Source of the DNA: Streptosporangium album
GTDB lineage: Bacteria; Actinomycetota; Actinomycetes; Streptosporangiales; Streptosporangiaceae
Assembly: GCF_014203795.1 (NCBI RefSeq)
Contig: NZ_JACHJU010000004.1
Span: 434,001-498,000, forward strand
Direction: 5' to 3'
Length of the DNA: 64,000 nt
How positions within the stretch are numbered: position 1 is the stretch's first letter; every line of letters begins with the position of its first letter. Shown here piece after piece: positions 1-64,000 of the stretch. The position numbers and the translations under genes were made by a program. The notes beneath the pieces are model-generated. The model had not been told where the DNA came from, made no database searches, and was given only the letters and a program-made list of their open reading frames with translations.

Positions 1-216
1 TGGGTGGTGCTCGCCGCCGACCCGCGCACCGCCGCCCGCCACGCCGAGGCCGCCGCCGCACAACTGGGCGCCGACCTGGTCATCGCGCTCACGCCGGTGG
101 AGCCGGACTCGCGCGACGTGGTGCTGATCCGCCCTGACGGGCACATCGGTTGGCGTGACCGTCCGGCACCCGACAAACTGACGGCATGGCTAACCCAGGT
201 GCTGCGGCCGGCGTAG
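1..216 (+). CDS. C-terminal end of a FAD-dependent aromatic hydroxylase (partial)
   Basis: The gene enters from the left edge, and only the last 71 residues are visible. They read like the C-terminal thioredoxin-like domain of PheA/TfdB-type flavin hydroxylases: the segment VVLIRPDGHIGWR followed by a closing helix is the usual end of that family, where the domain helps dimerisation and is not catalytic. No FAD-binding motif is in the window, so the substrate cannot be named. The following TetR gene begins inside it, overlapping by 31 bases, which suggests co-transcription and possible control of the hydroxylase by that regulator. The family call rests on the tail only. Confidence 0.6.
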   Translation, partial: WVVLAADPRTAARHAEAAAAQLGADLVIALTPVEPDSRDVVLIRPDGHIGWRDRPAPDKLTAWLTQVLRPA

Positions 217-785
217 AACGCCACGGCCGCCCACGCGACCCGGAAAACGACGCCGCCATCCTGGACGCGGCGTTGGACCTGCTGATCGAACGCGGCGCGG
301 CGGGCACCAGCATCGAAGCGGTCGCCCAACGCGCCGGCGTGGCGAAGCTGACCGTCTACCGGCGCTGGCGAGCCAAAGAGGATCTGCTGATGGCCGCGCT
401 GGAACACGCTCGCGCCCCCGACATGGACGCGCCTCCGGCCGGACAGTCGATCGACGAGCTGGTCGCGTTCGTCGCCGAGTTGCTCAGCCGGCCCCGCTTC
501 CGTGCGCTGATGGCGCGGGTCATCGGCGCCTCGGTGGACTACCCGAAACTGGTGAGCGCCTACACCGAGCGCTACCTCCGGCCACGGTTGGACGCCCTGG
601 CGGAGATCGCGCAGCAGGCCATCGACGCCAGGCGCTTCCCGCCGGACACCGATCCGAGCGTCATCCAGGACATCCTGGCCAGCTCGATCGGATCTGTCCT
701 TCTCCAGCATCCGGAGGACGTGACCGCAGCACAGATCGAGCGCCGGCTACGCATCCTGCTGCACCACATCGGATACCAGCCTTGA
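186..785 (+). CDS. TetR/AcrR family transcriptional regulator
   Basis: A 199-residue protein of normal length for the family. Residues about 20-65 form the TetR helix-turn-helix; SIEAVAQRAGVAKLTVYRRW is the recognition region and is followed by the typical K-E-D-L-L turn. The rest is a helical ligand-binding and dimerisation domain of the TetR_C type. The ATG at 186 lies within the preceding flavoprotein gene, so the two are translationally close. The likely role is a repressor that senses a small aromatic or toxic compound, inferred from the neighbouring hydroxylase only. No palindromic operator is visible immediately upstream because that DNA is coding. Confidence 0.85.
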   Translation: MANPGAAAGVERHGRPRDPENDAAILDAALDLLIERGAAGTSIEAVAQRAGVAKLTVYRRWRAKEDLLMAALEHARAPDMDAPPAGQSIDELVAFVAELLSRPRFRALMARVIGASVDYPKLVSAYTERYLRPRLDALAEIAQQAIDARRFPPDTDPSVIQDILASSIGSVLLQHPEDVTAAQIERRLRILLHHIGYQP

Positions 786-1217
786 CCTCCTAGGTTGGGC
801 CTTCGCCGAGACACCGCTGCCGAGGTTCCACAAGGGAGGTCAGTCTCGACGACGATCTCGACGAGGACGTCGTCGGGCGCGGTAGACCCCGGAAACGGGC
901 AGCAGTTCGGCGCCATCGCCAGAGCCGGTTTGGCCCTCTGTTCGCAATTCTTACGAGCACCCCTTGATCTTGTCCGTTATCGAGGGACTTCCGGACACAA
1001 AGATCACCGTCACCGAGCGCCACCCCACCAGGCACTCCACCATCTAGAGCAAGATCAAGATCAAGGCCGGGCTGCATCGGAACCGGAACGTACGCCAACG
1101 GCCCCGAGCGCCCTCGATCAGCACCCACCCCGACCTGCGGGAAGGCGCTTACCGTACGAAACGGTTCCGTTGCAGGTCCACCCCCGAGGCCGCGCCGCCC
1201 GCGCTGCCGGGCTGCGT
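786..1217. other. Intergenic stretch without a recognisable gene
   Basis: About 430 bases between the TetR gene and the end of the convergent transporter gene. Open frames cross it on both strands, but none has family features, a ribosome binding site or a convincing codon pattern. It could be decayed coding sequence. I see no clear terminator or RNA gene. Confidence 0.5.
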
Positions 1218-2087
1218 TCAAGCGGGGCCACCGCTCCGTCTGCGGCTGAGCACCGCGGCGATCGGTATGGCCGCCGCCAGGCCGCTGAGCAGTACCGCGG
1301 CGAGCGCTCCCAGGACGGCCGGCTCGTTGCCGAAGGAGATGCCGACGGCGGCCAGCGCGGGCCCCGCGTTGCGCACCGCCGCGACGCTTCCCATGGTGGT
1401 GCGGCGCGTCGGCGATCCGGTGGCCAGCACCGTGCCGGTGGCGAACGCGGCGATGGCCAGGACGAACCCCGCGAGCAGGGTGCGTGAGCCGAGCAGCGCG
1501 ACGACGTCGTGCCAGGTGCCCAGGAGCATGCCCGCCAACATGATCAGGAACGTCACGTTCGAGACCTTGGCGGCGACGGGGTGCCACGATCGCGCGGTGG
1601 GCGGCGCGTAGTGGCGCAGGGCCAGTCCGACGGCGAACGGTACGAGCTGCAGGATGGCCACGGTCCGCACCAGTGCGGCCACGTCGAGGGAGATGGCCCC
1701 GCCACCCTTGGCCGCGGTGAGGATGCCGTTGGCCGCCGGGCCGAAGGTGATGCTGCCGACGGCGGCGAGCAGCACCTGCATCGCCGCGCCCGCGACCACG
1801 TCTCCCTTCTGCACCATGCCCAGTTTCGCCCCTAACGGTCCACCCGGCGACGACGCGACCAGGACCAGCGCTATGAAAGGCGCCGTGGGCAGGCCGAACA
1901 GCGCGGCGACGCCCCAGCCGAGCAGCGGGACGGCCACCAGGTTGGCCGCCAGCGCCAGCAGGAGCAGCGGCGGGTCCGCCAGGACGGCACGCAACTCCGG
2001 CAGCGTGGCTCCGAGACCGGCGGTGAACATGGTGGTCGCGATGAAGATCACGGCGATCGCGTTGAACAGCAGATGCAGCGTATCCAT
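1218..2087 (-). CDS. Bile acid:sodium symporter (BASS) family membrane transporter
   Basis: A 289-residue, very hydrophobic protein with about eight to nine predicted membrane segments and a signature-like stretch near residues 77-88 (LVASSPGGPLGA), matching the conserved glycine/proline crossover region of BASS-type carriers. These use the sodium gradient to move organic anions such as bile acids, pyruvate or pantoate; the substrate here is unknown. A GGGGGGTGG ribosome binding site sits 5 bases before the ATG. The gene lies 52 bases downstream of the Dyp-type peroxidase on the same strand and may be the last gene of that operon. Confidence 0.75.
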   Translation of the reverse strand: MDTLHLLFNAIAVIFIATTMFTAGLGATLPELRAVLADPPLLLLALAANLVAVPLLGWGVAALFGLPTAPFIALVLVASSPGGPLGAKLGMVQKGDVVAGAAMQVLLAAVGSITFGPAANGILTAAKGGGAISLDVAALVRTVAILQLVPFAVGLALRHYAPPTARSWHPVAAKVSNVTFLIMLAGMLLGTWHDVVALLGSRTLLAGFVLAIAAFATGTVLATGSPTRRTTMGSVAAVRNAGPALAAVGISFGNEPAVLGALAAVLLSGLAAAIPIAAVLSRRRSGGPA

Positions 2088-2139
2088 GAGACCACCCCCC
2101 GAGGGAGACCGTGTCCGGGCGACGTCCGCCCGCCGCGCG

Positions 2140-3474
2140 TCAGTCTTCGAGTTCGCCGAGCCAGCGCAGGGCGCTCAGCCCGGGCATGAAGCAGTACTCG
2201 CCGCCGCGTGTGACGACGAACCGCGGCAGCGACGGCAGGCGCCGCCGTACCGGTCGCCGGGGGATCGTGAAATCGCCGGTGCCGTCGTTCGATCCGACCA
2301 CGGGGTCTCTCGCGTCGCCGGCGCCGAAGAAGACGCCGTCGTTCATCCATTGGGACTGGACGAACTCGAACTGCCGTCCGAGGTGCGCTCCGACGAACGT
2401 GAACATCAGTCCGCGGTCGGCCCCGTCGTCTTCCAGGACTCCCTTGGGCAGCGGCGGGCCGTACGCGGTGCCGCGTCTGATCATTCGGTGCAGTCTCGGC
2501 GCTCCCGCCACCGACGCGTCACGGGGATTGGCCCGGCGGATGTGGCAGCCGCCAGGAGTCGTGAATCCCGCCGGATCGCCCTGCTCGTAGAGGAAGCTGT
2601 TGTTGCGGATCCGATCGGCGCCGAGCTCGGGGTCGTCGTGCAGCGGGCTGAGCGCCAGTGGCGCGCCGCTGCGCCAGCGTCCCATGATCTTCGCTGCCAG
2701 CAGCTCCTCGTCCTCGGGGTCGGTGGAGCTGTCCTTCAGGTACCGCCGGAACATGGCGACCCGCTGGTGGAGTTTACGGAAGGCCACGTAGGTGCCGTTG
2801 CGGCCGAGCGCCCCGGGCTGCGGGGTCTGGACGCCGCCCAGCTCGTCGCGGTAGCCGAGCACGAACTCGCCGGCCTTGAGTGGAACCTCCAGCCGGTTCG
2901 ACCCGGCGATGCCGCTGCCCTCGACGGCCGGGTGGCTGATGCCGTCGCGGTAGCCGAAAGGTTCGGCCTCATCGGGCGGCACATAGCAGTCCTGCCGCCA
3001 GATCGCGGTCACGCCGGGGAGCCGGTGATACGCCGGGCGGGCATGATCGATGGCCTTCTCCAGCTGTGCGCGGTCAGGTGCGAGCGCGGTGAGCACCACG
3101 TGGACATCAGGCGTACCCAGCGGGGGTTCCCAGTTCTCGGGAGCGCTCTCGCCGGTGTCGCCCAGCGCCTTCGCCCGTGCGGCCATCCCCTGCCGGAACT
3201 CCCAGGCGAAGGTGTCCAGCGATTCCCGCGGCACACCCAGGGCTTTCAGGCCCTGATAGCTGACCGCGACGCTCACCCAGGTCTCGCCAAGGGGACTCAT
3301 CGAGTCGGCGGCCGAGGTCACCACCGCGCTCGCGCGCCGCATCAGCTCCCGCCCGTGCGCGCGGTCGTCGATGCGGAAGAGGATGTACGTCGCCGCGTAC
3401 GGGGTCGGCCGAGGGCTGAGAACCCCGCGCTGGATGTCGTCGAGTTCGAGTGTGACGTGCGTTCGCTCGGTCAC
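2140..3474 (-). CDS. Dyp-type haem peroxidase
   Basis: A 444-residue protein. The hallmark Dyp motif appears as GYRDGISHP around residue 178, where the aspartate is the distal acid/base residue that activates hydrogen peroxide; a C-terminal histidine and arginine-rich half would carry the haem pocket. The length exceeds bacterial A and B types (about 300-400) and suggests a larger C/D-like type. No twin-arginine signal is present, so it is probably cytoplasmic. The start is a GTG with GGGAGG five to six bases upstream. It is the third gene of an operon after two proteins of unknown function, with only 22 bases between it and the second. No encapsulin gene is adjacent, unlike many Dyp loci. 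Confidence 0.88.
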   Translation of the reverse strand: MTERTHVTLELDDIQRGVLSPRPTPYAATYILFRIDDRAHGRELMRRASAVVTSAADSMSPLGETWVSVAVSYQGLKALGVPRESLDTFAWEFRQGMAARAKALGDTGESAPENWEPPLGTPDVHVVLTALAPDRAQLEKAIDHARPAYHRLPGVTAIWRQDCYVPPDEAEPFGYRDGISHPAVEGSGIAGSNRLEVPLKAGEFVLGYRDELGGVQTPQPGALGRNGTYVAFRKLHQRVAMFRRYLKDSSTDPEDEELLAAKIMGRWRSGAPLALSPLHDDPELGADRIRNNSFLYEQGDPAGFTTPGGCHIRRANPRDASVAGAPRLHRMIRRGTAYGPPLPKGVLEDDGADRGLMFTFVGAHLGRQFEFVQSQWMNDGVFFGAGDARDPVVGSNDGTGDFTIPRRPVRRRLPSLPRFVVTRGGEYCFMPGLSALRWLGELED

Positions 3475-3496
3475 GGATACCTCCCTTCTTGCGGCA

Positions 3497-4513
3497 CTAC
3501 TTCACCGAGACGATGTTTCTCCAGAAGTTGCGCAGGCTCTCGTCGCCGCCGAACAACGAGCTGAAGATCGTGGAGTCCGCCATGAGCACGTCGCCGGCCC
3601 GCTCACCGCTCGGGGGCATCCACAGGAACATGTTGAACTCGGTGTTCCCGGCCTCGGCGAACGGATGCGGCCTGGACATGTCGATCGGCTGCCTGCCCAG
3701 CACGTGGATGACATCCGGCTCGTCGGTCGTCACCGCGTAGTGCGGCAGGTGCAAGTGGAAGTTGAAGGTGGTCACCCCTTCCAGCCATCCCTTGGTGTCC
3801 AGGTCTCTGGCGATCGACAGGGGGGCGATCCTGTTCGGCTCCCGCACCGCGGGACGCAGCCCGTAGCGGTTCTCGACAGGCACTCCGAGCCCTTCCATCA
3901 ACGACCGGGTGTACCTGCCGAACCGTTGCTGGCGGGGAACCAGGAGGTCGCCGTGATGGTGGTACTCGACGTTTCGCACCTCCAGGTCGTCCGCCGCCCC
4001 GACGTCGTGATGCGGCCCCAGGACCAGGCAGGTTCCCTCCCGGCTGAGGAACTGCCGCAGCGCCTCGATCTCCTCGGGAGCGGCGTCCTGCCCGGTGATC
4101 ATGTGGTCCAGTCCGAACACGAACAAGGTGTCGGTGTCCGCCAGCACCCGCTCGTCGAGCGGAGTGCGGAAACCGGCTTGATCGACGCGTTGGTACACGG
4201 GCACGGTGTGTCCCGTGGTCTCCGCGACGAACTGCTGGAACGGCACCCAGGCCCAGAAGAACAACTCCAGCGTCCCCGCGATGCCCTGCTGGAAGCGCAT
4301 CGGGTCGGACCACTTCGGATCCTCGTAGGCGGGCCAGGCGACGCGCCGGACCTCTGTCATCGTGGAGAACCGGTTGTCGAGCTCCGCCGGGTTCCTGCCG
4401 GCCTCGGCCGGATAGCTCCATGCGACGTAGATGCTCACCCGTCGCCGGCCAGGGGTGTACTCGCGCGGCACGTGGTTCTGGTTGTACGTGCGCGCGGTCC
4501 TGGACTCGTTCAT
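3497..4513 (-). CDS. Conserved protein of unknown function with a GATase-like segment
   Basis: A 338-residue soluble protein with no signal peptide that I cannot assign to a named family. Residues about 130-180 (a hydrophobic strand LFVFGLDHMITG, then a helix EEIEALRQFLS and a second strand TCLVLGPHHD) look like the class I glutamine-amidotransferase/ThuA fold, but the nucleophile Cys is not obvious. A run of histidines follows (YHHHGDLL), which could bind metal. The start ATG has GGAGATGGA directly upstream. It lies 44 bases after the first operon gene and 22 bases before the Dyp peroxidase, so it probably supports the peroxidase pathway, perhaps handling its substrate or product. Confidence 0.6.
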   Translation of the reverse strand: MNESRTARTYNQNHVPREYTPGRRRVSIYVAWSYPAEAGRNPAELDNRFSTMTEVRRVAWPAYEDPKWSDPMRFQQGIAGTLELFFWAWVPFQQFVAETTGHTVPVYQRVDQAGFRTPLDERVLADTDTLFVFGLDHMITGQDAAPEEIEALRQFLSREGTCLVLGPHHDVGAADDLEVRNVEYHHHGDLLVPRQQRFGRYTRSLMEGLGVPVENRYGLRPAVREPNRIAPLSIARDLDTKGWLEGVTTFNFHLHLPHYAVTTDEPDVIHVLGRQPIDMSRPHPFAEAGNTEFNMFLWMPPSGERAGDVLMADSTIFSSLFGGDESLRNFWRNIVSVK

Positions 4514-4557
4514 TCCATCTCCGATCTACAGGGATACGTGGGCGGCTGGACCGAAGA

Positions 4558-5091
4558 TCACTGCAGCTGGTCGAGCATCTCCGACAGGGCGCTCTTTATC
4601 CGCAGAGCCTTTTTGATTTCGTCGGCGGTGAAGTACGGATATTCTCCGTACTCGATGAAGCTCGGGCAGTGGTGCTCGCGGACGAACAGGACGAACGCCT
4701 CGGGATTGGTTTTCCAGTCTTCGGGGAATCCCTCGAGATTCTCGAAAGCCGTGCTCACGCCTGCTTTGCTGAACAGCGCGATGGCGTCTTCGGTGTACTT
4801 GTCGAAGTCGGTGTCGAAGATGGCCTGGTACATGAAACGGGTGTCGTCGTCGAAGAGCACCCAGCGTAGATAGTGCAGCTTGAGTGGCGCGAGAAGATAC
4901 GGGTCGCCTTCCAACGCCTTGGCGAGTGTGTGACCGTAGTCGCGTATCGCCTCGGCCCGGCCGGGCTTTACTTTCGCGATGATGGTGAACCCGTAACACG
5001 CCGGGGTCCTCGGAAAGACAGGGCCGTATTTCCCCTGCTCGAGCTGGTCGGTCTCCTTGGGGATGACAACTGCCTGTGGCCTGATTTCCAT
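4558..5091 (-). CDS. Conserved protein, probable dimeric alpha/beta-barrel fold, first gene of the peroxidase operon
   Basis: A 177-residue protein. I chose the ATG at 5091 (protein MEIRPQAV...) over one eight codons upstream because GGAGG lies exactly seven bases before it. The strand-helix pattern (YGFTIIAKVKPGRAEAIRDY, later FMYQAIFDTDFDKY) resembles the ferredoxin-like repeats of EthD/Dabb and of Dyp peroxidases, but no catalytic residues can be assigned. Codon use and GC are slightly lower than in the neighbours. It precedes the 338-residue protein and the Dyp peroxidase, and the tight spacing suggests a dedicated partner of this oxidative system. The function is unknown. Confidence 0.6.
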   Translation of the reverse strand: MEIRPQAVVIPKETDQLEQGKYGPVFPRTPACYGFTIIAKVKPGRAEAIRDYGHTLAKALEGDPYLLAPLKLHYLRWVLFDDDTRFMYQAIFDTDFDKYTEDAIALFSKAGVSTAFENLEGFPEDWKTNPEAFVLFVREHHCPSFIEYGEYPYFTADEIKKALRIKSALSEMLDQLQ

Positions 5092-5311
5092 TCCGGTTCC
5101 TCCGTCATCTGGCAAGGAAGAACCTCACACTATGGGACGAATACGACCGGATCACCACATCGGTATCACAGCATTTGTCGGTATTTTAGGTGATCGTCTT
5201 TTACGTCCCGGCGATCGCCGCCGGCCGTCATGGCCGCGGCCACCGCGCGGTCGCCATCACGACCACCCCCGAACAGGATCGACCACCCCTATCCACCGGC
5301 TTACCGCGACA

Positions 5312-5725
5312 TCAACCCCATGTCAACGAACCACCGACCAGCGATCCACGGGCGTCCTGGCGGGCCGCCCGCGCCCGCAGATAGCGCTGCTCGGGAAGGC
5401 TGCTGGTGCGACGTGCGGCCGTCCGGTAGCCGGACCGGGCGGCGTCGTGGTCGCCGGCCATCTCCAGGAGATGCGCACGGACCGCGTCCAGGCGGTGGTG
5501 TCCGGTCATCCGGTCGTCTGCGTCAAGTGTCTCCAGCAGCTCGAGCCCGGCTTTCGGCCCCTTCACCATCGCCACCGCCACCGCCACCGCCACCGCATGG
5601 TTGAGCGTGACCACGGGACCGGGTGAGATGCGGGCGAGCAGGTCGTAGAGCACGAGGATCTGAGGCCAGTCGGTCTCCTTCGCATGTGCCGCCTCGGCGT
5701 GGACCGCGGCGATGGCGGCCAGCTG
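5312..5725 (-). pseudogene. C-terminal remnant of an ECF (DUF6596-type) RNA polymerase sigma factor
   Basis: Translating the minus strand downward from 5725 gives QLAAIAAVHAEA, then ETDWPQILVLYDLLAR, a proline-threonine LNHAVAVA segment and a C-terminal TPR-like part (HHRLDAVRAHLLE). This order is the conserved C-terminal half of the long ECF sigma factors with a DUF6596/SigJ-like extension. Sigma domains 2 and 4 are absent: directly upstream, in the same frame, is the stop codon of the TetR gene. It is therefore a truncated leftover joined to another gene. The reading frame is still open to 5312, so the loss may be recent. A hexamer expansion lies inside it. Confidence 0.7.
5571..5596. repeat. 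Tandem hexamer (GCCACC)x4 microsatellite
   Basis: Four perfect copies of GCCACC and a partial fifth sit inside the sigma-factor remnant. On the minus strand they encode alternating Val-Ala after LNHAVA, where intact relatives usually have one VAVAE step followed by G-P. The repeat therefore looks like slippage expansion in a gene no longer under selection, although it keeps the frame. Confidence 0.75.
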
Positions 5726-6409
5726 TCACCTCCGCCTCCCGGTCTCGTCCACGAGTGACCGTGCCTGCGCCGTGTCGGGGCGGACGTCCGGCCCGTGCGC
5801 GGCCTCGGCTCCGCCGCGCAACAGCGCGAACGCGTGTTTCGCGGCACGGACGGCCTCGGGGTGGACCTGTTCGGCCGTCTCCCCTCCGGCGAGCCTGCGC
5901 CAGTTCCGGCGGGCCAGCACGCGCTGCACGGCCAGCACCTGGCCGGCGACGAGACGGGCGGTGAGGTCGTCGCCGTCCTCGGCGAGCGCCTCGGCCAACG
6001 CCTCCTCATCGGCGGCCATGTAGTGAAACAGCCGGGCCGCCAGGCTGGGGGTGCCGAAGACCATGCGGTGGTAGGCGAGGACCTCTCCGTTGTCGTTGAG
6101 GCCGGTGACGGGGTCGCGCCGCTGTAGTCCGCTCAGGAAGTGGCGCTCCAGCGCGGCCAGCGGCTCCTCCCCCGGTCGCCGTTGCCGGACGACACGAGCG
6201 GCCTCCCCCTGGTGATCGACGATCCGGTGAAGGACGAGGTCCTCCTTGGTGGCGAAGTATTTGAACAGGGTCGGCTTGGAGACCTCCGCGGCCGCCGCGA
6301 CCTCGGCGACCGACACCTCGCCGAAGCCACGCCGCAGGAACAGCGTGATCGCCGCCATGGAGATCGCCTCATGGATCCGCTGCTTCTTGATGTCCCGAAG
6401 TCCCGTCAC
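5726..6409 (-). CDS. TetR/AcrR family regulator, divergent from helR
   Basis: A 227-residue protein. Residues about 10-60 form the DNA-binding domain, with SVAEVAAAAEVSKPTLFKYF as recognition helix region, a common form in TetR proteins controlling resistance genes. The C-terminal domain is of generic TetR_C type. It is transcribed away from the HelD/HelR gene, and the 65-base gap holds two palindromes suited to a TetR dimer, so it very likely represses itself and helR and is released by a ligand. The last codons run into the sigma-factor remnant, so the extreme C-terminus (ETGRRR) may have been altered by that junction. Confidence 0.85.
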   Translation of the reverse strand: MTGLRDIKKQRIHEAISMAAITLFLRRGFGEVSVAEVAAAAEVSKPTLFKYFATKEDLVLHRIVDHQGEAARVVRQRRPGEEPLAALERHFLSGLQRRDPVTGLNDNGEVLAYHRMVFGTPSLAARLFHYMAADEEALAEALAEDGDDLTARLVAGQVLAVQRVLARRNWRRLAGGETAEQVHPEAVRAAKHAFALLRGGAEAAHGPDVRPDTAQARSLVDETGRRR

Positions 6410-6429
6410 ATCCTCATCCTACCTACGTG

Positions 6430-6460
6430 TTAACCTGGTTAAAATCTTAACCGAGTTAAG
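6430..6460. promoter_or_regulatory. Tandem palindromic operators between tetR and helR
   Basis: Two AT-rich palindromes stand in otherwise GC-rich DNA: TTAACCTGGTTAA at 6430-6442 and CTTAACCGAGTTAAG at 6446-6460. Both share the half-site TTAAC/GTTAA and lie one to one-and-a-half helical turns apart. They begin 20 bases from the TetR start and end 14 bases before helR, where a bound TetR dimer would block both promoters. Confidence 0.8.
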
Positions 6461-6474
6461 TTTGGTGGTATGGG

Positions 6475-8484
6475 ATGACCGTGCTGAACGACGAGAAGGC
6501 CTACCTCGCACGCTGCGAGACGGCGTTGCGCAGGATGCTCGACGGCGCCCGCCACAATGTCGTCGTCGGCGAGCAGGTGGCAGGCGACCGATACAGCGCC
6601 GAACGGCTCGGACGCCATCTCAAAAGCCTCGCCAAGCAGCTGGAAGAGGAACCCGACGGCCCGCCGTTCTTCGGCCGACTCGACTTCGGCGACAGCGCCG
6701 CCGCCGGTGACCACCGCGCACAGCGCTACTACATCGGCCGGCGCCACATCAGCGGCGACACCGGGCAGCAGCCGATGGTCATCGACTGGCGCGCCCCCGT
6801 CTCCAAGGCGTTCTACCAGGCCGGCGCTCACGACCCGCAGGGCATCGCCGTGCGGCGCCGTTTCGGCTGGGCGGCGAACACGCTGACCGGTTTCGAAGAC
6901 GAACGCCTGGAGTCCGGGGAGAACCTGGGGACCGCCAGCCGGATCGTGGCCGCCGAGATCGAGCGCCCCCGCGTCGGCCCGATGCGTGACATCGTCGCCA
7001 CCATCCAGCCCGAGCAGGACGACCTGGTCCGCGCCGGACTCCAGGAGTCGATCTGCGTCCAGGGAGCCCCCGGTACGGGCAAGACCGCGGTGGGCCTGCA
7101 CCGGGCCGCCTATCTGCTGTACGCCCACCGGCAACGGCTCGAACGCGGGGGCGTTCTGGTCCTGGGCCCCAACCGCGCCTTCCTCGGCTACATCTCGTCG
7201 GTGCTGCCGGCCCTGGGCGAGGGCGACGTCGAGCAGACGACGATAGACCAGCTGCTGGCCCGCGGCCCGGTCCGGGGGGCCGACAGCGACGACGCGGCGG
7301 CCGTCAAGCACGACGCCCGCATGGCGGAGGTGCTACGCCGGGCCCTGTACGGGCGGGTACGCAGACCCACCGAGCCGGTCACCGTCCCCGACCACTCCTT
7401 CCGCTGGCGCGTGGCGGCCGAAGACCTGCGCCGCGTCGTCGACGACACCCTGCGCGAGGCACCGCCCTACGCGGTCGGCCGCGAACGGGTGCGCTCCCGC
7501 GCCGTCGCCCTGCTGCAGCGGCAGGCCGAGGCCCGCGGCAGGATCGTCAACGCCGCCTGGACACGCACGATGGGCAGGGCCCTCACCTCTTTCCTGGACG
7601 CGGTGTGGCCCGCCGTACGACCACACGAGGTCGTCGCCGGACTGCTCGGCGACGCCGAGGCGCTGGCACGGGCCGCGGACGGGGTCCTGACAGCGCGGGA
7701 GCAGGGGGTGATCGCGTGGGTCAGGCCGCCGCGGACGTTCAAGAGCGCCGTCTGGTCGCCGGCCGACACCGTGCTCCTCGACGAGGTCGCGGGGCTGCTG
7801 GAACGCCCGCGAGGCTATGGCCATGTGATCGTCGACGAGGCGCAGGACCTGTCGGCGATGCAGTGCCGGGCGGTAGCCCGGAGGAGCGAGTACGGCTCGA
7901 TCACCGTGCTGGGCGACCTGGCCCAGGGCACGACGCCCTGGGCCGCCCGCGACTGGCGCGACCGGCTCACGCAACTGGGCAAGCCGGAGGCGCGGGTGAT
8001 CACGCTGGCGACCGGTTTCCGCGTGCCCGCGGCCGTGGTCGCGCTCGCCAACCGCCTGCTCGGAGCCCTCGAGGTGGACGTGCCCGCCACCCGTTCCTTC
8101 CGGACCGACGGCCGGCTACGCGTCCAGGAGGTGCCGGACCTGCCACGTGCCGCCGTCGCCGCGGTACGCGAAGCCCTGTGCCATGAGGGCTCGATCGCGG
8201 TCATCGCCGCCGACGCCGCCGTCGAGACGTTCGCGGCGGCGCTGTGGAACGAGGGCATCACGATCGCCGAGGCCGGTGAGACGAGCGGCGCACGGGTGAG
8301 CGTCGTGCCCGCGACGATGGCCAAGGGACTGGAGTACGACCATGTGGTGGTGGCCGAGCCGGCCGACATCGCCGGAGCCGAGGAGCGGGGCCTCAACCGG
8401 CTGTACGTGGCGCTCACCCGCGCCGTGTCGCGGCTCGACGTCCTGCACCACCGCCCGCTCCCTCCGCATCTGGCCGATGCGTGA
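6475..8484 (+). CDS. helR: HelD/HelR-type RNA polymerase recycling ATPase (UvrD-like)
   Basis: A 669-residue superfamily-1 ATPase. The N-terminal part (about 1-130) contains the coiled-coil and IDWRAPV segment typical of HelD proteins, which insert arms into RNA polymerase channels. Walker A is GAPGTGKT at residues 197-204, Walker B VDEAQDLS at 453-460, and late helicase motifs include AKGLEYDHVVV and LYVALTRA. HelD/HelR proteins remove DNA, nascent RNA and, in the Streptomyces HelR case, rifamycin from RNA polymerase, giving tolerance. Here the gene sits opposite a TetR gene with operator palindromes; I do not see the rifamycin-associated element known from some actinomycetes. The sub-type HelR over HelD is inference; the family is clear. 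Confidence 0.85.
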   Translation: MTVLNDEKAYLARCETALRRMLDGARHNVVVGEQVAGDRYSAERLGRHLKSLAKQLEEEPDGPPFFGRLDFGDSAAAGDHRAQRYYIGRRHISGDTGQQPMVIDWRAPVSKAFYQAGAHDPQGIAVRRRFGWAANTLTGFEDERLESGENLGTASRIVAAEIERPRVGPMRDIVATIQPEQDDLVRAGLQESICVQGAPGTGKTAVGLHRAAYLLYAHRQRLERGGVLVLGPNRAFLGYISSVLPALGEGDVEQTTIDQLLARGPVRGADSDDAAAVKHDARMAEVLRRALYGRVRRPTEPVTVPDHSFRWRVAAEDLRRVVDDTLREAPPYAVGRERVRSRAVALLQRQAEARGRIVNAAWTRTMGRALTSFLDAVWPAVRPHEVVAGLLGDAEALARAADGVLTAREQGVIAWVRPPRTFKSAVWSPADTVLLDEVAGLLERPRGYGHVIVDEAQDLSAMQCRAVARRSEYGSITVLGDLAQGTTPWAARDWRDRLTQLGKPEARVITLATGFRVPAAVVALANRLLGALEVDVPATRSFRTDGRLRVQEVPDLPRAAVAAVREALCHEGSIAVIAADAAVETFAAALWNEGITIAEAGETSGARVSVVPATMAKGLEYDHVVVAEPADIAGAEERGLNRLYVALTRAVSRLDVLHHRPLPPHLADA

Positions 8485-8562
8485 GCCGGTCGCGTCGATG
8501 ACCGGCTACGACGTGATGCGGGGCCCGGACCTCCAGGCCAGAACGGGAGCACTCAGGAGGAA

Positions 8563-8597
8563 GGGGGTCGTTCCCTCGTCGGGACGGCCCCCCTTTC
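8563..8597 (+). terminator. Hairpin terminator between helR and the PRC-barrel gene
   Basis: GGGGGTCGTTCCC pairs with GGGACGGCCCCC across a five-base loop, with one bulge, and is followed by CTTTC. It lies between the convergent ends of two genes and could stop transcription from helR, less efficiently from the other side. Confidence 0.6.
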
Positions 8598-8609
8598 TCA
8601 GCACCCCGC

Positions 8610-8966
8610 TCAGTTCAGAGTGGAGCGGCTGTAGTAACCGCCGAGGCTCTGGCGGTATCCGGGCCCCCGGTAACCCGTCTCGTCGAACTCCGGAGCGTCC
8701 TTGATCTCCTCCTTGGTGCGCGCGATGTAAACCTTGCGCTCCCGGGGATCGATCCGGGTGACGGTCCCGGCCGGCAGAACCACCCTCTTGCCGAAGATCC
8801 AAAACCCGGTGTCGACGACGACGTAGCTCTCGCCGACCACGTTGCTCTCCTCCTCCACCAAGCCGATCTTGCCGTCGGTGGCCTCCACGTCAAACCCGAT
8901 CACGCTCAGACCCTGGCCGGTCTCGGTGACGCCGCAACGGTAGTTCCACAGGTTCTCACTCATCAT
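8610..8966 (-). CDS. PRC-barrel domain protein
   Basis: A 118-residue acidic protein starting at one of two adjacent ATGs (8966 or 8963). Residues about 15-85 read as a PRC-barrel-like fold: GFDVEATDGKIGLVEEES, a V-V-D-T-G-F-W strand, KRVVLPAGTV, and VYIARTKEEIKDAPEF, which is the usual tail of actinobacterial PRC-barrel stress proteins. A tyrosine- and glycine-rich end (GYRGPGYRQSLGGYYS) follows. Such proteins bind RNA or ribosomal partners, or act in stress envelopes; no specific role can be assigned. The ribosome binding site is weak. It stands alone, convergent with helR. Confidence 0.75.
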   Translation of the reverse strand: MMSENLWNYRCGVTETGQGLSVIGFDVEATDGKIGLVEEESNVVGESYVVVDTGFWIFGKRVVLPAGTVTRIDPRERKVYIARTKEEIKDAPEFDETGYRGPGYRQSLGGYYSRSTLN

Positions 8967-9168
8967 CGTGCAGCTCTTTTCGCTGGTGAGCGTCTCGGTA
9001 ACCAGGTGATTACCCACGCCCGCCGCGGTAAACGCCCCTTGAAGATCCCCTCCCCGGCCCGCGCCGGTCCTGGAACGCCCATCCGGCCACCGCGCCGCCT
9101 CCAGCCGGTCACTTTGCCCGTTATCTCCCCGTGGACGGTGAGGGTATGACGCAATTACCCTCATCAGT

Positions 9169-9396
9169 ATGACCAAGCGGATCACGATCTCCCTGCCGGA
9201 CGATCTCGCCGATGAGGCCCAGGAGTCCGGCAACGCCTCGGGCTACATCGCCGGAGCCCTTCGCGAGCAGCGCCGGATCAGGGAGGGCATGGAGGCGCTG
9301 GAGCGGCTGTGGGGCCCGGGCTGGCAGGACGGCATCACCGACGCCGACCGCGAACGCGCCAACCGGCTCTTCGACTCCTCCCTGGACGTTGTGTGA
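9169..9396 (+). CDS. Type II antitoxin, ribbon-helix-helix-like
   Basis: A 75-residue protein beginning MTKRITISLPDDLADEA, the characteristic N-terminal strand and helix of ribbon-helix-helix (CopG/MetJ-like) DNA-binding antitoxins. The C-terminal half is helical and acidic and would wrap the toxin. Its stop codon overlaps the GTG start of the next gene by four bases (GTGA), so the two are translationally coupled, as is usual for toxin-antitoxin pairs. The dimer probably represses its own promoter, which would lie in the 200 bases upstream shared with the divergent PRC-barrel gene. Confidence 0.75.
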   Translation: MTKRITISLPDDLADEAQESGNASGYIAGALREQRRIREGMEALERLWGPGWQDGITDADRERANRLFDSSLDVV

Positions 9397-9839
9397 GGTC
9401 CGAGCCGGAAGGGCTGACCGGCCACGTCCTCGATCTCGACGCGATCTACCACGTGCTCGACGCCAAGAGCGACTACGGCCGCGAAATCGTCCGCCAGTCG
9501 GTCCTGCGCAACACCACCCTTCTGCTGCCGGCGGTGGCCGCGCAGTGCATGACCGGCCTCCGTCCCCGGCAGGCCGACGCGCTGCTCGCGGTGCCCGTGG
9601 TGACGATCGGGGGGCTGCCCGCGGCCGACGTCCCGGGCACGGCCCAGCTCAGCCGGAAGATGGCGGCCGGTCTGGAGCGGCACGCGCGGGGCGTCTCGAC
9701 ACAGTCAGAGCTCGTGGCGGTCCTCGCCGCCGCCCACGCGGTGGTTCTGGCCGAAGCCCGCGGAGGCTGGCGGATCGTCACCTCGACGCCGCACCTGTAT
9801 GACGAAATATCGGGCGTCCGATTGGAGATCCTGCCGTGA
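9393..9839 (+). CDS. PIN-domain-like toxin of the type II pair
   Basis: A 148-residue protein starting at a GTG at 9393, chosen because it overlaps the antitoxin stop and lies in the long open frame. The start HVLDLDAIYHVLDAK carries the first PIN aspartate, and the end (AAHAVVLAEARGGWRIVTSTPHLY) has the alternating helix-strand and T-x-x-P-x-x-Y region seen where the last acidic residues of VapC-like nucleases lie. The central acidic residues are not clear, so the domain may be degenerate. PIN toxins cleave tRNA or rRNA. Pairing with the ribbon-helix-helix gene supports the call. Confidence 0.6.
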   Translation: MRSEPEGLTGHVLDLDAIYHVLDAKSDYGREIVRQSVLRNTTLLLPAVAAQCMTGLRPRQADALLAVPVVTIGGLPAADVPGTAQLSRKMAAGLERHARGVSTQSELVAVLAAAHAVVLAEARGGWRIVTSTPHLYDEISGVRLEILP

Positions 9840-9889
9840 AACGCCGCCGTGGGTGCCCCGCGGCACGTCCGCGGCCCCCGGCCCCGGAC

Positions 9890-10120
9890 TCATCTGCCGA
9901 GCGTCACGTAGAGACCGACGCCGACCCCCACGACGACGGTCAGGAAAGCCACCCCGGCGAGGAGCGACCCGAGCAGCCTGCGAACACCTGACGAGGTGTC
10001 CGCGGTCGCGATCGACAGCCCCAGGAGACCGGCCGCGTACACTGCGACCAGCCCGACACCGCAGACGAGGCCGGTTGCCACGAACATGGACAGGGCACCC
10101 AGGTCGATGTAGCCGTTCAC
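9890..10120 (-). CDS. Small two-helix membrane protein of unknown function
   Basis: A 76-residue protein from a GTG at 10120 with GAGGAG eight bases upstream. It has two or three hydrophobic helices: one near residues 8-35 (MFVATGLVCGVGLVAVYAAG) and one near 50-72. A short polar loop with an R-R pair separates them. No family is recognised. An upstream in-frame extension to 10282 lacks a ribosome binding site and is arginine/serine rich, so I excluded it. Confidence 0.5.
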   Translation of the reverse strand: MNGYIDLGALSMFVATGLVCGVGLVAVYAAGLLGLSIATADTSSGVRRLLGSLLAGVAFLTVVVGVGVGLYVTLGR

Positions 10121-10332
10121 GGCCCCGGCTCCTCGCGGGAGTGCGGGAGCGGCATGACGGGAGGCCGCTCCTCCGCCGGTCGCAAAGGAGTCACAGCCAT
10201 GCCTTGATCGCTTTCGATGACCGGTAATCCACCATTTCGGTAAAATCCCCGAGCTGCTGCGCGATCTGTTCGACCGCGGCAACCAGGCCGGCGGTACGCA
10301 GCGCAGCGCCCTCGCTGGTCCCGCGCCGCCTC

Positions 10333-10980
10333 CTACGGGAGTGCCACCGCACGGGAGCGGTCGGCGGCGATGCGCAGCGCGAATCCGGCCAGCGCCGCAC
10401 CCATCAGGTAGCGCTGCACCCGCGCCCAGAACGGCCGCCGGCCCAGGAACGCCGCGATCGCTCCGGCCGACAGCACGATCATCCCGTTGACCGTCAGGGC
10501 GATGACGATCTGGGTCAGCCCGAGGATGAGGCCCTGCGCGGCGACATCACCCCGCGCCGGATCGACGAACTGGGGAAGCAGCGACACGTACAGGATGGCG
10601 ATCTTGGGGTTGAGGAGGCTGGTGACCAGCCCCATGGAGAAAAGCCGGCGCGGCGGGTCCACCGGCAGCACGCTGGTCGCGAAAGCGGTCCGCGCGCCCG
10701 GCCGTACCGTCTTCCAGGCAAGCCACAGCAGGTAGGCCGCACCGGCGAGCTTGATCGCGGTGTAGGCGGCGGGCACCACCGCGAAGATCGTCGCGATGCC
10801 GGCCGCCGTCGCGCTCAGATACACCAGGAACCCCGCCCCGACGCCCGCAAGCGAGACCAGGCCGGCCCGGCGCCCCTGCGTCACCGAGCGGGAGATCAGA
10901 TAGATCATGTTGGGCCCCGGGGTGAGGACCATTCCCAGGGCGATAACGGCGATGCCGACGACGGCACTGACAGAGACCAT
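10333..10980 (-). CDS. LysE family amino acid exporter
   Basis: A 215-residue membrane protein with six predicted helices. The N-terminal GMVLTPGPNMIYLISRSVTQGRRAG is the LysE/RhtB signature (the T-P-G-P motif), and SLLNPKIAILYVSLLPQF is the second conserved block. Members export lysine, arginine, homoserine, threonine or leucine; the substrate cannot be read from sequence. The ATG at 10980 has AGAGGA ten bases upstream; an in-frame extension to 11280 is arginine-rich and unlike the family. It appears monocistronic. Confidence 0.88.
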   Translation of the reverse strand: MVSVSAVVGIAVIALGMVLTPGPNMIYLISRSVTQGRRAGLVSLAGVGAGFLVYLSATAAGIATIFAVVPAAYTAIKLAGAAYLLWLAWKTVRPGARTAFATSVLPVDPPRRLFSMGLVTSLLNPKIAILYVSLLPQFVDPARGDVAAQGLILGLTQIVIALTVNGMIVLSAGAIAAFLGRRPFWARVQRYLMGAALAGFALRIAADRSRAVALP

Positions 10981-11309
10981 GGACGCATCCTCTTGCGCCC
11001 GCACCGGCGTTGGAACGGCCAATCTCGCAAATTGGCACTGAATTCTCAGATGCGGCGGAGGGATCTCCTCCGACCGGCGCGAGAAGGCGGAGACGACGGC
11101 GCCACGCGCCCGACGCCAGGTCGCCGTTCGCCGTTCGCCTCCAGCCATCGGCGGACGGCACCACACCTGACGGCGTCGCCTACACCTACGCCGCCAACGT
11201 GGGCGACCTCGACCCCCTCCAGGGCCGGTCTTGAGGTCTTCAAGGTCGACGAGGACGCCTCCAAACCCGCAGCCCAACATCTACGTGCGCTGAGGCCGGC
11301 CGAGACCAA
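10981..11309. other. Upstream region of the LysE gene; no gene recognised
   Basis: About 330 bases between the LysE start and the terminator of the Erm gene. Short frames exist on both strands, but none has a ribosome binding site or family similarity. The lysE promoter should be here, but no clear hexamers were found. Confidence 0.45.
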
Positions 11310-11349
11310 GGGGCCCGTGCCCGGTCGTCACGGACCGGGCACGGGCCCC
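11310..11349 (-). terminator. Strong hairpin terminator after erm
   Basis: A perfect 17-bp stem (GGGGCCCGTGCCCGGTC and its complement) closes a six-base loop seven bases past the Erm stop. The U-run is poor, as is common in GC-rich actinomycetes, where stem strength suffices. Confidence 0.8.
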
Positions 11350-11355
11350 CTCATC

Positions 11356-12207
11356 TCATCGGCCGGGCCGCTCCGCGGGATGCAGGCGGTCGAACAGGGC
11401 CAGCCACTGCCCGGGATGGACCGACGCCATCACCGTGCCCGGCCGCACCTGCGCCGCCTCGAACGCGGCTCCCACCTCGCGGGCCGGGTACCGCATCCTC
11501 AACGAGGCGTCCAGCGAGCCGCCCAGCCCGGCGAAGCCGTACTCGACGAACGCGCGATAGTCGGCCAGCGACTCTTCGGCCAGCAACGCCACAGGTCGCC
11601 GCCCGATGCCCACAATCGCCGAGTCGACCGCCGGAACCGGGCGGAAGCTCTCCCTGCCGACGCGCCCCAGCAGCTCCCAGGAGTACTCCGGCCAGGTCAG
11701 CACGGTCAGCAGGCTCCAGCGACCGAAGTCACCGGTGCGTTTACGCGCGTACTCCAGCTGGGTGACCAGCGTCGCCGAGGTCAGCGAGGGCGCACCCAGA
11801 CACCAGGAGACGATCTTCGATGTGATCGCGTAGGGGACGTTCCCGACGACCGCGAACGGCTCACGGGGAACACGCGCTCCGAGGAAATCTCCCCTGACCA
11901 CCGTGATCCGGCCCTCCCCGCGGGTGCGGGAGGCGAGCCTGCCCGCCAGCCGCGGGTCGATCTCGTAAGTGATGACCTCCTTGCATGTTCCGGCCAGGGC
12001 GAGGGTGAGCACGCCCTCTCCCCCGCCGGGCTCCAGGACCAGCCCGTGCGGCCCGGCGGCCTCGACCACCCGGTTGACCGCATCCGGATCGACCATGAAG
12101 TTCTGCGAGAGGACACGCCTGGCCCGATCACGAGGGGTACGGCCGCCGCCGCTCCCCACCCGCTTCTGGGTGTGTGAATAATTTCCGTGCGCGAAGAACT
12201 GCGCCAC
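11356..12207 (-). CDS. erm: 23S rRNA adenine N6-methyltransferase, Erm family
   Basis: A 283-residue enzyme that would mono- or dimethylate A2058 of 23S rRNA, giving resistance to macrolides, lincosamides and streptogramin B. It shows RRVLSQNFMVDPDAV at the N-terminus, the SAM-binding loop LEPGGGEGVLTLAL, EIDPRLAGRL (acidic residue for the SAM ribose), the catalytic loop GNVPYAITS, and TQLEYARKRTGDFGRWS, close to Erm(E)-type actinomycete enzymes. I chose the GTG at 12207 because AAAGGG lies nine bases before it and the family starts near here; the frame is open further upstream but runs through the regulatory leader. Expression is probably induced through the leader described at 12268-12374. 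Confidence 0.9.
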   Translation of the reverse strand: MAQFFAHGNYSHTQKRVGSGGGRTPRDRARRVLSQNFMVDPDAVNRVVEAAGPHGLVLEPGGGEGVLTLALAGTCKEVITYEIDPRLAGRLASRTRGEGRITVVRGDFLGARVPREPFAVVGNVPYAITSKIVSWCLGAPSLTSATLVTQLEYARKRTGDFGRWSLLTVLTWPEYSWELLGRVGRESFRPVPAVDSAIVGIGRRPVALLAEESLADYRAFVEYGFAGLGGSLDASLRMRYPAREVGAAFEAAQVRPGTVMASVHPGQWLALFDRLHPAERPGR

Positions 12208-12267
12208 AGCTTGTCGCCCTTTCGGGTCCGAGGTGAACAGGTCTCGGAGGCCCTGGGCACGCGCATC

Positions 12268-12332
12268 AGGGACGCGCGGAGAAAAAGCGAGCGTCCCTAG
12301 CGGGCCAGAGGCCGGCTGCTGCGGGGACGCTC
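12268..12332 (-). promoter_or_regulatory. Transcription attenuator with alternative hairpins in the erm leader
   Basis: On the minus strand, GAGCGTCCC (12332-12324, the E-R-P codons of the leader peptide) pairs perfectly with GGGACGCTC (12297-12289), and this stem is followed by GCTTTTT, a textbook intrinsic terminator. The 3' arm can instead pair as AGGGACGC (12298-12291) with GCGTCCCT (12275-12268), putting the U-run in a loop. The two structures exclude each other, so ribosome position on the leader peptide could decide read-through into erm. Confidence 0.8.
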
Positions 12333-12374
12333 CACCATGAGGCCCACCATGAAGGGGGCGGAACACATGCACAT
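12297..12374 (-). CDS. Leader peptide (uORF) of the erm attenuator, 25 residues
   Basis: An ATG at 12374 opens a 25-codon frame starting MCMCSAPFMVGLMV, followed by an arginine- and serine-rich end, and closing with TAG at 12299-12297, the first bases of the terminator's 3' arm. Codons 15-17 (E, R, P) form the 5' arm. Drug-stalled ribosomes would cover that arm and free the antiterminator. The start codon lies seven bases after a -10 hexamer, so the transcript is probably leaderless and the peptide is translated from the first nucleotide. Confidence 0.75.
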   Translation of the reverse strand: MCMCSAPFMVGLMVERPRSSRPLAR

Positions 12375-12381
12375 GCCGTAG

Positions 12382-12419
12382 ACGGTACGGGCCGTCTCGA
12401 CACGCACGCAACTTCTTTT
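12382..12419 (-). promoter_or_regulatory. Promoter of the erm leader, possible WhiB7/WblC-type
   Basis: Reading the minus strand: AAAAGAA (12419-12413), TTGCGT (-35, 12411-12406), an 18-base spacer, TACCGT (-10, 12387-12382), and seven bases to the ATG of the leader peptide. An A-rich block just before the -35 is the arrangement bound by WhiB7/WblC, the actinobacterial activator of ribosome-antibiotic resistance genes. Its identity as such a site is inference. Confidence 0.55.
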
Positions 12420-12527
12420 CCCTCCGTACGGCCCACCCCGCCGGACACAGAGCGTCACAGGGGCGCCGCCGCTACCACCGCCTGGCCGGACCCCCGTACG
12501 AGGCCCCGTGCCCTCACGGCGGCGCGG

Positions 12528-13622
12528 TCAGACGAAACGGACATCCCTCGCCGTCGCGGACGCGGCGACGAAATCCAGCATGCGCATCCCCTCCTGCTCC
12601 AGTGCCCCCCGCTCCGCCGCCGTCACCGGCTGGAACAGCTCCACCTCCAGCACCGCCTCGCCCCGCTTGGCGGCCACCTTCCACATGCCTCGCACGGACC
12701 CGTCCACCAGCACCGTCGCCCGGATGATGCCGTTGACCGTGAAGACCCTCCGGCGATACTCATCCGCCATGATCCGCGTCCGGGTCCGATCACTGAACGA
12801 CAGCAGCATGTTGTCGAACTCCGACAGGTAGCGCACCGGAGCCGGAGTGTCCGGGTCGGGCCGGGACGCCTCGGGCAGATCCACCAGCTCCGCGCCGTCC
12901 TCCGTCACGAAGGTCCGCAACCCCATGCCCCGGACGACCTCCCCCAGCCGGGTCATACCCGACCACTGCTGGATGTCCATCACCGCCGCGGGACCGTACG
13001 CGGCCAGATAGCGGCGGATCATCTCCTCGACGGAGGCCCGCCCGTCCAGGGGACGCCCCAGCCACACCTCCGCGCTACTGTGGGCGGGCTGCCCGCCCAC
13101 ACCCCAGATCCCCCTCGGCGGGACCTGCACCAGCGCCACCGTGCTGCGCACACCGTTGACCAGGTCGGCGGAGGCGTGCTCCGGCCACCGCTCCCGCAGG
13201 CGCTCTCCGAGCTCGCGGAAGGTCAGCGGGCCCTCCTCCACCAGGGCACGGCCCGCGGCGGCGAGCTCGTCCAGGTCCAGCCCGCCCAGGCTCTTGCCGT
13301 GCGCCCCCATCAGCGCCCGCCGCAACATCGGCTGCAGCAACGGCCGCAGAGCCAGGCAGTCGTCGGCCGTGACCAGGTGGATGGTGGACCGCATCAGGGC
13401 CAGCCGCACCACGCTGCGCTCCTGCAGCAAGCGTGACAGGTCCTCGTGGCCGAACCCGTCCAGCCGGCTCCACAGCCCGATGTAGGGCGGGTTCGGCGCC
13501 TGGGCCTGCATGCCGTACAGGCGCTGGACCGCGTCGAACGCCGGCAGCCGCGTCCGGGCCAGCAGCAGCTGCCGGTCCAGAGTCGCCCGGTTGAGCGCGC
13601 GCCTGCTGAGCACCTCGGGCAT
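12528..13622 (-). CDS. Winged-helix DNA-binding protein of the HTH_42 (AlkZ/DUF1006) family
   Basis: A 364-residue protein of typical length for the family. It contains the family landmarks RRALNRATLDRQLLLARTRL, RLYGMQAQAPNPPYIGLWSRL, RLALMRSTIHLVTADD, IRRYLAAYGPAAVMDIQQWSG and a C-terminal MADEYRRRVFTVNGIIRATV. HTH_42 proteins include AlkZ/YcaQ glycosylases that unhook DNA crosslinks and protect antibiotic producers; the Q-x-Q/D catalytic motif appears as QAQAP near residue 43 and QQWSG further on, so a glycosylase role is possible but not certain. Start ATG 13622 has GAGAGGA six bases upstream. Confidence 0.8.
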   Translation of the reverse strand: MPEVLSRRALNRATLDRQLLLARTRLPAFDAVQRLYGMQAQAPNPPYIGLWSRLDGFGHEDLSRLLQERSVVRLALMRSTIHLVTADDCLALRPLLQPMLRRALMGAHGKSLGGLDLDELAAAGRALVEEGPLTFRELGERLRERWPEHASADLVNGVRSTVALVQVPPRGIWGVGGQPAHSSAEVWLGRPLDGRASVEEMIRRYLAAYGPAAVMDIQQWSGMTRLGEVVRGMGLRTFVTEDGAELVDLPEASRPDPDTPAPVRYLSEFDNMLLSFSDRTRTRIMADEYRRRVFTVNGIIRATVLVDGSVRGMWKVAAKRGEAVLEVELFQPVTAAERGALEQEGMRMLDFVAASATARDVRFV

Positions 13623-13715
13623 GCGTGTCCTCTCGCCGCAACCTTCACCGGAGAACACACACTACCAGAATGGAATAGTCCATTCCGCAAAGAGGGTGGG
13701 ACCCACCCCCACCGG

Positions 13716-14513
13716 TCAGATGGTCGGAGGCACCCACACATAGGGCGTCGTCGTCACGATCGCCTCCAACCCCAGCCTGGCCAGAATCGGCCGACTGTCA
13801 TCGGAGGCGTCCACCTGCACCAACCGGAACCCCCGCTCCATCGCCAACCCCGCCCGATAGGCCACCATCGCCCGGTAGACACCCCGCCCCCGCCACTCCT
13901 TCAGCGTCGAGCCGCCCCACAGCGAGACGAAGTCCGTGCCCCCGTGGAACCGCATCCACGCCGCGCACACCACCTGGTCACCGACCTCGGCCAGCACCAC
14001 CGCACACCGGTCGCCCGGGCCGGCGATGTCGCGCTCCAGCAGATCGGGCAGCCAGCTACGGTCGGCATCCCAGACCGCCTCCTCCAACTCCCGGATCCGC
14101 TCGAGATCGGCCCGGCCGGCCACCTCGCGCAACCGCACCCCCTCCGGCAGCACGGGGACCGCAGCCAACCCGGCCGCCTCACCCACCATGACGGTCTCCC
14201 GCTGCTCGGCCTCGAACCCGGCCGCGACCAGCCGCCCGGGCAGATCCACCGGCAGGTCGCCACCGTGGTACTTCCACTCCACCGGCCGGCCGATCTCCGT
14301 GAAGAAGTCACGCTGACCCGCGATGAACGCGTCCAGCTCCGCGCCGTCCAGACCACCCAGATCCCGATAGAGCAGGAAACCCTGCCCAAGCCCATCCGAC
14401 ACCACCCGGAGCACCGGCCCGACCCTCTCGGCCGTACGGCCGGGCATCGGCCTGCCACGCAGCTGCTCGTCATACGCACGAAGATGGGCCGAAGCCCGCG
14501 ATGAGATCTCCAT
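13716..14513 (-). CDS. GNAT family N-acetyltransferase
   Basis: A 265-residue protein. The C-terminal half (about 130-260) is a GNAT domain: a hydrophobic strand VSLWGGSTL is followed by EWRGRGVYRAMVAYRAGLA, the acetyl-CoA pyrophosphate loop (R/Q-x-x-G-x-G/A), and FRLVQVDASDDSRPILARLGL, the usual end of the fold. The N-terminal half is a domain of about 110 residues without a recognised family. The acceptor substrate is unknown. It lies 93 bases before the winged-helix gene on the same strand. Confidence 0.8.
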   Translation of the reverse strand: MEISSRASAHLRAYDEQLRGRPMPGRTAERVGPVLRVVSDGLGQGFLLYRDLGGLDGAELDAFIAGQRDFFTEIGRPVEWKYHGGDLPVDLPGRLVAAGFEAEQRETVMVGEAAGLAAVPVLPEGVRLREVAGRADLERIRELEEAVWDADRSWLPDLLERDIAGPGDRCAVVLAEVGDQVVCAAWMRFHGGTDFVSLWGGSTLKEWRGRGVYRAMVAYRAGLAMERGFRLVQVDASDDSRPILARLGLEAIVTTTPYVWVPPTI

Positions 14514-14747
14514 TGCGCCTACCTAATCACACCGCGCCAAGCGAGGTCTTGCCCGAATACACAGCAGCCGGACGGAGAACGGACGGTCCGGGAATCCTCG
14601 AACCCACACCTCACACCGGACCATACGCCCGCAGACCACAATAGTCCGGACACTCGCTCCCCCGAGCGCCGGCGAGAGCCTGCACCTGACAGATGTACCC
14701 CCAGCAGAGCACCGGCTGGGTCCTACGCACCACCGCAGTCTTGTCCC

Positions 14748-15201
14748 GTGACAGAAACCCTTCAAAACGCCACGCGACTCGGCACGCGTGGCCGGCTCGG
14801 CATCTACATGCAGAACGTCCTGGGCTACTCACCGCTGCAGACCGGACTGGGCTTCCTGGGCGAAGGCCTCACGGCCCTGCTCGGCGGCGATGGGCTTCGG
14901 GCACGTGCTGACCGTGGTGGCCACCATCACCACGATCACCTCCGGGCTCGACGAGGCCGACCAGGGCGTCGCGGGCAGCCTGGCGCAGATGCCCACGTTC
15001 GTCGGCGCCATCGGCGTCGCGGGACTGACCGCGATCGCGGTCGCCCGCTCCGCGGTGCTCGCCCCGACCACGACCGAGAACCTGGCCACCCTGAACGGCC
15101 TGCAGACCGCCTTCGCGGTGGCCGGTGCGGCTGCCGCCCTCGCTCACACGGCGGCGCTCACCAACCCGGATGCCCCGGCCCGGGCCAACCGGTGCAGGTG
15201 A
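14748..15201 (+). pseudogene. Remnant of a DHA2-type MFS drug efflux transporter
   Basis: In one frame the stretch reads RLGIYMQNVLGYSPLQTGLGFL, the loop after helix 7 that is highly conserved in EmrB/QacA-like 14-helix transporters; after about 14870 a different frame continues as TSGLDEADQGVAGSLAQMPTF, which matches a later conserved block. At least one frameshift and an internal deletion are therefore present, and the N-terminal half is missing. The 3' end runs into the antisense of the truncated XRE gene near 15175, which marks a deletion junction. Confidence 0.7.
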
Positions 15202-15452
15202 TCACGCTCTTCGTCGTCCAACCGGAGCACCCGGGCGATCGCCTCCAGCACCTGGTCGGAGACATTCGGGCTCTGCCCCTGCTCCAGCCGGGTGTAGTAG
15301 CCGACACTGACCCCGACGAGCGGGGCCAACTCCTCCCTGCGCAACCCCGACACCCTCCGCCGTCTCATCCCGGAACCCAGCCCCATCTCCTCGGGCTTGA
15401 TCCGGGCACGCCGGGAACGGAGGAACTCACCAAGGGCAGAACTCGAAGACAT
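15144..15452 (-). pseudogene. Truncated XRE/MmyB-type helix-turn-helix regulator
   Basis: The 102-residue product has an intact N-terminal Cro/C1 helix-turn-helix (GLRREELAPLVGVSVGYYTRLEQGQSPN is the conserved region; key part LAPLVGVSVGYYTRLEQG) and the start of the linker DEERDHLHRLA. Full-length relatives have about 280 residues, with a C-terminal MmyB-like ligand domain. Here the frame ends 11 residues after that linker, exactly where the MFS remnant begins on the other strand. The HTH could still bind DNA, so residual function is possible. Confidence 0.7.
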
Positions 15453-15494
15453 GCCCCCAGACCGCCACAGGGTCCCCGCACCGAGCCGACACCG

Positions 15495-16040
15495 CTAGAC
15501 CCGGTCCAGCGGCCGGTGCGGCGGAGGCGGCAGCTCCACCTCGATCGCGTCGCCGGGGCGCACCTCGCCGCCGGTCACCACCACGCCCATCACCCCCGCC
15601 CTGCGGACCACCTCGCCGGCCTCGTCCCGGCCCACCACCCGCTTCAGCAGCCCCGGCTGGAAGGCATCGATCTGCAGGCACGGGTTGCGCAGCCCGGTGA
15701 TCTCGACGACCGCCTCGTCCCCCAGCCGCAGCAGCGCCCCCACCGGCAGACCGAGTAGATCGACACCCCGGGTTGTGACGTTCTCCCCCAGCTCGCCCGC
15801 GGCCACCGGGAATCCCCCCGCCTCCAGCTCGTCGTGGAGCTCGGCGTGGATCAGGTGGACCTGGCGGAGATTGGGCTGGGTCGGGTCCTGGGCCACCCGG
15901 GACCGGTGCTTGACCGTCACCCCGAGATGCGCGTCGCCTTCGACGCCGAGCCCTTCCAGCAGGCGGATACCCACCTCAGGGGCCTTGCTGAAGGTGTGTG
16001 TGGCACTGCGGCTCACCGCTGTCACTCGTCCGTCCGTCAT
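15495..16040 (-). CDS. MOSC domain protein
   Basis: A 181-residue protein spanning a single MOSC domain, the sulfur-carrier domain related to the C-terminus of molybdenum cofactor sulfurase. Landmarks are GLGVEGDAHLG near residue 37, RQVHLIHAELHDEL, GELGENVTTRGVDLLGLPVGALLRLG, and ITGLRNPCLQIDAF, which carries the conserved cysteine thought to bind sulfur. Standalone MOSC proteins act in molybdenum-enzyme maturation or in reduction of N-hydroxylated compounds. The start at 16040 is preferred for fit to the family; an ATG six codons upstream is also possible, and neither has a strong ribosome binding site. Confidence 0.85.
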   Translation of the reverse strand: MTDGRVTAVSRSATHTFSKAPEVGIRLLEGLGVEGDAHLGVTVKHRSRVAQDPTQPNLRQVHLIHAELHDELEAGGFPVAAGELGENVTTRGVDLLGLPVGALLRLGDEAVVEITGLRNPCLQIDAFQPGLLKRVVGRDEAGEVVRRAGVMGVVVTGGEVRPGDAIEVELPPPPHRPLDRV

Positions 16041-16150
16041 GAGGCGATTCTGCCGCATCCTTGATGGATTCCGAGATCTTTCATGATCGATTTCGACCGG
16101 ACCAGATGCCTTTACAATGTAGATTCATAGGAGTGGGTAAGGTCGGCGGG

Positions 16151-17125
16151 ATGAGCGTGCCAGCCGTGCCCGAGTCGTCCCGGACAGTCGTCGAACCCGC
16201 CCGGGACCCCTACCGGGTGTATCTCGACTCCCTGTCCAGCGCCGAGTCCCGCCGCACCATGCGCGGCTGCCTGGACCGCCTGGCCGCCCTCGTCTCCGGG
16301 GACGAGGTCACCTCCGGAGCGGGCCGGCCCTGGCACCTGCTGCGTTACGAGCACACCGTGCGCATCCGCGCTCTGATGACCGAGCGCGGCTGGTCCCCCG
16401 CCTACGTCAACAAGCATCTGGTCGCCCTCCGCAGGGTGCTGCGCGAGGCCTGGCGGCTCGGTCAGATGACGGCCGAGGAGTACCAGCGCGCCGCCGACCT
16501 GCCGACCGTCGAGCACACCCGCCTGCCCACCGGGCAGCATGTCCCGCCCGAGGTGGTGGGCGCCGCGCTGGCCGCCTGCGACGGCGACGACTCCCCCGCC
16601 GGGGTCCGCGACGCCGCCCTGCTGGCGGTGCTCTACTCCACCGGCTGCCGCCGCGCCGAGATCGCCGGAATGACCCTGGCCGACTACGACCCCGGGGCCC
16701 GCTCGCTGCGGGTGCGCGGCAAGCGCGACAAGGAGCGGATGGTCTACCTCACCCCCGAGGCCGTCGGCCGGCTGGAGCGCTGGCTGGCCGTACGGGGCCG
16801 CCCGGCTGGAGCGCTGTTCTCCCCCATCGGCAGATACGGGCGGCTGCGGGTCAGAGACGGCGGGCCCTCGCCCATGACGGGGCAGGCGATCGCCGACATC
16901 CTGGCCAGACGGCTGGCCGAGGCGGGCGCGATGCCCCGCACCCCGCACGACTTCCGGCGCACCTTCATCGGCGAGCTGCTCGACGCCGGGGTGGACCTGG
17001 CCACGGCCCAGGCGCTCGTCGGCCACTCCTCCCCCGCCACCACGGCCCGCTACGACCGGCGCCCCGAGCGGCGCCGCCGCGAGGCCGTCGACAGGATCAC
17101 CCTGCCCGCGCCCAAGCCGTTGTGA
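16151..17125 (+). CDS. Tyrosine recombinase/integrase
   Basis: A 324-residue phage-integrase-type recombinase. An N-terminal SAM-like core-binding domain (about 25-130) is followed by the catalytic domain with the full tetrad: R167 in STGCRRAEIAG, H266 and R269 in PHDFRRTF, H292 in GHSS, and the nucleophile Y301 in ARYDRR; a K in the GKRDKER hairpin is also present. Size and order fit XerC/D-like and small mobile integrases. No element genes, attachment site duplication or excisionase flank it, so it is either a stand-alone domestic recombinase or the last trace of an element. A TACAAT hexamer at 16113 may be its -10. Confidence 0.85.
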   Translation: MSVPAVPESSRTVVEPARDPYRVYLDSLSSAESRRTMRGCLDRLAALVSGDEVTSGAGRPWHLLRYEHTVRIRALMTERGWSPAYVNKHLVALRRVLREAWRLGQMTAEEYQRAADLPTVEHTRLPTGQHVPPEVVGAALAACDGDDSPAGVRDAALLAVLYSTGCRRAEIAGMTLADYDPGARSLRVRGKRDKERMVYLTPEAVGRLERWLAVRGRPAGALFSPIGRYGRLRVRDGGPSPMTGQAIADILARRLAEAGAMPRTPHDFRRTFIGELLDAGVDLATAQALVGHSSPATTARYDRRPERRRREAVDRITLPAPKPL

Positions 17126-17143
17126 CCGATAGGCTCACCGGCG

Positions 17144-17905
17144 ATGGAACACAGCGGCAAGGGGGATCCCGCGCGCAGCCTCGCGCTGCTCTGGCGGACC
17201 AGCGAGCGGACCAGCCGGAAGGGCAGGCCCGACCTGAGCGTGGACCGGATCGTGCGGGCCGGAATCGAGATCGCCGACGCCGAGGGGCTGGCCGCGCTGT
17301 CGATGCGCCGGGTCGCCGAGCGGCTCGGGGTCGGCACCATGTCCCTCTACACCTACGTGCCGGGCAAGGCCGAACTGCTCGACGTCATGCTCGACACCGT
17401 GTACGGCGAGACGGCCCGGCCCCGGGACGTCGCCGGGGGCTGGCGGGCCAGGCTCACGCTCGTCGCCCGGGAGAACTGGGAGCTGTGCCGCCGCCATCCG
17501 TGGACACTGCAGGTCGACACCGGACGCCCGCCTCTGGGGCCCAACCTCATGGCGAAGTACGACTACGAACTGGGCGCGATCGCCGACACCGGCCTGACCG
17601 AGATCGAGATGGACGCCGTGCTCAGCCTGGTCCTGGGCCACGTGCACAGCACCGTGCGCGGCGCGGTGGCGGCCGCGCGGATCGAGCAGGACACCGGGGT
17701 CAGCGACGAGCAGTGGTGGCAGGCCCACCGGCCGGTCTTCGAGAAGATCTTCAACCCGGCCCGCTACCCGACGGCGGTCAGGGTCGGCGGCGCGGTGGGC
17801 GAGACCTACCAGGCCGCCTACGTCCCGCCCGAGCAGCTCTTCGCGTTCGGCCTGGAACGGGTGCTCGACGGCGTCGAGACGCTCATCGCCAGGCGTCGCG
17901 GCTGA
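17144..17905 (+). CDS. TetR family regulator with TetR_C (drug-sensing) domain
   Basis: A 253-residue protein. The DNA-binding domain starts late, around residue 30 (VDRIVRAGIEIADAEGLAAL), with MRRVAERLGVGTMSLYTYVP as the recognition helix; this spelling belongs to the TetR/ActII-like group that controls drug export genes. The large C-terminal domain includes WRARLTLVARENW and W-T-L-Q-V. It follows the recombinase by 18 bases on the same strand, but no transporter gene is adjacent, so its target is unknown. Its end overlaps the convergent acetyltransferase gene by 23 bases. Confidence 0.88.
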   Translation: MEHSGKGDPARSLALLWRTSERTSRKGRPDLSVDRIVRAGIEIADAEGLAALSMRRVAERLGVGTMSLYTYVPGKAELLDVMLDTVYGETARPRDVAGGWRARLTLVARENWELCRRHPWTLQVDTGRPPLGPNLMAKYDYELGAIADTGLTEIEMDAVLSLVLGHVHSTVRGAVAAARIEQDTGVSDEQWWQAHRPVFEKIFNPARYPTAVRVGGAVGETYQAAYVPPEQLFAFGLERVLDGVETLIARRRG

Positions 17906-18419
17906 GGCGGTAGAGCACCGCCGCCCGGGCCGGGTCGCCGACGGCGACCCGGGGGTGTTCGAAGTCGTCGGCCGGGTCCCTGGTCATGCCGAGGCGTTCC
18001 ATCACTGCACGGGAGCGCAGGTTGGCCACCGCCGTCATGGAGACGATCTCGTCCCGCCCTGCCGGGCCGAAGCCGTGGTCGAGCGCCGCCCGGGCCGCCT
18101 CGCTCGCGTAGCCGTGCCCCCAGGCGGAGCGGGTGAGCCGCCAGCCGATCTCCAGCGCCGGGGTGAAGTGCGCCTCGAACCGCTGCCAGGCCAGTCCCGT
18201 GAACCCGATGAACTCCCCCGTGGCCCGCACCTGCAGCGCCCACAGCCCGTAGCCGTGCTCGTCGAACGCCGACTCGATCCGGTCCACCATGGCGTCGGAC
18301 TGCTCCCGGGTGAGCAGCGCGGGGAAGTGCTCCATCACCTCGGGGTCGGCGTTCATCGCCGCGAACGGCTCCCGGTCGGACTCCTGCCACCTGCGCATGA
18401 TCAGACGGTCGGTCTCCAT
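17883..18419 (-). CDS. RimJ/RimL-type GNAT acetyltransferase
   Basis: A 178-residue protein starting METDRLIMRRWQESD, the normal opening of the ribosomal-protein/RimJ acetyltransferase group. The acetyl-CoA loop appears in IGWRLTRSAWGHGYASEAARAAL and the closing motif in TAVANLRSRAVMERLGM. AAGGG lies six bases before the ATG at 18419. Such enzymes acetylate protein N-termini or small amines; the substrate is not predictable here. Confidence 0.88.
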   Translation of the reverse strand: METDRLIMRRWQESDREPFAAMNADPEVMEHFPALLTREQSDAMVDRIESAFDEHGYGLWALQVRATGEFIGFTGLAWQRFEAHFTPALEIGWRLTRSAWGHGYASEAARAALDHGFGPAGRDEIVSMTAVANLRSRAVMERLGMTRDPADDFEHPRVAVGDPARAAVLYRLSRDAWR

Positions 18420-18710
18420 CACGATCCCTTCCCGGCCACCGCTCCGGCGGCACAGAGAGGCGAGCATACGGTCGATCCGCTCATCTCGGGATCCCACGGG
18501 CCGGGCGGTGAACCGCGTGGCCGCTCCCGAGGCGCCGGGCGCCGGCCGTACACGATCATGATCCGCGTGCCTGCCGAGCGTTTGGGCGATGGTTCGCCGA
18601 AGTCGCATGTAAAGGGTGTGACCTGCGAGTATCGGGAAACCTCCGGCCCCATCGGACACGCCGGTGACCCGATGTGGAATAACTACCGGCACAGGTCGGT
18701 TACAGTAATC

Positions 18711-18874
18711 GTGCCGATGTGGTTTGTGTCCCCCGGGCCGCAAATTACCGCCTTCACGGAATACCGTTCGGCTGGAGCCGTGTTGTGCCTCTCGCCGAGG
18801 AGGCGACCGCCACATCGGCGCTAAACGTTCCGCCCCGTAGGAGCCCAGGCCTCTGCGGGGCGTTTCTTTTTTTT
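18711..18874 (+). ncRNA. Candidate small structured RNA with its own promoter and terminator
   Basis: A gene-free stretch carries an ordered set of signals. TACAGT at 18701-18706 can serve as a -10 box; about five bases later GTGCCGATGTGG (18711-18722) pairs with CCACATCGGCGC (18810-18821) to give a 12-bp closing stem with one G-U pair. Inside are smaller hairpins, including GCCTCT...GGAGGC around 18787-18804. The transcript would end at the terminator at 18831-18874. There is no open frame with a ribosome binding site. I could not match the conserved core of a riboswitch, SRP RNA, tmRNA, RNase P or 6S RNA; a 6S-like or novel regulatory RNA is possible. Confidence 0.5.
18831..18874 (+). terminator. 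Intrinsic terminator with long U-run
   Basis: CGCCCCG (18831-18837) pairs with CGGGGCG (18856-18862), followed by TTTCTTTTTTTT. This is the most classical intrinsic terminator in the window. It does not follow a protein gene on this strand, which is why a small RNA is proposed. Confidence 0.88.
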
Positions 18875-19010
18875 CATGTTTCATCCCGAAAAAGGCCTCC
18901 GGCTTTGGAGGAGAACTACAAAGGTGGAGGTCCCGCTTGTTCGAGTGCGCACACGTGTGGCCTGCCGGGCCACCACCTAGTGTGGTGAACCCGCCTCATA
19001 AGGAGAGCCC

Positions 19011-19661
19011 GTGCTCTATCGCCTGACCAAGATCGTCAGTGCCCCTTTCCTTCATCTGCTGTGGCCCACCGAGGTCATCGGAGCCGAGCACGTGCCCGGG
19101 GCGGGCCCGGCCATCCTGGCGTCCAACCACCTGTCCGTCCTCGACTCGACCTTCCTGCCGCTGGTGCTCCCCCGTCAGGTCCGGTTCGTCGCCAAAGCCG
19201 AATACTTCACCGGCAATCCCGTCACCGCGGCGTGGATGCGGGCCACCGGCCAGATCAGCATCGACCGGCAGAGTCCCACCGCCGCGCAGGACATGCTGGA
19301 CACGGCGGCGCGGGTGCTGCGGGACGGCGAGCTGTTCGGCATCTACCCCGAAGGCACCCGCTCCCCCGACGGCCGTCTCTACCGGGGTAAGGTCGGGGTC
19401 TCCTGGCTGGCCCTGGCCACCGGGGCACCGGTGGTCCCGGTGGCGATGAGCGGCACCGACAAGGTGCTCCCGATCGGGGCCTCGACCCCCAGACTGGGCC
19501 GGGTGGGGGTGCGGATCGGCAAGCCGCTGACGTTCACCGGTTCGGAGACCAGCGCACGGGACCGGCGTCAGGTGACCGACGAGATCATGGCGGCGATCCA
19601 GGAACTGTCGGGACAGGAGTACGTGCCGAGCTACGCGCCCAAACGCACTACAGACGAGTAG
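19011..19661 (+). CDS. plsC: 1-acyl-sn-glycerol-3-phosphate acyltransferase (PlsC family)
   Basis: A 216-residue enzyme of the lysophosphatidic acid acyltransferase family. The catalytic H40xxxxD45 box is in SNHLSVLDS, the phosphate-binding box in YPEGTRSP (E114-R117), and the third block in GAPVVPVAMSGTD. It transfers an acyl chain to lysophosphatidate at the inner membrane face to make phosphatidic acid. It starts at a GTG with AAGGAGAG six bases upstream. Actinomycete genomes carry several paralogues, so the gene symbol denotes family, not a proven housekeeping copy. Confidence 0.88.
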   Translation: MLYRLTKIVSAPFLHLLWPTEVIGAEHVPGAGPAILASNHLSVLDSTFLPLVLPRQVRFVAKAEYFTGNPVTAAWMRATGQISIDRQSPTAAQDMLDTAARVLRDGELFGIYPEGTRSPDGRLYRGKVGVSWLALATGAPVVPVAMSGTDKVLPIGASTPRLGRVGVRIGKPLTFTGSETSARDRRQVTDEIMAAIQELSGQEYVPSYAPKRTTDE

Positions 19662-19733
19662 TCATTTGTCGGCATATGTCGCATTGACCACGCTAAACTG
19701 CGGCCCCTGGGCCGGAGAACAGGGGGTAGTCAG

Positions 19734-21365
19734 GTGCAGCGTGGTAAGACGATCGCGATCACATCGGTGGCCGTCGTGCTGGTGGCGGGGGCCGCCGGAG
19801 GCGGGGCGTGGTGGTTCCTGCACACCCGGGGCACCCCGCAGGAGACCGCCCAGCGCTTCGCCCGGGCGTGGCAGGGCGGCGACCTGACCGCCATGCGCGC
19901 CGAGCTCGGCGTGACCGATCCCGCGTTCGCCAAGGCGTACGAGGACATGCGCAGGAATCTCGCGGTCGAAGGCACCGCGGTGCGGCTGGACTCGGTGCGC
20001 GAGACCGGCGACGGCACCGGCGAGGCCGCCTACACCACCACGTTGACGTTGAAGAACATCGGTGAGTGGAGCTACTCCGGTGTCCTGGACCTGGCGGTCG
20101 TCGACCGCACCTGGCGGGTCAAGTGGTCCCCCAAGGCCGTGCATCCCGACATGGCCGCCGGTGACGCGTTCGCGCTGAAGACCGGATGGCCGGAGCGGGC
20201 GAAGATCACCGCCGCAGGCGGTGAGCGCATCGACGGCGGCGACGTGGGCGGCTCGGTGCAGCAGCTCGTCGGCTACCTGGACAAGGCCACCGACAAGGAC
20301 GTCAAGGCTCTCGGCTCCTCCTACAAGAAGGGCGACGCGATCGGCCGGAGCGGGTTGCAGCAGACCTTCCAGCAACGTCTGGCCGGCACGCCCACCACCG
20401 AGATCCAGCTCGTCGGCGCGGACAAGAAGACCGTCAAGTCCATCGGCAAGATCGAGGGCAAGGACGGCGAGGCGGTCGAGAGCAGCCTGGATCTGCGGGT
20501 CCAGAAAGCCGCCGCCGACGCGGTCCGCGATCTGAAACAGACCGCCTCACTGGTCGCGGTCAGACCGTCCTCCGGCGAGATCCTGGCCGTCGTGAACAAC
20601 CAGGGCGGTTTCAACCGGGCCCTGGACGGCAACTACCCTCCCGGCTCGACCTTCAAGGCGATCACCGGGGTCGGGCTGCTGGCCGAGGGGATGACGCCCG
20701 CCGAACGGACCACCTGCCCCAAGGACGTCAAGGTCGGCGGTCTGCCGATCCGTAACTCCCACCACGCCGGATACGGCTCGGTGAGCTTGTCCGACGCGTT
20801 CGCCTACTCCTGCAACACCACCTTCGCCCCGCTGGCCAAGGAGCGGCTGGGCGCCGACAAGCTGCTGAGCACCGCCGAGCTGTTCGGCTTCAACAGCCAG
20901 CTCAACATCGGCGTCCCTGCCACGAAGGGCAGCTTCCCCCGGGCCCAGAGCGACGCCGAGCTCGCCGCCGAGTCCTTCGGCCAGGGCCGGATCACCGCCA
21001 GCCCGCTGCTGATGGCCTCGGTCGCCGCCACGCTGGCCGACGGCACCTGGCGCCCGCCGACCCTGGTCCCCTCCGTCAAGCAGAAGGCCGAGCCGCAGAA
21101 GCTTCCCGAGGGCGTCACGTCCCCGATCCACCAGATGATGTCCGCCGTGGTCACCAAGGGCACCGCCAAGGACGCCGGCCTGCCGGCCGGCACCCGGGGC
21201 AAGACCGGCACCGCCGAGTTCGGCTCGCAGGACGCGCTGAAGACCCACGCCTGGTTCATCGGATTCCGGGGCGACCTGGCCTTCGCGGTCATCGTGGAGG
21301 AGGGCACGGGCGGCGGGACGGTCGCCGCCCCGGTGGCCGCGCACTTCCTGCGCGCCCTCGGCTGA
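19734..21365 (+). CDS. Penicillin-binding protein (class B-like transpeptidase) with NTF2-like domain
   Basis: A 543-residue protein with an N-terminal membrane anchor (residues 7-28), an NTF2-like MecA_N domain (about 35-150), a linker/dimerisation part and a C-terminal transpeptidase domain. The active-site motifs are complete: S305TFK308, S359CN361 and K490TG492. It crosslinks peptidoglycan outside the membrane and is a beta-lactam target. The architecture resembles actinobacterial PbpA/PBP2a-like proteins of the FtsI superfamily. The start is a GTG with GGGGG seven bases before it; the gene follows plsC by 72 bases and may share its transcript. Confidence 0.92.
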   Translation: MQRGKTIAITSVAVVLVAGAAGGGAWWFLHTRGTPQETAQRFARAWQGGDLTAMRAELGVTDPAFAKAYEDMRRNLAVEGTAVRLDSVRETGDGTGEAAYTTTLTLKNIGEWSYSGVLDLAVVDRTWRVKWSPKAVHPDMAAGDAFALKTGWPERAKITAAGGERIDGGDVGGSVQQLVGYLDKATDKDVKALGSSYKKGDAIGRSGLQQTFQQRLAGTPTTEIQLVGADKKTVKSIGKIEGKDGEAVESSLDLRVQKAAADAVRDLKQTASLVAVRPSSGEILAVVNNQGGFNRALDGNYPPGSTFKAITGVGLLAEGMTPAERTTCPKDVKVGGLPIRNSHHAGYGSVSLSDAFAYSCNTTFAPLAKERLGADKLLSTAELFGFNSQLNIGVPATKGSFPRAQSDAELAAESFGQGRITASPLLMASVAATLADGTWRPPTLVPSVKQKAEPQKLPEGVTSPIHQMMSAVVTKGTAKDAGLPAGTRGKTGTAEFGSQDALKTHAWFIGFRGDLAFAVIVEEGTGGGTVAAPVAAHFLRALG

Positions 21366-21556
21366 CGCCGTACGGCAGGCGTTCCCAACCGGCGGACGCG
21401 ACCGGGAGCGCGGGAGAACAGCCCCCGGGAAGCGTCCGCGGTTCCGCGCGCCCCGGCACAGCTCGATCACTCGTCCTCGCCGGCCCGGGTTCGCGTGCTC
21501 AGCGGGGGCCAAGGCCTGGCATGATGCGTTGAAGATCACATTTTGGGGAGGTCATC

Positions 21557-22036
21557 ATGGTGAAGGAGACCGAGCTGCGGCATTTGCGCCGCTGTGTGGA
21601 GCTGGCTGCCGAGGCCCTGGAGGTGGGTGACGAGCCGTTCGGCTCCGTTCTCGTCGCCGCGGACGGGACCGTCCTGGCCGAGGACCACAACCGGGTGGCC
21701 TCCGGCGACCGGACCCGCCATCCGGAGTTCGAGCTGGCACGCTGGTCGGCGGCCAACATGACCCCTGCCGAACGTGCGGCGGCGACCGTCTTCACCTCGG
21801 GTGAGCACTGCCCGATGTGCGCCGCCGCGCACGGCTGGGTCGGGCTGGGCCGCATCGTGTACGTGAGCTCTTCGGAGCAGCTGGCGACCTGGCTCGCCGA
21901 GTTGGGAGTCCCCGCGCCTCCCGTGCGGACCCTGCCGATCCACCAGGTGGTCCCCGATCTCGTGGTGGAGGGCCCGATCCCCGATCTCGCGGAGCAGGTG
22001 CACGAGCTGCACCGCCGCTTCCACAGCTCGTCCTGA
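21557..22036 (+). CDS. Nucleoside/nucleobase deaminase (CMP/dCMP deaminase fold)
   Basis: A 159-residue zinc-dependent deaminase. H55 and catalytic E57 occur in the variant motif HPEFE (usually HAE), and the two zinc cysteines are C85 and C88 in SGEHCPMCAAAHGW. The FGSVLVAADG stretch before it is the usual substrate-binding start of guanine or cytosine deaminases and TadA relatives. Length and the CPMC motif favour a guanine-deaminase-like or general nucleoside deaminase. GGGGAGG lies six bases before the ATG. Confidence 0.85.
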   Translation: MVKETELRHLRRCVELAAEALEVGDEPFGSVLVAADGTVLAEDHNRVASGDRTRHPEFELARWSAANMTPAERAAATVFTSGEHCPMCAAAHGWVGLGRIVYVSSSEQLATWLAELGVPAPPVRTLPIHQVVPDLVVEGPIPDLAEQVHELHRRFHSSS

Positions 22037-22039
22037 GAG

Positions 22040-22310
22040 GCCCGCAGGCCGGGCTTCGGTCCATGCCTGGCCACGGCCTGCACCCGGCAGGCACATGGAC
22101 GTCGTGGGCTCTGCCGCGCGCACGACGTCCGCTGGTGGGAGCAACACCGCGCAGGGAAGGCCGCAGTTGCCGGGCTCGACGCCTGCGCCTGGTGCCGGTC
22201 GAGCGCCCTGGTGGCCAGTGGGCACGAGGTCGTGCCGCAGGGCCTGGCCTCGCTGGTTCAGGCTCAGATCCTGTTCGGCCTGCAGGAGCGCTGTCGATAT
22301 GGTGCGCTGG
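22040..22310 (+). pseudogene. Unidentified decayed coding fragment with Cys/His pairs
   Basis: One frame lacking a start reads CRAHDVRWWEQHRAGK and later DACAWCRSSA, then LVQAQILFGLQER. The C-x-x-H and C-x-x-C pairs and the helix Q-A-Q-I-L-F-G-L-Q-E-R look like the middle of an actinobacterial integrase-like or zinc-binding protein, but I cannot name the family. The frame ends at the LysR fragment without a stop of its own, indicating a junction. Confidence that it was once coding is moderate. Confidence 0.35.
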
Positions 22311-22745
22311 CCTACCTCTACCCGGCTCCCGGTCCCCGAAGGGCTGAACACCCACGTGCTGGTCACCGAGAGCAGGGGGGTCGCCCTGCCGGCGGATCAC
22401 CCGCTGGCCCCGCGTGCGGAGATTCCGTTCTCCGCGCTGCGGGACGAGCCCTTCATCGCGCTGCCCACCACGGCGGGACCGCTACGTGACTACTGGCTCG
22501 GCCGTGATGCCCGCGCCGGCGAGCCCGTCGTGGGCGTCACGGCGAACACCCCTGAGGAGGTTTTCGAGGCCGTGACCAGCGGGTTGGGCGTGGTGCTCGT
22601 GGCCGAGGGGAACGCGACGCTCTACAACCGGCCGGGCATGGTCTACCGGCCGGTGACGGGCCTGCCTCCGGGCGAGCCGGCCATCGCCTGGCGAAAGGGC
22701 GACCGTCGCCCTCAGGTCATGGCCTTCGTCGACGCCCTGCGTTGA
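22311..22745 (+). pseudogene. C-terminal fragment of a LysR-type regulator
   Basis: The final 144 codons read as the effector-binding domain of a LysR regulator: LVTESRGVALPADHPLAPRA, the strand-helix DEPFIALP, GVTANTPEEVFEAVTSGLGVVLVAEG and VYRPVTGLPPGEPAIAWRKGD, which is the standard end of this domain. The DNA-binding helix-turn-helix and the first half of the effector domain are missing, and unrelated sequence precedes it. It is a broken gene. Confidence 0.75.
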
Positions 22746-22766
22746 CCGGGCGTCTCGGCGGAGGCG

Positions 22767-23378
22767 TCAGCCTCCGCCCGCCGGGCGCATGCCGCGTAGC
22801 GCCGTCTCCACCACTGTGTCCGCGAACTCGGCGCTCAGCGGGCCGCTCCGGAACATCCAGCGGCTGAGCAGCGGCGCGAAGAGGAGGTCGACGGCGACGT
22901 CGAGATCCAGATCGGCGGCCAGGTCCCCGGCGCACTGGGCGCTGCGCAGCCGTTCCTTCTTGATCTCCTTCATGGGGAGGTCGAGCCGTTGGAGGTAGTC
23001 GGCGGCCAGCACGGGATCGTTGAGGATCTCGATGTTCAGTGCCCGCATCGGGCCGTCGTAGCGGGGATCGGACAGCTCCTCGGCGGTGGCCCGCAGGACG
23101 GTCTTCAGATCGGCCTCCAGGTCTCCGGTGTCGGGGAGTGCCGCTGTCCCGGTCTCCCCCTCGCTGAGCATGAGGAAGGCGTCGAAGAGCACCGCCCCCT
23201 TCGACGGCCACCAGCGGTAGATCGTCTGCTTGCCGGCACCTGCGCGGGCCGCGATGGCCTCGATGCTGAGTTTGGAGTATCCGACCTCGCCGACGAGCTC
23301 GAAGGCGGCGGCGAGAATCGCCCGCCGTGACCTCTCGCTGCGCCGGGTGGCGTCGGGCGCCGTCCTGTTCTGGCTCAT
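22767..23378 (-). CDS. TetR family regulator
   Basis: A 203-residue protein with a conserved N-terminal domain (RRAILAAAFELVGEVGYSKL, then IEAIAARAGAGKQTIYRWWP as recognition helix) and a TetR_C_11-like C-terminal domain (RALNIEILNDPVLAADYL, LFAPLLSRWMFRSGPL). The last block is common in TetR proteins similar to the one at 186-785. The ATG at 23378 was chosen because the family starts close to the helix. Inverted repeats upstream may be its operator. No linked target gene is obvious. Confidence 0.88.
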   Translation of the reverse strand: MSQNRTAPDATRRSERSRRAILAAAFELVGEVGYSKLSIEAIAARAGAGKQTIYRWWPSKGAVLFDAFLMLSEGETGTAALPDTGDLEADLKTVLRATAEELSDPRYDGPMRALNIEILNDPVLAADYLQRLDLPMKEIKKERLRSAQCAGDLAADLDLDVAVDLLFAPLLSRWMFRSGPLSAEFADTVVETALRGMRPAGGG

Positions 23379-23410
23379 GCCCTCGATCCTAGTACCCAGC
23401 GAACCGATAC

Positions 23411-23472
23411 GGTCCGTCTCGACTCGGGCGCGGGACCGCCCTGGCGTCGAAGGCGTTCGAGCGAGACGGACC
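23411..23472. promoter_or_regulatory. Spaced inverted repeats upstream of the TetR gene
   Basis: GGTCCGTCTCG (23411-23421) and its exact complement CGAGACGGACC (23462-23472) are separated by 40 bases. A small palindrome ACCGATACGGT overlaps the left arm at 23403-23413. Both lie within 95 bases of the TetR start and are candidate binding sites for it. Confidence 0.45.
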
Positions 23473-23581
23473 CTCCCGACCGGCCCCTCCGGGGCGTCGT
23501 AGAGCCACGGACGGACACGGCCCCGGGCGACCGGCTTCCACCACTCCCCGCCGGCCACGGCTCCGAGTGCGCGGCGGGCCC

Positions 23582-23863
23582 CTAGAAGGGGAGCGCGGCG
23601 GCCTCGTGGCGGAGAGCCAGGACGAGCAGGGTGGCGATCAGAGTGGCCATCAACACCCAGCTGACCATGATGATGATCGTTGATCGGCGAGGACGGCGGG
23701 GCGCCCGCCTCTTCTTCTTCGCGTCGTTCTTACGACGGCCGTGCTCCTTGCGCTGGACACGCTCGTTGAACGACTCCAGTCGTGCCGCCAGTCGCGGGTC
23801 CTCGTCGGTGAGGTGCCGCTCGATCTGCAGCAGTAGTCGCTCTTCGTCTTGCGACCAGGCCAT
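23582..23863 (-). CDS. DUF3040 family small membrane protein
   Basis: A 93-residue protein starting MAWSQDEERLLLQIERHLTD; the pattern (S-x-x-E-x-x-x-L-x-x-I-E-x-x-L, then D-P-x-L-A-x-R-L) defines DUF3040, a family of actinobacterial proteins of unknown function. A very basic stretch (KEHGRRKNDAKKKRRAPRR) precedes one transmembrane helix near residues 63-83, an N-in topology with the basic part in the cytoplasm. GGGGAGG lies six bases before the ATG at 23863. Confidence 0.85.
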   Translation of the reverse strand: MAWSQDEERLLLQIERHLTDEDPRLAARLESFNERVQRKEHGRRKNDAKKKRRAPRRPRRSTIIIMVSWVLMATLIATLLVLALRHEAAALPF

Positions 23864-24132
23864 GCCGTACCTCCCCGGAACGCAAGGCGTGTGCGAATTT
23901 CCTGCCCAATCGTGAAGATCATTATCCATTCCGAGACCCGTGATTTACCGCTTCTTTTCACGCGCGCCATCCACTCCACCACCACAGGCCCGCAGGCTGG
24001 ACCCAGGACAGCGCGGCGGTGGGCGCACGGGATCGGGCGGCGCGCCGGCGACGGCCTGCCGCCGCCGGAAGATCCGCACTCCGCCGCCGGCGCCCGCCCG
24101 TCGCCCCGGGTTGTGGACGGCCTGAGAAGCGG

Positions 24133-24162
24133 GTGATTAATGCCTGTGAGGGTATTAATCAC
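24133..24162. promoter_or_regulatory. 30-bp palindrome upstream of the 39-residue gene
   Basis: GTGATTAATGCC and GGTATTAATCAC flank a six-base centre (TGTGAG); nine arm bases pair perfectly and three more with one G-U. It is strikingly AT-rich for this genome and lies 53 bases before a small ORF, in an otherwise empty 350-base gap (23864-24214). It fits an operator for a dimeric repressor better than a terminator, as no U-run follows. Confidence 0.55.
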
Positions 24163-24214
24163 CTTGATGCGAAAAATTGGCATCATCGCGGTGCTTGATG
24201 CAACGGAGGAAGCC

Positions 24215-24334
24215 ATGGCCGACCCGAAGAAGAAATCCGTCAAGGCCTCAGGCAAGCAGAAGAAGGCGGCGATCAGGGCGACGCGCGCCGCCAAGCAGGT
24301 CAAGAAGAACGGCGATTTTCTCAAAAACATATAA
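24215..24334 (+). CDS. Very small lysine/alanine-rich basic protein
   Basis: A 39-residue protein (MADPKKKSVKASGKQKKAA... to FLKNI) with a perfect GGAGG five bases before the ATG at 24215. About a third of the residues are Lys or Arg and it has no hydrophobic segment, so it is probably a nucleic-acid- or ribosome-associated peptide. I do not recognise a family. The strong ribosome binding site and the palindrome upstream argue that it is expressed and regulated. Confidence 0.55.
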   Translation: MADPKKKSVKASGKQKKAAIRATRAAKQVKKNGDFLKNI

Positions 24335-24438
24335 AACGGTCATAGCACTCGGAGCGCGCCGGACCGCCACAGCCGTGGAATCATGATCGGGCGACCGGAG
24401 CGAGCCCCCACCCGGTCACTCGATCATGGAGTGCCACG

Positions 24439-27627
<3,189 letters not shown>

Positions 27628-28545
27628 TCTCTCCACGTAGCTCGTCCGGCGTGATCACGGTGAACGGCCAGCCGAGCCCCGCCAGCATCTGCGCCATCCC
27701 GCCCAGGTGCTCGGCCCTCGTCTCCAGCAGGAGACCGTCGGCCGTCTCGGTGAGCGTCGCCGTGGACGCCGGGATCCGCCTGGCCGCCTCCTCCATGGTG
27801 GTGGCCAGGAGCACCTTCACCTCGTGCCGGTACGGCACCGCCGACAGTGACTCCAGCACGTGGGCCACCGGGTCGAACTCACCCGGGTCGTCGAAGGGCC
27901 GCCCGGTCCCCACGGCGCTCGCCACCCGGTCCACGCGGAAGGTCCGTATCTCCCGGCTGTCGTGATCGAACCCGGCGACGTACCAGCGCCCGGAGTGGAA
28001 GACGATGCCGTAGGGATCCAGATCGCGCTCGGAGGGCTCGCCCCGCCAGGACCGGTAGGACAGCCGCACCGTTTGCCTGCGCCGGACCGCATCGGCGAGT
28101 GCGAGCAGCGGCCCCGCCTTCGGGGTGCTCACCGGCGCCGGCGCTCTGGTGTGCCCCAGCGTCGCCGAGACCGCGGCGACGCGCTCGCGCAGCGCCTGCG
28201 GGAGAACCCGCTGGATCTTGGCCAGTGCGCTCTCCGTGGCCGTCTCCCCCACCGCGAGCCCGGTCCGCCGCCCGGCGAGCAATCCCAGCACCACCGCCGT
28301 GGCCTCGTCGTCGGTGAGCATCAGCGGCGGCAGCTTGTAGCCGGGCAGCAGCCGGTAGCCGCCGTGGCGCCCCCGCTCGGCCTCCACGGGCACCCCGAGC
28401 TCGGACAGTTTCACCGCGTAGCGGCGCACCGTACGCTCGTCCACCTCCAGCCGGTCGGCGAGTTCGGGGCCGGTCAGACCAGGACTGGCCTGCAACAACT
28501 CCAGCAGCGTGAGCACCCGGATGACGGTCATGGAAGTTCCTCGAA

Positions 28546-28559
28546 AATCAGGACTGATT
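28546..28559. promoter_or_regulatory. Palindrome between WYL regulator and hydrolase
   Basis: AATCAGGACTGATT has six-base perfect arms around GA. It lies 15 bases from the regulator start and 52 bases before the hydrolase, an ideal place for the WYL protein to control both. Confidence 0.5.
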
Positions 28560-28611
28560 ATGTCCGGATTCGATCCTAGGGTGAAGTCAGGCAACCACGG
28601 AGGAAAACGAT

Positions 28612-29358
28612 ATGAGCACCTACGTTCTGGTCCCCGGTTTCTGGCTCGGCGCATGGGCCTGGGAGAAGGTCGTCCCGCCGCTGCGCGCGGCCGGCCACGA
28701 GGTCCACCCGGTCACCCTCACCGGCCTCGGCGACCGGGAACACCTGGCCGGCCCCGGGGTCGACCTTGAGACGCACATCCAGGACATCGTCAACGTCATC
28801 GTCTTCGCGGACCTGCACGACGTGATCCTGGTCGGCCACAGCGGCGGGGGCAACTCCGTCACCGGTGCGGCCGACCGGATCCCCGAGCGCATCGCGCGCG
28901 TCGTCTACCTCGACGGCGGCCCGCTGGCCGACGGCATGGCGCACATGGACGTCACCGAGCCCGAACAGAACGCGTTCATCGAGCGGCGGGTCGCCGAGCA
29001 GGGTGGCGGGACGGGCTACCCGCCGCCCTCCTGGGAGGAGCATGAGCGGGCCGGGGTGAGCCTGGAAGGGCTGGGCGACGCCGAGCGCGAGTGGTTCGCC
29101 TCCCGGGCGAGCGTCCAGCCGTATGGCGCCATGACCCAGCCGCTGGCGCTCAAGGGCGGAGCGGAAGGGCTGCCCAAGACGCTCATCACGTGCTCCTTCC
29201 CCCTTGAGCAGGTCCACGCGATGATCGCGGCAGGCCACCCGCTCTTCGCGGCGCTGGCGGGACCGGAGTGGAGCTTCGCCTCGGTCCCCACAGGCCACTG
29301 GCCGATGTTCTCCAAGCCCGCGGAGACGGCGGCCGCGCTCGCCGCACTGACAGGCTGA
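28612..29358 (+). CDS. Alpha/beta-hydrolase (esterase/hydroxynitrile-lyase-like)
   Basis: A 248-residue cytosolic hydrolase. The opening YVLVPGFWLGAWAWEKV is the oxyanion-hole strand of this subfamily, the nucleophile is S77 in VGHSGGGNS, and the catalytic histidine is H229 in TGHWPMF near the C-terminus. The TLTGLGDREHL stretch is typical of the plant-esterase/hydroxynitrile lyase-like bacterial enzymes. The substrate is unknown. It is transcribed divergently from the WYL regulator. Confidence 0.88.
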   Translation: MSTYVLVPGFWLGAWAWEKVVPPLRAAGHEVHPVTLTGLGDREHLAGPGVDLETHIQDIVNVIVFADLHDVILVGHSGGGNSVTGAADRIPERIARVVYLDGGPLADGMAHMDVTEPEQNAFIERRVAEQGGGTGYPPPSWEEHERAGVSLEGLGDAEREWFASRASVQPYGAMTQPLALKGGAEGLPKTLITCSFPLEQVHAMIAAGHPLFAALAGPEWSFASVPTGHWPMFSKPAETAAALAALTG

Positions 29359-29377
29359 GATCAGCCGGGGGCGGCAC

Positions 29378-29410
29378 GGCCTCTCCCCGGCGGCCCGCCG
29401 GGAGGAGGCC
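29378..29410. terminator. Hairpin between convergent hydrolase and SGNH genes
   Basis: GGCCTCTCCCCGGC pairs with GCCGGGAGGAGGCC, with one offset, around a short GGCCC loop. It lies between two convergent gene ends and can act in both directions; there is no U-run. Confidence 0.55.
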
Positions 29411-29432
29411 TTCGAGCCGGGCGGGCACCGGG

Positions 29433-30302
29433 TCAGGACTGGATCCCGAGATTCCACACGGGTTCCCCGGCCCAGTCGCGGACCGTCTCGAAGGTCCGCT
29501 GGGCGATCAATTGCTGACCTGCGGCATTGGGATGGAAGAAGTCCCATCTGCTGAGGTGGTCCAGCGTGAACCGGGTGGCGAACAGGGCGTTGCCGTCGAA
29601 CCTGCAGGCCGGGCCGTACGCGGCGCAGACCCTGGCCAGGGCGGCGTTGTAGGCGACGACCCTGTCGCGCACCCGGTCGCGGCGGGCCCGGTCGGCCGCG
29701 GCGGTCGAGGTGGGCCTGGCCAGCATGGTGGGGCAGATCCGGCCGAGCGCCCAGAATCCACGCGCCACCACGTTGTCCCTGCCGACCCGCCAGAGCCGCT
29801 TGAGGTCGGGGATGCTCGCCACGAACACCCTGCCGCCGGGACGTCCGGCCTGGAACAGCTTCAACGCCTCGGTCACCCGGCTCTGGTAGACCGCCACCGG
29901 AGTCATCAGCCGCTCCTCGGACACGCAGGCGTCCTGGGCGCCGATCAGGACCGTCACGTAGTCGGCGCGCCGCGCGACGGCCCCGGCCATCTGCCCGGCG
30001 AGGTTGGCGCTGGTCGCACCGGGGACGGCGAGGTTCACGTTGTGCCCGGTGATGCCCTCGTCCAGGCTCCGGAGCCTGAGGTAGTGGCTCAGGACGGCCT
30101 GGCCGTCACCCGCGGCCCAGGAGCGCGAGGCGCAGGGAACGTACCAGCCGCAGGCGTTGAACCCGGCGCTGATCGAGTCTCCCGTGGCGACCATCACCAC
30201 GGGCCGCCACGGCTCGGCGGCGCTCACGGCCGCCGGTGACGTCGCCCAGGCGGCCGTGAGCGTCACGACCCCTGTGAATGCGGTCACAGTCCTGCGAGCC
30301 AT
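29433..30302 (-). CDS. Secreted SGNH-family hydrolase (GDSL esterase/lipase)
   Basis: A 289-residue protein with a Sec signal peptide (basic start, hydrophobic core VVTLTAAWATSPAAVSA, cleavage near AAVSAAE). Block I is VVMVATGDSISAGF with the nucleophilic Ser; the block III Asn-containing strand is in VTVLIGAQDAC (Gln in place of the usual N-D), and block V is SRWDFFHPNAAGQQLIA, giving the Asp-His pair. It is probably an extracellular esterase or lipase. Five to six cysteines suggest disulfides outside the cell. Confidence 0.85.
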   Translation of the reverse strand: MARRTVTAFTGVVTLTAAWATSPAAVSAAEPWRPVVMVATGDSISAGFNACGWYVPCASRSWAAGDGQAVLSHYLRLRSLDEGITGHNVNLAVPGATSANLAGQMAGAVARRADYVTVLIGAQDACVSEERLMTPVAVYQSRVTEALKLFQAGRPGGRVFVASIPDLKRLWRVGRDNVVARGFWALGRICPTMLARPTSTAAADRARRDRVRDRVVAYNAALARVCAAYGPACRFDGNALFATRFTLDHLSRWDFFHPNAAGQQLIAQRTFETVRDWAGEPVWNLGIQS

Positions 30303-30478
30303 GGCACCTCCGGCTGAGAGATCAGGTCCGCTTCGGATGTATCACCGCAGGACAGCGTGGTGCTCTCCGTTGACCGGGTGCCTTGGTTTTCTTGACGGAG
30401 CGTGGCGTCCACGCGGTCCGCTGTGCGGAGTGGGCAATAGCCGTCGAACACGTTCAGTTTCCGGCATAGAGTATTCCG

Positions 30479-31708
30479 GTGAGTGTCGCGCTCGGATTGA
30501 CCCGTCCCCTCGTGGTGAGAACCACACTCGTCGCCGACCCTGGCGACCTGCTCGCGCGACTTCCCGAGGCCGCCCCCTACGCCTGGATCAGGCATGGCGA
30601 GGGTCTGGTGGCCTGGGGGGAGGCCGCACGGGTGACCGTGCCACCCGGTCCCCGGCGTTTCGAGTGGGCCCGCGCCTGGCTGTCGGACATCTTCGGTGAG
30701 GCCCATGTCGAGGACGAGGTGGGCGCCCCCGGCTCGGGTCCGGTGGCCTTCGGCTCCTTCACCTTCGATCCGGATGCCCGGGGCTCGGTCCTCGTCGTCC
30801 CGCAGGTCGTCCTGGCCCGCCGCGACGGCCGCGCCTGGCTGACCACCCTCGGCGAGGAGCGACTCGACCTGATCACCCCGCTCCGCGACCCCGGCAGGAT
30901 CCGCTACGGCGACGGCAGCCTGACCGCTCCCGAGTGGGAGCACGTCGTGGCACGCGCCGTACGGCGGATCCGGTCGGGCCGTCTGGAGAAGGCCGTGCTC
31001 GCACGTGACCTGACCGCCACGGCCGAGCAGGAGATCGACGTCCGCCTGCTGCTGTCACGTCTGGCCCGTCGCTATCCGGAGTGCTACACCTTCTCCTGCG
31101 CCGGCCTGGTCGGCGCCACCCCCGAACTGCTGGTCCGGCACACCGGCGAGACGATCGAGTCGTTGGTGCTGGCCGGAACGGCTTCCAGGGGCACCGATCA
31201 GGCGGACGACGAGGCCCGCGGCGCCGCCCTGTTCGCCTCGGAGAAGGACCGCTACGAGCACACCTGCGCGGTGGAGTCGGTCCGGGAGTCGCTGGACCCG
31301 CTCTGCTCGGAGCTGAAGGTGCCCGAGGAGCCCGAGCTCCTGCTCCTGTCCAACGTCCAGCACCTGGCCAGTCCGGTGACGGGACGGCTGTCGGCCGGCG
31401 CCTCGGTCCTCGACGTGGTGGCGGCCATGCACCCGACCGCCGCCGTCGGCGGCACGCCCACGGAGACGGCGCTCGGCGTCATCCGCGAGCTGGAGGGCAT
31501 GGACCGCGCCGGTTACGCCGGTCCGGTCGGATGGATCGACGCCCGGGGAGACGGCGAGTGGGGCATCGCGCTGCGTTGCGCCCAGATCAGGGGTTCCAGG
31601 GCCCGCCTGTTCGCCGGCTGCGGCATCATGGGCGACTCCGTGCCGGCCTCGGAGCTCGCCGAGGCCCAGGCCAAGTTCCGGGTGATGCAGTACGCCCTGG
31701 AGGGCTGA
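30479..31708 (+). CDS. menF: Isochorismate synthase (MenF)
   Basis: A 409-residue chorismate-utilising enzyme of the MenF/EntC/DhbC group. Conserved features run in order: KAVLARDLTA, FSCAGLVGATPELLV, SLVLAGTASRGT, the segment SEKDRYEH(T), LSNVQHLASPVTGRL, LHPTAAVGGTP-like MHPTAAVGGTPTE, and the end YAGPVGWIDARGDGEW with FAGCGIMGDS. It converts chorismate to isochorismate as the first step of the o-succinylbenzoate route. Since menD, menB and menE lie 29 kb away and no siderophore genes are nearby, menaquinone synthesis is the likely pathway. The start at 30479 is a GTG without a strong ribosome binding site. Confidence 0.9.
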   Translation: MSVALGLTRPLVVRTTLVADPGDLLARLPEAAPYAWIRHGEGLVAWGEAARVTVPPGPRRFEWARAWLSDIFGEAHVEDEVGAPGSGPVAFGSFTFDPDARGSVLVVPQVVLARRDGRAWLTTLGEERLDLITPLRDPGRIRYGDGSLTAPEWEHVVARAVRRIRSGRLEKAVLARDLTATAEQEIDVRLLLSRLARRYPECYTFSCAGLVGATPELLVRHTGETIESLVLAGTASRGTDQADDEARGAALFASEKDRYEHTCAVESVRESLDPLCSELKVPEEPELLLLSNVQHLASPVTGRLSAGASVLDVVAAMHPTAAVGGTPTETALGVIRELEGMDRAGYAGPVGWIDARGDGEWGIALRCAQIRGSRARLFAGCGIMGDSVPASELAEAQAKFRVMQYALEG

Positions 31709-31718
31709 CACCTTCCCG

Positions 31719-31762
31719 CCCGCGCGGAACCCGGCCCACGGGGAGGCCGGGTTCCGCGCGGG
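31719..31762. terminator. Bidirectional hairpin terminator after menF and the response regulator gene
   Basis: An 18-bp perfect stem (CCCGCGCGGAACCCGGCC and complement) with an eight-base loop separates convergent genes, ending seven bases before the stop codon of the response regulator. Confidence 0.85.
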
Positions 31763-31768
31763 GGGTGA

Positions 31769-32413
31769 TCAGGATCCGAGATAGCGCAGTACGGCGAGCA
31801 CCCGGCGGCTGTAGCCGGTGACGTGCAGGAGCCCGAGCTTGTCGAAAATGGCGTTGACGTGCTTTTCGACGGCGCTCTGGGAGACGCTGAGCCGCTGGGC
31901 GATGGAGGCGTTGGTGCAGCCCTGGGCCATGTGGTCCAGCACGTCCCGTTCGCGGGGGGTGAGCCGGGCCAGCGGGTCGACATGGGTGGTGCGGGCCAGA
32001 AGCTGGCGCACCACCTCGGGGTCGAAGGCCGCTCCTCCGGCGCCGACCCGGTCGAGCGCGTCGAGGAAATCGCCGACCTGGGCCACCCGGTCCTTGAGCA
32101 GGTAACCCACACCGTCCACGTCACCGCTCATCAGCTCGGTGGCATAGCGCTTCTCGACGTACTGCGACAGGACCAGCACGCGTGTCCCGGGCCGGCGGCG
32201 CCGGATCTCCAGGACCGCCCGGAGCCCCTCGTCGGTGTGGGTCGGCGGCATCCGCACGTCGGCGACCACGATGTCGGGCCCGTGCTCGGCCACCGCCTCG
32301 ATGAGCGACGCGCCGTCGCCGACCGCGGCCGGGACCTCGTGCCCCTCCTCCACCAGCAGCCGGACCAGTCCTTCGCGCAGAAGCGTCGAGTCTTCGGCCA
32401 GGATCACCCGCAT
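31769..32413 (-). CDS. NarL/LuxR-type response regulator
   Basis: A 214-residue regulator with a receiver domain (acidic pocket E7-D8, phosphorylated D52 in VVADVRMPP, K near 105 in YLLKDRV) and a C-terminal LuxR helix-turn-helix (LTPRERDVLDHMAQG, then NASIAQRLSVSQSAVEKHVN). The start at 32413 overlaps the sensor kinase gene by ten bases, so the two are coupled. The spacing V-R-M-P-P-T-H-T-D-E-G is typical of the actinomycete group paired with DesK-like kinases. Confidence 0.92.
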   Translation of the reverse strand: MRVILAEDSTLLREGLVRLLVEEGHEVPAAVGDGASLIEAVAEHGPDIVVADVRMPPTHTDEGLRAVLEIRRRRPGTRVLVLSQYVEKRYATELMSGDVDGVGYLLKDRVAQVGDFLDALDRVGAGGAAFDPEVVRQLLARTTHVDPLARLTPRERDVLDHMAQGCTNASIAQRLSVSQSAVEKHVNAIFDKLGLLHVTGYSRRVLAVLRYLGS

Positions 32414-33528
32414 GGGAGCTCCGCGGTGACCGTGGTGGGACCGCCGGGTGGGCTGTCCACGTGGAAACGCCCATCCAGCGCCGCCACCCGGCGGGCGAGA
32501 CCGGAAAGTCCCCCGCCCGACGGGTCGGCGCCACCGCGCCCGTCGTCCCGTGTCCGCACGACCACCACCGTTCCTTCCTTGAAGATCTCCACGGTGACCG
32601 CACCGGCCGCCGCGTGCTTGGCGGCATTGGTGACGGCCTCGCAGACCACGAAGTACGCCGCCGTCTCCACCTGCCCGGCGAGACGTTCGGCAAGACCGTA
32701 GTGGACCGTGACCGCCATCCCGGCACGCTCGGCGACACCTGCGAGGGCGTCTCTCAGCCCCAGGGAGTCCAGGCCGGCCGGGTAGACCCGCCAGGCCACC
32801 TCCCGCAGGTCGCCCAGCGCCGCCCTGGCCTCGTCGTGGGCCTGGCGGAGCAGCTCGTCGAGGAGCTCCGGCGCCCGCCCCCTGCGGGCGCGGCCGATCA
32901 GCATGGCCAGCGCGACCAGCCGCTGTTGCACGCCGTCGTGCAGGTCGCGCTCGATGCGCCTGCGCTCCTGGTCGACGGCCGTCACGATGCCCGCGCGGGT
33001 CTCGGCCAGCTCGGTGATCCGGCGTTCGAGCAGCTCGGTGGAGCTCGGCGTGAGCGCCCGCCGGGCCACCCACCGTTCCAGGGTGACCAGCCCGACCAGC
33101 CCCATGATCTCCAGAAAGAGCAGCACCAGCCCGGCGACCGCGAAGTAGAACGCGAGCGGCACGGTCGGTTCCATACCGTCGAACGGCTCGCCCCGTCCCC
33201 AGCGCCAGGCGAGCTGCGTCCCGACGCCGATCCCGGTCACCAGCAGCACGAGCACCAGGCCGCCCAGCACCCCGACCGGCCAGCGCCACAGCAGGTAGCG
33301 CACCGCCCGCCGTCCGTCGTAGCCGGATACATCGGCATCGCCGAGCAGGCTCAGCCGCCACATCTCGGCGTCGGCCAGCCGTACGGCCGCGGCGAACACG
33401 TGCCGCCGCGCCCGGGGGACGGCCAGGGCCGGGGCCGCGGCCAGGAGGAAGAGCAGTTCGATCAGCGCCGAGGGAATCCCGAGTGCGAGTCCCGCCAGCG
33501 CACGGCCGGCCCTTGTCACCATGGTCAT
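32404..33528 (-). CDS. Sensor histidine kinase (HisKA_3, DesK/NarX-like)
   Basis: A 374-residue membrane kinase. Two or more helices in the first 160 residues (one near 70-95, another near 125-150) frame a short external part. The dimerisation helix holds H197 in RDLHDGVQQRLVAL, and the ATPase domain has CEAVTNAAKHA (N box), DDGRGGADPSGGGLSGL (G boxes) and a TTVTAELP end. The N-terminal part resembles actinobacterial kinases with a Sensor/YkoW-like domain of unknown stimulus. Its start overlaps the end of the DedA gene by four bases (ATGA). Confidence 0.9.
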   Translation of the reverse strand: MTMVTRAGRALAGLALGIPSALIELLFLLAAAPALAVPRARRHVFAAAVRLADAEMWRLSLLGDADVSGYDGRRAVRYLLWRWPVGVLGGLVLVLLVTGIGVGTQLAWRWGRGEPFDGMEPTVPLAFYFAVAGLVLLFLEIMGLVGLVTLERWVARRALTPSSTELLERRITELAETRAGIVTAVDQERRRIERDLHDGVQQRLVALAMLIGRARRGRAPELLDELLRQAHDEARAALGDLREVAWRVYPAGLDSLGLRDALAGVAERAGMAVTVHYGLAERLAGQVETAAYFVVCEAVTNAAKHAAAGAVTVEIFKEGTVVVVRTRDDGRGGADPSGGGLSGLARRVAALDGRFHVDSPPGGPTTVTAELPCG

Positions 33529-34166
33529 CGCTGCGCGTGGTGCCTGCCCTTGCGCCTGTCCTTCAGCCGGACCACGGTGAAGACCACCGCGGCGAGCACC
33601 ACGATGCCCAGAACGGCCTTGGACAGGATCCCTGCGTAGCCCTCGACCAGCGACCAGTTCTCTCCCAGAAGGTATCCGGCCATCACGAAGACCGTGTTCC
33701 AGATGAGGCTGCCCAGTGTGGTGAGAAGGGTGAAGACCGCCACCGGCATGCGCTCGACCCCAGCCGGAATCGAGATGAGGCTGCGGAAGATGGGGATCAT
33801 CCGGCCGAAGAAGACGGTCTTCCTGCCGTGCCGGGCGAACCAGGCCTCGGTCTTCTCGATGTCGGAGACACTGATCAGGGGAAGCCTCCCGGCGATGGCC
33901 ACCACCCGTTCACGGCCCAGCAACGCCCCGATCCCGTAGAGTGCCAGCGCGCCGACCACGGAACCCAGGGTGGTCCACAGGATGGCGTCGAACAGGGTCA
34001 TATTCCCCTTGTTGGCGGTGAACCCCGCCAGCGGCAGGATCACCTCGCTCGGCAGCGGCGGGAACAGGTTCTCCAGGGCGATCGCCACTCCGGCCCCGGG
34101 CGCTCCCAGGGTCTCCATAAGGTTGATCGCCCACCCGGCGATTCCGCCAACATCGGTTGCACTCAT
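33525..34166 (-). CDS. DedA family (VTT domain) membrane protein
   Basis: A 213-residue protein with about five hydrophobic segments. The DedA signature is complete: ENLFPPLPSEVILPLAGF (E-x-x-x-P-x-P-x-E), G-S-x-x-G-A-L-x-x-Y, FGRMIPIFRSLISIPAG and a final W-N-x-x-F helix. DedA proteins move or flip undecaprenyl phosphate or other lipids and affect membrane potential and antibiotic tolerance. As the first gene of an operon with the two-component system, it may be a target or partner of envelope-stress sensing. Confidence 0.9.
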   Translation of the reverse strand: MSATDVGGIAGWAINLMETLGAPGAGVAIALENLFPPLPSEVILPLAGFTANKGNMTLFDAILWTTLGSVVGALALYGIGALLGRERVVAIAGRLPLISVSDIEKTEAWFARHGRKTVFFGRMIPIFRSLISIPAGVERMPVAVFTLLTTLGSLIWNTVFVMAGYLLGENWSLVEGYAGILSKAVLGIVVLAAVVFTVVRLKDRRKGRHHAQR

Positions 34167-34511
34167 GGCGGTAAGGCTAAAGAAAGCATGAGATGTCAGA
34201 AATGAGGATCACCATCGAGTGCTCCTCGCGCGCACCCCAGGGTGCGGGATGGGGAAAACCTCAGGTGCCGGCCACACAGACGGGACCACTGCCCGGACCA
34301 CCCGCGATTCCGCAGGTTTCCGCACGTCAAGGGCACTCTCGGCGGCCGGGGGAGGACGACGGCCCAGGGTGGGGGCCGGATTCCGGCACCGGAGGGGCGG
34401 GGGGGCCGGGCATGTGGGCCGTAAAGTTCCGCGACAGCGTGTGATCTATCCCATATTTACCCCGGTGGGACATGACGCGCACCTGGGCGTGGTTCACCGG
34501 GCGGGCATCGG
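34167..34511. other. Intergenic region upstream of the dedA operon
   Basis: About 345 bases with no supported gene. It should hold the promoter of the dedA operon (minus strand); an AT-rich patch near 34441-34465 (TGATCTATCCCATATTTACC) is the most promoter-like part, but I cannot assign hexamers. No hairpin with a U-run is seen. Confidence 0.4.
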
Positions 34512-35141
34512 TCAGGTCTCCCTGAGATAGACCGTCTCTCCGGTCTCGACCTCCGCCCGGCCCGCCGTCAGGGTGGCGACCCAGTCGGGGAAGACGGCCA
34601 GGTCCGCCTCCCGCACCGCGACCTGGAAGCCGACCTCGGCTCCGTAGACGACCCCCCTGACCTCGTACGGCGAGACACGCAGGTCGTTCTCCAACCGCCC
34701 CGCCTGGACGTGGTCCACGGTCACCGACATGACTCTGGCGGGCACCATCCCGACCAGGGACGCGAGGTCAAGCGTCTTGCCGACCGACGAGCCGTATGCC
34801 CTGACCAGCCCGCCCGCACCCAGCTTGACCCCGCCGAAGTAGCGCGTGACCACCGCCGCCACGTCGCCGAGCCCGCGGCGCAGCAGCGTCTCCAGCATCG
34901 GGGTCCCGGCGGTGCCACCGGGCTCCCCGTCGTCGTCGGCCCTCTGCGCCGGCCGGTCTCCGCCGATCACGTAGGCGGAGCAGTTGTGCGTGGCGTCGCC
35001 GTGCAGCCGCCTGCGCCCGGCGAGAAACTCCCTGGCCGCCTCCTCCGAGGCCACCGGAGCGACCGCGCAGATGAACCGTGATCGCTTGATCTCGATCTCG
35101 TGCTCGATGACGTCTTCCAACGTGAGGTACGGCTCAGCCAT
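34512..35141 (-). CDS. YigZ/IMPACT family protein
   Basis: A 209-residue protein of full family length. The N-terminal UPF0029/Impact domain is evident from IEIKRSRFICAVAPVASEEAAREFL, HNCSAYVIG, DDDGEPGGTAGTPML, and TRYFGGVKLGAGGLVRAYG; a C-terminal DUF1949 ferredoxin-like domain follows. Related eukaryotic IMPACT regulates translation through GCN1; the bacterial role is unclear, with RNA or ribosome binding proposed. It is monocistronic. Confidence 0.9.
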   Translation of the reverse strand: MAEPYLTLEDVIEHEIEIKRSRFICAVAPVASEEAAREFLAGRRRLHGDATHNCSAYVIGGDRPAQRADDDGEPGGTAGTPMLETLLRRGLGDVAAVVTRYFGGVKLGAGGLVRAYGSSVGKTLDLASLVGMVPARVMSVTVDHVQAGRLENDLRVSPYEVRGVVYGAEVGFQVAVREADLAVFPDWVATLTAGRAEVETGETVYLRET

Positions 35142-35228
35142 CCGGACAGGCTATCGGCGAGTGCGGATCGCCCGGCCGGCTCCCCACCGGGCGCGCACCC
35201 GGCCCCGTCGCCTCAGGATGACCGCAGG

Positions 35229-35597
35229 TCAGATCGTGTTCTCGTGGATGTGCGCGATGAGCCACTCCTCCTCGACCAGGCGCAGCACAGCGGTGGTCCG
35301 TACGATCTCCGGCTCACCCTCGGCGAAGTCCACCTGGAGCAGGTAACGGGCGAGCGCGGTCTCCCCCCAGACGTCGACGATCTCGTCACGGGCGCGCACG
35401 CCGGTCTCCTCGGGGCCGTCGACGGGCCGGGCGTCCCGGACCTTGTCGAGCTGCGCCCCGCTGGTGATCAGTGTGGGATCCGCCGAGTCCCAGATCGTTG
35501 CCTCCGGGTGGAGCAGCCGGTCGATCCCGGCGCGGTCACCGCGTCGGTAGGCGTCGTACATCGCCGTGATGACCGCCCAGACGGCTTCGCGTGGCAC
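35229..35597 (-). CDS. SnoaL/NTF2-like protein
   Basis: A 122-residue protein with an NTF2-like fold: an N-terminal helix AVITAMYDAYRRGDRAGIDRLLHPEATIWDS is followed by strands (ARYLLQVDFAEG, TTAVLRLVEEEWLIAHIHE), as in nuclear-transport-factor-2-like and SnoaL-like proteins. I prefer the GTG at 35597, since GGGAG lies eight bases upstream, to an ATG 12 codons earlier. Such proteins are small-molecule isomerases or ketosteroid-isomerase relatives; no catalytic residue is clear enough to assign a reaction. Confidence 0.75.
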   Translation of the reverse strand: MPREAVWAVITAMYDAYRRGDRAGIDRLLHPEATIWDSADPTLITSGAQLDKVRDARPVDGPEETGVRARDEIVDVWGETALARYLLQVDFAEGEPEIVRTTAVLRLVEEEWLIAHIHENTI

Positions 35598-35723
35598 GTT
35601 CGCATCTCCCTCGCAGAGTGGTTGTCCTTCCACGTTAGAGGTCTACTGTCCCGCCCTTCTCCCTTTACAAAGTAGATCTGCGGCGGAAGGGCACGCCGTC
35701 CCCGGTGCCGCGCCGGGGGCCAC

Positions 35724-36641
35724 TCAGCCGGGCGGCTCACCCCGGCTCAGCTCGTGGGCAAGCTGCTCAAGCTCGGCACCGCCCGCCATCAGGGAGGTCA
35801 GCTCCTCGCGGGTGACGTCCCCCTTGCCGTACTCCCCGAGGCTCGCGCCCCGGTTGAGCAGCAGGAACCGGTCGCCGATCGGGTAGGCGTGGTGAGGGTT
35901 GTGGGTGATGAAGACGACCCCCAGCCCCCGGTCGCGGGCCTGGGCGATGTAGCGGAGCACGACCCCGGCCTGTTTGACCCCCAGGGCGGAGGTCGGCTCG
36001 TCCAGGATGAGCACGCGGGCGCCGAAGTGGACGGCGCGGGCGATGGCCACGGACTGGCGCTCGCCGCCGGACAGAGTGCCCATCGGCTGGTCGACGTCAC
36101 GGATGTCGATGCCCATGGAGCGCAGCTTCTCGCGGACCACGCGCTTGGCCCCGGCCACGTCGAAGCGGCGTAACGGGCCCCGGCCGAGCACGGGCTCCGA
36201 GCCGAGGAAGAAGTTCCGCCAGACCGACATCAGCGGGACCATCGCCAGATCCTGGTAGACCGTCGCGATGCCCCGATCGAGGGCGTCGCGGGGGCTGGTG
36301 AAGGCCGCGGGCGCCCCGTCCACCAGATACTCCCCCGAGTCGGGCGCGTGCATGCCCGACAAGATCTTGATCAGTGTGGACTTTCCCGCGCCGTTGTCGC
36401 CCAGGACGCAGGTCACCTCCCCCGGGCACACCCGCATGGAGACGTCCCGCAGCGCGATCACGCCGCCGAACGTCTTGCCCACGGCGCGCACCTCCAGGAG
36501 GCGGGCGGCGGCCTCCCCCGCGCCCGCCGCCCGTGACGCGCCCGCGCCGGGGGGCTCCTGGCCGGGTGGGCCGGCCGCACTCTCCCCGCGCGCGGGCCGC
36601 CCGGGCACGGCGTCCGAGGATCTCCCATCGGTTGCGGTCAA
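35724..36641 (-). CDS. Sugar ABC transporter ATP-binding protein (CUT2 type, single domain)
   Basis: A 305-residue ATPase. After a disordered, proline/alanine-rich first 45 residues come Walker [10 protein letters not shown] (81-89), the Q-loop in [14 protein letters not shown], the signature [14 protein letters not shown] and Walker [12 protein letters not shown]. The sequence clusters with ribose/xylose/fructose-type (RbsA, FrcA) ATPases but has one domain, not two, so it works as a homodimer, as FrcA does. It is the last gene of the importer operon, and its start overlaps the permease stop by four bases. Confidence 0.9.
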
Positions 36642-37666
36642 CGTTTCGCCTCCTCCGCGTAGCGACGGACGAGCCGGTTGGCGAGGGTCGCCAGCAGCAG
36701 CATGGCGCCCAGGAAGAACGTGAACCAGTCCGCGTCCCAGCCGGCGAACACGATGCCCTTGTCCGCCATACCGAAGATCACAGCGCCGATCGCGGCCCCG
36801 ATCGCGGAGCCGTACCCGCCGGTCAGCAGACAGCCGCCGATCACCGCCGCGATGATGTAGACGAACTCCTGGCCGATGCCCGAGTTGGCCTGCACCGACG
36901 TGAAGCGCAGCGCCAGGATCGAGCCGACCAGCCAGGCGGCCGCCGCGGTCGTCATGAACAGCGCGATCTTCGTCCGTTCGGCGGGGACCCCGACGGCACG
37001 CGCGGCCTGATCATCGCCCCCCACAGCGAAGATCCAGTTTCCGGCTCTGGTCCGCATGAGGACCCAGGTGGCCAGCGCGGTGACGCCCAGCCACCACAGG
37101 ATGGCCACCCGGAAGTCGGTGCCGCCTGCCGAGACGGTCCCGGCCAGCACGGCCCGCGCCCCCTCGTATCCCTCGGCCTTGCGCAGCCCGCTGACCTGGA
37201 CGGTCCCGGTCAGGGCCTTGGTGACGCCCAGGTTGGCGCCCTGCAGCATCAGGAACGTGCCGAGCGTGACGATGAAACTCGGCAGTTTGGTCCGGACCAC
37301 GATCAGCCCGTTCAGGAAGCCGATCACCAGGGCCGCCGCGAGGGCGACGAGCATCGCCGTCCAGACCGCGAAGCCGTACCGGGTGGCGAGGAGGACCATG
37401 ATCAGACCGGTGGTGCCGGTGAGCACCCCGGCCGACAGGTCGAACTCGCCACCGATCATCAGCAACGCGATCGCCACCGCCATGATGCCGAGGGTGGAGG
37501 CCGGGTCCAGCCAGTTGGCCACGCCCTCGATCGAGCGGAACGTGGCCGACTGGCTCGCGAAGAACACGAAGACCGCGACCGCGCCCACCGCCGCGCCCAG
37601 TTCCGGCCGGATCAGCAGCCGCCGGGCCAGGCCGGTGCGGACGAGCCGCTCGTCCGCCACCGTCAC
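36638..37666 (-). CDS. Sugar ABC transporter permease (RbsC/XylH family)
   Basis: A 342-residue membrane protein with about nine helices. Family landmarks are [15 protein letters not shown] (the GGxDLSVG motif), [20 protein letters not shown], and the EAA-like cytoplasmic loop [22 protein letters not shown] near residue 220. It forms a homodimeric channel with the ATPase and receives sugar from the lipoprotein encoded before it. Its ends overlap both neighbours by four bases, so the three genes are one translational unit. Confidence 0.92.
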
Positions 37667-38655
37667 CGGGTGCCGCTCTCGGCGAGCTTGGCCACCTGTT
37701 CGGCGTTGTCCTTGGTGACGAATCCCGGGCCGGTGTTGACCGGCAGGCCACCGCCGACGGTGTTGAGGTTGTCGCGGTAGAGGACCAGGAAGGTGATCGG
37801 CAGCCAGCCCTGGAGATACTGCTGCTGGTCGACGGCGAACAGGACCTCGCCGTCCTTGATGGCGGTGACCACATCGGCCGACAGGTCGAAGGTGCCGAGC
37901 CTGGCCTTGGAGCCACTGTCGGCGATCGCGTCCCGGGCGGCGATGGCCACGGCGGGGTTCAGGGTGAGCACGCCGTTGAGGGAGGGGTCCGACTGAAGCC
38001 TGGCCTTGATCTTGGAGGTGGCGTCGACGAGGTTGCCCACGTCCACCTGGAGCCGCTCGACCGTGCCGCCCATGCCCTCGGTCGCGCCTTTGCAGCGCTG
38101 GTCGAGGCCCACGTTCCCGGCTTCATGGATGACGCAGAGCAGCTTGGTGACACCCTCGGCCTTGAGCTTCTCCCCCGCGCCGCGCCCGGCCACGTCCTCG
38201 GACTGGCCGACGTGGGTGATCGCGCCGAACTCCCGGGACCTGTCCCCGCCGGAGTTGATCGTGATCACCGGGATTTTCGCCGCCACGGCCTTGCCGACGG
38301 CCTCCTTCAGCGCATCCGGGTTGGCCATGGAGACCACGATGCCGTCGACCTTCTGGCTCACGGCCTGGTCGATGAGCTGGGACTGGCGTGCCGGGTCGCC
38401 GTCGCCCTGGTAGCTCACCGTGACGCCGTACCGCTTGCCCGCGGCCTCGGCGCCGTTCTTGACCACGTCCCAGAAGGCGTCTCCCGAGTTTGCGTGGGTG
38501 ATGACGGCGAAGGCGCCCGCCTTGGCCGCCGCCGCCGGAGCCGAGCCGGCCGCCGGCCCCGCACCGTCCTGTCCGCCGCCCGAGCCGGCTGAGCAGCCGG
38601 TCAGGGCGGAGAGACCCAGCACAGCCGTGAGGACCAGCCCTGTCGTCCATTTCAT
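37663..38655 (-). CDS. Sugar-binding lipoprotein of the ABC importer
   Basis: A 330-residue periplasmic-binding-protein 4 family lipoprotein. The signal peptide ends in the lipobox LSALTGC with C21 as the lipidated residue, followed by a Gly/Ala/Ser-rich tether. The body reads AVITHANSGDAFWDVVKNGAEAAGK, then VDGIVVSMANPDALKEAV and VITINSGGDRS, typical of ribose/galactose/inositol binders. The ligand cannot be fixed. The ATG at 38655 was chosen for the signal peptide; upstream lies a good promoter with a GntR-type operator. Confidence 0.92.
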   Translation of the reverse strand: MKWTTGLVLTAVLGLSALTGCSAGSGGGQDGAGPAAGSAPAAAAKAGAFAVITHANSGDAFWDVVKNGAEAAGKRYGVTVSYQGDGDPARQSQLIDQAVSQKVDGIVVSMANPDALKEAVGKAVAAKIPVITINSGGDRSREFGAITHVGQSEDVAGRGAGEKLKAEGVTKLLCVIHEAGNVGLDQRCKGATEGMGGTVERLQVDVGNLVDATSKIKARLQSDPSLNGVLTLNPAVAIAARDAIADSGSKARLGTFDLSADVVTAIKDGEVLFAVDQQQYLQGWLPITFLVLYRDNLNTVGGGLPVNTGPGFVTKDNAEQVAKLAESGTR

Positions 38656-38700
38656 CGATAACCTCCGCGCGTCGCCTCGCCGGATCCCCCCGCCTCTGGT

Positions 38701-38744
38701 TTGTAACCATCGCATTACCTGGCTGTCAACGATTTGTCGTGACA
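38701..38744 (-). promoter_or_regulatory. Promoter and GntR operator of the sugar importer operon
   Basis: On the minus strand, TTGACA (38729-38724) and TTACAA (38706-38701) are separated by 17 bases. Five bases upstream of the -35 lies TGTCGTGACA (38735-38744, plus-strand reading), inside ATTTGTCGTGACATT, which repeats with one change at the gntR promoter. This half-turn palindrome fits a HutC-type GntR dimer. Confidence 0.75.
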
Positions 38745-38909
38745 TTAGGACTTAGACCTGGTTTCACAATGAGCTCGAGGTGTCCATCTTGGGTGCAGGG
38801 CGTGGTCGCATCCACCGATGTCGCGAGGCGCAGAGCACCGACTCGCCCCTGAATCTTCAAGGAGAACTTCGTCTTCGTTGTTGACGATATTTCAATGCCT
38901 ACCCTGATC

Positions 38910-38928
38910 TTGTCTCTGGTAGAGACAA
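38910..38928. promoter_or_regulatory. Inverted repeat TTGTCTC-N5-GAGACAA
   Basis: A perfect seven-base inverted repeat with a TGGTA centre lies about 92 bases before the small helix-turn-helix gene and 255 bases from the lipoprotein gene. It is a candidate site for the helix-turn-helix protein or for another regulator of the divergent region. Confidence 0.5.
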
Positions 38929-39019
38929 CGTTCGACGTATCCTGTGGACGCAGGACTCCGCGTCGGGCGTGGTAGTAATGAGACCCGCGGAGGAGGCCGG
39001 ACAGACAAGTTGGTGCACC

Positions 39020-39397
39020 ATGACCGAGCACTTCCTCGGCGTTCTCGGCATCGGCGAGGCGCTGGGGGTGAGTCGGCACGCGGTGCACAAGTGGCGCTCC
39101 CGCTATCCGAGCGATTCGAGTCACCCGTTTCCCGAGCCCGACGTCGAGGTCGACGGAGCTCCCGGCTGGCGGGCTGATCGACTGGAAGAAATAGTGCGGT
39201 GGCGCAACGGCCTACCGGGTCGCGGCGCAGGCGGAGGCCGTCCTTCCGCCGCACGTCAGGAGTATCTCAGGGCAGCGGCGGTTCGCGGCTTGGACCGAGA
39301 CGAAGCGGTGCGCGCACTCGTCACGTTCACCGAAGAGTTTCCCGAGATGACCGAGCCGGAAATCTGCGCCTGGCTCATCGAGAAATGGCGTAGGTAG
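39020..39397 (+). CDS. Small helix-turn-helix protein (MerR/AlpA-like)
   Basis: A 125-residue protein. Residues 3-25 (HFLGVLGIGEALGVSRHAVHKWRSRY) form a helix-turn-helix of the excisionase/AlpA or MerR type, here with the DNA-contact helix VSRHAVHKW. A central segment GAPGWRADRLEEIVRWRNGLPGRGAGGGR resembles the R-K-W loop seen in actinobacterial AlpA-like regulators. The C-terminal part is an acidic helical domain. It is transcribed away from the sugar importer. The ribosome binding site is weak, so the start is less certain. Confidence 0.6.
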   Translation: MTEHFLGVLGIGEALGVSRHAVHKWRSRYPSDSSHPFPEPDVEVDGAPGWRADRLEEIVRWRNGLPGRGAGGGRPSAARQEYLRAAAVRGLDRDEAVRALVTFTEEFPEMTEPEICAWLIEKWRR

Positions 39398-39668
39398 CGC
39401 TTCCCGGCGACACCCCACACGGAAGGCGATGACGCATGCCCGAAATCGGCGGGAATACCGCACCGGGATTCGAAGGAGTGCGTGAGGCGTCCGCGGCCGA
39501 TCTGGCCGGCGACCAGGAACCGGAGGTCGGCCGCCCTCCCGGCATGGTTGAAGATCTTGTCCCGGACTCGCCAGGGGAGCGGGTCGTGCCACTGCTGCCG
39601 GCCCGTCGCCTGCGGCGTCACCACTACCCGGGCCGCAACCCGCCCGGCGACCTCCCACCTTCGGACCC
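39398..39668. other. Stretch of unassigned sequence before the sulfotransferase promoter
   Basis: About 270 bases. Open frames cross on both strands (one from an ATG at 39436), but the products are proline/arginine-rich, lack a ribosome binding site and match no family I know. I treat it as non-coding or decayed. Confidence 0.35.
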
Positions 39669-39724
39669 TTGTTTTTACCTCAGCAGGGGCTATATTTGCC
39701 CTAATCGGAGTAGGAATTAGGGGT
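39669..39724 (+). promoter_or_regulatory. Promoter and ribosome-site hairpin of the sulfotransferase gene
   Basis: TTGTTT (39669-39674) and TATATT (39691-39696) are spaced by 16 bases. Directly after, CCCTAAT (39699-39705) can pair with ATTAGGG (39716-39722), which contains the only ribosome binding site (AGGGG) before the ATG at 39729. The hairpin could hide that site or be an operator. Confidence 0.5.
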
Positions 39725-39728
39725 AACA

Positions 39729-40733
39729 ATGACATCCCTGCCGGATTTCCTGACAATCGGTGCCCCGAAGGCCGGGACGACCGCACTGCACGCGGCGCTG
39801 GCCCGTCACCCGGGGCTCTTTCTGTCACGGGTGAAGGAACCGAAGTTCTTCCTCACCGACGGCCCGCCGCCGACCAGGGGCGGTCCCGGCGACGCCCAGA
39901 CCTACCGTGAGCACGTCTGGCGCCGCGAGGACTACGGGGCCCTGTTCGGTGCGGCTCCCCCGGGCACGCTGACCGGCGAGTCCACCCCGTTCTACCTGTA
40001 CGACCTGGCCGCGCAACGGCGCATCCGCGCGGCGATCCCCGGAGCCAGGCTGATCGTGGTGCTGCGCGACCCGGTGGAGCGGGCCCACTCCAACTGGACT
40101 CATCTGTGGTCGGCCGGGCTCGAGCCGGTCGGCGACATGGTGCGGGCATGCGAGGAGGAGGAGCGGCGGATCGCGGCGGGCTGGGCCCCGTTCTGGCACT
40201 ACCGCAGGATCGGCCGGTACGGCGAGCAGCTCGCACACCTGTTCACCCTGTTCCCCCGGGAGCAGGTGCTGGTCTTCCGCTACCGCGACCTGGTCGACCG
40301 GCCGATCGACACCCTGGACCGGATCTGCCGTTTCCTCGACGTCGAGACCGGCGTCATCACCGAGGTCCCACGGGAGAACGTGACCGCCCATCCGGAACCG
40401 ACGGGCGCCCACCTGCTGCTGTCGCGGGCACTGCGGACCGGAGCGGCGGTGGGCAGGTTCCTGCCGTCGCGGCTGAGCGGGGCGCTGACCGACCCGCTGG
40501 AGCGCCGGCTCCAGCAGCGGGCCCGCTCCCGCCGACCGCTGACCTGGGAACAGCGGGAGCGCCTGATCGGCTATTTCGCCGAGGACGTGGCGCTGCTGCA
40601 GCAGGTGACCGGCGAGGACTTCAGCGACTGGCTGCGCCCCCGGGAACGGTCCGGCGGCCTGGTCGGCGTCCGCCCCGCCGGTCAGCGCCAGGCCCGCAAC
40701 GGACGCCCGCACCACAGCGGAGAACAGGCATAG
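39729..40733 (+). CDS. Sulfotransferase domain protein
   Basis: A 334-residue cytosolic enzyme. The 5'-phosphosulfate loop of PAPS-dependent sulfotransferases is IGAPKAGTTALH (residues 10-20), and the 3'-phosphate-binding block is IVVLRDPVERAHSNW near residue 115; a YRDLVDRP helix and FRY strand complete the fold. It moves sulfate from PAPS to a hydroxyl group, often of a sugar, lipid or glycopeptide. It begins NTF-like to heparan-type families rather than aryl sulfotransferases. The neighbouring sugar genes point to a carbohydrate acceptor, which is inference. Confidence 0.88.
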   Translation: MTSLPDFLTIGAPKAGTTALHAALARHPGLFLSRVKEPKFFLTDGPPPTRGGPGDAQTYREHVWRREDYGALFGAAPPGTLTGESTPFYLYDLAAQRRIRAAIPGARLIVVLRDPVERAHSNWTHLWSAGLEPVGDMVRACEEEERRIAAGWAPFWHYRRIGRYGEQLAHLFTLFPREQVLVFRYRDLVDRPIDTLDRICRFLDVETGVITEVPRENVTAHPEPTGAHLLLSRALRTGAAVGRFLPSRLSGALTDPLERRLQQRARSRRPLTWEQRERLIGYFAEDVALLQQVTGEDFSDWLRPRERSGGLVGVRPAGQRQARNGRPHHSGEQA

Positions 40734-40755
40734 CGGAGACAGGAGCGGACAGGAC

Positions 40756-40800
40756 GGGTGGTACGGCCCCGCCGGCTGCGCGGTCGGGGCCGTACCACCC
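40756..40800. terminator. Perfect 16-bp hairpin terminator between convergent genes
   Basis: GGGTGGTACGGCCCCG pairs fully with its complement around a 13-base loop. It stands between the sulfotransferase end and the glycosidase-like gene end and can stop both. Confidence 0.85.
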
Positions 40801-40818
40801 CTGGCCCCGCCGGAGGTG

Positions 40819-41748
40819 TCAGCGCAGTTCGGTGCGGAGCTCGTGCGCCCCGTCCGGGCGGGTGTACTCGTAGTAAAGCCGCCGCCCGCCCCCCGGCAGG
40901 TCCACGATGTCCATGTAGCGCAGGCCACCGCCGGCGTGCGGCGAGACGGCGGCGGGCCCGGTGCCGATCGGGGTCAGCTCGGCCGGATCGGTACCGACGG
41001 CCACCCCGGTCTTCTCCTCGTAGTTCTCCGCCGCGGTGGCCCTGCCGTCGTAGAGGGCGACGATCCCGTCGTCCAGGAAACGGACCGCCGCGATCCGCGC
41101 GCCCCGGGCGTCCCAGGCACCGGGCCTGCCGCTGAGCGCCGTACCCTGCCAGATCCACTCCAGTCCGTCGGAGCTGGTGGCGTAGTCGCTCACCATCCGG
41201 TCGGCCTCCTCGGCCTCGGCCAGGGGGTGGCAGGAGGCCCACAGATGCCATACGCCGCCCCGCCGTACGATCACCGGGTCCTTGACCCCGGTCTTGGGGT
41301 CGCCGGGCAGCACGGTCCGGCGGTGCCGCGGGTCGAACCCGGACGGATCGTCGGCCTCCAGCACCTCCACCCGCCAGTGCTTGGTGCCGTGAGTGGCACA
41401 GCTCAGGTAGAGCCGCCAGCGGCCCTCGGGGGTGCGGACCAGGGTGGGACGCTCCAGCGACTCGGTGTCCATCTCCTGCCTGCCGATCGTGAGCAGGGTC
41501 TCGAACCGCTCACCGTCCGCCGACCGGGCGACGACGACGGCGTAACCGCGCCCTTCGCCGATCGGGCGGCGCAACCGGTACGCCAGGTAGATCACCCCGT
41601 CGTCCGCCACCGCGCTCGGAGCGCCCGCCCAGTGGCCCGGGCCCGGCTCAGCCGACTCGATCGCCACCACGGAACGGTCAGGGGCAGGGAGAAAGTCTTC
41701 GATGGTCGGCACGGTACCGACCGTAGACAACGCTTCCTTCGCACTCAT
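40819..41748 (-). CDS. Glycosidase/phosphorylase-like five-bladed beta-propeller protein
   Basis: A 309-residue soluble protein without signal peptide. Repeated blades of the type [49 protein letters not shown] and [18 protein letters not shown] give the layout of GH43/GH130/GH32-like five-bladed propellers; the aspartates in KDPVIV and elsewhere take positions of the catalytic acids. GH130-type enzymes phosphorolyse or hydrolyse mannosides. The specific family cannot be fixed by eye. It lies 114 bases downstream of the LanC-like gene on the same strand and probably shares its transcript. Confidence 0.7.
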
Positions 41749-41862
41749 CGGGAATCACCAATCGTGGCCACAAGTTTGATCGCCTTTTGACGACCGCCGG
41801 TTCAGGTCGTTCTCGGTGCCTCTCGCGGCCGGGCGCCCGGCCGCCCGGGCGTCCCACGGCGC

Positions 41863-43185
41863 TCACGGACGGCGGAGCGTCGTGGTGGGCAGCGGGATGG
41901 CGGGGAACGGGTTGTCGGGGGGCAGCACGAGCCGCCGGACCTCCTGCGGGCGCGTGGCGGCGTCCAGGTGGAGCAGGGCCGCCCCGATCCCCGCCGCGCC
42001 GACCATGTAACCCGTGTCGGCGGTGACCTCCCAGGGGCGCAGCCGTCGATAGGCCTGGTACCACCGGGAGCCCCGCCCGTCGTGCCGGGTGGCCCGGCCG
42101 ATCAGGTCTCTCCCCAGCTCGTGGGCGAACTCCAGATGCGCCTCGTGGCCGGTCACCGCCCAGAGTCCCACGGACAGCTCCATCAGGCCGGCCGTGCCGC
42201 AGCACTGGCACGCCACGTTCCAGTGTCCCGCCGTCTGGCGGCCGGGAGTGCCGTTGCGGACGATCCCCGCGGCCAGCCGCTCCACCCAGTCGAGGTCTCC
42301 GGCGTCGCCCGCGACCCGGTACAGCTCGTAGAACATCCGCGCCACCCCGGCGGAGCCGGAACAGAATCCCAGGTAGTGCAGGTCGCGGCCCTGCGGGATG
42401 TGGTGCGGGACCACCGCGCACCGCTTGGTCACGGCGCTGACCGCCCGGACGAAGTCGGCCCCTCTCCTGGCGGCCTTCAGGAAGTCGGCCTGTCCCGTCA
42501 GGCCGTACAGACGGGCGAGCAGGAAGGCCGTGCCCGCCGTGCCGGGCAGGAAACCGGGGGTGACGGCGTCCAGCGGCAGGTCGGCGCAGGCGCCGTGACC
42601 GAACCGGTGGCCGGGTACGGCGAGCGTGGCGATGCGCGCGCCCGCCTCGACGGCGATCTCCTGGTAGGCGGGGACGCCCAGGATGCCCGCGGCGTGCAGG
42701 AGTCCCAGGATGATCCCGCCGTCGCCCCGTTGCGCGGGGTCACCGGTCCAGCCGAGGCCGCCGTCGACGGGACGGGCGCTGCGCACGATGTGGTCGGCTA
42801 TCGCGCCGGCCTCGACCTCGAAGACGCTCTCGCCGGTGACCCACCCCACCTCGGCGAGCACGAACATCACCCCCGCCAGACCATGGTGGAGGGAGAGATC
42901 GGCCTGCTCCCGCCAGGTGGCGGCCAGGTAGCGGGCTCCGGCGACGGCGTCGCCGAGGTAGCCGTCGTCTCCGGTGGCGGCGGCGAGTTCGAGGAAGAAC
43001 AGGACGACGCCGGCCGCCCCGGAGTACAGCGACAGTGGTTGACCGGGCATGGCGGACCGGCCCTGCGTGTCAGGGTTGGCCTGCCAGTGCCTTCCCTGAC
43101 CGCCGTCCACGGCCGCGGAGCGGATCCAGCGCGCGGCGTCGACGGCGATGCGCAACGGGCTCTCGGCCCCCGATTCCGGGCTCAT
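41863..43185 (-). CDS. LanC-like protein with a three-cysteine zinc site
   Basis: A 440-residue protein with the seven glycine-rich repeats of the LanC (alpha/alpha) barrel: LYSGAAGVVLFFLEL, LHHGLAGVMFVLAEV, GDGGIILGLLHAAGI, FLPGTAGTAFLLARL, FCSGSAGVARMFYEL, CCGTAGLMELSVGLW and VGAAGIGAALLHL. Zinc ligands would be C275, C328 and C329; classical LanC has Cys-Cys-His, while here the His is a Cys (CCG), as in some LanM enzymes with altered reactivity. No lanthipeptide dehydratase or precursor gene is near. AAGGAG lies five bases before the ATG at 43185. The context is sugar uptake and glycoside processing, so the substrate may not be a peptide. Confidence 0.85.
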   Translation of the reverse strand: MSPESGAESPLRIAVDAARWIRSAAVDGGQGRHWQANPDTQGRSAMPGQPLSLYSGAAGVVLFFLELAAATGDDGYLGDAVAGARYLAATWREQADLSLHHGLAGVMFVLAEVGWVTGESVFEVEAGAIADHIVRSARPVDGGLGWTGDPAQRGDGGIILGLLHAAGILGVPAYQEIAVEAGARIATLAVPGHRFGHGACADLPLDAVTPGFLPGTAGTAFLLARLYGLTGQADFLKAARRGADFVRAVSAVTKRCAVVPHHIPQGRDLHYLGFCSGSAGVARMFYELYRVAGDAGDLDWVERLAAGIVRNGTPGRQTAGHWNVACQCCGTAGLMELSVGLWAVTGHEAHLEFAHELGRDLIGRATRHDGRGSRWYQAYRRLRPWEVTADTGYMVGAAGIGAALLHLDAATRPQEVRRLVLPPDNPFPAIPLPTTTLRRP

Positions 43186-43213
43186 GGCGGCTCCTTCGTG
43201 TGACCAGACCACC

Positions 43214-43241
43214 ACTTTACCCCTATTTCCTACATGATCAA
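43214..43241 (-). promoter_or_regulatory. Promoter of the LanC-like/glycosidase operon
   Basis: On the minus strand, TTGATC (43241-43236) and TAAAGT (43219-43214) are spaced by 16 bases, 28 bases before the start codon at 43185. It is divergent from the gntR promoter, whose operator lies about 116 bases away. Confidence 0.55.
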
Positions 43242-43355
43242 TGGGTAATGTCGGTACCGAGACGCCGCACCGGCCGCCATGAGCACATGGGCAGGTTACT
43301 ACGCGGCCGGCTTGTCCGCCGGACCGACGGCGTCATCGGAGCGTTGCATCGCTAT

Positions 43356-43385
43356 TTGTCATGACATTCTGATGTCCGCTAGCCT
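43356..43385 (+). promoter_or_regulatory. gntR promoter with TGTCATGACA operator
   Basis: TTGTCA (43356-43361, -35) and TAGCCT (43380-43385, -10) are spaced by 18 bases. The -35 lies inside a perfect palindrome TGTCATGACA (43357-43366), part of ATTTGTCATGACATT. A repressor bound there would block the promoter; the same sequence occurs at the sugar importer. Confidence 0.75.
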
Positions 43386-43414
43386 GATCACGGAGCGTGT
43401 CCACGGGAGGGCAG

Positions 43415-44155
43415 ATGACCGCGAACCTCGTCATCGATCTGGATCGGTCCAGCCCGGTGCCGCTGTATTTCCAGGTGGCCGAGCAGATATCCGAGGCCAT
43501 CCAGCGCGGCGACCTGACCCCCGGGTCCCGGCTGGACAACGAGATCCTGCTCGCCGACCGGCTCGGCCTGTCCCGCCCGACCATCCGCCAGGCGATCCAG
43601 TATCTCGTCGACAAGGGCCTGCTGGTCCGCAAGCGCGGCGTCGGCACCCAGGTGGTGCACGGCCAGGTGAAGCGCTCGGTCGAGCTCACCAGCCTCTACG
43701 ACGACCTGCGCAGGGCGGGCCAGGAACCGGCCACCCGGGTGGTGGCCCTGGAGTCCGGCCCCGTGGACGACAGGATGGCCGCCATCCTCGGCGTCGTCCC
43801 CGGCACCGAGGTCCTGCGCATGGAGCGGATCCGTTACGCCGCCGGGGAGCCGCTGGCCCTGCTGCACAACTGGCTGCCCGCCGGCCTGGCCCCGCTGACC
43901 GCCGCGGGTCTCCAGGAACGCGGGCTGTATGAGCTGCTCCGCTCGGCCGGGGTGCGGATGCGCGTGGCCAACCAGCGCATCGGAGCACGCGCGGCCACCG
44001 CCACCGAGGCCAGGCTGCTCGACGAGCGGCGTGGCGTGCCGCTGCTCACCATGATCCGCACCACCTACGACGACCAGGGCAGGGCGGTGGAACACGGTTC
44101 CCACCTCTACCGCGCCTCCCACTACTCCCTTGAGGTCACGCTCATCGAGCGCTGA
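43415..44155 (+). CDS. GntR/HutC family transcriptional regulator
   Basis: A 246-residue regulator with an N-terminal winged helix (VPLYFQVAEQISEAI, then LADRLGLSRPTIRQAIQYLV) and a C-terminal UTRA effector domain (about 80-235, with GTEVLRMERIRYAAGEPLAL and the end TMIRTTYDDQGRAVEHGSHLY). UTRA domains bind sugars or sugar phosphates and release the protein from DNA. The ATG at 43415 follows GGGAGGG closely; a GTG six codons upstream is less likely. Twin operators at its own promoter and at the sugar importer suggest that it represses both until the imported sugar, or its product, binds. Confidence 0.9.
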   Translation: MTANLVIDLDRSSPVPLYFQVAEQISEAIQRGDLTPGSRLDNEILLADRLGLSRPTIRQAIQYLVDKGLLVRKRGVGTQVVHGQVKRSVELTSLYDDLRRAGQEPATRVVALESGPVDDRMAAILGVVPGTEVLRMERIRYAAGEPLALLHNWLPAGLAPLTAAGLQERGLYELLRSAGVRMRVANQRIGARAATATEARLLDERRGVPLLTMIRTTYDDQGRAVEHGSHLYRASHYSLEVTLIER

Positions 44156-44339
44156 GCGTTCCGGATCGGCCCACGGGCGACCGGATCGACCGTCTTAATC
44201 AACCCTTTGAGGATGAAGCTCATAAAAAGGGCATCGATCTGGGTAGTTCTTCCGATGGAGTGTTCCGCCCCCCGGGACATGCTGTCAGAAAACATCGGAC
44301 AGAAAGCTGAGTTCATGACCCCAGATCCGGGAGAAGACG

Positions 44340-46628
44340 ATGCGCGGCCGGGGGGTTGAATGGGCGACGATCCTCCGGCTGCTGGGGACCGTCGCGGACA
44401 CGACCGGCAACGTGGTGCTCGTGGAGGGTGAGCCGGGAATAGGCAAAAGCCTGCTGCTCGCGGAGGCGGCGACCATCGCGGCCTCGCGAGAGACGGCGGT
44501 CGCGACCGGCCGGGCCGACGAGATGGGACGGCTGATGCCGCTGGGCCCCCTGCTCTGGGCCCTGGAGGAGTCGCCGGCCGCGGCGGCCGTCGTCAGAAGC
44601 GACTTCCCCGACGGGCCGGGCCTGCTGATGTGGCTGGCCGAGCAGGTGCGGACCGCGCTGGAGCGGCGGACGGCCGGAAAACCGCTGCTCGTGACCCTGG
44701 ACGATCTCCAGTGGGCCGATCCCGCCACACTCATGGCCCTGCGGACGCTGCCGTCACGGCTGGCCTCCCGCCCGCTGGCATGGCTCCTGGCCCGGCGCAC
44801 CACGTGCGGCCACGGCGACTGCGACCGGCTGTTCGATCTCCTGGAGGAGGAGGGGGCCACCAGGATCTCGCTGCGCCCGCTCGACGACGGCGCCGTGGCC
44901 GAGGTCGTCGCCGACACCCTGAACGCGGCTCCCGGAGAGGAGCTGGCGGCCCTGTCGGCTCAGGCGGATGGCAACCCGTTCCTCCTGCTCGAACTCCTGA
45001 CCGGGCTGCGGGAGGAGGGCGCCGTACGGGTGAGCTCGGGTCTCGCCCGGCTGACCGGGACGTCGCTCCCTCTGCGCGTCCACACCGCCGTCCGCAGACG
45101 CCTCGACGAGGTGAGCGTCAGGACCCGGTACCTGCTGGAGGCGACCGCGGTGCTGGGACGCTCGTTCTCACCGGCGTACGCGGCCGAGATGCTCGGCGAG
45201 ACCCCTGCCTCGCTGCTCCCCGCCCTGGAGGAGGCACTGGCGGCCGGAGTGCTCGTCGTCACGCCCGATGAGCTGGCGTTCCGGCACGAGCTGGTGTGGC
45301 GGTCGATCGTGGAGACGGTGCCCGCGCCGGTGCGACAGGCGTTGCGCCAGCAGATCGGACGGGACTCCCCCTGCCGCCCGGCTCCCGGACGGCAGCACGC
45401 GGCCGGCGCCGCCGCCGACACCCTCGTGGCCCTGTCCCTGATCGCATGGGACGAGGGCAGGCTCTCGCGCGCGCTGGACCTGGCCCGCGAGGCCGCCGAA
45501 CTCCCGGGCAGCGAGCGCCATTCGCAGCCGAGGGCCGTCCTGACCACGATGCTGACCGACCTGTGGCTGCTCGACGAGGCGGAGGCGACGCTGGCGAGGA
45601 CCGAGGCGGAGGCCGTGGGGCAGCCGGCGTGGAGCGCCGAGATCCCCATCCTGCGCGCCCGCCTGGATCTGGCCGCCGGCCGGTTCGGCAGAGCGATCGA
45701 GCAGGCGGAGGCCGGGCTGACCGCCGCCGACACCATGGGAGCCCCGGTGCTCGCGTCCACGGCGCTCTCGGTGCTGGGCACCGCGTCGCTGCGGGCGGGC
45801 GACCTTCCCCGGGCGATCAGGTACCTGGAGAACGATCAGGCCAGAGGGCCGCGGAATGCGCCGTCGTACGCGCGGCTGCGGTCGGAGCTGACGGCGGGAC
45901 GGATCAGCGAGGCACGCGACGGGGCGGCGAGCGGGATGAGCTCGCTCAGCGGGGTCTACGACGCGCTGCCCCGGCATGCCGGGGCGCTGACCAGTGAACC
46001 CGCGGCCGCGGCCTGGCTCGTGCGGATGGCGCTGGCCGTACGGGACGAGCGCCGGGCCGACGCCGTGGTGGAAGCGGCCGAGGGCATCGCCTGGCGCAAC
46101 CCCCGGCTGCCCAACCTCTCGGTGTCCGCGGTCCACGCGCGCGGCCTGCGCAACCGCGATGCCGGGGCGCTCGGCCTCGCCGCGGCCGAGCACCCCGACC
46201 CGTGGGCCGGGGCCTCCGCGGCGGAGGATCTCGGCGTGCTGCTCGGCACCGACGCCGACACTCGGGACCTCGCCGTCGACAGCCTCAACAGCGCGCTCTC
46301 CCGCTACGCGTCGGTCGACGCGGTCCGCGACGTGGCGCGGGTACGGGGCAGGCTGCGTGTGCTGGGCGAGCGGCGCCGGCACTGGACCCGGACCGATCAT
46401 CCCGTGTCGGGGTGGGCCAGCCTCACCGGTACCGAACGCGCCGTCTGCGATCTCGTCGCCCAGGGGCTGACCAACCGGCAGGCCGCCGAGCAGATGTTCA
46501 TCAGCGAGCACACCGTCGCCTTCCATCTGCGCCAGGTCTTCCGCAAGCTGTGCATCCACTCACGTGTCGAGCTGGCCAGGCTCGCCGTGCAGGAGAGCAT
46601 CCACCCGGGTCAGCGGGACTCCCCCTGA
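44340..46628 (+). CDS. LAL-type LuxR family regulator with AAA/STAND ATPase domain
   Basis: A 762-residue regulator. Walker A is GEPGIGKS (residues 30-37) and Walker B LLVTLDDLQWADPATL; a long helical/TPR-like middle follows, and the end is a LuxR helix-turn-helix (LTGTERAVCDLVAQGLTNRQ, then FISEHTVAFHLRQVFRKL). LAL proteins activate secondary-metabolite or catabolic operons on binding ATP and an effector. The N-terminal F-x-G-R-x-x-E opening is reduced to GRGVEW, so the start is near complete. Its end overlaps the convergent reductase gene by 19 bases. The target is unknown; the long operator-free gap upstream gives no hint. Confidence 0.9.
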   Translation: MRGRGVEWATILRLLGTVADTTGNVVLVEGEPGIGKSLLLAEAATIAASRETAVATGRADEMGRLMPLGPLLWALEESPAAAAVVRSDFPDGPGLLMWLAEQVRTALERRTAGKPLLVTLDDLQWADPATLMALRTLPSRLASRPLAWLLARRTTCGHGDCDRLFDLLEEEGATRISLRPLDDGAVAEVVADTLNAAPGEELAALSAQADGNPFLLLELLTGLREEGAVRVSSGLARLTGTSLPLRVHTAVRRRLDEVSVRTRYLLEATAVLGRSFSPAYAAEMLGETPASLLPALEEALAAGVLVVTPDELAFRHELVWRSIVETVPAPVRQALRQQIGRDSPCRPAPGRQHAAGAAADTLVALSLIAWDEGRLSRALDLAREAAELPGSERHSQPRAVLTTMLTDLWLLDEAEATLARTEAEAVGQPAWSAEIPILRARLDLAAGRFGRAIEQAEAGLTAADTMGAPVLASTALSVLGTASLRAGDLPRAIRYLENDQARGPRNAPSYARLRSELTAGRISEARDGAASGMSSLSGVYDALPRHAGALTSEPAAAAWLVRMALAVRDERRADAVVEAAEGIAWRNPRLPNLSVSAVHARGLRNRDAGALGLAAAEHPDPWAGASAAEDLGVLLGTDADTRDLAVDSLNSALSRYASVDAVRDVARVRGRLRVLGERRRHWTRTDHPVSGWASLTGTERAVCDLVAQGLTNRQAAEQMFISEHTVAFHLRQVFRKLCIHSRVELARLAVQESIHPGQRDSP

Positions 46629-48226
46629 CGTGCGAAGTGCTCGTGCACCAGCCGGATCGCCATGGAGCCCTCACCCACCGCCGAGGCGACCCGTTTGATC
46701 GACTGGCTTCTGACGTCGCCCACCGCGAAAATACCCGGCCGGTTGGTCTCCAGGGGCAGTCCCCCCTCGAAACCGGTGAGGATGAATCCCTTGTCGTCGA
46801 GGGCGAGTTCGGAGGCGAGCCAGGTCGTGCAGGGGTCGGCGCCGATGAAGACGAACATGGCCCGCGTGTCCAGTCGCAGTCGCTCCCCGGTGTGCGTGTC
46901 CTCGGCGAGGACGGCCTCCAGCGCGTGAGGACCGACGAGCTCGCGCACCTCGGTGTGGAGCATCACCTCCACCTTGGGATTGCTCTCGATCCGGTCGATG
47001 AGATAGCGCGACATGTCCTGCGCGATGTCATCGGCGCGGATGAGCAGGCGCACCGACACGGCGTGCTCGGACAGGAAGATCGTCGCCTGTCCCGCCGAGT
47101 TGCCGCCGCCCACGACCACGACCTGCTCGCCCCGGCACAGCCCGGCCTCGGCACGGGTGGCGGCGTAGTAGACCCCGTTGCCCTCGAAGTCCTCCAGCCG
47201 CGGCACGGCGAGCTTGCGGTAGCGGGCCCCGGTGGCGATGACGATCGTACGGCCCTCGATCGATGGCGCGTCGCGGAGCCCGACGACGTAGTGCCCGTTC
47301 TTCCGCTTGAGCGAGGTGGCCTCGGCGGGCACACCGAGGTGCGCGCCGAACTTCCTGGCCTGGATGACCGCCCGCTCGGCGAGCTCACCGCCGGAGATCC
47401 CCGAGGGGAAACCCAGATAGTTCTCGATGCACGACGAGGTGCCCGCCTGCCCGCCGGTCGCGACCGCGTCGAGCACCACGGTGCGCAGCCCCTCCGACGC
47501 CCCGTATACTCCGGCGGCCAGGCCCGCCGGTCCCGCTCCCACGATGACGAGGTCGACGACATCCTCCGGCACGGACGGCACCGGCAGGCCGATGGCGAGG
47601 GCCAGTTCGGCGTTGCTGGGATTGCGCAGGACCTGAGTCCCGCCCAGGATCACGACCGGCGTCTCGGCCGCCGTTATGCCGAGATTGTGCACCAGCGCCT
47701 CGGCCTCCTTGTCCTCCTCCAGGTCGATCCATCGGTACGGCAGCCGGTTGCGGGCGACGAACTGCCGCAGCCGGTGGGTGTCCGGCGAGTAACGGGAGCC
47801 GATGATCCTCAGCCCGGCCCCGCTGCTGATCAACATCGAGCGGCGGATCATGAAGGCCCGCAGGATCAGATCTCCCAGTTCCGGATCGTGGGCGACGATC
47901 TGCCTCAGGCGCCAGGTGGGGACCGCCAGGACCTCGCCGGCCTCGCAGACGACCACCGTCGTGAACTCCTTCTGGCCGGTGAGCATCCCGAGCTCACCGA
48001 GGAAACGACCCGGCCCGTGTATCCGCGCGACCCGCTCGTCCTGGATGACGGCCACCTTTCCCGCGAGGATGACGAAGAAGTCGGAGCTGCTCTCGCCCTC
48101 GCGGAGCAGGATGTCGCCCGTCCGGGTGGGCTGCCGGGCGCCGTAGGTCGCGAGCCTGGCGATCTGCTCGTCATCCAGCCGGGGAAAGGCCCCGTGGTGG
48201 TCGGGTGTCTCGGCGAACGCGTCCAT
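46610..48226 (-). CDS. Thioredoxin-reductase-like flavoprotein with N-terminal cNMP-binding domain
   Basis: A 538-residue fusion. Residues about 15-130 form a cyclic-nucleotide-binding jelly roll (GDILLREGESSSDFFVILAGKVAV, GRFLGELGML); 155-220 look like a glutaredoxin/NrdH-like linker (LPYRWIDLEEDKEAEALV); 230 onward is the FAD/NADPH oxidoreductase with VIVGAGPAGLAAGVYGASEG, GGQAGTSSCIENYLGFPSG, VVVVGGGNSAGQAT and the FAD-binding GIFAVGDVR. The CxxC redox pair of true thioredoxin reductase is replaced (AATRAEAGL), leaving a lone Cys in SSCIENY. It is coupled to the thioredoxin gene (one base apart) and so probably acts with it in the stress block. Confidence 0.88.
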   Translation of the reverse strand: MDAFAETPDHHGAFPRLDDEQIARLATYGARQPTRTGDILLREGESSSDFFVILAGKVAVIQDERVARIHGPGRFLGELGMLTGQKEFTTVVVCEAGEVLAVPTWRLRQIVAHDPELGDLILRAFMIRRSMLISSGAGLRIIGSRYSPDTHRLRQFVARNRLPYRWIDLEEDKEAEALVHNLGITAAETPVVILGGTQVLRNPSNAELALAIGLPVPSVPEDVVDLVIVGAGPAGLAAGVYGASEGLRTVVLDAVATGGQAGTSSCIENYLGFPSGISGGELAERAVIQARKFGAHLGVPAEATSLKRKNGHYVVGLRDAPSIEGRTIVIATGARYRKLAVPRLEDFEGNGVYYAATRAEAGLCRGEQVVVVGGGNSAGQATIFLSEHAVSVRLLIRADDIAQDMSRYLIDRIESNPKVEVMLHTEVRELVGPHALEAVLAEDTHTGERLRLDTRAMFVFIGADPCTTWLASELALDDKGFILTGFEGGLPLETNRPGIFAVGDVRSQSIKRVASAVGEGSMAIRLVHEHFARQGESR

Positions 48227-48227
48227 C

Positions 48228-48671
48228 TCAGCCGCTCTTCCGCCCCGCCGCGATCGCGCCGTCGACCCAGGTGCGGAGTTCGGCGGCCGGTGCCGCGCCC
48301 GCTCTCTCTGCCACGACCCGGCCGCCGCTCAGCACCATCAGATAGGGGATGTTGCGGATGGCGAACCGCTCGGAGAGCTTGGGCGACCGGTCCACGTCGA
48401 CCTTGACGAGTTTCACCTTGCCGGCGAGGTCTTCGGCGACCCGGTCGAGCGCCGGGCTGACCATCCGGCAGGGCCCGCACCAGGCCGCCCAGAAGTCCAC
48501 GACCACCGGGACCGTCGAGGCCTCGGCCACCTCGGCGAAGTCGTCGTCTCCGGCCTCGGCGATCCACGGAAGCGGTTGACGGCACTTACCGCAGCGCGGA
48601 ATGCTCGACGCGACCGCGGGCACCCTGTTCTTCTGCCCGCAGTTCTTACATTGCACGATATTTGTTGACAT
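48228..48671 (-). CDS. Thioredoxin with N-terminal zinc ribbon (Trx2 type)
   Basis: A 147-residue protein. C8, C11, C27 and C30 form a zinc ribbon as in E. coli TrxC, and the active site is W-C65-G-P-C68 in AAWCGPCRM, followed by the cis-proline IRNIPYLMV. Zinc-ribbon thioredoxins are induced by oxidative stress and can sense it by losing zinc. It lies 12 bases after clpB and one base before the reductase, within the stress operon. Confidence 0.92.
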   Translation of the reverse strand: MSTNIVQCKNCGQKNRVPAVASSIPRCGKCRQPLPWIAEAGDDDFAEVAEASTVPVVVDFWAAWCGPCRMVSPALDRVAEDLAGKVKLVKVDVDRSPKLSERFAIRNIPYLMVLSGGRVVAERAGAAPAAELRTWVDGAIAAGRKSG

Positions 48672-48683
48672 GCCCGCTTCCCC

Positions 48684-51280
<2,597 letters not shown>

Positions 51281-51290
<10 letters not shown>

Positions 51291-51592
51291 TGCGGTCCTC
51301 CTGTAGTGCGGGAACGGTTGCGCTGGGCCGCCTCCAGGCGCGCGATGCGGTCGAGCAGGTCCACCACGAGGCCGAGTGCCGCGTAGTTGAGCGCGAACCC
51401 CGCACGCAGGCGCTGGATCCGCGCCATGGCGTACACCTGGGGCAGCGGGAACCACAGGGCTCCGGCCGCGTCGGACTGCGCGTCGAGCACGCCCAGGGTG
51501 ACAAGGCGCCGTACCAGGTCCGGATGCGTCCCGGTGGCCCGGGCGAACGACTCCAGGTCCAGCCGTTGGGGCCGGGTGAGGGCATAGATCAT
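51281..51592 (-). CDS. MerR-like chaperone modulator (CbpM/HspR-like)
   Basis: A 103-residue protein. The segment [27 protein letters not shown] is the CbpM/MerR-type helix, with [21 protein letters not shown] and a coiled-coil tail following. In actinobacteria this place after dnaJ usually holds hspR, the MerR-type heat-shock repressor; here the N-terminal DNA-binding wing is reduced and the protein is closer to CbpM, which inhibits the J-domain of CbpA. Its start overlaps the dnaJ-like stop by four bases. Whether it binds DNA or the J-protein cannot be told from sequence. Confidence 0.7.
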
Positions 51593-52548
51593 CGCCGTCT
51601 CCTCGGGTCGAAGGTCGAGACCGCGGCGAGCTGCTCGAACAGCCGCCGCTCCTCGTCCGACAGCGTGTGCGGAACCATGATCTTCACCTCGGCGAACAGG
51701 TCTCCCGGTACGCCGCGCGGGTTCGGCATCCCCCTGCCGCGCAGCCGCAGCCTCCGGCCGCTGGAGGTCCCGGGGGGCACCTTGACCTTGGCCTCGCCCG
51801 CCGGGGTGTCGACGACGACGGACGCGCCGAGCGCCGCCTCCCACGGGCTGACCGGTAGCTGGACGTAGATGTCGCGCCCCTCGACCCGGTAACGGGAGTG
51901 CGGCATGATCCTGACGACCAGGTACAGGTCTCCCGCGGCGGCGCCCTCACTGCCCCGGCCGCCCTGCCCGGCCAGCCGGATGCGCTGCCCGTCGGCCACT
52001 CCCGCCGGGATGTTGACGTCGATCCGGCGGCCCCCCACGATGATCGAGCGGCGACCGCCCCGGTAGGCCTCCTCCACGGTCAGCTCGATCTCCGCCTCCT
52101 GGTCGGCGCCGGGGATCGGCCCCCAGCCCCGGCCCGCCTGCCCCGCCCGGCCCGCCCTGCCGGAGAACAGCCCTTCCAGGAGATCCTCGAAGTCGACGCC
52201 CTCTCCGAAACCCGCCGGCCCGCCCGGGCCGGCTCCGGCTCCGGCTCCGGCCCGCCTGCTCCGTCCGCCCCGCCCGGCTCTGGCGCGCGCCCAGGTCTCC
52301 GGGTCCACGTCTTCGGGCACCTGGCGGAAATCGGCGCCGAACGCGTCGTAGCGGCGGCGCGTTCCGGGGTCGGACAGGACGCTGTAGGCCTCCGAGATCT
52401 CCTTGAAGCGGTCCTCGGCGCCCGGATCCTTGTTGACGTCGGGGTGGTAGGTCCGCGCGAGCTTGCGGTAGGCGCGCTGGATCTCCTCCTGACTCGCGCC
52501 TCGCGGCACCCCAAGGCTCTCGTAGAAGTCACGGGTCGCGGTGGCCAT
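51589..52548 (-). CDS. DnaJ-like co-chaperone of the CbpA type
   Basis: A 319-residue J-protein. The J domain has H35PD37 in YHPDVNK; a glycine/arginine-rich linker (about 90-130, [16 protein letters not shown]) leads directly to two substrate-binding barrels ([34 protein letters not shown]). The four CxxCxGxG zinc repeats of DnaJ are absent, which defines the CbpA class. I start at the second of two ATGs (52548), as GGAGG then lies four bases upstream. It overlaps the grpE stop by one base. Confidence 0.9.
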
Positions 52549-53048
52549 CATTCCTCCTTGGCCACCACGACCAGCGCGGGCCGCAGTTGCCGCTCACCGT
52601 CTCCGTAAGCCGGCCGTACCACGTGCAGGACCGTCCCCTCGGGCACCCCCTCCTGCGCGAGCGTGGCCACCGCCTCGTGCCTGGCCGGGTCGAACTCCGT
52701 GCCGGCGTCGTCCCGGCGCGGGAACCCCAGCCGGGCGAGCACGTCCAGAGCCTGGTCCCGGATCGCCCGCAGCCCCTCCATGATGGAGGGCGGATCGCCT
52801 TCGGCGTGTTCCAGCGCGCGTTCCAGGTTGTCCAGCACGGGCAGCCATTCGGCAGCCGCCCGCGCCCGCTCCTCGGCCCGCACCCGGTCGGCGTCGCGGC
52901 TGACGCGCTTGCGCAGGTTGTCCAGATCGGCCAGGGCGCGCCGCCACCGGTCCTCCAGATCCGCGACGCGGGCCTCGAGTTCGGCCGCGTCCGGAGGGGT
53001 GCTCTCGGCTCCCTGGACGGCCTCCTCTTGTCCTGGTTCGTCACTCAT
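52548..53048 (-). CDS. grpE: GrpE nucleotide exchange factor
   Basis: A 166-residue protein with a long N-terminal coiled coil ([31 protein letters not shown]) and a C-terminal beta domain with the signature [22 protein letters not shown] and [20 protein letters not shown]. GrpE opens the DnaK nucleotide site to release ADP. It starts at 53048, overlapping the dnaK end by eight bases. Confidence 0.94.
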
Positions 53049-54957
53049 CGGTCGTGAACTCCGCGTCGATGACATCATCGTCCCCACCCGCGCCGCCCCC
53101 CCGAGCTCCCTGAGCTCCCTGAGCTCCTGGAGCGCCCTGGGCTCCCCCCGCGGGTTGGCCGACGGAGACGGCGGCGAGGCTCTGGTAGATCTGCTGCAGC
53201 TCGGAGGTCAGGGACCGGAGCCGGTCGATTGGCGTGTCCTGCTGCTTGACCGCCTCACGGGCGTCGTTCACCAGCATCTCCGCCCGCGCCTTCTCATGGA
53301 CGGGCACCGCGTCCCCCAGCTCGTTCAGCCGCCGTTCCACCTGGTAGGCGGCGCTGTCGAGCTCGTTTCGCGCGTCGACCGCCTGCCGCAGCCGCACATC
53401 CTCGTCACGGTGCTGCTCGGCGTCGGAGACCATGCGCTCGACCTCGCTCTGGTCGAGGTTGGAGCTCTCGCTGATGGTGATGCGCTGCTCGGCGTTGGTG
53501 TCCTTGTCCTTGGCCGAGACGTTCACGATCCCGTTCGCGTCGACGTCGAAGGTCACCTCCACCTGGGGTTCACCGCGCGGCGCCGATCTGATGTTCTCCA
53601 GCCGGAACCGGCCCAACGCCCGGTTGTCGGCGGCGCGCTCGCGCTCCCCCTGGAGCACCACCACGTCGACCGCGTTCTGGTTGTCCTCCGCGGTGCTGAA
53701 CACCTCGGTACGGCGGGCCGGGATCGTCGTGTTGCGCTCGATGACCTTGGTCATGATCCCGCCGAGTGTCTCGATGCCGAGCGAGAGCGGCGTCACGTCC
53801 AGCAGGACGACGTCCCGCACCTCGCCCTTGATGACGGCCGCCTGGACCGCCGCGCCCATCGCCACGACCTCGTCGGGGTTGACCGTCATGTTCGGTTCCT
53901 TGCCACCGGTCATGCGGCGGATCAGGTTCTGCACGGCGGGCATCCTGGTCGAGCCGCCCACCAGGATCACCTCGTCGATGTCGTCCGAGGTGAGCTTGGC
54001 GTCGGCTATGGCCTGCTTGACGGGCCCCTTGCAGCGTTCCAGCAGATCGGCTGTGATCTCCTCGAACGTCGCCCGCCGCAGCGTGGTGTTCAGATGCTTG
54101 GGTCCCGAGGCGTCCGCCGTGACGAAGGGCAGGCTGATCTGCGTCTGGGTGACCGCGGACAGTTCGACCTTGGCCTTCTCCGCCGCCTCGAACAGCCGTT
54201 GCAGCGCCTGGGGGTCGTTGCGCAGGTCGATGCCGGTGTCCCGCTGGAACTCGTCGGCGAGATAGTCGACGATGCGCCGGTCGAAGTCGTCGCCGCCCAG
54301 ATGGGTGTCACCCGAGGTCGACCGCACCTCGACGACGCCGTCGCCGATGGTGAGGATGCTGACGTCGAACGTCCCGCCGCCCAGGTCGAAGACCAGCACG
54401 GTCTCGTTCTCCTTGCGGTCCAGACCGTAGGCGAGGGCGGCCGCGGTCGGCTCGTTGATGATCCTCAGCACCTCCAGGCCCGCGATCTTCCCGGCATCCT
54501 TGGTCGCCTGACGCTGGGAGTCGTTGAAGTAGGCGGGCACGGTGATGACGGCCTCGGTGACCTTCTCCCCGAGGAACTTCGCGGCGTCGTCGACAAGCTT
54601 GCGCAGGACCTGCGCGGCGATCTCCTCCGGCGCGTACTGCTTGCCGTGAACCTGGAAACGGACGGCCCCGTCCGGCCCGGCCACCACGTCGAACGACACG
54701 GCGTTCATCTCGCTGGTGACCTCGTCGTAACGGCGCCCGATGAACCGCTTGGCCGAGTAGATGGTCCCCTTGGGATTGAGGATGGCCTGGCGCCGGGCGA
54801 GCTGTCCGACCAGGCGCTCCCCCTGCTCGGTGAAGGCCACGACCGACGGCGTCGTCCGCGACCCTTCGGCGTTGGGGATGACCGTGGGCTGGTTGCCCTC
54901 CATCGTGGCGATCACCGAGTTGGTGGTGCCGAGGTCGATCCCGACAGCTCTAGCCAT
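53041..54957 (-). CDS. dnaK: DnaK chaperone (Hsp70)
   Basis: A 638-residue Hsp70. The ATPase domain starts [20 protein letters not shown], with phosphate loop motifs [19 protein letters not shown] and [14 protein letters not shown]; the substrate-binding domain follows ([14 protein letters not shown]), then a helical lid and a Gly/Ala-rich tail ending [15 protein letters not shown] lies five bases before the ATG. The operon order dnaK-grpE-dnaJ-type-MerR-type matches the actinobacterial heat-shock operon, but I see no HAIR (CTTGAGT-N7-ACTCAAG) upstream. It may be a second copy, distinct from the HspR-controlled one. Confidence 0.96.
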
Positions 54958-55017
54958 GCTGACCTCCAGTGTGGGCTGTACTGTCGACACTCGTCGCCCG
55001 GCGCGCTCGCCACATCC

Positions 55018-55224
55018 TCAGACCTGGTAGTTCTGCTCCCCGGTGAGCTGCGGGTCCGGATGGTAGGTGTACGCGGCCTCGACCCGCCGGCGGACCCCTG
55101 GCAGTCGCTCATGAATCCGATCTTCGAGCCCCGGCAGCACGTTCCGGGCGAGTTCGGTGACCGCACCGGGAGAGGCGAGCAGCCCGACCCGCGCCTCCGT
55201 TGTCTGGGAGCCTTCTCCCGCCAC
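55018..55224 (-). pseudogene. Fragment of a conserved actinobacterial protein (truncated)
   Basis: A 68-codon frame reads RVGLLASPGAVTELARNVLPGLEDRIHERLPGVR, matching the opening of a group of long actinobacterial membrane-associated proteins of unknown function. It then leaves the pattern and stops 61 bases before dnaK. It is probably a broken copy, or a short gene of unknown role; confidence is low. Confidence 0.35.
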
Positions 55225-55242
55225 GGAACCGTGCCGCTAGAG

Positions 55243-55713
55243 CTAAAACGTGTGTGGGGTGCCGATGTTGAGGAGCCTGCGCGCCTCCGCCGCGTGGTCG
55301 GCATCGACCAAGATCTCGTAGCGGTTGGCGACGATCGCGCTGGACGACAGGAAGTCCCGCTTGCCGCCGGTCAGCGCGTGACCGATCAATCCGAAGATCG
55401 CCCCCGCGATGGCACCCCAGATGAGTGCCCACAGCACCAGGAGGAAGGGAAACCGTCCGGGGGTGAAGATGGCGAGGAACAGGCCGATCAGCAGGCCGAT
55501 CCACGCGCCCGTCGCGGCCCCCATCCCGACTGCGCGCAGGTAGGTCAGCCGCCCGAGCACCCTTTCGACAAGCCGGAGATCGACTCCGACGATCATGGTG
55601 TGCTCGACAGGGAACCGCTGGTCCGACAGGCTGTCCACGGCCCGCTGGGCCTCTTCGTAGGTGCTGTAGGTCGCCACCGTTTCACGGGCGGCCATAGTGG
55701 GCTCAGGTCGCAT
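55243..55713 (-). CDS. General stress protein 17M-like membrane protein
   Basis: A 156-residue protein. ETVATYSTYEEAQRAVDSLSDQRFPVEHTMIVG is the YflT/general-stress-protein 17M domain; a glycine-zipper helix pair (GAATGAWIGLLIGLFLAIFTPG and LLVLWALIWGAIAGAIFGLIGH) inserts into the membrane. The ATG at 55713 follows AAGGGA by six bases. Located just before the dnaK operon, it fits the stress theme of the block. Confidence 0.8.
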   Translation of the reverse strand: MRPEPTMAARETVATYSTYEEAQRAVDSLSDQRFPVEHTMIVGVDLRLVERVLGRLTYLRAVGMGAATGAWIGLLIGLFLAIFTPGRFPFLLVLWALIWGAIAGAIFGLIGHALTGGKRDFLSSSAIVANRYEILVDADHAAEARRLLNIGTPHTF

Positions 55714-55791
55714 GACGCTTCCCTTCACGATGAGTGATACTCCCTCACCGTGACCGCATCACCGCGCCCCGCACATCCCCAGGTCTGGTAG

Positions 55792-56427
55792 TCACCCCGC
55801 CGCCGCGGACTCCTCGTTCTCCCGATCGGCCAGCCTGGCGGCGCGGCGCTTGACGAGCAGCGTGGTCACCACACCGAACAGCACCACGAGCCCCAGCCCC
55901 ACCCAGGAGAAGCCCTTGAGCCACTTCTCGGCGACCCGGCCCAGGTAGTAGACGACAGCGGTGGTCCCGCCCGCCCAGGCCACCCCGCCGAGCACGTTGG
56001 CGACGAGGAACCTCCAGTACGGCATGCGCAGGGCTCCGGCGAGCGGACCTGCCAGGATGCGCAGCAGCGCGATGAACCGGCCGAAGAACACCGTCCACAT
56101 GCCGTAGCGGTGGAAGTAGTGCCCCGCCTTGGCGATGTGGGCCGGCCCGAAGTGCTTGGGGAACCTGCGCCCCAGCCGGTCGAACAGGGGCTGGCCGCCC
56201 TTGCGGCCGATGGCGTAACCGATGGAGTCGCCGACGATGGCTCCGGCGCTGGCGCAGATCCCGACCCAGAGCGGATCGACCACGCCTTTGGCCGCCAGCA
56301 GCGCGGAACTGACCAGGACGATCTCCCCGGGCAGCGGGATGCCCAGACTCTCCAGCCCGATCACCAGGGCCACCAGGGCACAGATCCACACGGGGGGAAT
56401 CGCCTGGAGCCATTCGTCGACATGCAT
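55792..56427 (-). CDS. DedA family (VTT domain) membrane protein, second copy
   Basis: A 211-residue protein with about five membrane segments and the DedA motif ESLGIPLPGEIVLVSSALLA, then GDSIGYAIGRKGG, FFGRFIALLRILAGPLAG and a W-A-G-G-T helix. It differs in detail from the copy at 33525-34166 and is likely a paralogue for the same kind of lipid-carrier transport. AAGGTGG lies six bases before the ATG. Confidence 0.9.
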   Translation of the reverse strand: MHVDEWLQAIPPVWICALVALVIGLESLGIPLPGEIVLVSSALLAAKGVVDPLWVGICASAGAIVGDSIGYAIGRKGGQPLFDRLGRRFPKHFGPAHIAKAGHYFHRYGMWTVFFGRFIALLRILAGPLAGALRMPYWRFLVANVLGGVAWAGGTTAVVYYLGRVAEKWLKGFSWVGLGLVVLFGVVTTLLVKRRAARLADRENEESAAAG

Positions 56428-56454
56428 GACCGCCACCTTATTCCGTCGACCCCG

Positions 56455-57102
56455 CTATTCCGGTCCGGGCATCAGGCCGTGGCGGAAGGCATAGGTCACC
56501 GCCTGGGCGCGATCACGGAGGCCGGCCTTGGCGAACAGGTTGTTGATGTGGGTCTTGACCGTCGCCTCCGAGATGAACAGCTCACCGGCGATCTCACCGT
56601 TCGACCGGCCCTCCGCGATCAGCCGCAGCACGTCGCCTTCGCGGGGGGTGAGCCCGTCGGGCAGGTCGGGCGCGCGGCGCATCCTGGTCACCGCGTCCGC
56701 CAGCCGTCGCTGGATCCCCGGGTCGAACTGGGCCTGGCCGCCGACCACGGTGGCGATGGCGCAGGCCAGCGACTCGGCGTCGGTGTCCTTGGTCAGGTAG
56801 CCACGCGCCCCCGCGCCCAGCGCGGCGAACACCGACTCGTCGTCGGAGTAGGTGGTCAGGACGACCACCTGGACGCCCTGGTGGGCGGCCCGGATCCGGC
56901 GGGTGGCCTCCACCCCGTCCATCCGGGGCATCCGCAGATCCATCAGCACCACGTCGGGCCGGAGCGAAGCCGCCAGCCGTACCGCCTCCTGCCCATCGGC
57001 GGCGGTCCCCGCCACCTCGATACCCGGCAGCAGGCCGAGCAGCAGGACCAGCCCCTCCCGGACGACGGTCTGGTCGTCGGCGACCAGGACCCGCACGGTC
57101 AT
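56455..57102 (-). CDS. NarL/LuxR-type response regulator
   Basis: A 215-residue regulator: receiver domain with D9-D10, phospho-acceptor D55 in VVLMDLRMPRMDG and K near 105 (YLTKDTD), then a LuxR helix-turn-helix (LTPREGDVLRLIAEG, SNGEIAGELFISEATVKTHIN). GGAGGGAG lies about six bases before the ATG at 57102; the frame open upstream of it is arginine-rich and excluded. It pairs with the sensor kinase encoded 115 bases before it and probably controls the divergent ABC exporter. Confidence 0.92.
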   Translation of the reverse strand: MTVRVLVADDQTVVREGLVLLLGLLPGIEVAGTAADGQEAVRLAASLRPDVVLMDLRMPRMDGVEATRRIRAAHQGVQVVVLTTYSDDESVFAALGAGARGYLTKDTDAESLACAIATVVGGQAQFDPGIQRRLADAVTRMRRAPDLPDGLTPREGDVLRLIAEGRSNGEIAGELFISEATVKTHINNLFAKAGLRDRAQAVTYAFRHGLMPGPE

Positions 57103-57217
57103 CGGCTCTCCCTCCACACCGCGACGCCGCCTCCCGCGGCCGGCACCGCCCCGCTCCCCACGGCAGCACCGCTCACCGACCACCCGGCGCCCGCCCGCGC
57201 GCCGCTCCCCCGCCACG

Positions 57218-58336
57218 TCATACCGGCACCCGCAGCACCACGTTGAACCCCTCGGCTCCCGCTCCCGCCGCCAGCGATCCACCGATCAACTCGGCCCGTT
57301 CCCGCATGCCCACCAGGCCATACCCTCCTCCGGACCACGCCGGCCGGCCCGGGGACCCGCCGGTGTCACGCACCTGGAGCTCGCACCAGCCCTCAAGGCG
57401 GCGCAGCACCACCGACACCGCCGCGCCCGGCGCGTGCTTGCGCGCGTTCGTCAGCGCCTCCTGGGCGGTCCTGGCCACCGCCAGCCTGGCCCCGGCGTTC
57501 AGGCAGTCGAGATCCCCGGTGATCGAGACCGCGCAGGAGCCTCCGGTCGCCGACCGGAACTCCATGGCCAGCCGCTCCAGCCGCTCGGTCAGCGGCAACT
57601 CCTCACCGCGGAGCACGTCCAGCGCCCGGCGCGTCTCCTCCAGCCCGCTCCGTGCCAGCCGTACGGCACGGTTGACCCGGTCCAGCGCCGCCACGCCGTC
57701 CTGCGTCCCTCCCCGCTCCAGCAACAGCCGGGCCCCCTCCAGATGCACGATCTGGGCCGACTGCGAGTGGGCCAGGATGTCATGGACCTCCCTGGCCAGC
57801 CGTGCCCGCTCAGCCGACACGGCTTCCCGGGCCCGTGCCTCGGCGACCTCCACGGACTGCCGCCGGGTGACCGCCAGCTGCCTGATCAAAAAGGCGAGGA
57901 CCACCGAGTAGGCCAGGCCCAGCGCGTTGCCGAGCACGTCCATGTGGCCCATCCCCGTCAGCAGGGAGATTCCCACGAAGGCCACGACCTCGCACACCAC
58001 CAGTGCCACCGCGGCGCGGACGCCGGTCCTGAACGGCGCCACGTAGATCACGGTGTAGAGGAAGGCCATGCCGCTGTAGGGGATGAGCGCGTGCAGGGCC
58101 AGGGCACCGAGCAGGGTCACCGCCAGCAGCACGGCGTTGCGCGCGCGATCGTCTCGTGGCAGCGACCACACGCAGCACAGGAGGGTGACCGCCCCGAGGG
58201 GCAGTACCAGCGCGAGGCCCGGCCATCCCCAGCGCGCCGTGGCGTCCACCACCGCGAAGACCACGCTGAAGAGCAGATTCCCCACCAGCAGGACGGCGAA
58301 GGCCCAGCGCACGGAGGGGCGACGGAAGAAGGCCAC
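57218..58336 (-). CDS. Sensor histidine kinase (HisKA_3 type)
   Basis: A 372-residue kinase with five or so membrane helices in the first 160 residues (starting RWAFAVLLVGNLLFSVVFAVVD). The coiled linker RAREAVSAERARLAREVH leads to H185 in REVHDILAHSQSAQIVHLE, and the ATPase core has AQEALTNARKHAPGA, then GGGYGLVGMRERAELIGG. With almost no external loop, it may sense the membrane itself, as LiaS/DesK-like kinases near ABC exporters do. Confidence 0.9.
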   Translation of the reverse strand: MAFFRRPSVRWAFAVLLVGNLLFSVVFAVVDATARWGWPGLALVLPLGAVTLLCCVWSLPRDDRARNAVLLAVTLLGALALHALIPYSGMAFLYTVIYVAPFRTGVRAAVALVVCEVVAFVGISLLTGMGHMDVLGNALGLAYSVVLAFLIRQLAVTRRQSVEVAEARAREAVSAERARLAREVHDILAHSQSAQIVHLEGARLLLERGGTQDGVAALDRVNRAVRLARSGLEETRRALDVLRGEELPLTERLERLAMEFRSATGGSCAVSITGDLDCLNAGARLAVARTAQEALTNARKHAPGAAVSVVLRRLEGWCELQVRDTGGSPGRPAWSGGGYGLVGMRERAELIGGSLAAGAGAEGFNVVLRVPV

Positions 58337-58375
58337 GCCGTAAAACTACCGACATCACGGGATGGCGGCCATGGA

Positions 58376-58405
58376 CCCAGGGGTGGAGACCCCTCCACCC
58401 CTGGG
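58376..58405. promoter_or_regulatory. 30-bp perfect inverted repeat between kinase and ABC genes
   Basis: CCCAGGGGTGGAG (58376-58388) and CTCCACCCCTGGG (58393-58405) pair fully around ACCC. It lies 40 bases from the kinase start and 89 bases before the ABC gene. With no U-run and a central position, it is a strong candidate operator for the LuxR-type response regulator. Confidence 0.65.
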
Positions 58406-58493
58406 CGCACGTCCGTGTACCGGCGGATGGACGTCCCGATCTCCACTTCCGGCGCCATGCGCTCCCGCCCCCTGTTCGACCACCGTTGGGGTC

Positions 58494-59180
58494 ATGTCAG
58501 CCATCGGCGTCACCCATCTGAGCAAGTCGTTCGGCGGCGTCCGCGCCGTCGACGACCTGTCGTTCACCGTCGAGCCCGGCACGGTCACCGCCTTTCTCGG
58601 CCCCAACGGAGCGGGGAAGACCACCACGCTGCGCATGATCCTGGGTCTGGTCACCCCCACCTCGGGCACCGCGACCATCGACGGCGTGCCGTACCGCGAG
58701 CTGGTCAGGCCGATCACCACGGTCGGCGCGGTGCTGGAGGCGACGGCCTTCCATCCGGGCCTGACCGCCCGCACCCACCTGGAGGCGCTCCGCGTCGCCG
58801 CCGGGCTGGCCTCCGCACGCGTGGCGCACGTCCTGGACCAGGTCGACCTTACCGCGGCGGCCGATCGCAGGGTGCGCGGCTTCTCTCTCGGCATGCGTCA
58901 GCGGCTCGCCCTGGCCACCGCGCTCCTGGGGGACCCGGACATCCTCGTCCTCGACGAGCCCGCCAACGGGCTGGACCCGGCGGGCATGCGCTGGCTGCGG
59001 GGCTTCCTGCGGGCCTACGCCCACCAGGGGCGCACGGTCCTGGTCTCCACCCACGTGCTCACGGAGATCCAGCAGATCGCCGACCAAGTGATCATCATCT
59101 CGGCGGGGGGGCTCCTCTTCTCCGGCCCGTCGCCCGCGGGTTCCGACCTGGAGGAGTTCTACCTGGAGGTGACCGGATGA
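58494..59180 (+). CDS. ABC transporter ATP-binding protein (ABC-2 exporter)
   Basis: A 228-residue ATPase: GPNGAGKTTTLRMILGLVTP (Walker A), FSLGMRQRLALATALLGDP (signature variant) and ILVLDEPANGLDPAGM (Walker B). The short length without C-terminal extension and the D-G-V-P-Y-R-E-L tag fit DrrA/NatA-like exporters that pair with a single permease. The ATG at 58494 was chosen for the family start. It is coupled with the permease gene by a four-base overlap. Confidence 0.92.
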   Translation: MSAIGVTHLSKSFGGVRAVDDLSFTVEPGTVTAFLGPNGAGKTTTLRMILGLVTPTSGTATIDGVPYRELVRPITTVGAVLEATAFHPGLTARTHLEALRVAAGLASARVAHVLDQVDLTAAADRRVRGFSLGMRQRLALATALLGDPDILVLDEPANGLDPAGMRWLRGFLRAYAHQGRTVLVSTHVLTEIQQIADQVIIISAGGLLFSGPSPAGSDLEEFYLEVTG

Positions 59181-59914
59181 AGCGCCTGATCCACGCGGAG
59201 CTGCTCAAGGCCCGCGCGAGCCGTACCACCTGGATCCTGGCCGCGATCTCCCCGGTGTTCTGCGCGCTGTGGGCGCTGGCGGGGGTGTCGCTGATGAGCC
59301 TGGACCGTTCGATACCGCTCGGCCAAAGGGTGGAGAACGTCTACAACATGGCCCAGCAGGCCTACGTCTTCGCCCTCATCCTGGGAATCCTCGGCATGTC
59401 CGGGGAGTATCGCCACCAGACGATCACCTGGTCCTTCCTGGTCACCCCGGGGCGAGGCCGGGTGGTGACGGCCAAGCTGGCCGCCTACGGGATCATCGGC
59501 CTGCTCATGGCGGCCGTGTCCACGCTGGTGACGTCCGTCGCGGGCGCCGCCCTGCTCGCCGCCGGGGGACATCCGGTGACGACGCCGGGACTGCCGGCCG
59601 TCCTGACCGGGGCGACGCTCAGCACCGCCCTGTACGCCGTGTTCGGCGTCGCGCTCGGCGCCCTCGTCCGCAACCAGATCGCGGCGGTCACCATCGCACT
59701 GGTCTGGTTCAACGTCGGCGACTACCTGCTCACCATGCTCCTGCCGGAAATCGGTCGCTGGCTGCCGGCCGGGGCGGCCCGCGCGGTCGGCGGCATGACC
59801 CTGCGGGGCGGCGAGCTGCTGCCCGCCTGGGGCGGCGGGCTGCTGTTCGCCGCCTACGTCGCGGCGACCGTGCTCGCCGCCCGCCTGATCACGCTGCGCC
59901 GCGACGTCACATGA
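59177..59914 (+). CDS. ABC-2 type transporter permease
   Basis: A 245-residue membrane protein with six helices. It opens KRLIHAELLKARASRTTWIL, typical of ABC-2 permeases, and has GEYRHQTITWSFLVTPGRGRVVTAKL, the conserved coupling element. It forms a dimer driven by the ATPase, and probably exports an antimicrobial peptide, drug or lipid. The two-component system opposite suggests drug- or envelope-stress-induced expression. The end overlaps the convergent menD by eight bases. Confidence 0.88.
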   Translation: MKRLIHAELLKARASRTTWILAAISPVFCALWALAGVSLMSLDRSIPLGQRVENVYNMAQQAYVFALILGILGMSGEYRHQTITWSFLVTPGRGRVVTAKLAAYGIIGLLMAAVSTLVTSVAGAALLAAGGHPVTTPGLPAVLTGATLSTALYAVFGVALGALVRNQIAAVTIALVWFNVGDYLLTMLLPEIGRWLPAGAARAVGGMTLRGGELLPAWGGGLLFAAYVAATVLAARLITLRRDVT

Positions 59915-61562
59915 CCTCGCTGATCGCGGCGTGGGCCGCGTCACGCATCATGGAGTGCAGCACCGCGTTGGACTCCCGTTCGGTGCGGACCTCCACGACG
60001 CGCGGCCCCTCGCCCCGCAGCGCCTTGGACAGCTGGTCGGGAGCGTCGACGGAGGTGTACGGCGTGCCGGTGGAGGCGGCCACATGGGCCAGATCCACCC
60101 CGTGCCCGGTGCCGAACAGCCGCTCGAACGGATCACGCAGCGCCGCCTGGGGCAGCAACGAGAAGATCCCGCCGCCGTCGTTGTTCACCACGACCACGCA
60201 CAGGTCGGGGCGGGGCTCGCGGGGACCGAGGATCAGGCCGTTCTGGTCGTGCAGGAAGGTCAGGTCGCCCATCAGGGCGTAGGCGGGGCCGTTGTGCGCC
60301 AGGGCCGCGCCCATCGCGGCGGACACCACGCCGTCGATCCCGGCGGCACCCCGGTTGGCCAGGATCCGCACACCCCTGCGGGGACGCATCGCCTGGTCGA
60401 GGTCACGGATCGGCATGGAGGAGCCGGAGAACAGCAGCGACCCGTTGGGCAACAGGTCCACCAGGTCACGGGCCAGCCGGGGCTCGCTGAACCCGGTACC
60501 GTCCAGCACCTCGTCGATCACGGCCCTGACCGCGCCGTCGGCACGGCGCCAGGAGTGCAGCCAGGTGTCGTCTCCCGCCGCGACCGTGATCTCCACCGCC
60601 GGGGCCACCTGGGTGGCCGAGCGGGTCGGATCGGGCCAGCGGGTCAGGTCGGGGGCGACCACGATGTGCTCGTCGGCGTGCCTCAGCCAGTTCAGCAGCG
60701 GCCGGGACAGGCTCGGGCGCCCCAGGGTGACCACCAGCTCGGGCCGGTGCCGGTCGGCGAACTCGGGGGTGCCGAGCAGGAAGTGGTAGGCCGACATGGC
60801 GTGGTCGCCGTAGCGGGCGCCGCCGTTCGGCTCCGACAGCACCGGCCATCCGGCCATGCCCGCCGCCGCGACGTATCTGCGCACGTTGGACGCCCCGTCC
60901 CCGACGACCAGCACACCCCGCCTGGTCGGCGGCAGATGCAGCGCCACCGCGGGGGGCGCCACCCGCGCCCGGACCCGGGGCCCGCCGGCGTCGCCCTCCA
61001 GGGGCTCGCACCAGGAGGCGTCGCCGTCCGGGATCAGCGGTTCGCGGAAGGCCACGTTCAGATGGACCGGGCCGGGGTCGGACGGGCCCAGCGATCGTTG
61101 GTAGGCACGGCAGGCCAGCGACCGCCAGTAGGCGACCTGACCGGGACGGTCCTCGGGCACGCCGACCTCGCTGAACCAGCGGACCGCCGTGCCGTACAGC
61201 TTGATCTGGTCGACGGTCTGGCTGGCACCGGTGTCACGCAGTTCGGGTGGGCGATCGGCGGTGAGCACGAGCAACGGCACCCCCGACTCGTGCGCCTCGA
61301 TGACCGCCGGGTGGAAGTTCGCCGCCGCGGTGCCGGAGGTGCAGATCAGGGCGACCGGACGCTCGCTGCGCCGGGCCAGGCCCAGCGCGAGGAAGGAGGC
61401 CGAGCGTTCGTCGATGCGAACGTGCAGCCGGATCCGGCTGTCGGCGTGCACGGCCAGGGCCAGCGGCGTCGAGCGCGAACCGGGTGCGAGCACCACATCC
61501 GTAAGGCCGCAGCGCACCAGTTCGTCGACCAGTACTGTCGCAAGCGCGGTGGCGGGGTTCAA
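59907..61562 (-). CDS. menD: SEPHCHC synthase (MenD)
   Basis: A 551-residue thiamine-diphosphate enzyme that joins 2-oxoglutarate to isochorismate, giving SEPHCHC. Landmarks: DVVLAPGSRSTPLALAVH, ERSASFLALGLARRS with the catalytic Glu region, CTSGTAAANFHPAVIEA, PLLVLTADRPPELRDTGA, and the cofactor motif GDLTFLHDQNGL plus VNNDGGGIFSLLPQ. I place the start at a TTG (61562; NPATALATVLVDEL), because MenD proteins begin with this sequence and GGAGG lies eight bases upstream; ATG and GTG choices upstream have no good ribosome binding site. Confidence 0.92.
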   Translation of the reverse strand: MNPATALATVLVDELVRCGLTDVVLAPGSRSTPLALAVHADSRIRLHVRIDERSASFLALGLARRSERPVALICTSGTAAANFHPAVIEAHESGVPLLVLTADRPPELRDTGASQTVDQIKLYGTAVRWFSEVGVPEDRPGQVAYWRSLACRAYQRSLGPSDPGPVHLNVAFREPLIPDGDASWCEPLEGDAGGPRVRARVAPPAVALHLPPTRRGVLVVGDGASNVRRYVAAAGMAGWPVLSEPNGGARYGDHAMSAYHFLLGTPEFADRHRPELVVTLGRPSLSRPLLNWLRHADEHIVVAPDLTRWPDPTRSATQVAPAVEITVAAGDDTWLHSWRRADGAVRAVIDEVLDGTGFSEPRLARDLVDLLPNGSLLFSGSSMPIRDLDQAMRPRRGVRILANRGAAGIDGVVSAAMGAALAHNGPAYALMGDLTFLHDQNGLILGPREPRPDLCVVVVNNDGGGIFSLLPQAALRDPFERLFGTGHGVDLAHVAASTGTPYTSVDAPDQLSKALRGEGPRVVEVRTERESNAVLHSMMRDAAHAAISEVM

Positions 61563-61613
61563 CCGCACTGCCTCCTCTAGCCATCGCACCCGGGCGGGTG
61601 TCTCCATCTGACG

Positions 61614-61671
61614 GGGTGCCGGAGCCTCCGTGTCCGTCCGGGGAGGACGACACACCTGCGGACCGGCACCC
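61614..61671 (-). terminator. Hairpin between menB and menD
   Basis: GGGTGCCGG (61614-61622) pairs with CCGGCACCC (61663-61671), with further partial pairing inside. It lies ten bases after the menB stop on the minus strand and may be a weak terminator or processing hairpin. Confidence 0.45.
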
Positions 61672-61680
61672 TCTGCGCCG

Positions 61681-62586
61681 TTACGGGCGGCGCGGGAACT
61701 TGCCGAACTCGGGGGCGCGCTTCTCCTTGAAGGCGTCGCGGCCCTCCTGCGCCTCCTCGCTCATGTAGTAGAGCAGGGTCGCGTCGCCGGCGAACTGCTG
61801 CATGCCCGCGGCCCCGTCGGTCACCGCGTTCAGGGCGCCCTTGAGCATGCGCAGCGCCAGCGGCGACTTCTCCAGCATCTCCCGCGCCCAGGAGACCGTC
61901 TCCTCCTCGAGCCGTTCGAGGGGGACGACCGCGTTGACCAGGCCCCAGTTCAGGGCGGTCTGCGCGTCGTACTGACGGCACAGGTACCAGATCTCGCGGG
62001 CCCGCTTCAGGCCGACGGTCTCGGCGAGCAGCCAGGAGCCGTAACCGCCGTCGAAGGAGCCCACCTTGGGGCCGGTCTGGCCGAAGACCGCGTTGTCGGC
62101 GGCGATGGACAGGTCACAGCAGACGTGCAGCACGTGGCCGCCGCCGATGGCGTAGCCCGCGATCATCGCGATGACCGGCTTGGGGCAGCGGCGGATCTGC
62201 ACCTGCAGGTCGAGCACGTTGAGCCGGCCCACGTGCGGGGTGGACTTGTCGACATAGCCGTCGTTGCCGCGGATCTTCTGGTCGCCGCCGGAGCAGAAGG
62301 CCCTGTCCCCCGCGCCGGTGAAGACGATCACGCCGACCTCGGAGTCCTCCTGGGCGACGTTGAAGGCGTTCTTGAGCTCGAAGAGCGTCGTCGGGCGGAA
62401 CGCGTTGTGCCGCTCCGGCCGGTTGATCGTGATCTTCGCGATGCCGTCGGCCGTCTCGTAGACGATGTCCTCGTAGTCGCCCGACCGCTTCCAGTCGGCG
62501 GCACGCACCTGGACGCTCGCCGGCACGGGACTCGCCTCGCCCGCCACCCGCTCGCTCGTGCCCGGCTCGACCCGCTCCGTGCTCAC
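61681..62586 (-). CDS. menB: 1,4-dihydroxy-2-naphthoyl-CoA synthase (MenB)
   Basis: A 301-residue crotonase-fold enzyme that closes the naphthoquinone ring from o-succinylbenzoyl-CoA. Family blocks are [67 protein letters not shown] (key part [13 protein letters not shown]) and [14 protein letters not shown], the MenB-specific C-terminus. The N-terminal 30 residues are an extra, charged extension, as in other actinobacteria. The start is a GTG with GAGGGG upstream. It lies 118 bases before menD. Confidence 0.95.
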
Positions 62587-62649
62587 GATCGTTTCGCCCC
62601 TCTCAGCTGCACCGGGGTCCGCCCCGGCTGTCCTCTGGCTTGTCGGCAC

Positions 62650-62665
62650 TAACCTTACGACTGTG
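62650..62665 (+). promoter_or_regulatory. Probable leaderless promoter of menE
   Basis: TAACCT (62650-62655) is followed by seven bases and then GTG ATG, so a transcript would begin at or next to the start codon. No ribosome binding site precedes it, which agrees with leaderless translation. Confidence 0.5.
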
Positions 62666-63841
62666 ATGACAGGTTCCGTGCACCCGGAGCGACCTTCCCC
62701 TCCGCGGGAGTTGCACGCCGTCGTGCTGCCGCCCGGACCCGAGCTGTTCTCGGCCGTCGCCGCGGCACTCGACGGCCGGGGGCCCGCCGTGCTGCCCCTC
62801 TCCCCCGACCTGCCCGCGCGGGCGCTGCGCGCCACACTGGCCGCGCTGCGCCCCAGCCACGTCAACGGAGTACGGCAGGAGCACGGCGTGGGGGTCTCCC
62901 CCGAGGTGGCCGTGGTCATCGCCACCAGCGGCACGACCGGCACCCCCAAGGGGGTCGAGCTCTCGGCCGCCGCCCTGCGCGCCTCCGCCTCGGCCTCGCT
63001 GCGCCGCCTGGACGCGCGGCCCGGCGAGCGCTGGCTCTGCTGCCTGCCGCCCTCCCACGTCTCGGGACTGCAGGTGCTGGTCAGGTCGCTGCTGAGCGAG
63101 ACCGAGCCGATCGTGCACGACGGCTTCTCCCCCGAGGCGGTGCTCACCAGCGGCGCCGAGCACGTCTCCCTGGTGCCGACCCAGCTGCGCCGGCTGCTCT
63201 CCGCGGATCTGTCGGTTTTCAGGACGATCCTGCTCGGCGGCGCCGCCGCTCCCCCGGACCTGCTCGTGGCCGCCCGTGCCGCCGGGGCGCGGGTGATCAC
63301 CACGTACGGCATGAGCGAGACCTGCGGTGGGTGCGTCTACGACGGCGAGCCCCTTCACGATGTAGATCTCAAGATCGGGGACGACGGCCGGATCCGCATC
63401 AGCGGCCCCATGCTGTTCTCCGGCTACCGGCTCCGTCCCGACCTCACCGCCGCCGTCCGCGACGGCGGCCGGTTCCGCACCTCCGATCTCGGCACCCTGG
63501 CCGGCGGCCGGCTCCGCGTGCTGGGCCGGGCCGACGACGTCGTCAACACCGGCGGAGAGAAGGTCGTCGCCGCGGCCGTGGCGGCCGTCGTGGCCGAACA
63601 TCCCGCGATCATCGACGCCGTCGTGGTCGGCCGCCCCGACCCCGAATGGGGCGAGCGGGTGGTCGCCGTCGTCGTCTCCGCCACCCCCCCGTCCCTGGCC
63701 GAGCTCCGCGCCTTCGCCAAGGAACGGCTGCCCGCCTACGCCGCCCCCGCCGAGTTGGTCGTCCTACCCGAAATACCGCTTCTGCCCAATGGCAAGCCGG
63801 ACCTCGCGGGCCTCCGTTATGGTCTTCAACGGGAACCATGA
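62666..63841 (+). CDS. menE: o-Succinylbenzoate-CoA ligase (MenE)
   Basis: A 391-residue acyl-CoA synthetase that activates o-succinylbenzoate for MenB. The AMP-binding P-loop is [16 protein letters not shown], followed by [35 protein letters not shown], the hinge [31 protein letters not shown] (key part [14 protein letters not shown]) and the catalytic lysine in [11 protein letters not shown]. It is shorter than general ligases, as is usual for actinobacterial MenE. It starts at ATG 62666, or one codon earlier at the GTG, and is divergent from menB with 80 bases between. Confidence 0.92.
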
Positions 63842-63890
63842 GGTGCTTTCGCACGTCCAACAGACAGCCGAAGCAGGAAGGAGGAGCTCG

Positions 63891-64000
63891 ATGAACGTCA
63901 CCCGCAGGACATGGGTCTCCGCAGGTATCGTCAGCGTGATCCTCGCCGGCGGCATATCCGTCGCGGCGGCGGCCTCGGCGGGCGGGATCGGCAGAAGCCA
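63891..64000 (+). CDS. Start of a secreted protein (partial)
   Basis: The ATG at 63891 has AAGGAGGAG six bases before it. The first 36 residues (NVTRRTWVSAGIVSVILAGG and an alanine-rich cleavage region AAAASAGG) form a Sec-type signal peptide. The frame runs off the right edge, so the mature protein is unknown. It lies 50 bases after menE and may be co-transcribed with it. Confidence 0.75.
   Translation, partial: MNVTRRTWVSAGIVSVILAGGISVAAAASAGGIGRS

Follow-up and report, generated by a model that had tools for sequence, protein, structure and literature searches.

A putative WblC-driven, leaderless Arg-X-Arg translational attenuator upstream of erm in Streptosporangium album

Described attenuators and the erm leader

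The ermSF gene of Streptomyces fradiae is reportedly controlled by translational attenuation in an actinomycete, ermK is said to be controlled by transcriptional attenuation, and a uORF has reportedly been the subject of a paper on wblC. In ErmC-type attenuation, a leader peptide, a drug-dependent stall and four mutually exclusive RNA segments are combined, and the 3:4 hairpin hides the Shine-Dalgarno (SD) sequence (passages of PMC10219788, PMC13410324). In ErmDL, the RLR motif arrests the ribosome with X in the P site (passages of PMC8298421). The WblC promoters of S. coelicolor carry GAAAWY 3 bp before the -35 element, a spacer of 16–19 bp and TANNNT, with transcripts starting 7 or 8 bp past the -10, and an erm(O)-type gene belongs to the WblC regulon (passages of PMC7157823).

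The window analyzed here is the whole 64,000-nt (64-kb) stretch of the S. album genome. On its minus strand, a uORF (12374–12297) lies upstream of the erm start codon on a putative single transcript, and the sequence anatomy of this leader, its conservation and its predicted pairings are reported below (Table 1). The gene behind the leader, called erm in a first-pass annotation of this DNA, was confirmed by two curated Erm models, NF000337 (343.5 bits; cut-off 320) and NF000499 (245.2 bits; cut-off 212), while its score against the ksgA model, 125.9 bits, was below the 171 of that model. We consider it probable that the leader is a WblC-driven, leaderless, RxR-containing, two-input attenuator that responds to macrolides at the level of erm translation. 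The uORF and the RNA switch most likely block the resistance protein until a macrolide stalls the ribosome, and the switch probably acts mainly on translation and not mainly on transcription.

As in ErmC-type systems (ermC, ermSF), the window has a leader peptide, four segments and an SD hidden by 3:4, together with a predicted stall. In contrast to them, the uORF is leaderless and preceded by a WblC-type promoter, the arrest motif is R-X-R, and segment 2 takes in the last uORF codons and the stop. Arg-X-Arg is common to the ErmDL/+X+ arrest peptides and this leader family, but the leaders mostly have RIR, with RPR in the window, and a conserved RALAR tail. Like the ermK-type and whiB7/wblC attenuators, the window places uORF codons in a terminator-like hairpin that faces a competing antiterminator-like hairpin, whereas in the leaders the U-tract is not conserved and SD sequestration is present. 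The parts are of known kinds, but their combination, which would bring WblC induction and ribosome arrest at Arg-X-Arg together in one leader, may be new. Full-text searches of the open-licence literature, mostly abstracts and passages, returned nothing on an actinobacterial erm preceded by a leaderless uORF.

Table 1. Features of the erm leader and their positions in the window.
Feature	Positions	Strand	Remarks
WblC/WhiB7-like box GAAAAG	12415..12420	minus	3 nt upstream of -35; 5/6 letters match GAAAWY
Promoter	12382..12411	minus	TTGCGT 12411–12406, 18 nt, TACCGT 12387–12382
Leaderless uORF	12297..12374	minus	25 codons, MCMCSAPFMVGLMVERPRSSRPLAR, stop TAG 12299–12297
R16-P17-R18	12321..12329	minus	Arg-X-Arg arrest motif, proposed stall site
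Segment 1	12324..12332	minus	GAGCGTCCC, codons 15–17; pairs with segment 2
Segment 2	12289..12310	minus	last uORF codons (CTCTGGCCCGCTAG) and GGGACGCTC; pairs with segment 1 or 3
T5 tract	12282..12286	minus	possible terminator U-tract or SD partner
Segment 3	12249..12275	minus	GCGTCCCT...GCGCGTGCCCAGGGCC; pairs with segment 2, or with 4 via GCCC/GGG
Segment 4	12216..12232	minus	CTCGGACCCGAAAGGGC; holds erm Shine-Dalgarno GAAAGG
erm	11356..12207	minus	283 aa, GTG start 12207; NCBIfam NF000337, NF000499 above cut-off

Relatives of the leader were taken from 297 genomes of the family, of which 198 match the Erm protein at E <= 1e-25, KsgA-level hits near 1e-30 included. Ninety upstream regions (L006–L096 without L036), comprising 30 loci and 60 stretches, were used. 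Candidate uORFs were picked by rule in 87 of them, and L092, L094 and L096 yielded none. The picks in L041 and L052 were corrected by hand. Five leaders (L034, L057, L061, L086, L089) were dropped for long or odd spacers, despite a Lys/Arg-rich uORF, and L090, L091 and L093 were dropped as too distant. The final set consists of 79 leaders, the window included.

Promoter, leaderless uORF and arrest motif

The promoter, the ATG seven bases past the -10 and the 25-codon peptide of the first-pass annotation were all recovered on the minus strand, and the WblC-like box at 12420–12415, absent from it, was found 5' of the promoter. The trinucleotide AAG separates this box from the -35 element TTGCGT, and the ATG (12374–12372) begins 7 nt past TACCGT. 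The arrangement of box, 3-nt gap, -35, spacer (18 nt in the window) and TANNNT is that of the WblC/WhiB7 regulon promoters. Applied to the window, their 7–8 bp start rule points to the base preceding the ATG or to its A, and this promoter geometry suggests a transcription start on or beside the uORF ATG. The window differs from the regulon promoters in that the start site would be used directly for a leaderless sensor uORF, an arrangement not seen in the passages of the WblC regulon literature covered. The pattern AAAANNNGTTGN{18,22}TANNNTN{5,8}ATG has a single match in the 9.02 Mb genome of the strain, which is the window leader, and 0 in the reversed control. Among the leaders, an AT-rich box with TTG was found by regular expression in 71 of the 79, and the 8 missed by it carry AAAA and GTCGC/ATCGC. 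A WhiB protein bearing an AT-hook, the mark of WhiB7, is also encoded in the genome of the strain (L145), and the gene for this protein has a similar upstream box, AAAATAAGTTG...TAGGGT, in agreement with the leader box. WblC control of the window leader is suggested by these features.

The leaderless uORF proposed in the first-pass annotation is borne out across the relatives. One fixed rule (ATG or GTG 6–8 nt past TANNNT, 12–45 codons, basic-X-basic toward the end) recovers a leaderless uORF from 77 of the 79 leaders. Its hit rate among 1,580 dinucleotide shuffles is 0.38%, and this shuffle rate is the informative part because the 79 had been picked by a similar rule. Arg-X-Arg is present in all 79 leaders. 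With the place in each peptide picked by a script, the variants are RIR (41), RPR (13), RLR (11), RMR (10), RFR (2), RRR (1) and RSR (1). In the window, the motif lies in V-E-R-P-R at codons 16–18, 15 residues past the start, and in short relatives at codons 8–10. The earlier statement that the peptide lacks an RLR-type motif is therefore not supported, and the new stalling code proposed with it is unnecessary, since every leader holds Arg-X-Arg. This is a known macrolide/ketolide arrest motif, by analogy with which drug stalling may be expected at the window RPR.

The tail of the uORF is RALAR in most relatives and RPLAR in the window. The last 18 nt of the 47 RALAR-ending leaders take only 5 forms, whereas the RxR codons of 46 of them take 15 forms for 4 peptides, with both CGN and AGG used (raw leaders, uncorrected for relatedness). 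The few RALAR forms against the many RxR forms suggest that RxR is maintained for the peptide, and RALAR for the RNA too. These dual-use last codons offer a clean case for separating selection on the peptide from selection on the RNA.

Competing hairpins and the predicted switch

On the minus strand, GAGCGTCCC (12332–12324) pairs with GGGACGCTC (12297–12289), which is followed by GC and TTTTT (12286–12282), and AGGGACGC (12298–12291) pairs alternatively with GCGTCCCT (12275–12268). The first hairpin (1:2) has a 9-pair stem at -26.5 kcal/mol; the fold of 12373–12275 beats shuffles by no more than a small margin (z -1.47, equalled by 16 of 200). The competing hairpin (12317–12246) reaches -36.4 kcal/mol (z -3.17) and is equalled by 0 of 200 shuffles. 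A further hairpin, 3:4 (12258–12216; -18.8 kcal/mol in the fold of 12258–12215), sequesters the erm SD, so that the antiterminator arm, in segment 3 (also written GCGTCCCT...GCGTGCCCAGGGCC), doubles as SD sequestor in a system with a fourth segment. The competition of two hairpins for one arm, as described in the first-pass annotation, is supported in the window, and its arms are conserved in relatives; 1:2 and 2:3 were described there as terminator and antiterminator, and the SD-sequestering 3:4 was overlooked. An Rfam scan of the window gave 0 families at the gathering threshold.

Conservation of the peptide and of both arms, which had been put forward as a check, was found among the 79 leaders. 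In A1 (13 RPR-class leaders), 81.9% of the cells are paired in 1:2 against 25.5–47.7% in slid controls, and 80.8% in 2:3 against 19.9–54.6%. In A2 (31 leaders), the values are 89.4% against 23.9–51.5% for 2:3 and 96.9% against 17.8–52.6% for 3:4, the equivalent of the SD helix. No covariation above column shuffles was found in 1:2, 2:3 or 3:4 of A1 and A2, and because the column shuffles reach the observed pairing values, this is conservation without proof by covariation. The absence is attributed to arms that are too conserved and to rows misplaced by MAFFT (L018, L016 and L073 in A1). Across 40 representatives, mean duplex energies were -17.1 against -13.0 in shuffles for 1:2, -34.7 against -24.1 for 2:3 and -22.7 against -12.9 for 3:4. 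The core duplex between the last 12 uORF nt and 12 nt around the anti-SD was not better than shuffles (-11.34 against -11.15), and species swaps among the 40 made little difference (mean z -0.2 to -0.9). The helix position formed by U of CTG and the base between CCC and GGG is U-A in 55 of the 79 leaders, U-G in 3 and G-C in 1, and in the remaining 20 it is a non-standard pair or not homologous. All 10 short-spacer leaders keep CUGGCUCGC/GCGAGCCCAG.

Ribosome positions were then imposed on the folds; for the stalled state, the P site was placed at X of R-X-R, as in ErmDL (passages of PMC8298421). A ribosome stalled at RxR masks segment 1, with segment 2 accessible from ~12310, and one at the uORF stop covers segment 2 to ~12287. 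In the stalled fold, 66 of the 79 leaders have the anti-SD GCCC paired to upstream sequence in preference to the SD, and in the stop fold the SD is its preferred partner, again in 66. Both halves of the predicted ErmC-type switch occur together in 54 of the 79 leaders and 28 of the 40 representatives, the window included, and the full predicted switch is absent in 25. The window values for anti-SD pairing upstream and with the SD are 0.51/0.05 when stalled and 0.00/0.99 at the stop. When the stretch from the ribosome to the anti-SD was shuffled, the stalled result appeared in 37.7% of 395 controls. The ribosome-controlled switch of the first-pass annotation is thus predicted by the folds, and an effect on erm translation would follow from this model.

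Two features of the folds qualify the model. The mean SD unpaired probability hardly differs across states (0.26, 0.25 and 0.28) because CCC-GAAA-GGG itself folds into a hairpin of 3 pairs when the switch is open, and SD accessibility was therefore rejected as a simple readout of the switch. With no ribosome, the equilibrium fold is open in 67 of the 79 leaders, and the window is closed if cut before the GTG and open with 15 nt of erm codons added. Since the ribosome-free state is mostly open, the model needs translation of the uORF or co-transcriptional folding to shut erm.

It might be argued that WblC control alone matters, the uORF and hairpins being either inert or of use to mRNA stability in general, as the WblC-type box in the leader promoters and the strong precedent of the WblC regulon (passages of PMC7157823) would allow. 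The position of RxR is conserved, the RALAR codons are frozen, the SD hairpin is conserved and the stalled/stop switch lies above its shuffle control, and we regard this explanation as extremely improbable.

The T5 tract and the proposed mechanism

The first-pass annotation read the leader as a transcription attenuator, in which 1:2 and T5 would end transcription near 12282 except when a stalled ribosome shifts the balance to 2:3. In the window, the 9-pair stem of -26.5 kcal/mol has T5 within 2 nt, as an intrinsic terminator with a U-tract would, and among the 9 runs of T5 or longer on both strands of the 64 kb the leader T5 is the one preceded by the most stable fold (-28.1). Precedents exist in ermK of Bacillus and in whiB7/wblC itself, which is described with a uORF and a terminator attenuator (passages of PMC10727445). 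However, between the uORF stop and the anti-SD, T5 occurs in 1 of the 79 leaders, that of the window, and T4 in 3 (L008, L010, L013); 78 leaders have no T5, and among the 14 same-genus leaders the window alone has it. The 10 short-spacer leaders, moreover, keep 2:3 and 3:4 without the post-stop arm. Because T5 is found in a single leader while the SD-sequestering hairpin is conserved, transcription attenuation is unsupported as the general mechanism, and a universal terminator of the leader family was rejected; as the main mechanism, transcription attenuation is unlikely, although some leaders may have terminators lacking a U-tract. A simple terminator scan of the window, with loops limited to 3–8 nt, did not list the leader hairpin. 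Elsewhere in the window, a T8 run at 18867 on the plus strand, preceded by a stretch folding at -25 kcal/mol, resembles an ordinary terminator.

The window T5 may be a terminator, an SD partner or a chance run in a pyrimidine-rich loop, and a terminator in the window species itself is possible. As an extra anti-SD, T5 would pair as CGCUUUUUC x GAAAGGGCG and strengthen the closed translational state, with no terminator involved. The fold of 12331–12205 does pair T5 with the SD region (UCGCUUUUUC with GAAAGGGCGA), 1:2 being formed alongside. This is one fold of one sequence, the pairing is lost once the leader is trimmed to the ribosome edge, and the tract is not conserved, which make such a role very unlikely.

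The translational attenuator favored here may operate as follows. WblC/WhiB7 would activate the promoter, and the transcript would begin on or beside the ATG of the leaderless uORF. Without drug, ribosomes would reach the stop and cover segment 2, so that 3:4 pairs and the erm SD is hidden; in the window species, a terminator-like hairpin of 1:2 could at that point arise ahead of T5. When a macrolide is present, the ribosome would arrest at R16-P17-R18 and occupy segment 1, segment 2 would be left free, 2:3 would pair and the erm SD would be released. The last uORF codons (RALAR or RPLAR) would double as peptide and RNA arm. If leaderless initiation feeds the sensor, the threshold for erm induction may be set by drugs and stresses whose effects differ between leaderless and SD-led initiation. 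This species may have added an optional terminator layer. A triple gate, in which WblC is joined by one ribosome stalled at Arg-Pro-Arg that relieves both the species-gained terminator and the conserved SD sequestor, is a tentative proposal that we consider somewhat doubtful; if true, a translational attenuator would have been caught acquiring a transcriptional one via the same RNA segment.

The leader is widespread in one actinobacterial family and has relatives beyond it. The covariance model R1, which takes only 3:4 as structure and works mostly by sequence, has a single match per genome in 88 of the 297 family genomes, and these places lie before erm when compared by eye with the Erm match list. 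Outside the family, 6 of 9 loci have a basic-X-basic uORF after a -10-like hexamer and 3 do not, and 2 of the 6 uORFs (L151, L152) end in RALAR. A search for related loci on the genome contigs returned one locus, an archaeal-type methyltransferase, and was uninformative.

Several minor observations were made in the surrounding set. In G208 (L175) and G004 (L176), the R1 match precedes an internally shortened erm, a sign of decay, and since the sequence of L175 differs upstream of mid-uORF, its promoter and start appear lost. Nine genomes (G038, G061, G073, G096, G102, G169, G227, G257, G286) have two Erm-like matches each (E <= 1e-25), and in some of them the second copy is without this leader (no uORF was recovered in L096 of G227). 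Two loci outside the family (L159, L164) have a GTG uORF, VAANNAII...SVRMRRGPGALTGPGSHAR, 7 bases past TANNNT, with an AT-rich box upstream and an erm-like gene downstream. On a cursory look at 40 more distant stretches (L097–L136), many showed a leaderless uORF of another kind, for example MCCFCAI...VVRPRSASLDR. In L109, L111, L120, L127, L128, L130 and L135, this uORF class reads MCCFCAI/MSCCHAI...RPRSASLDR or RLRSARLHR and is located ~450–510 nt before the end of the fetched stretches, upstream of more distant erm genes.
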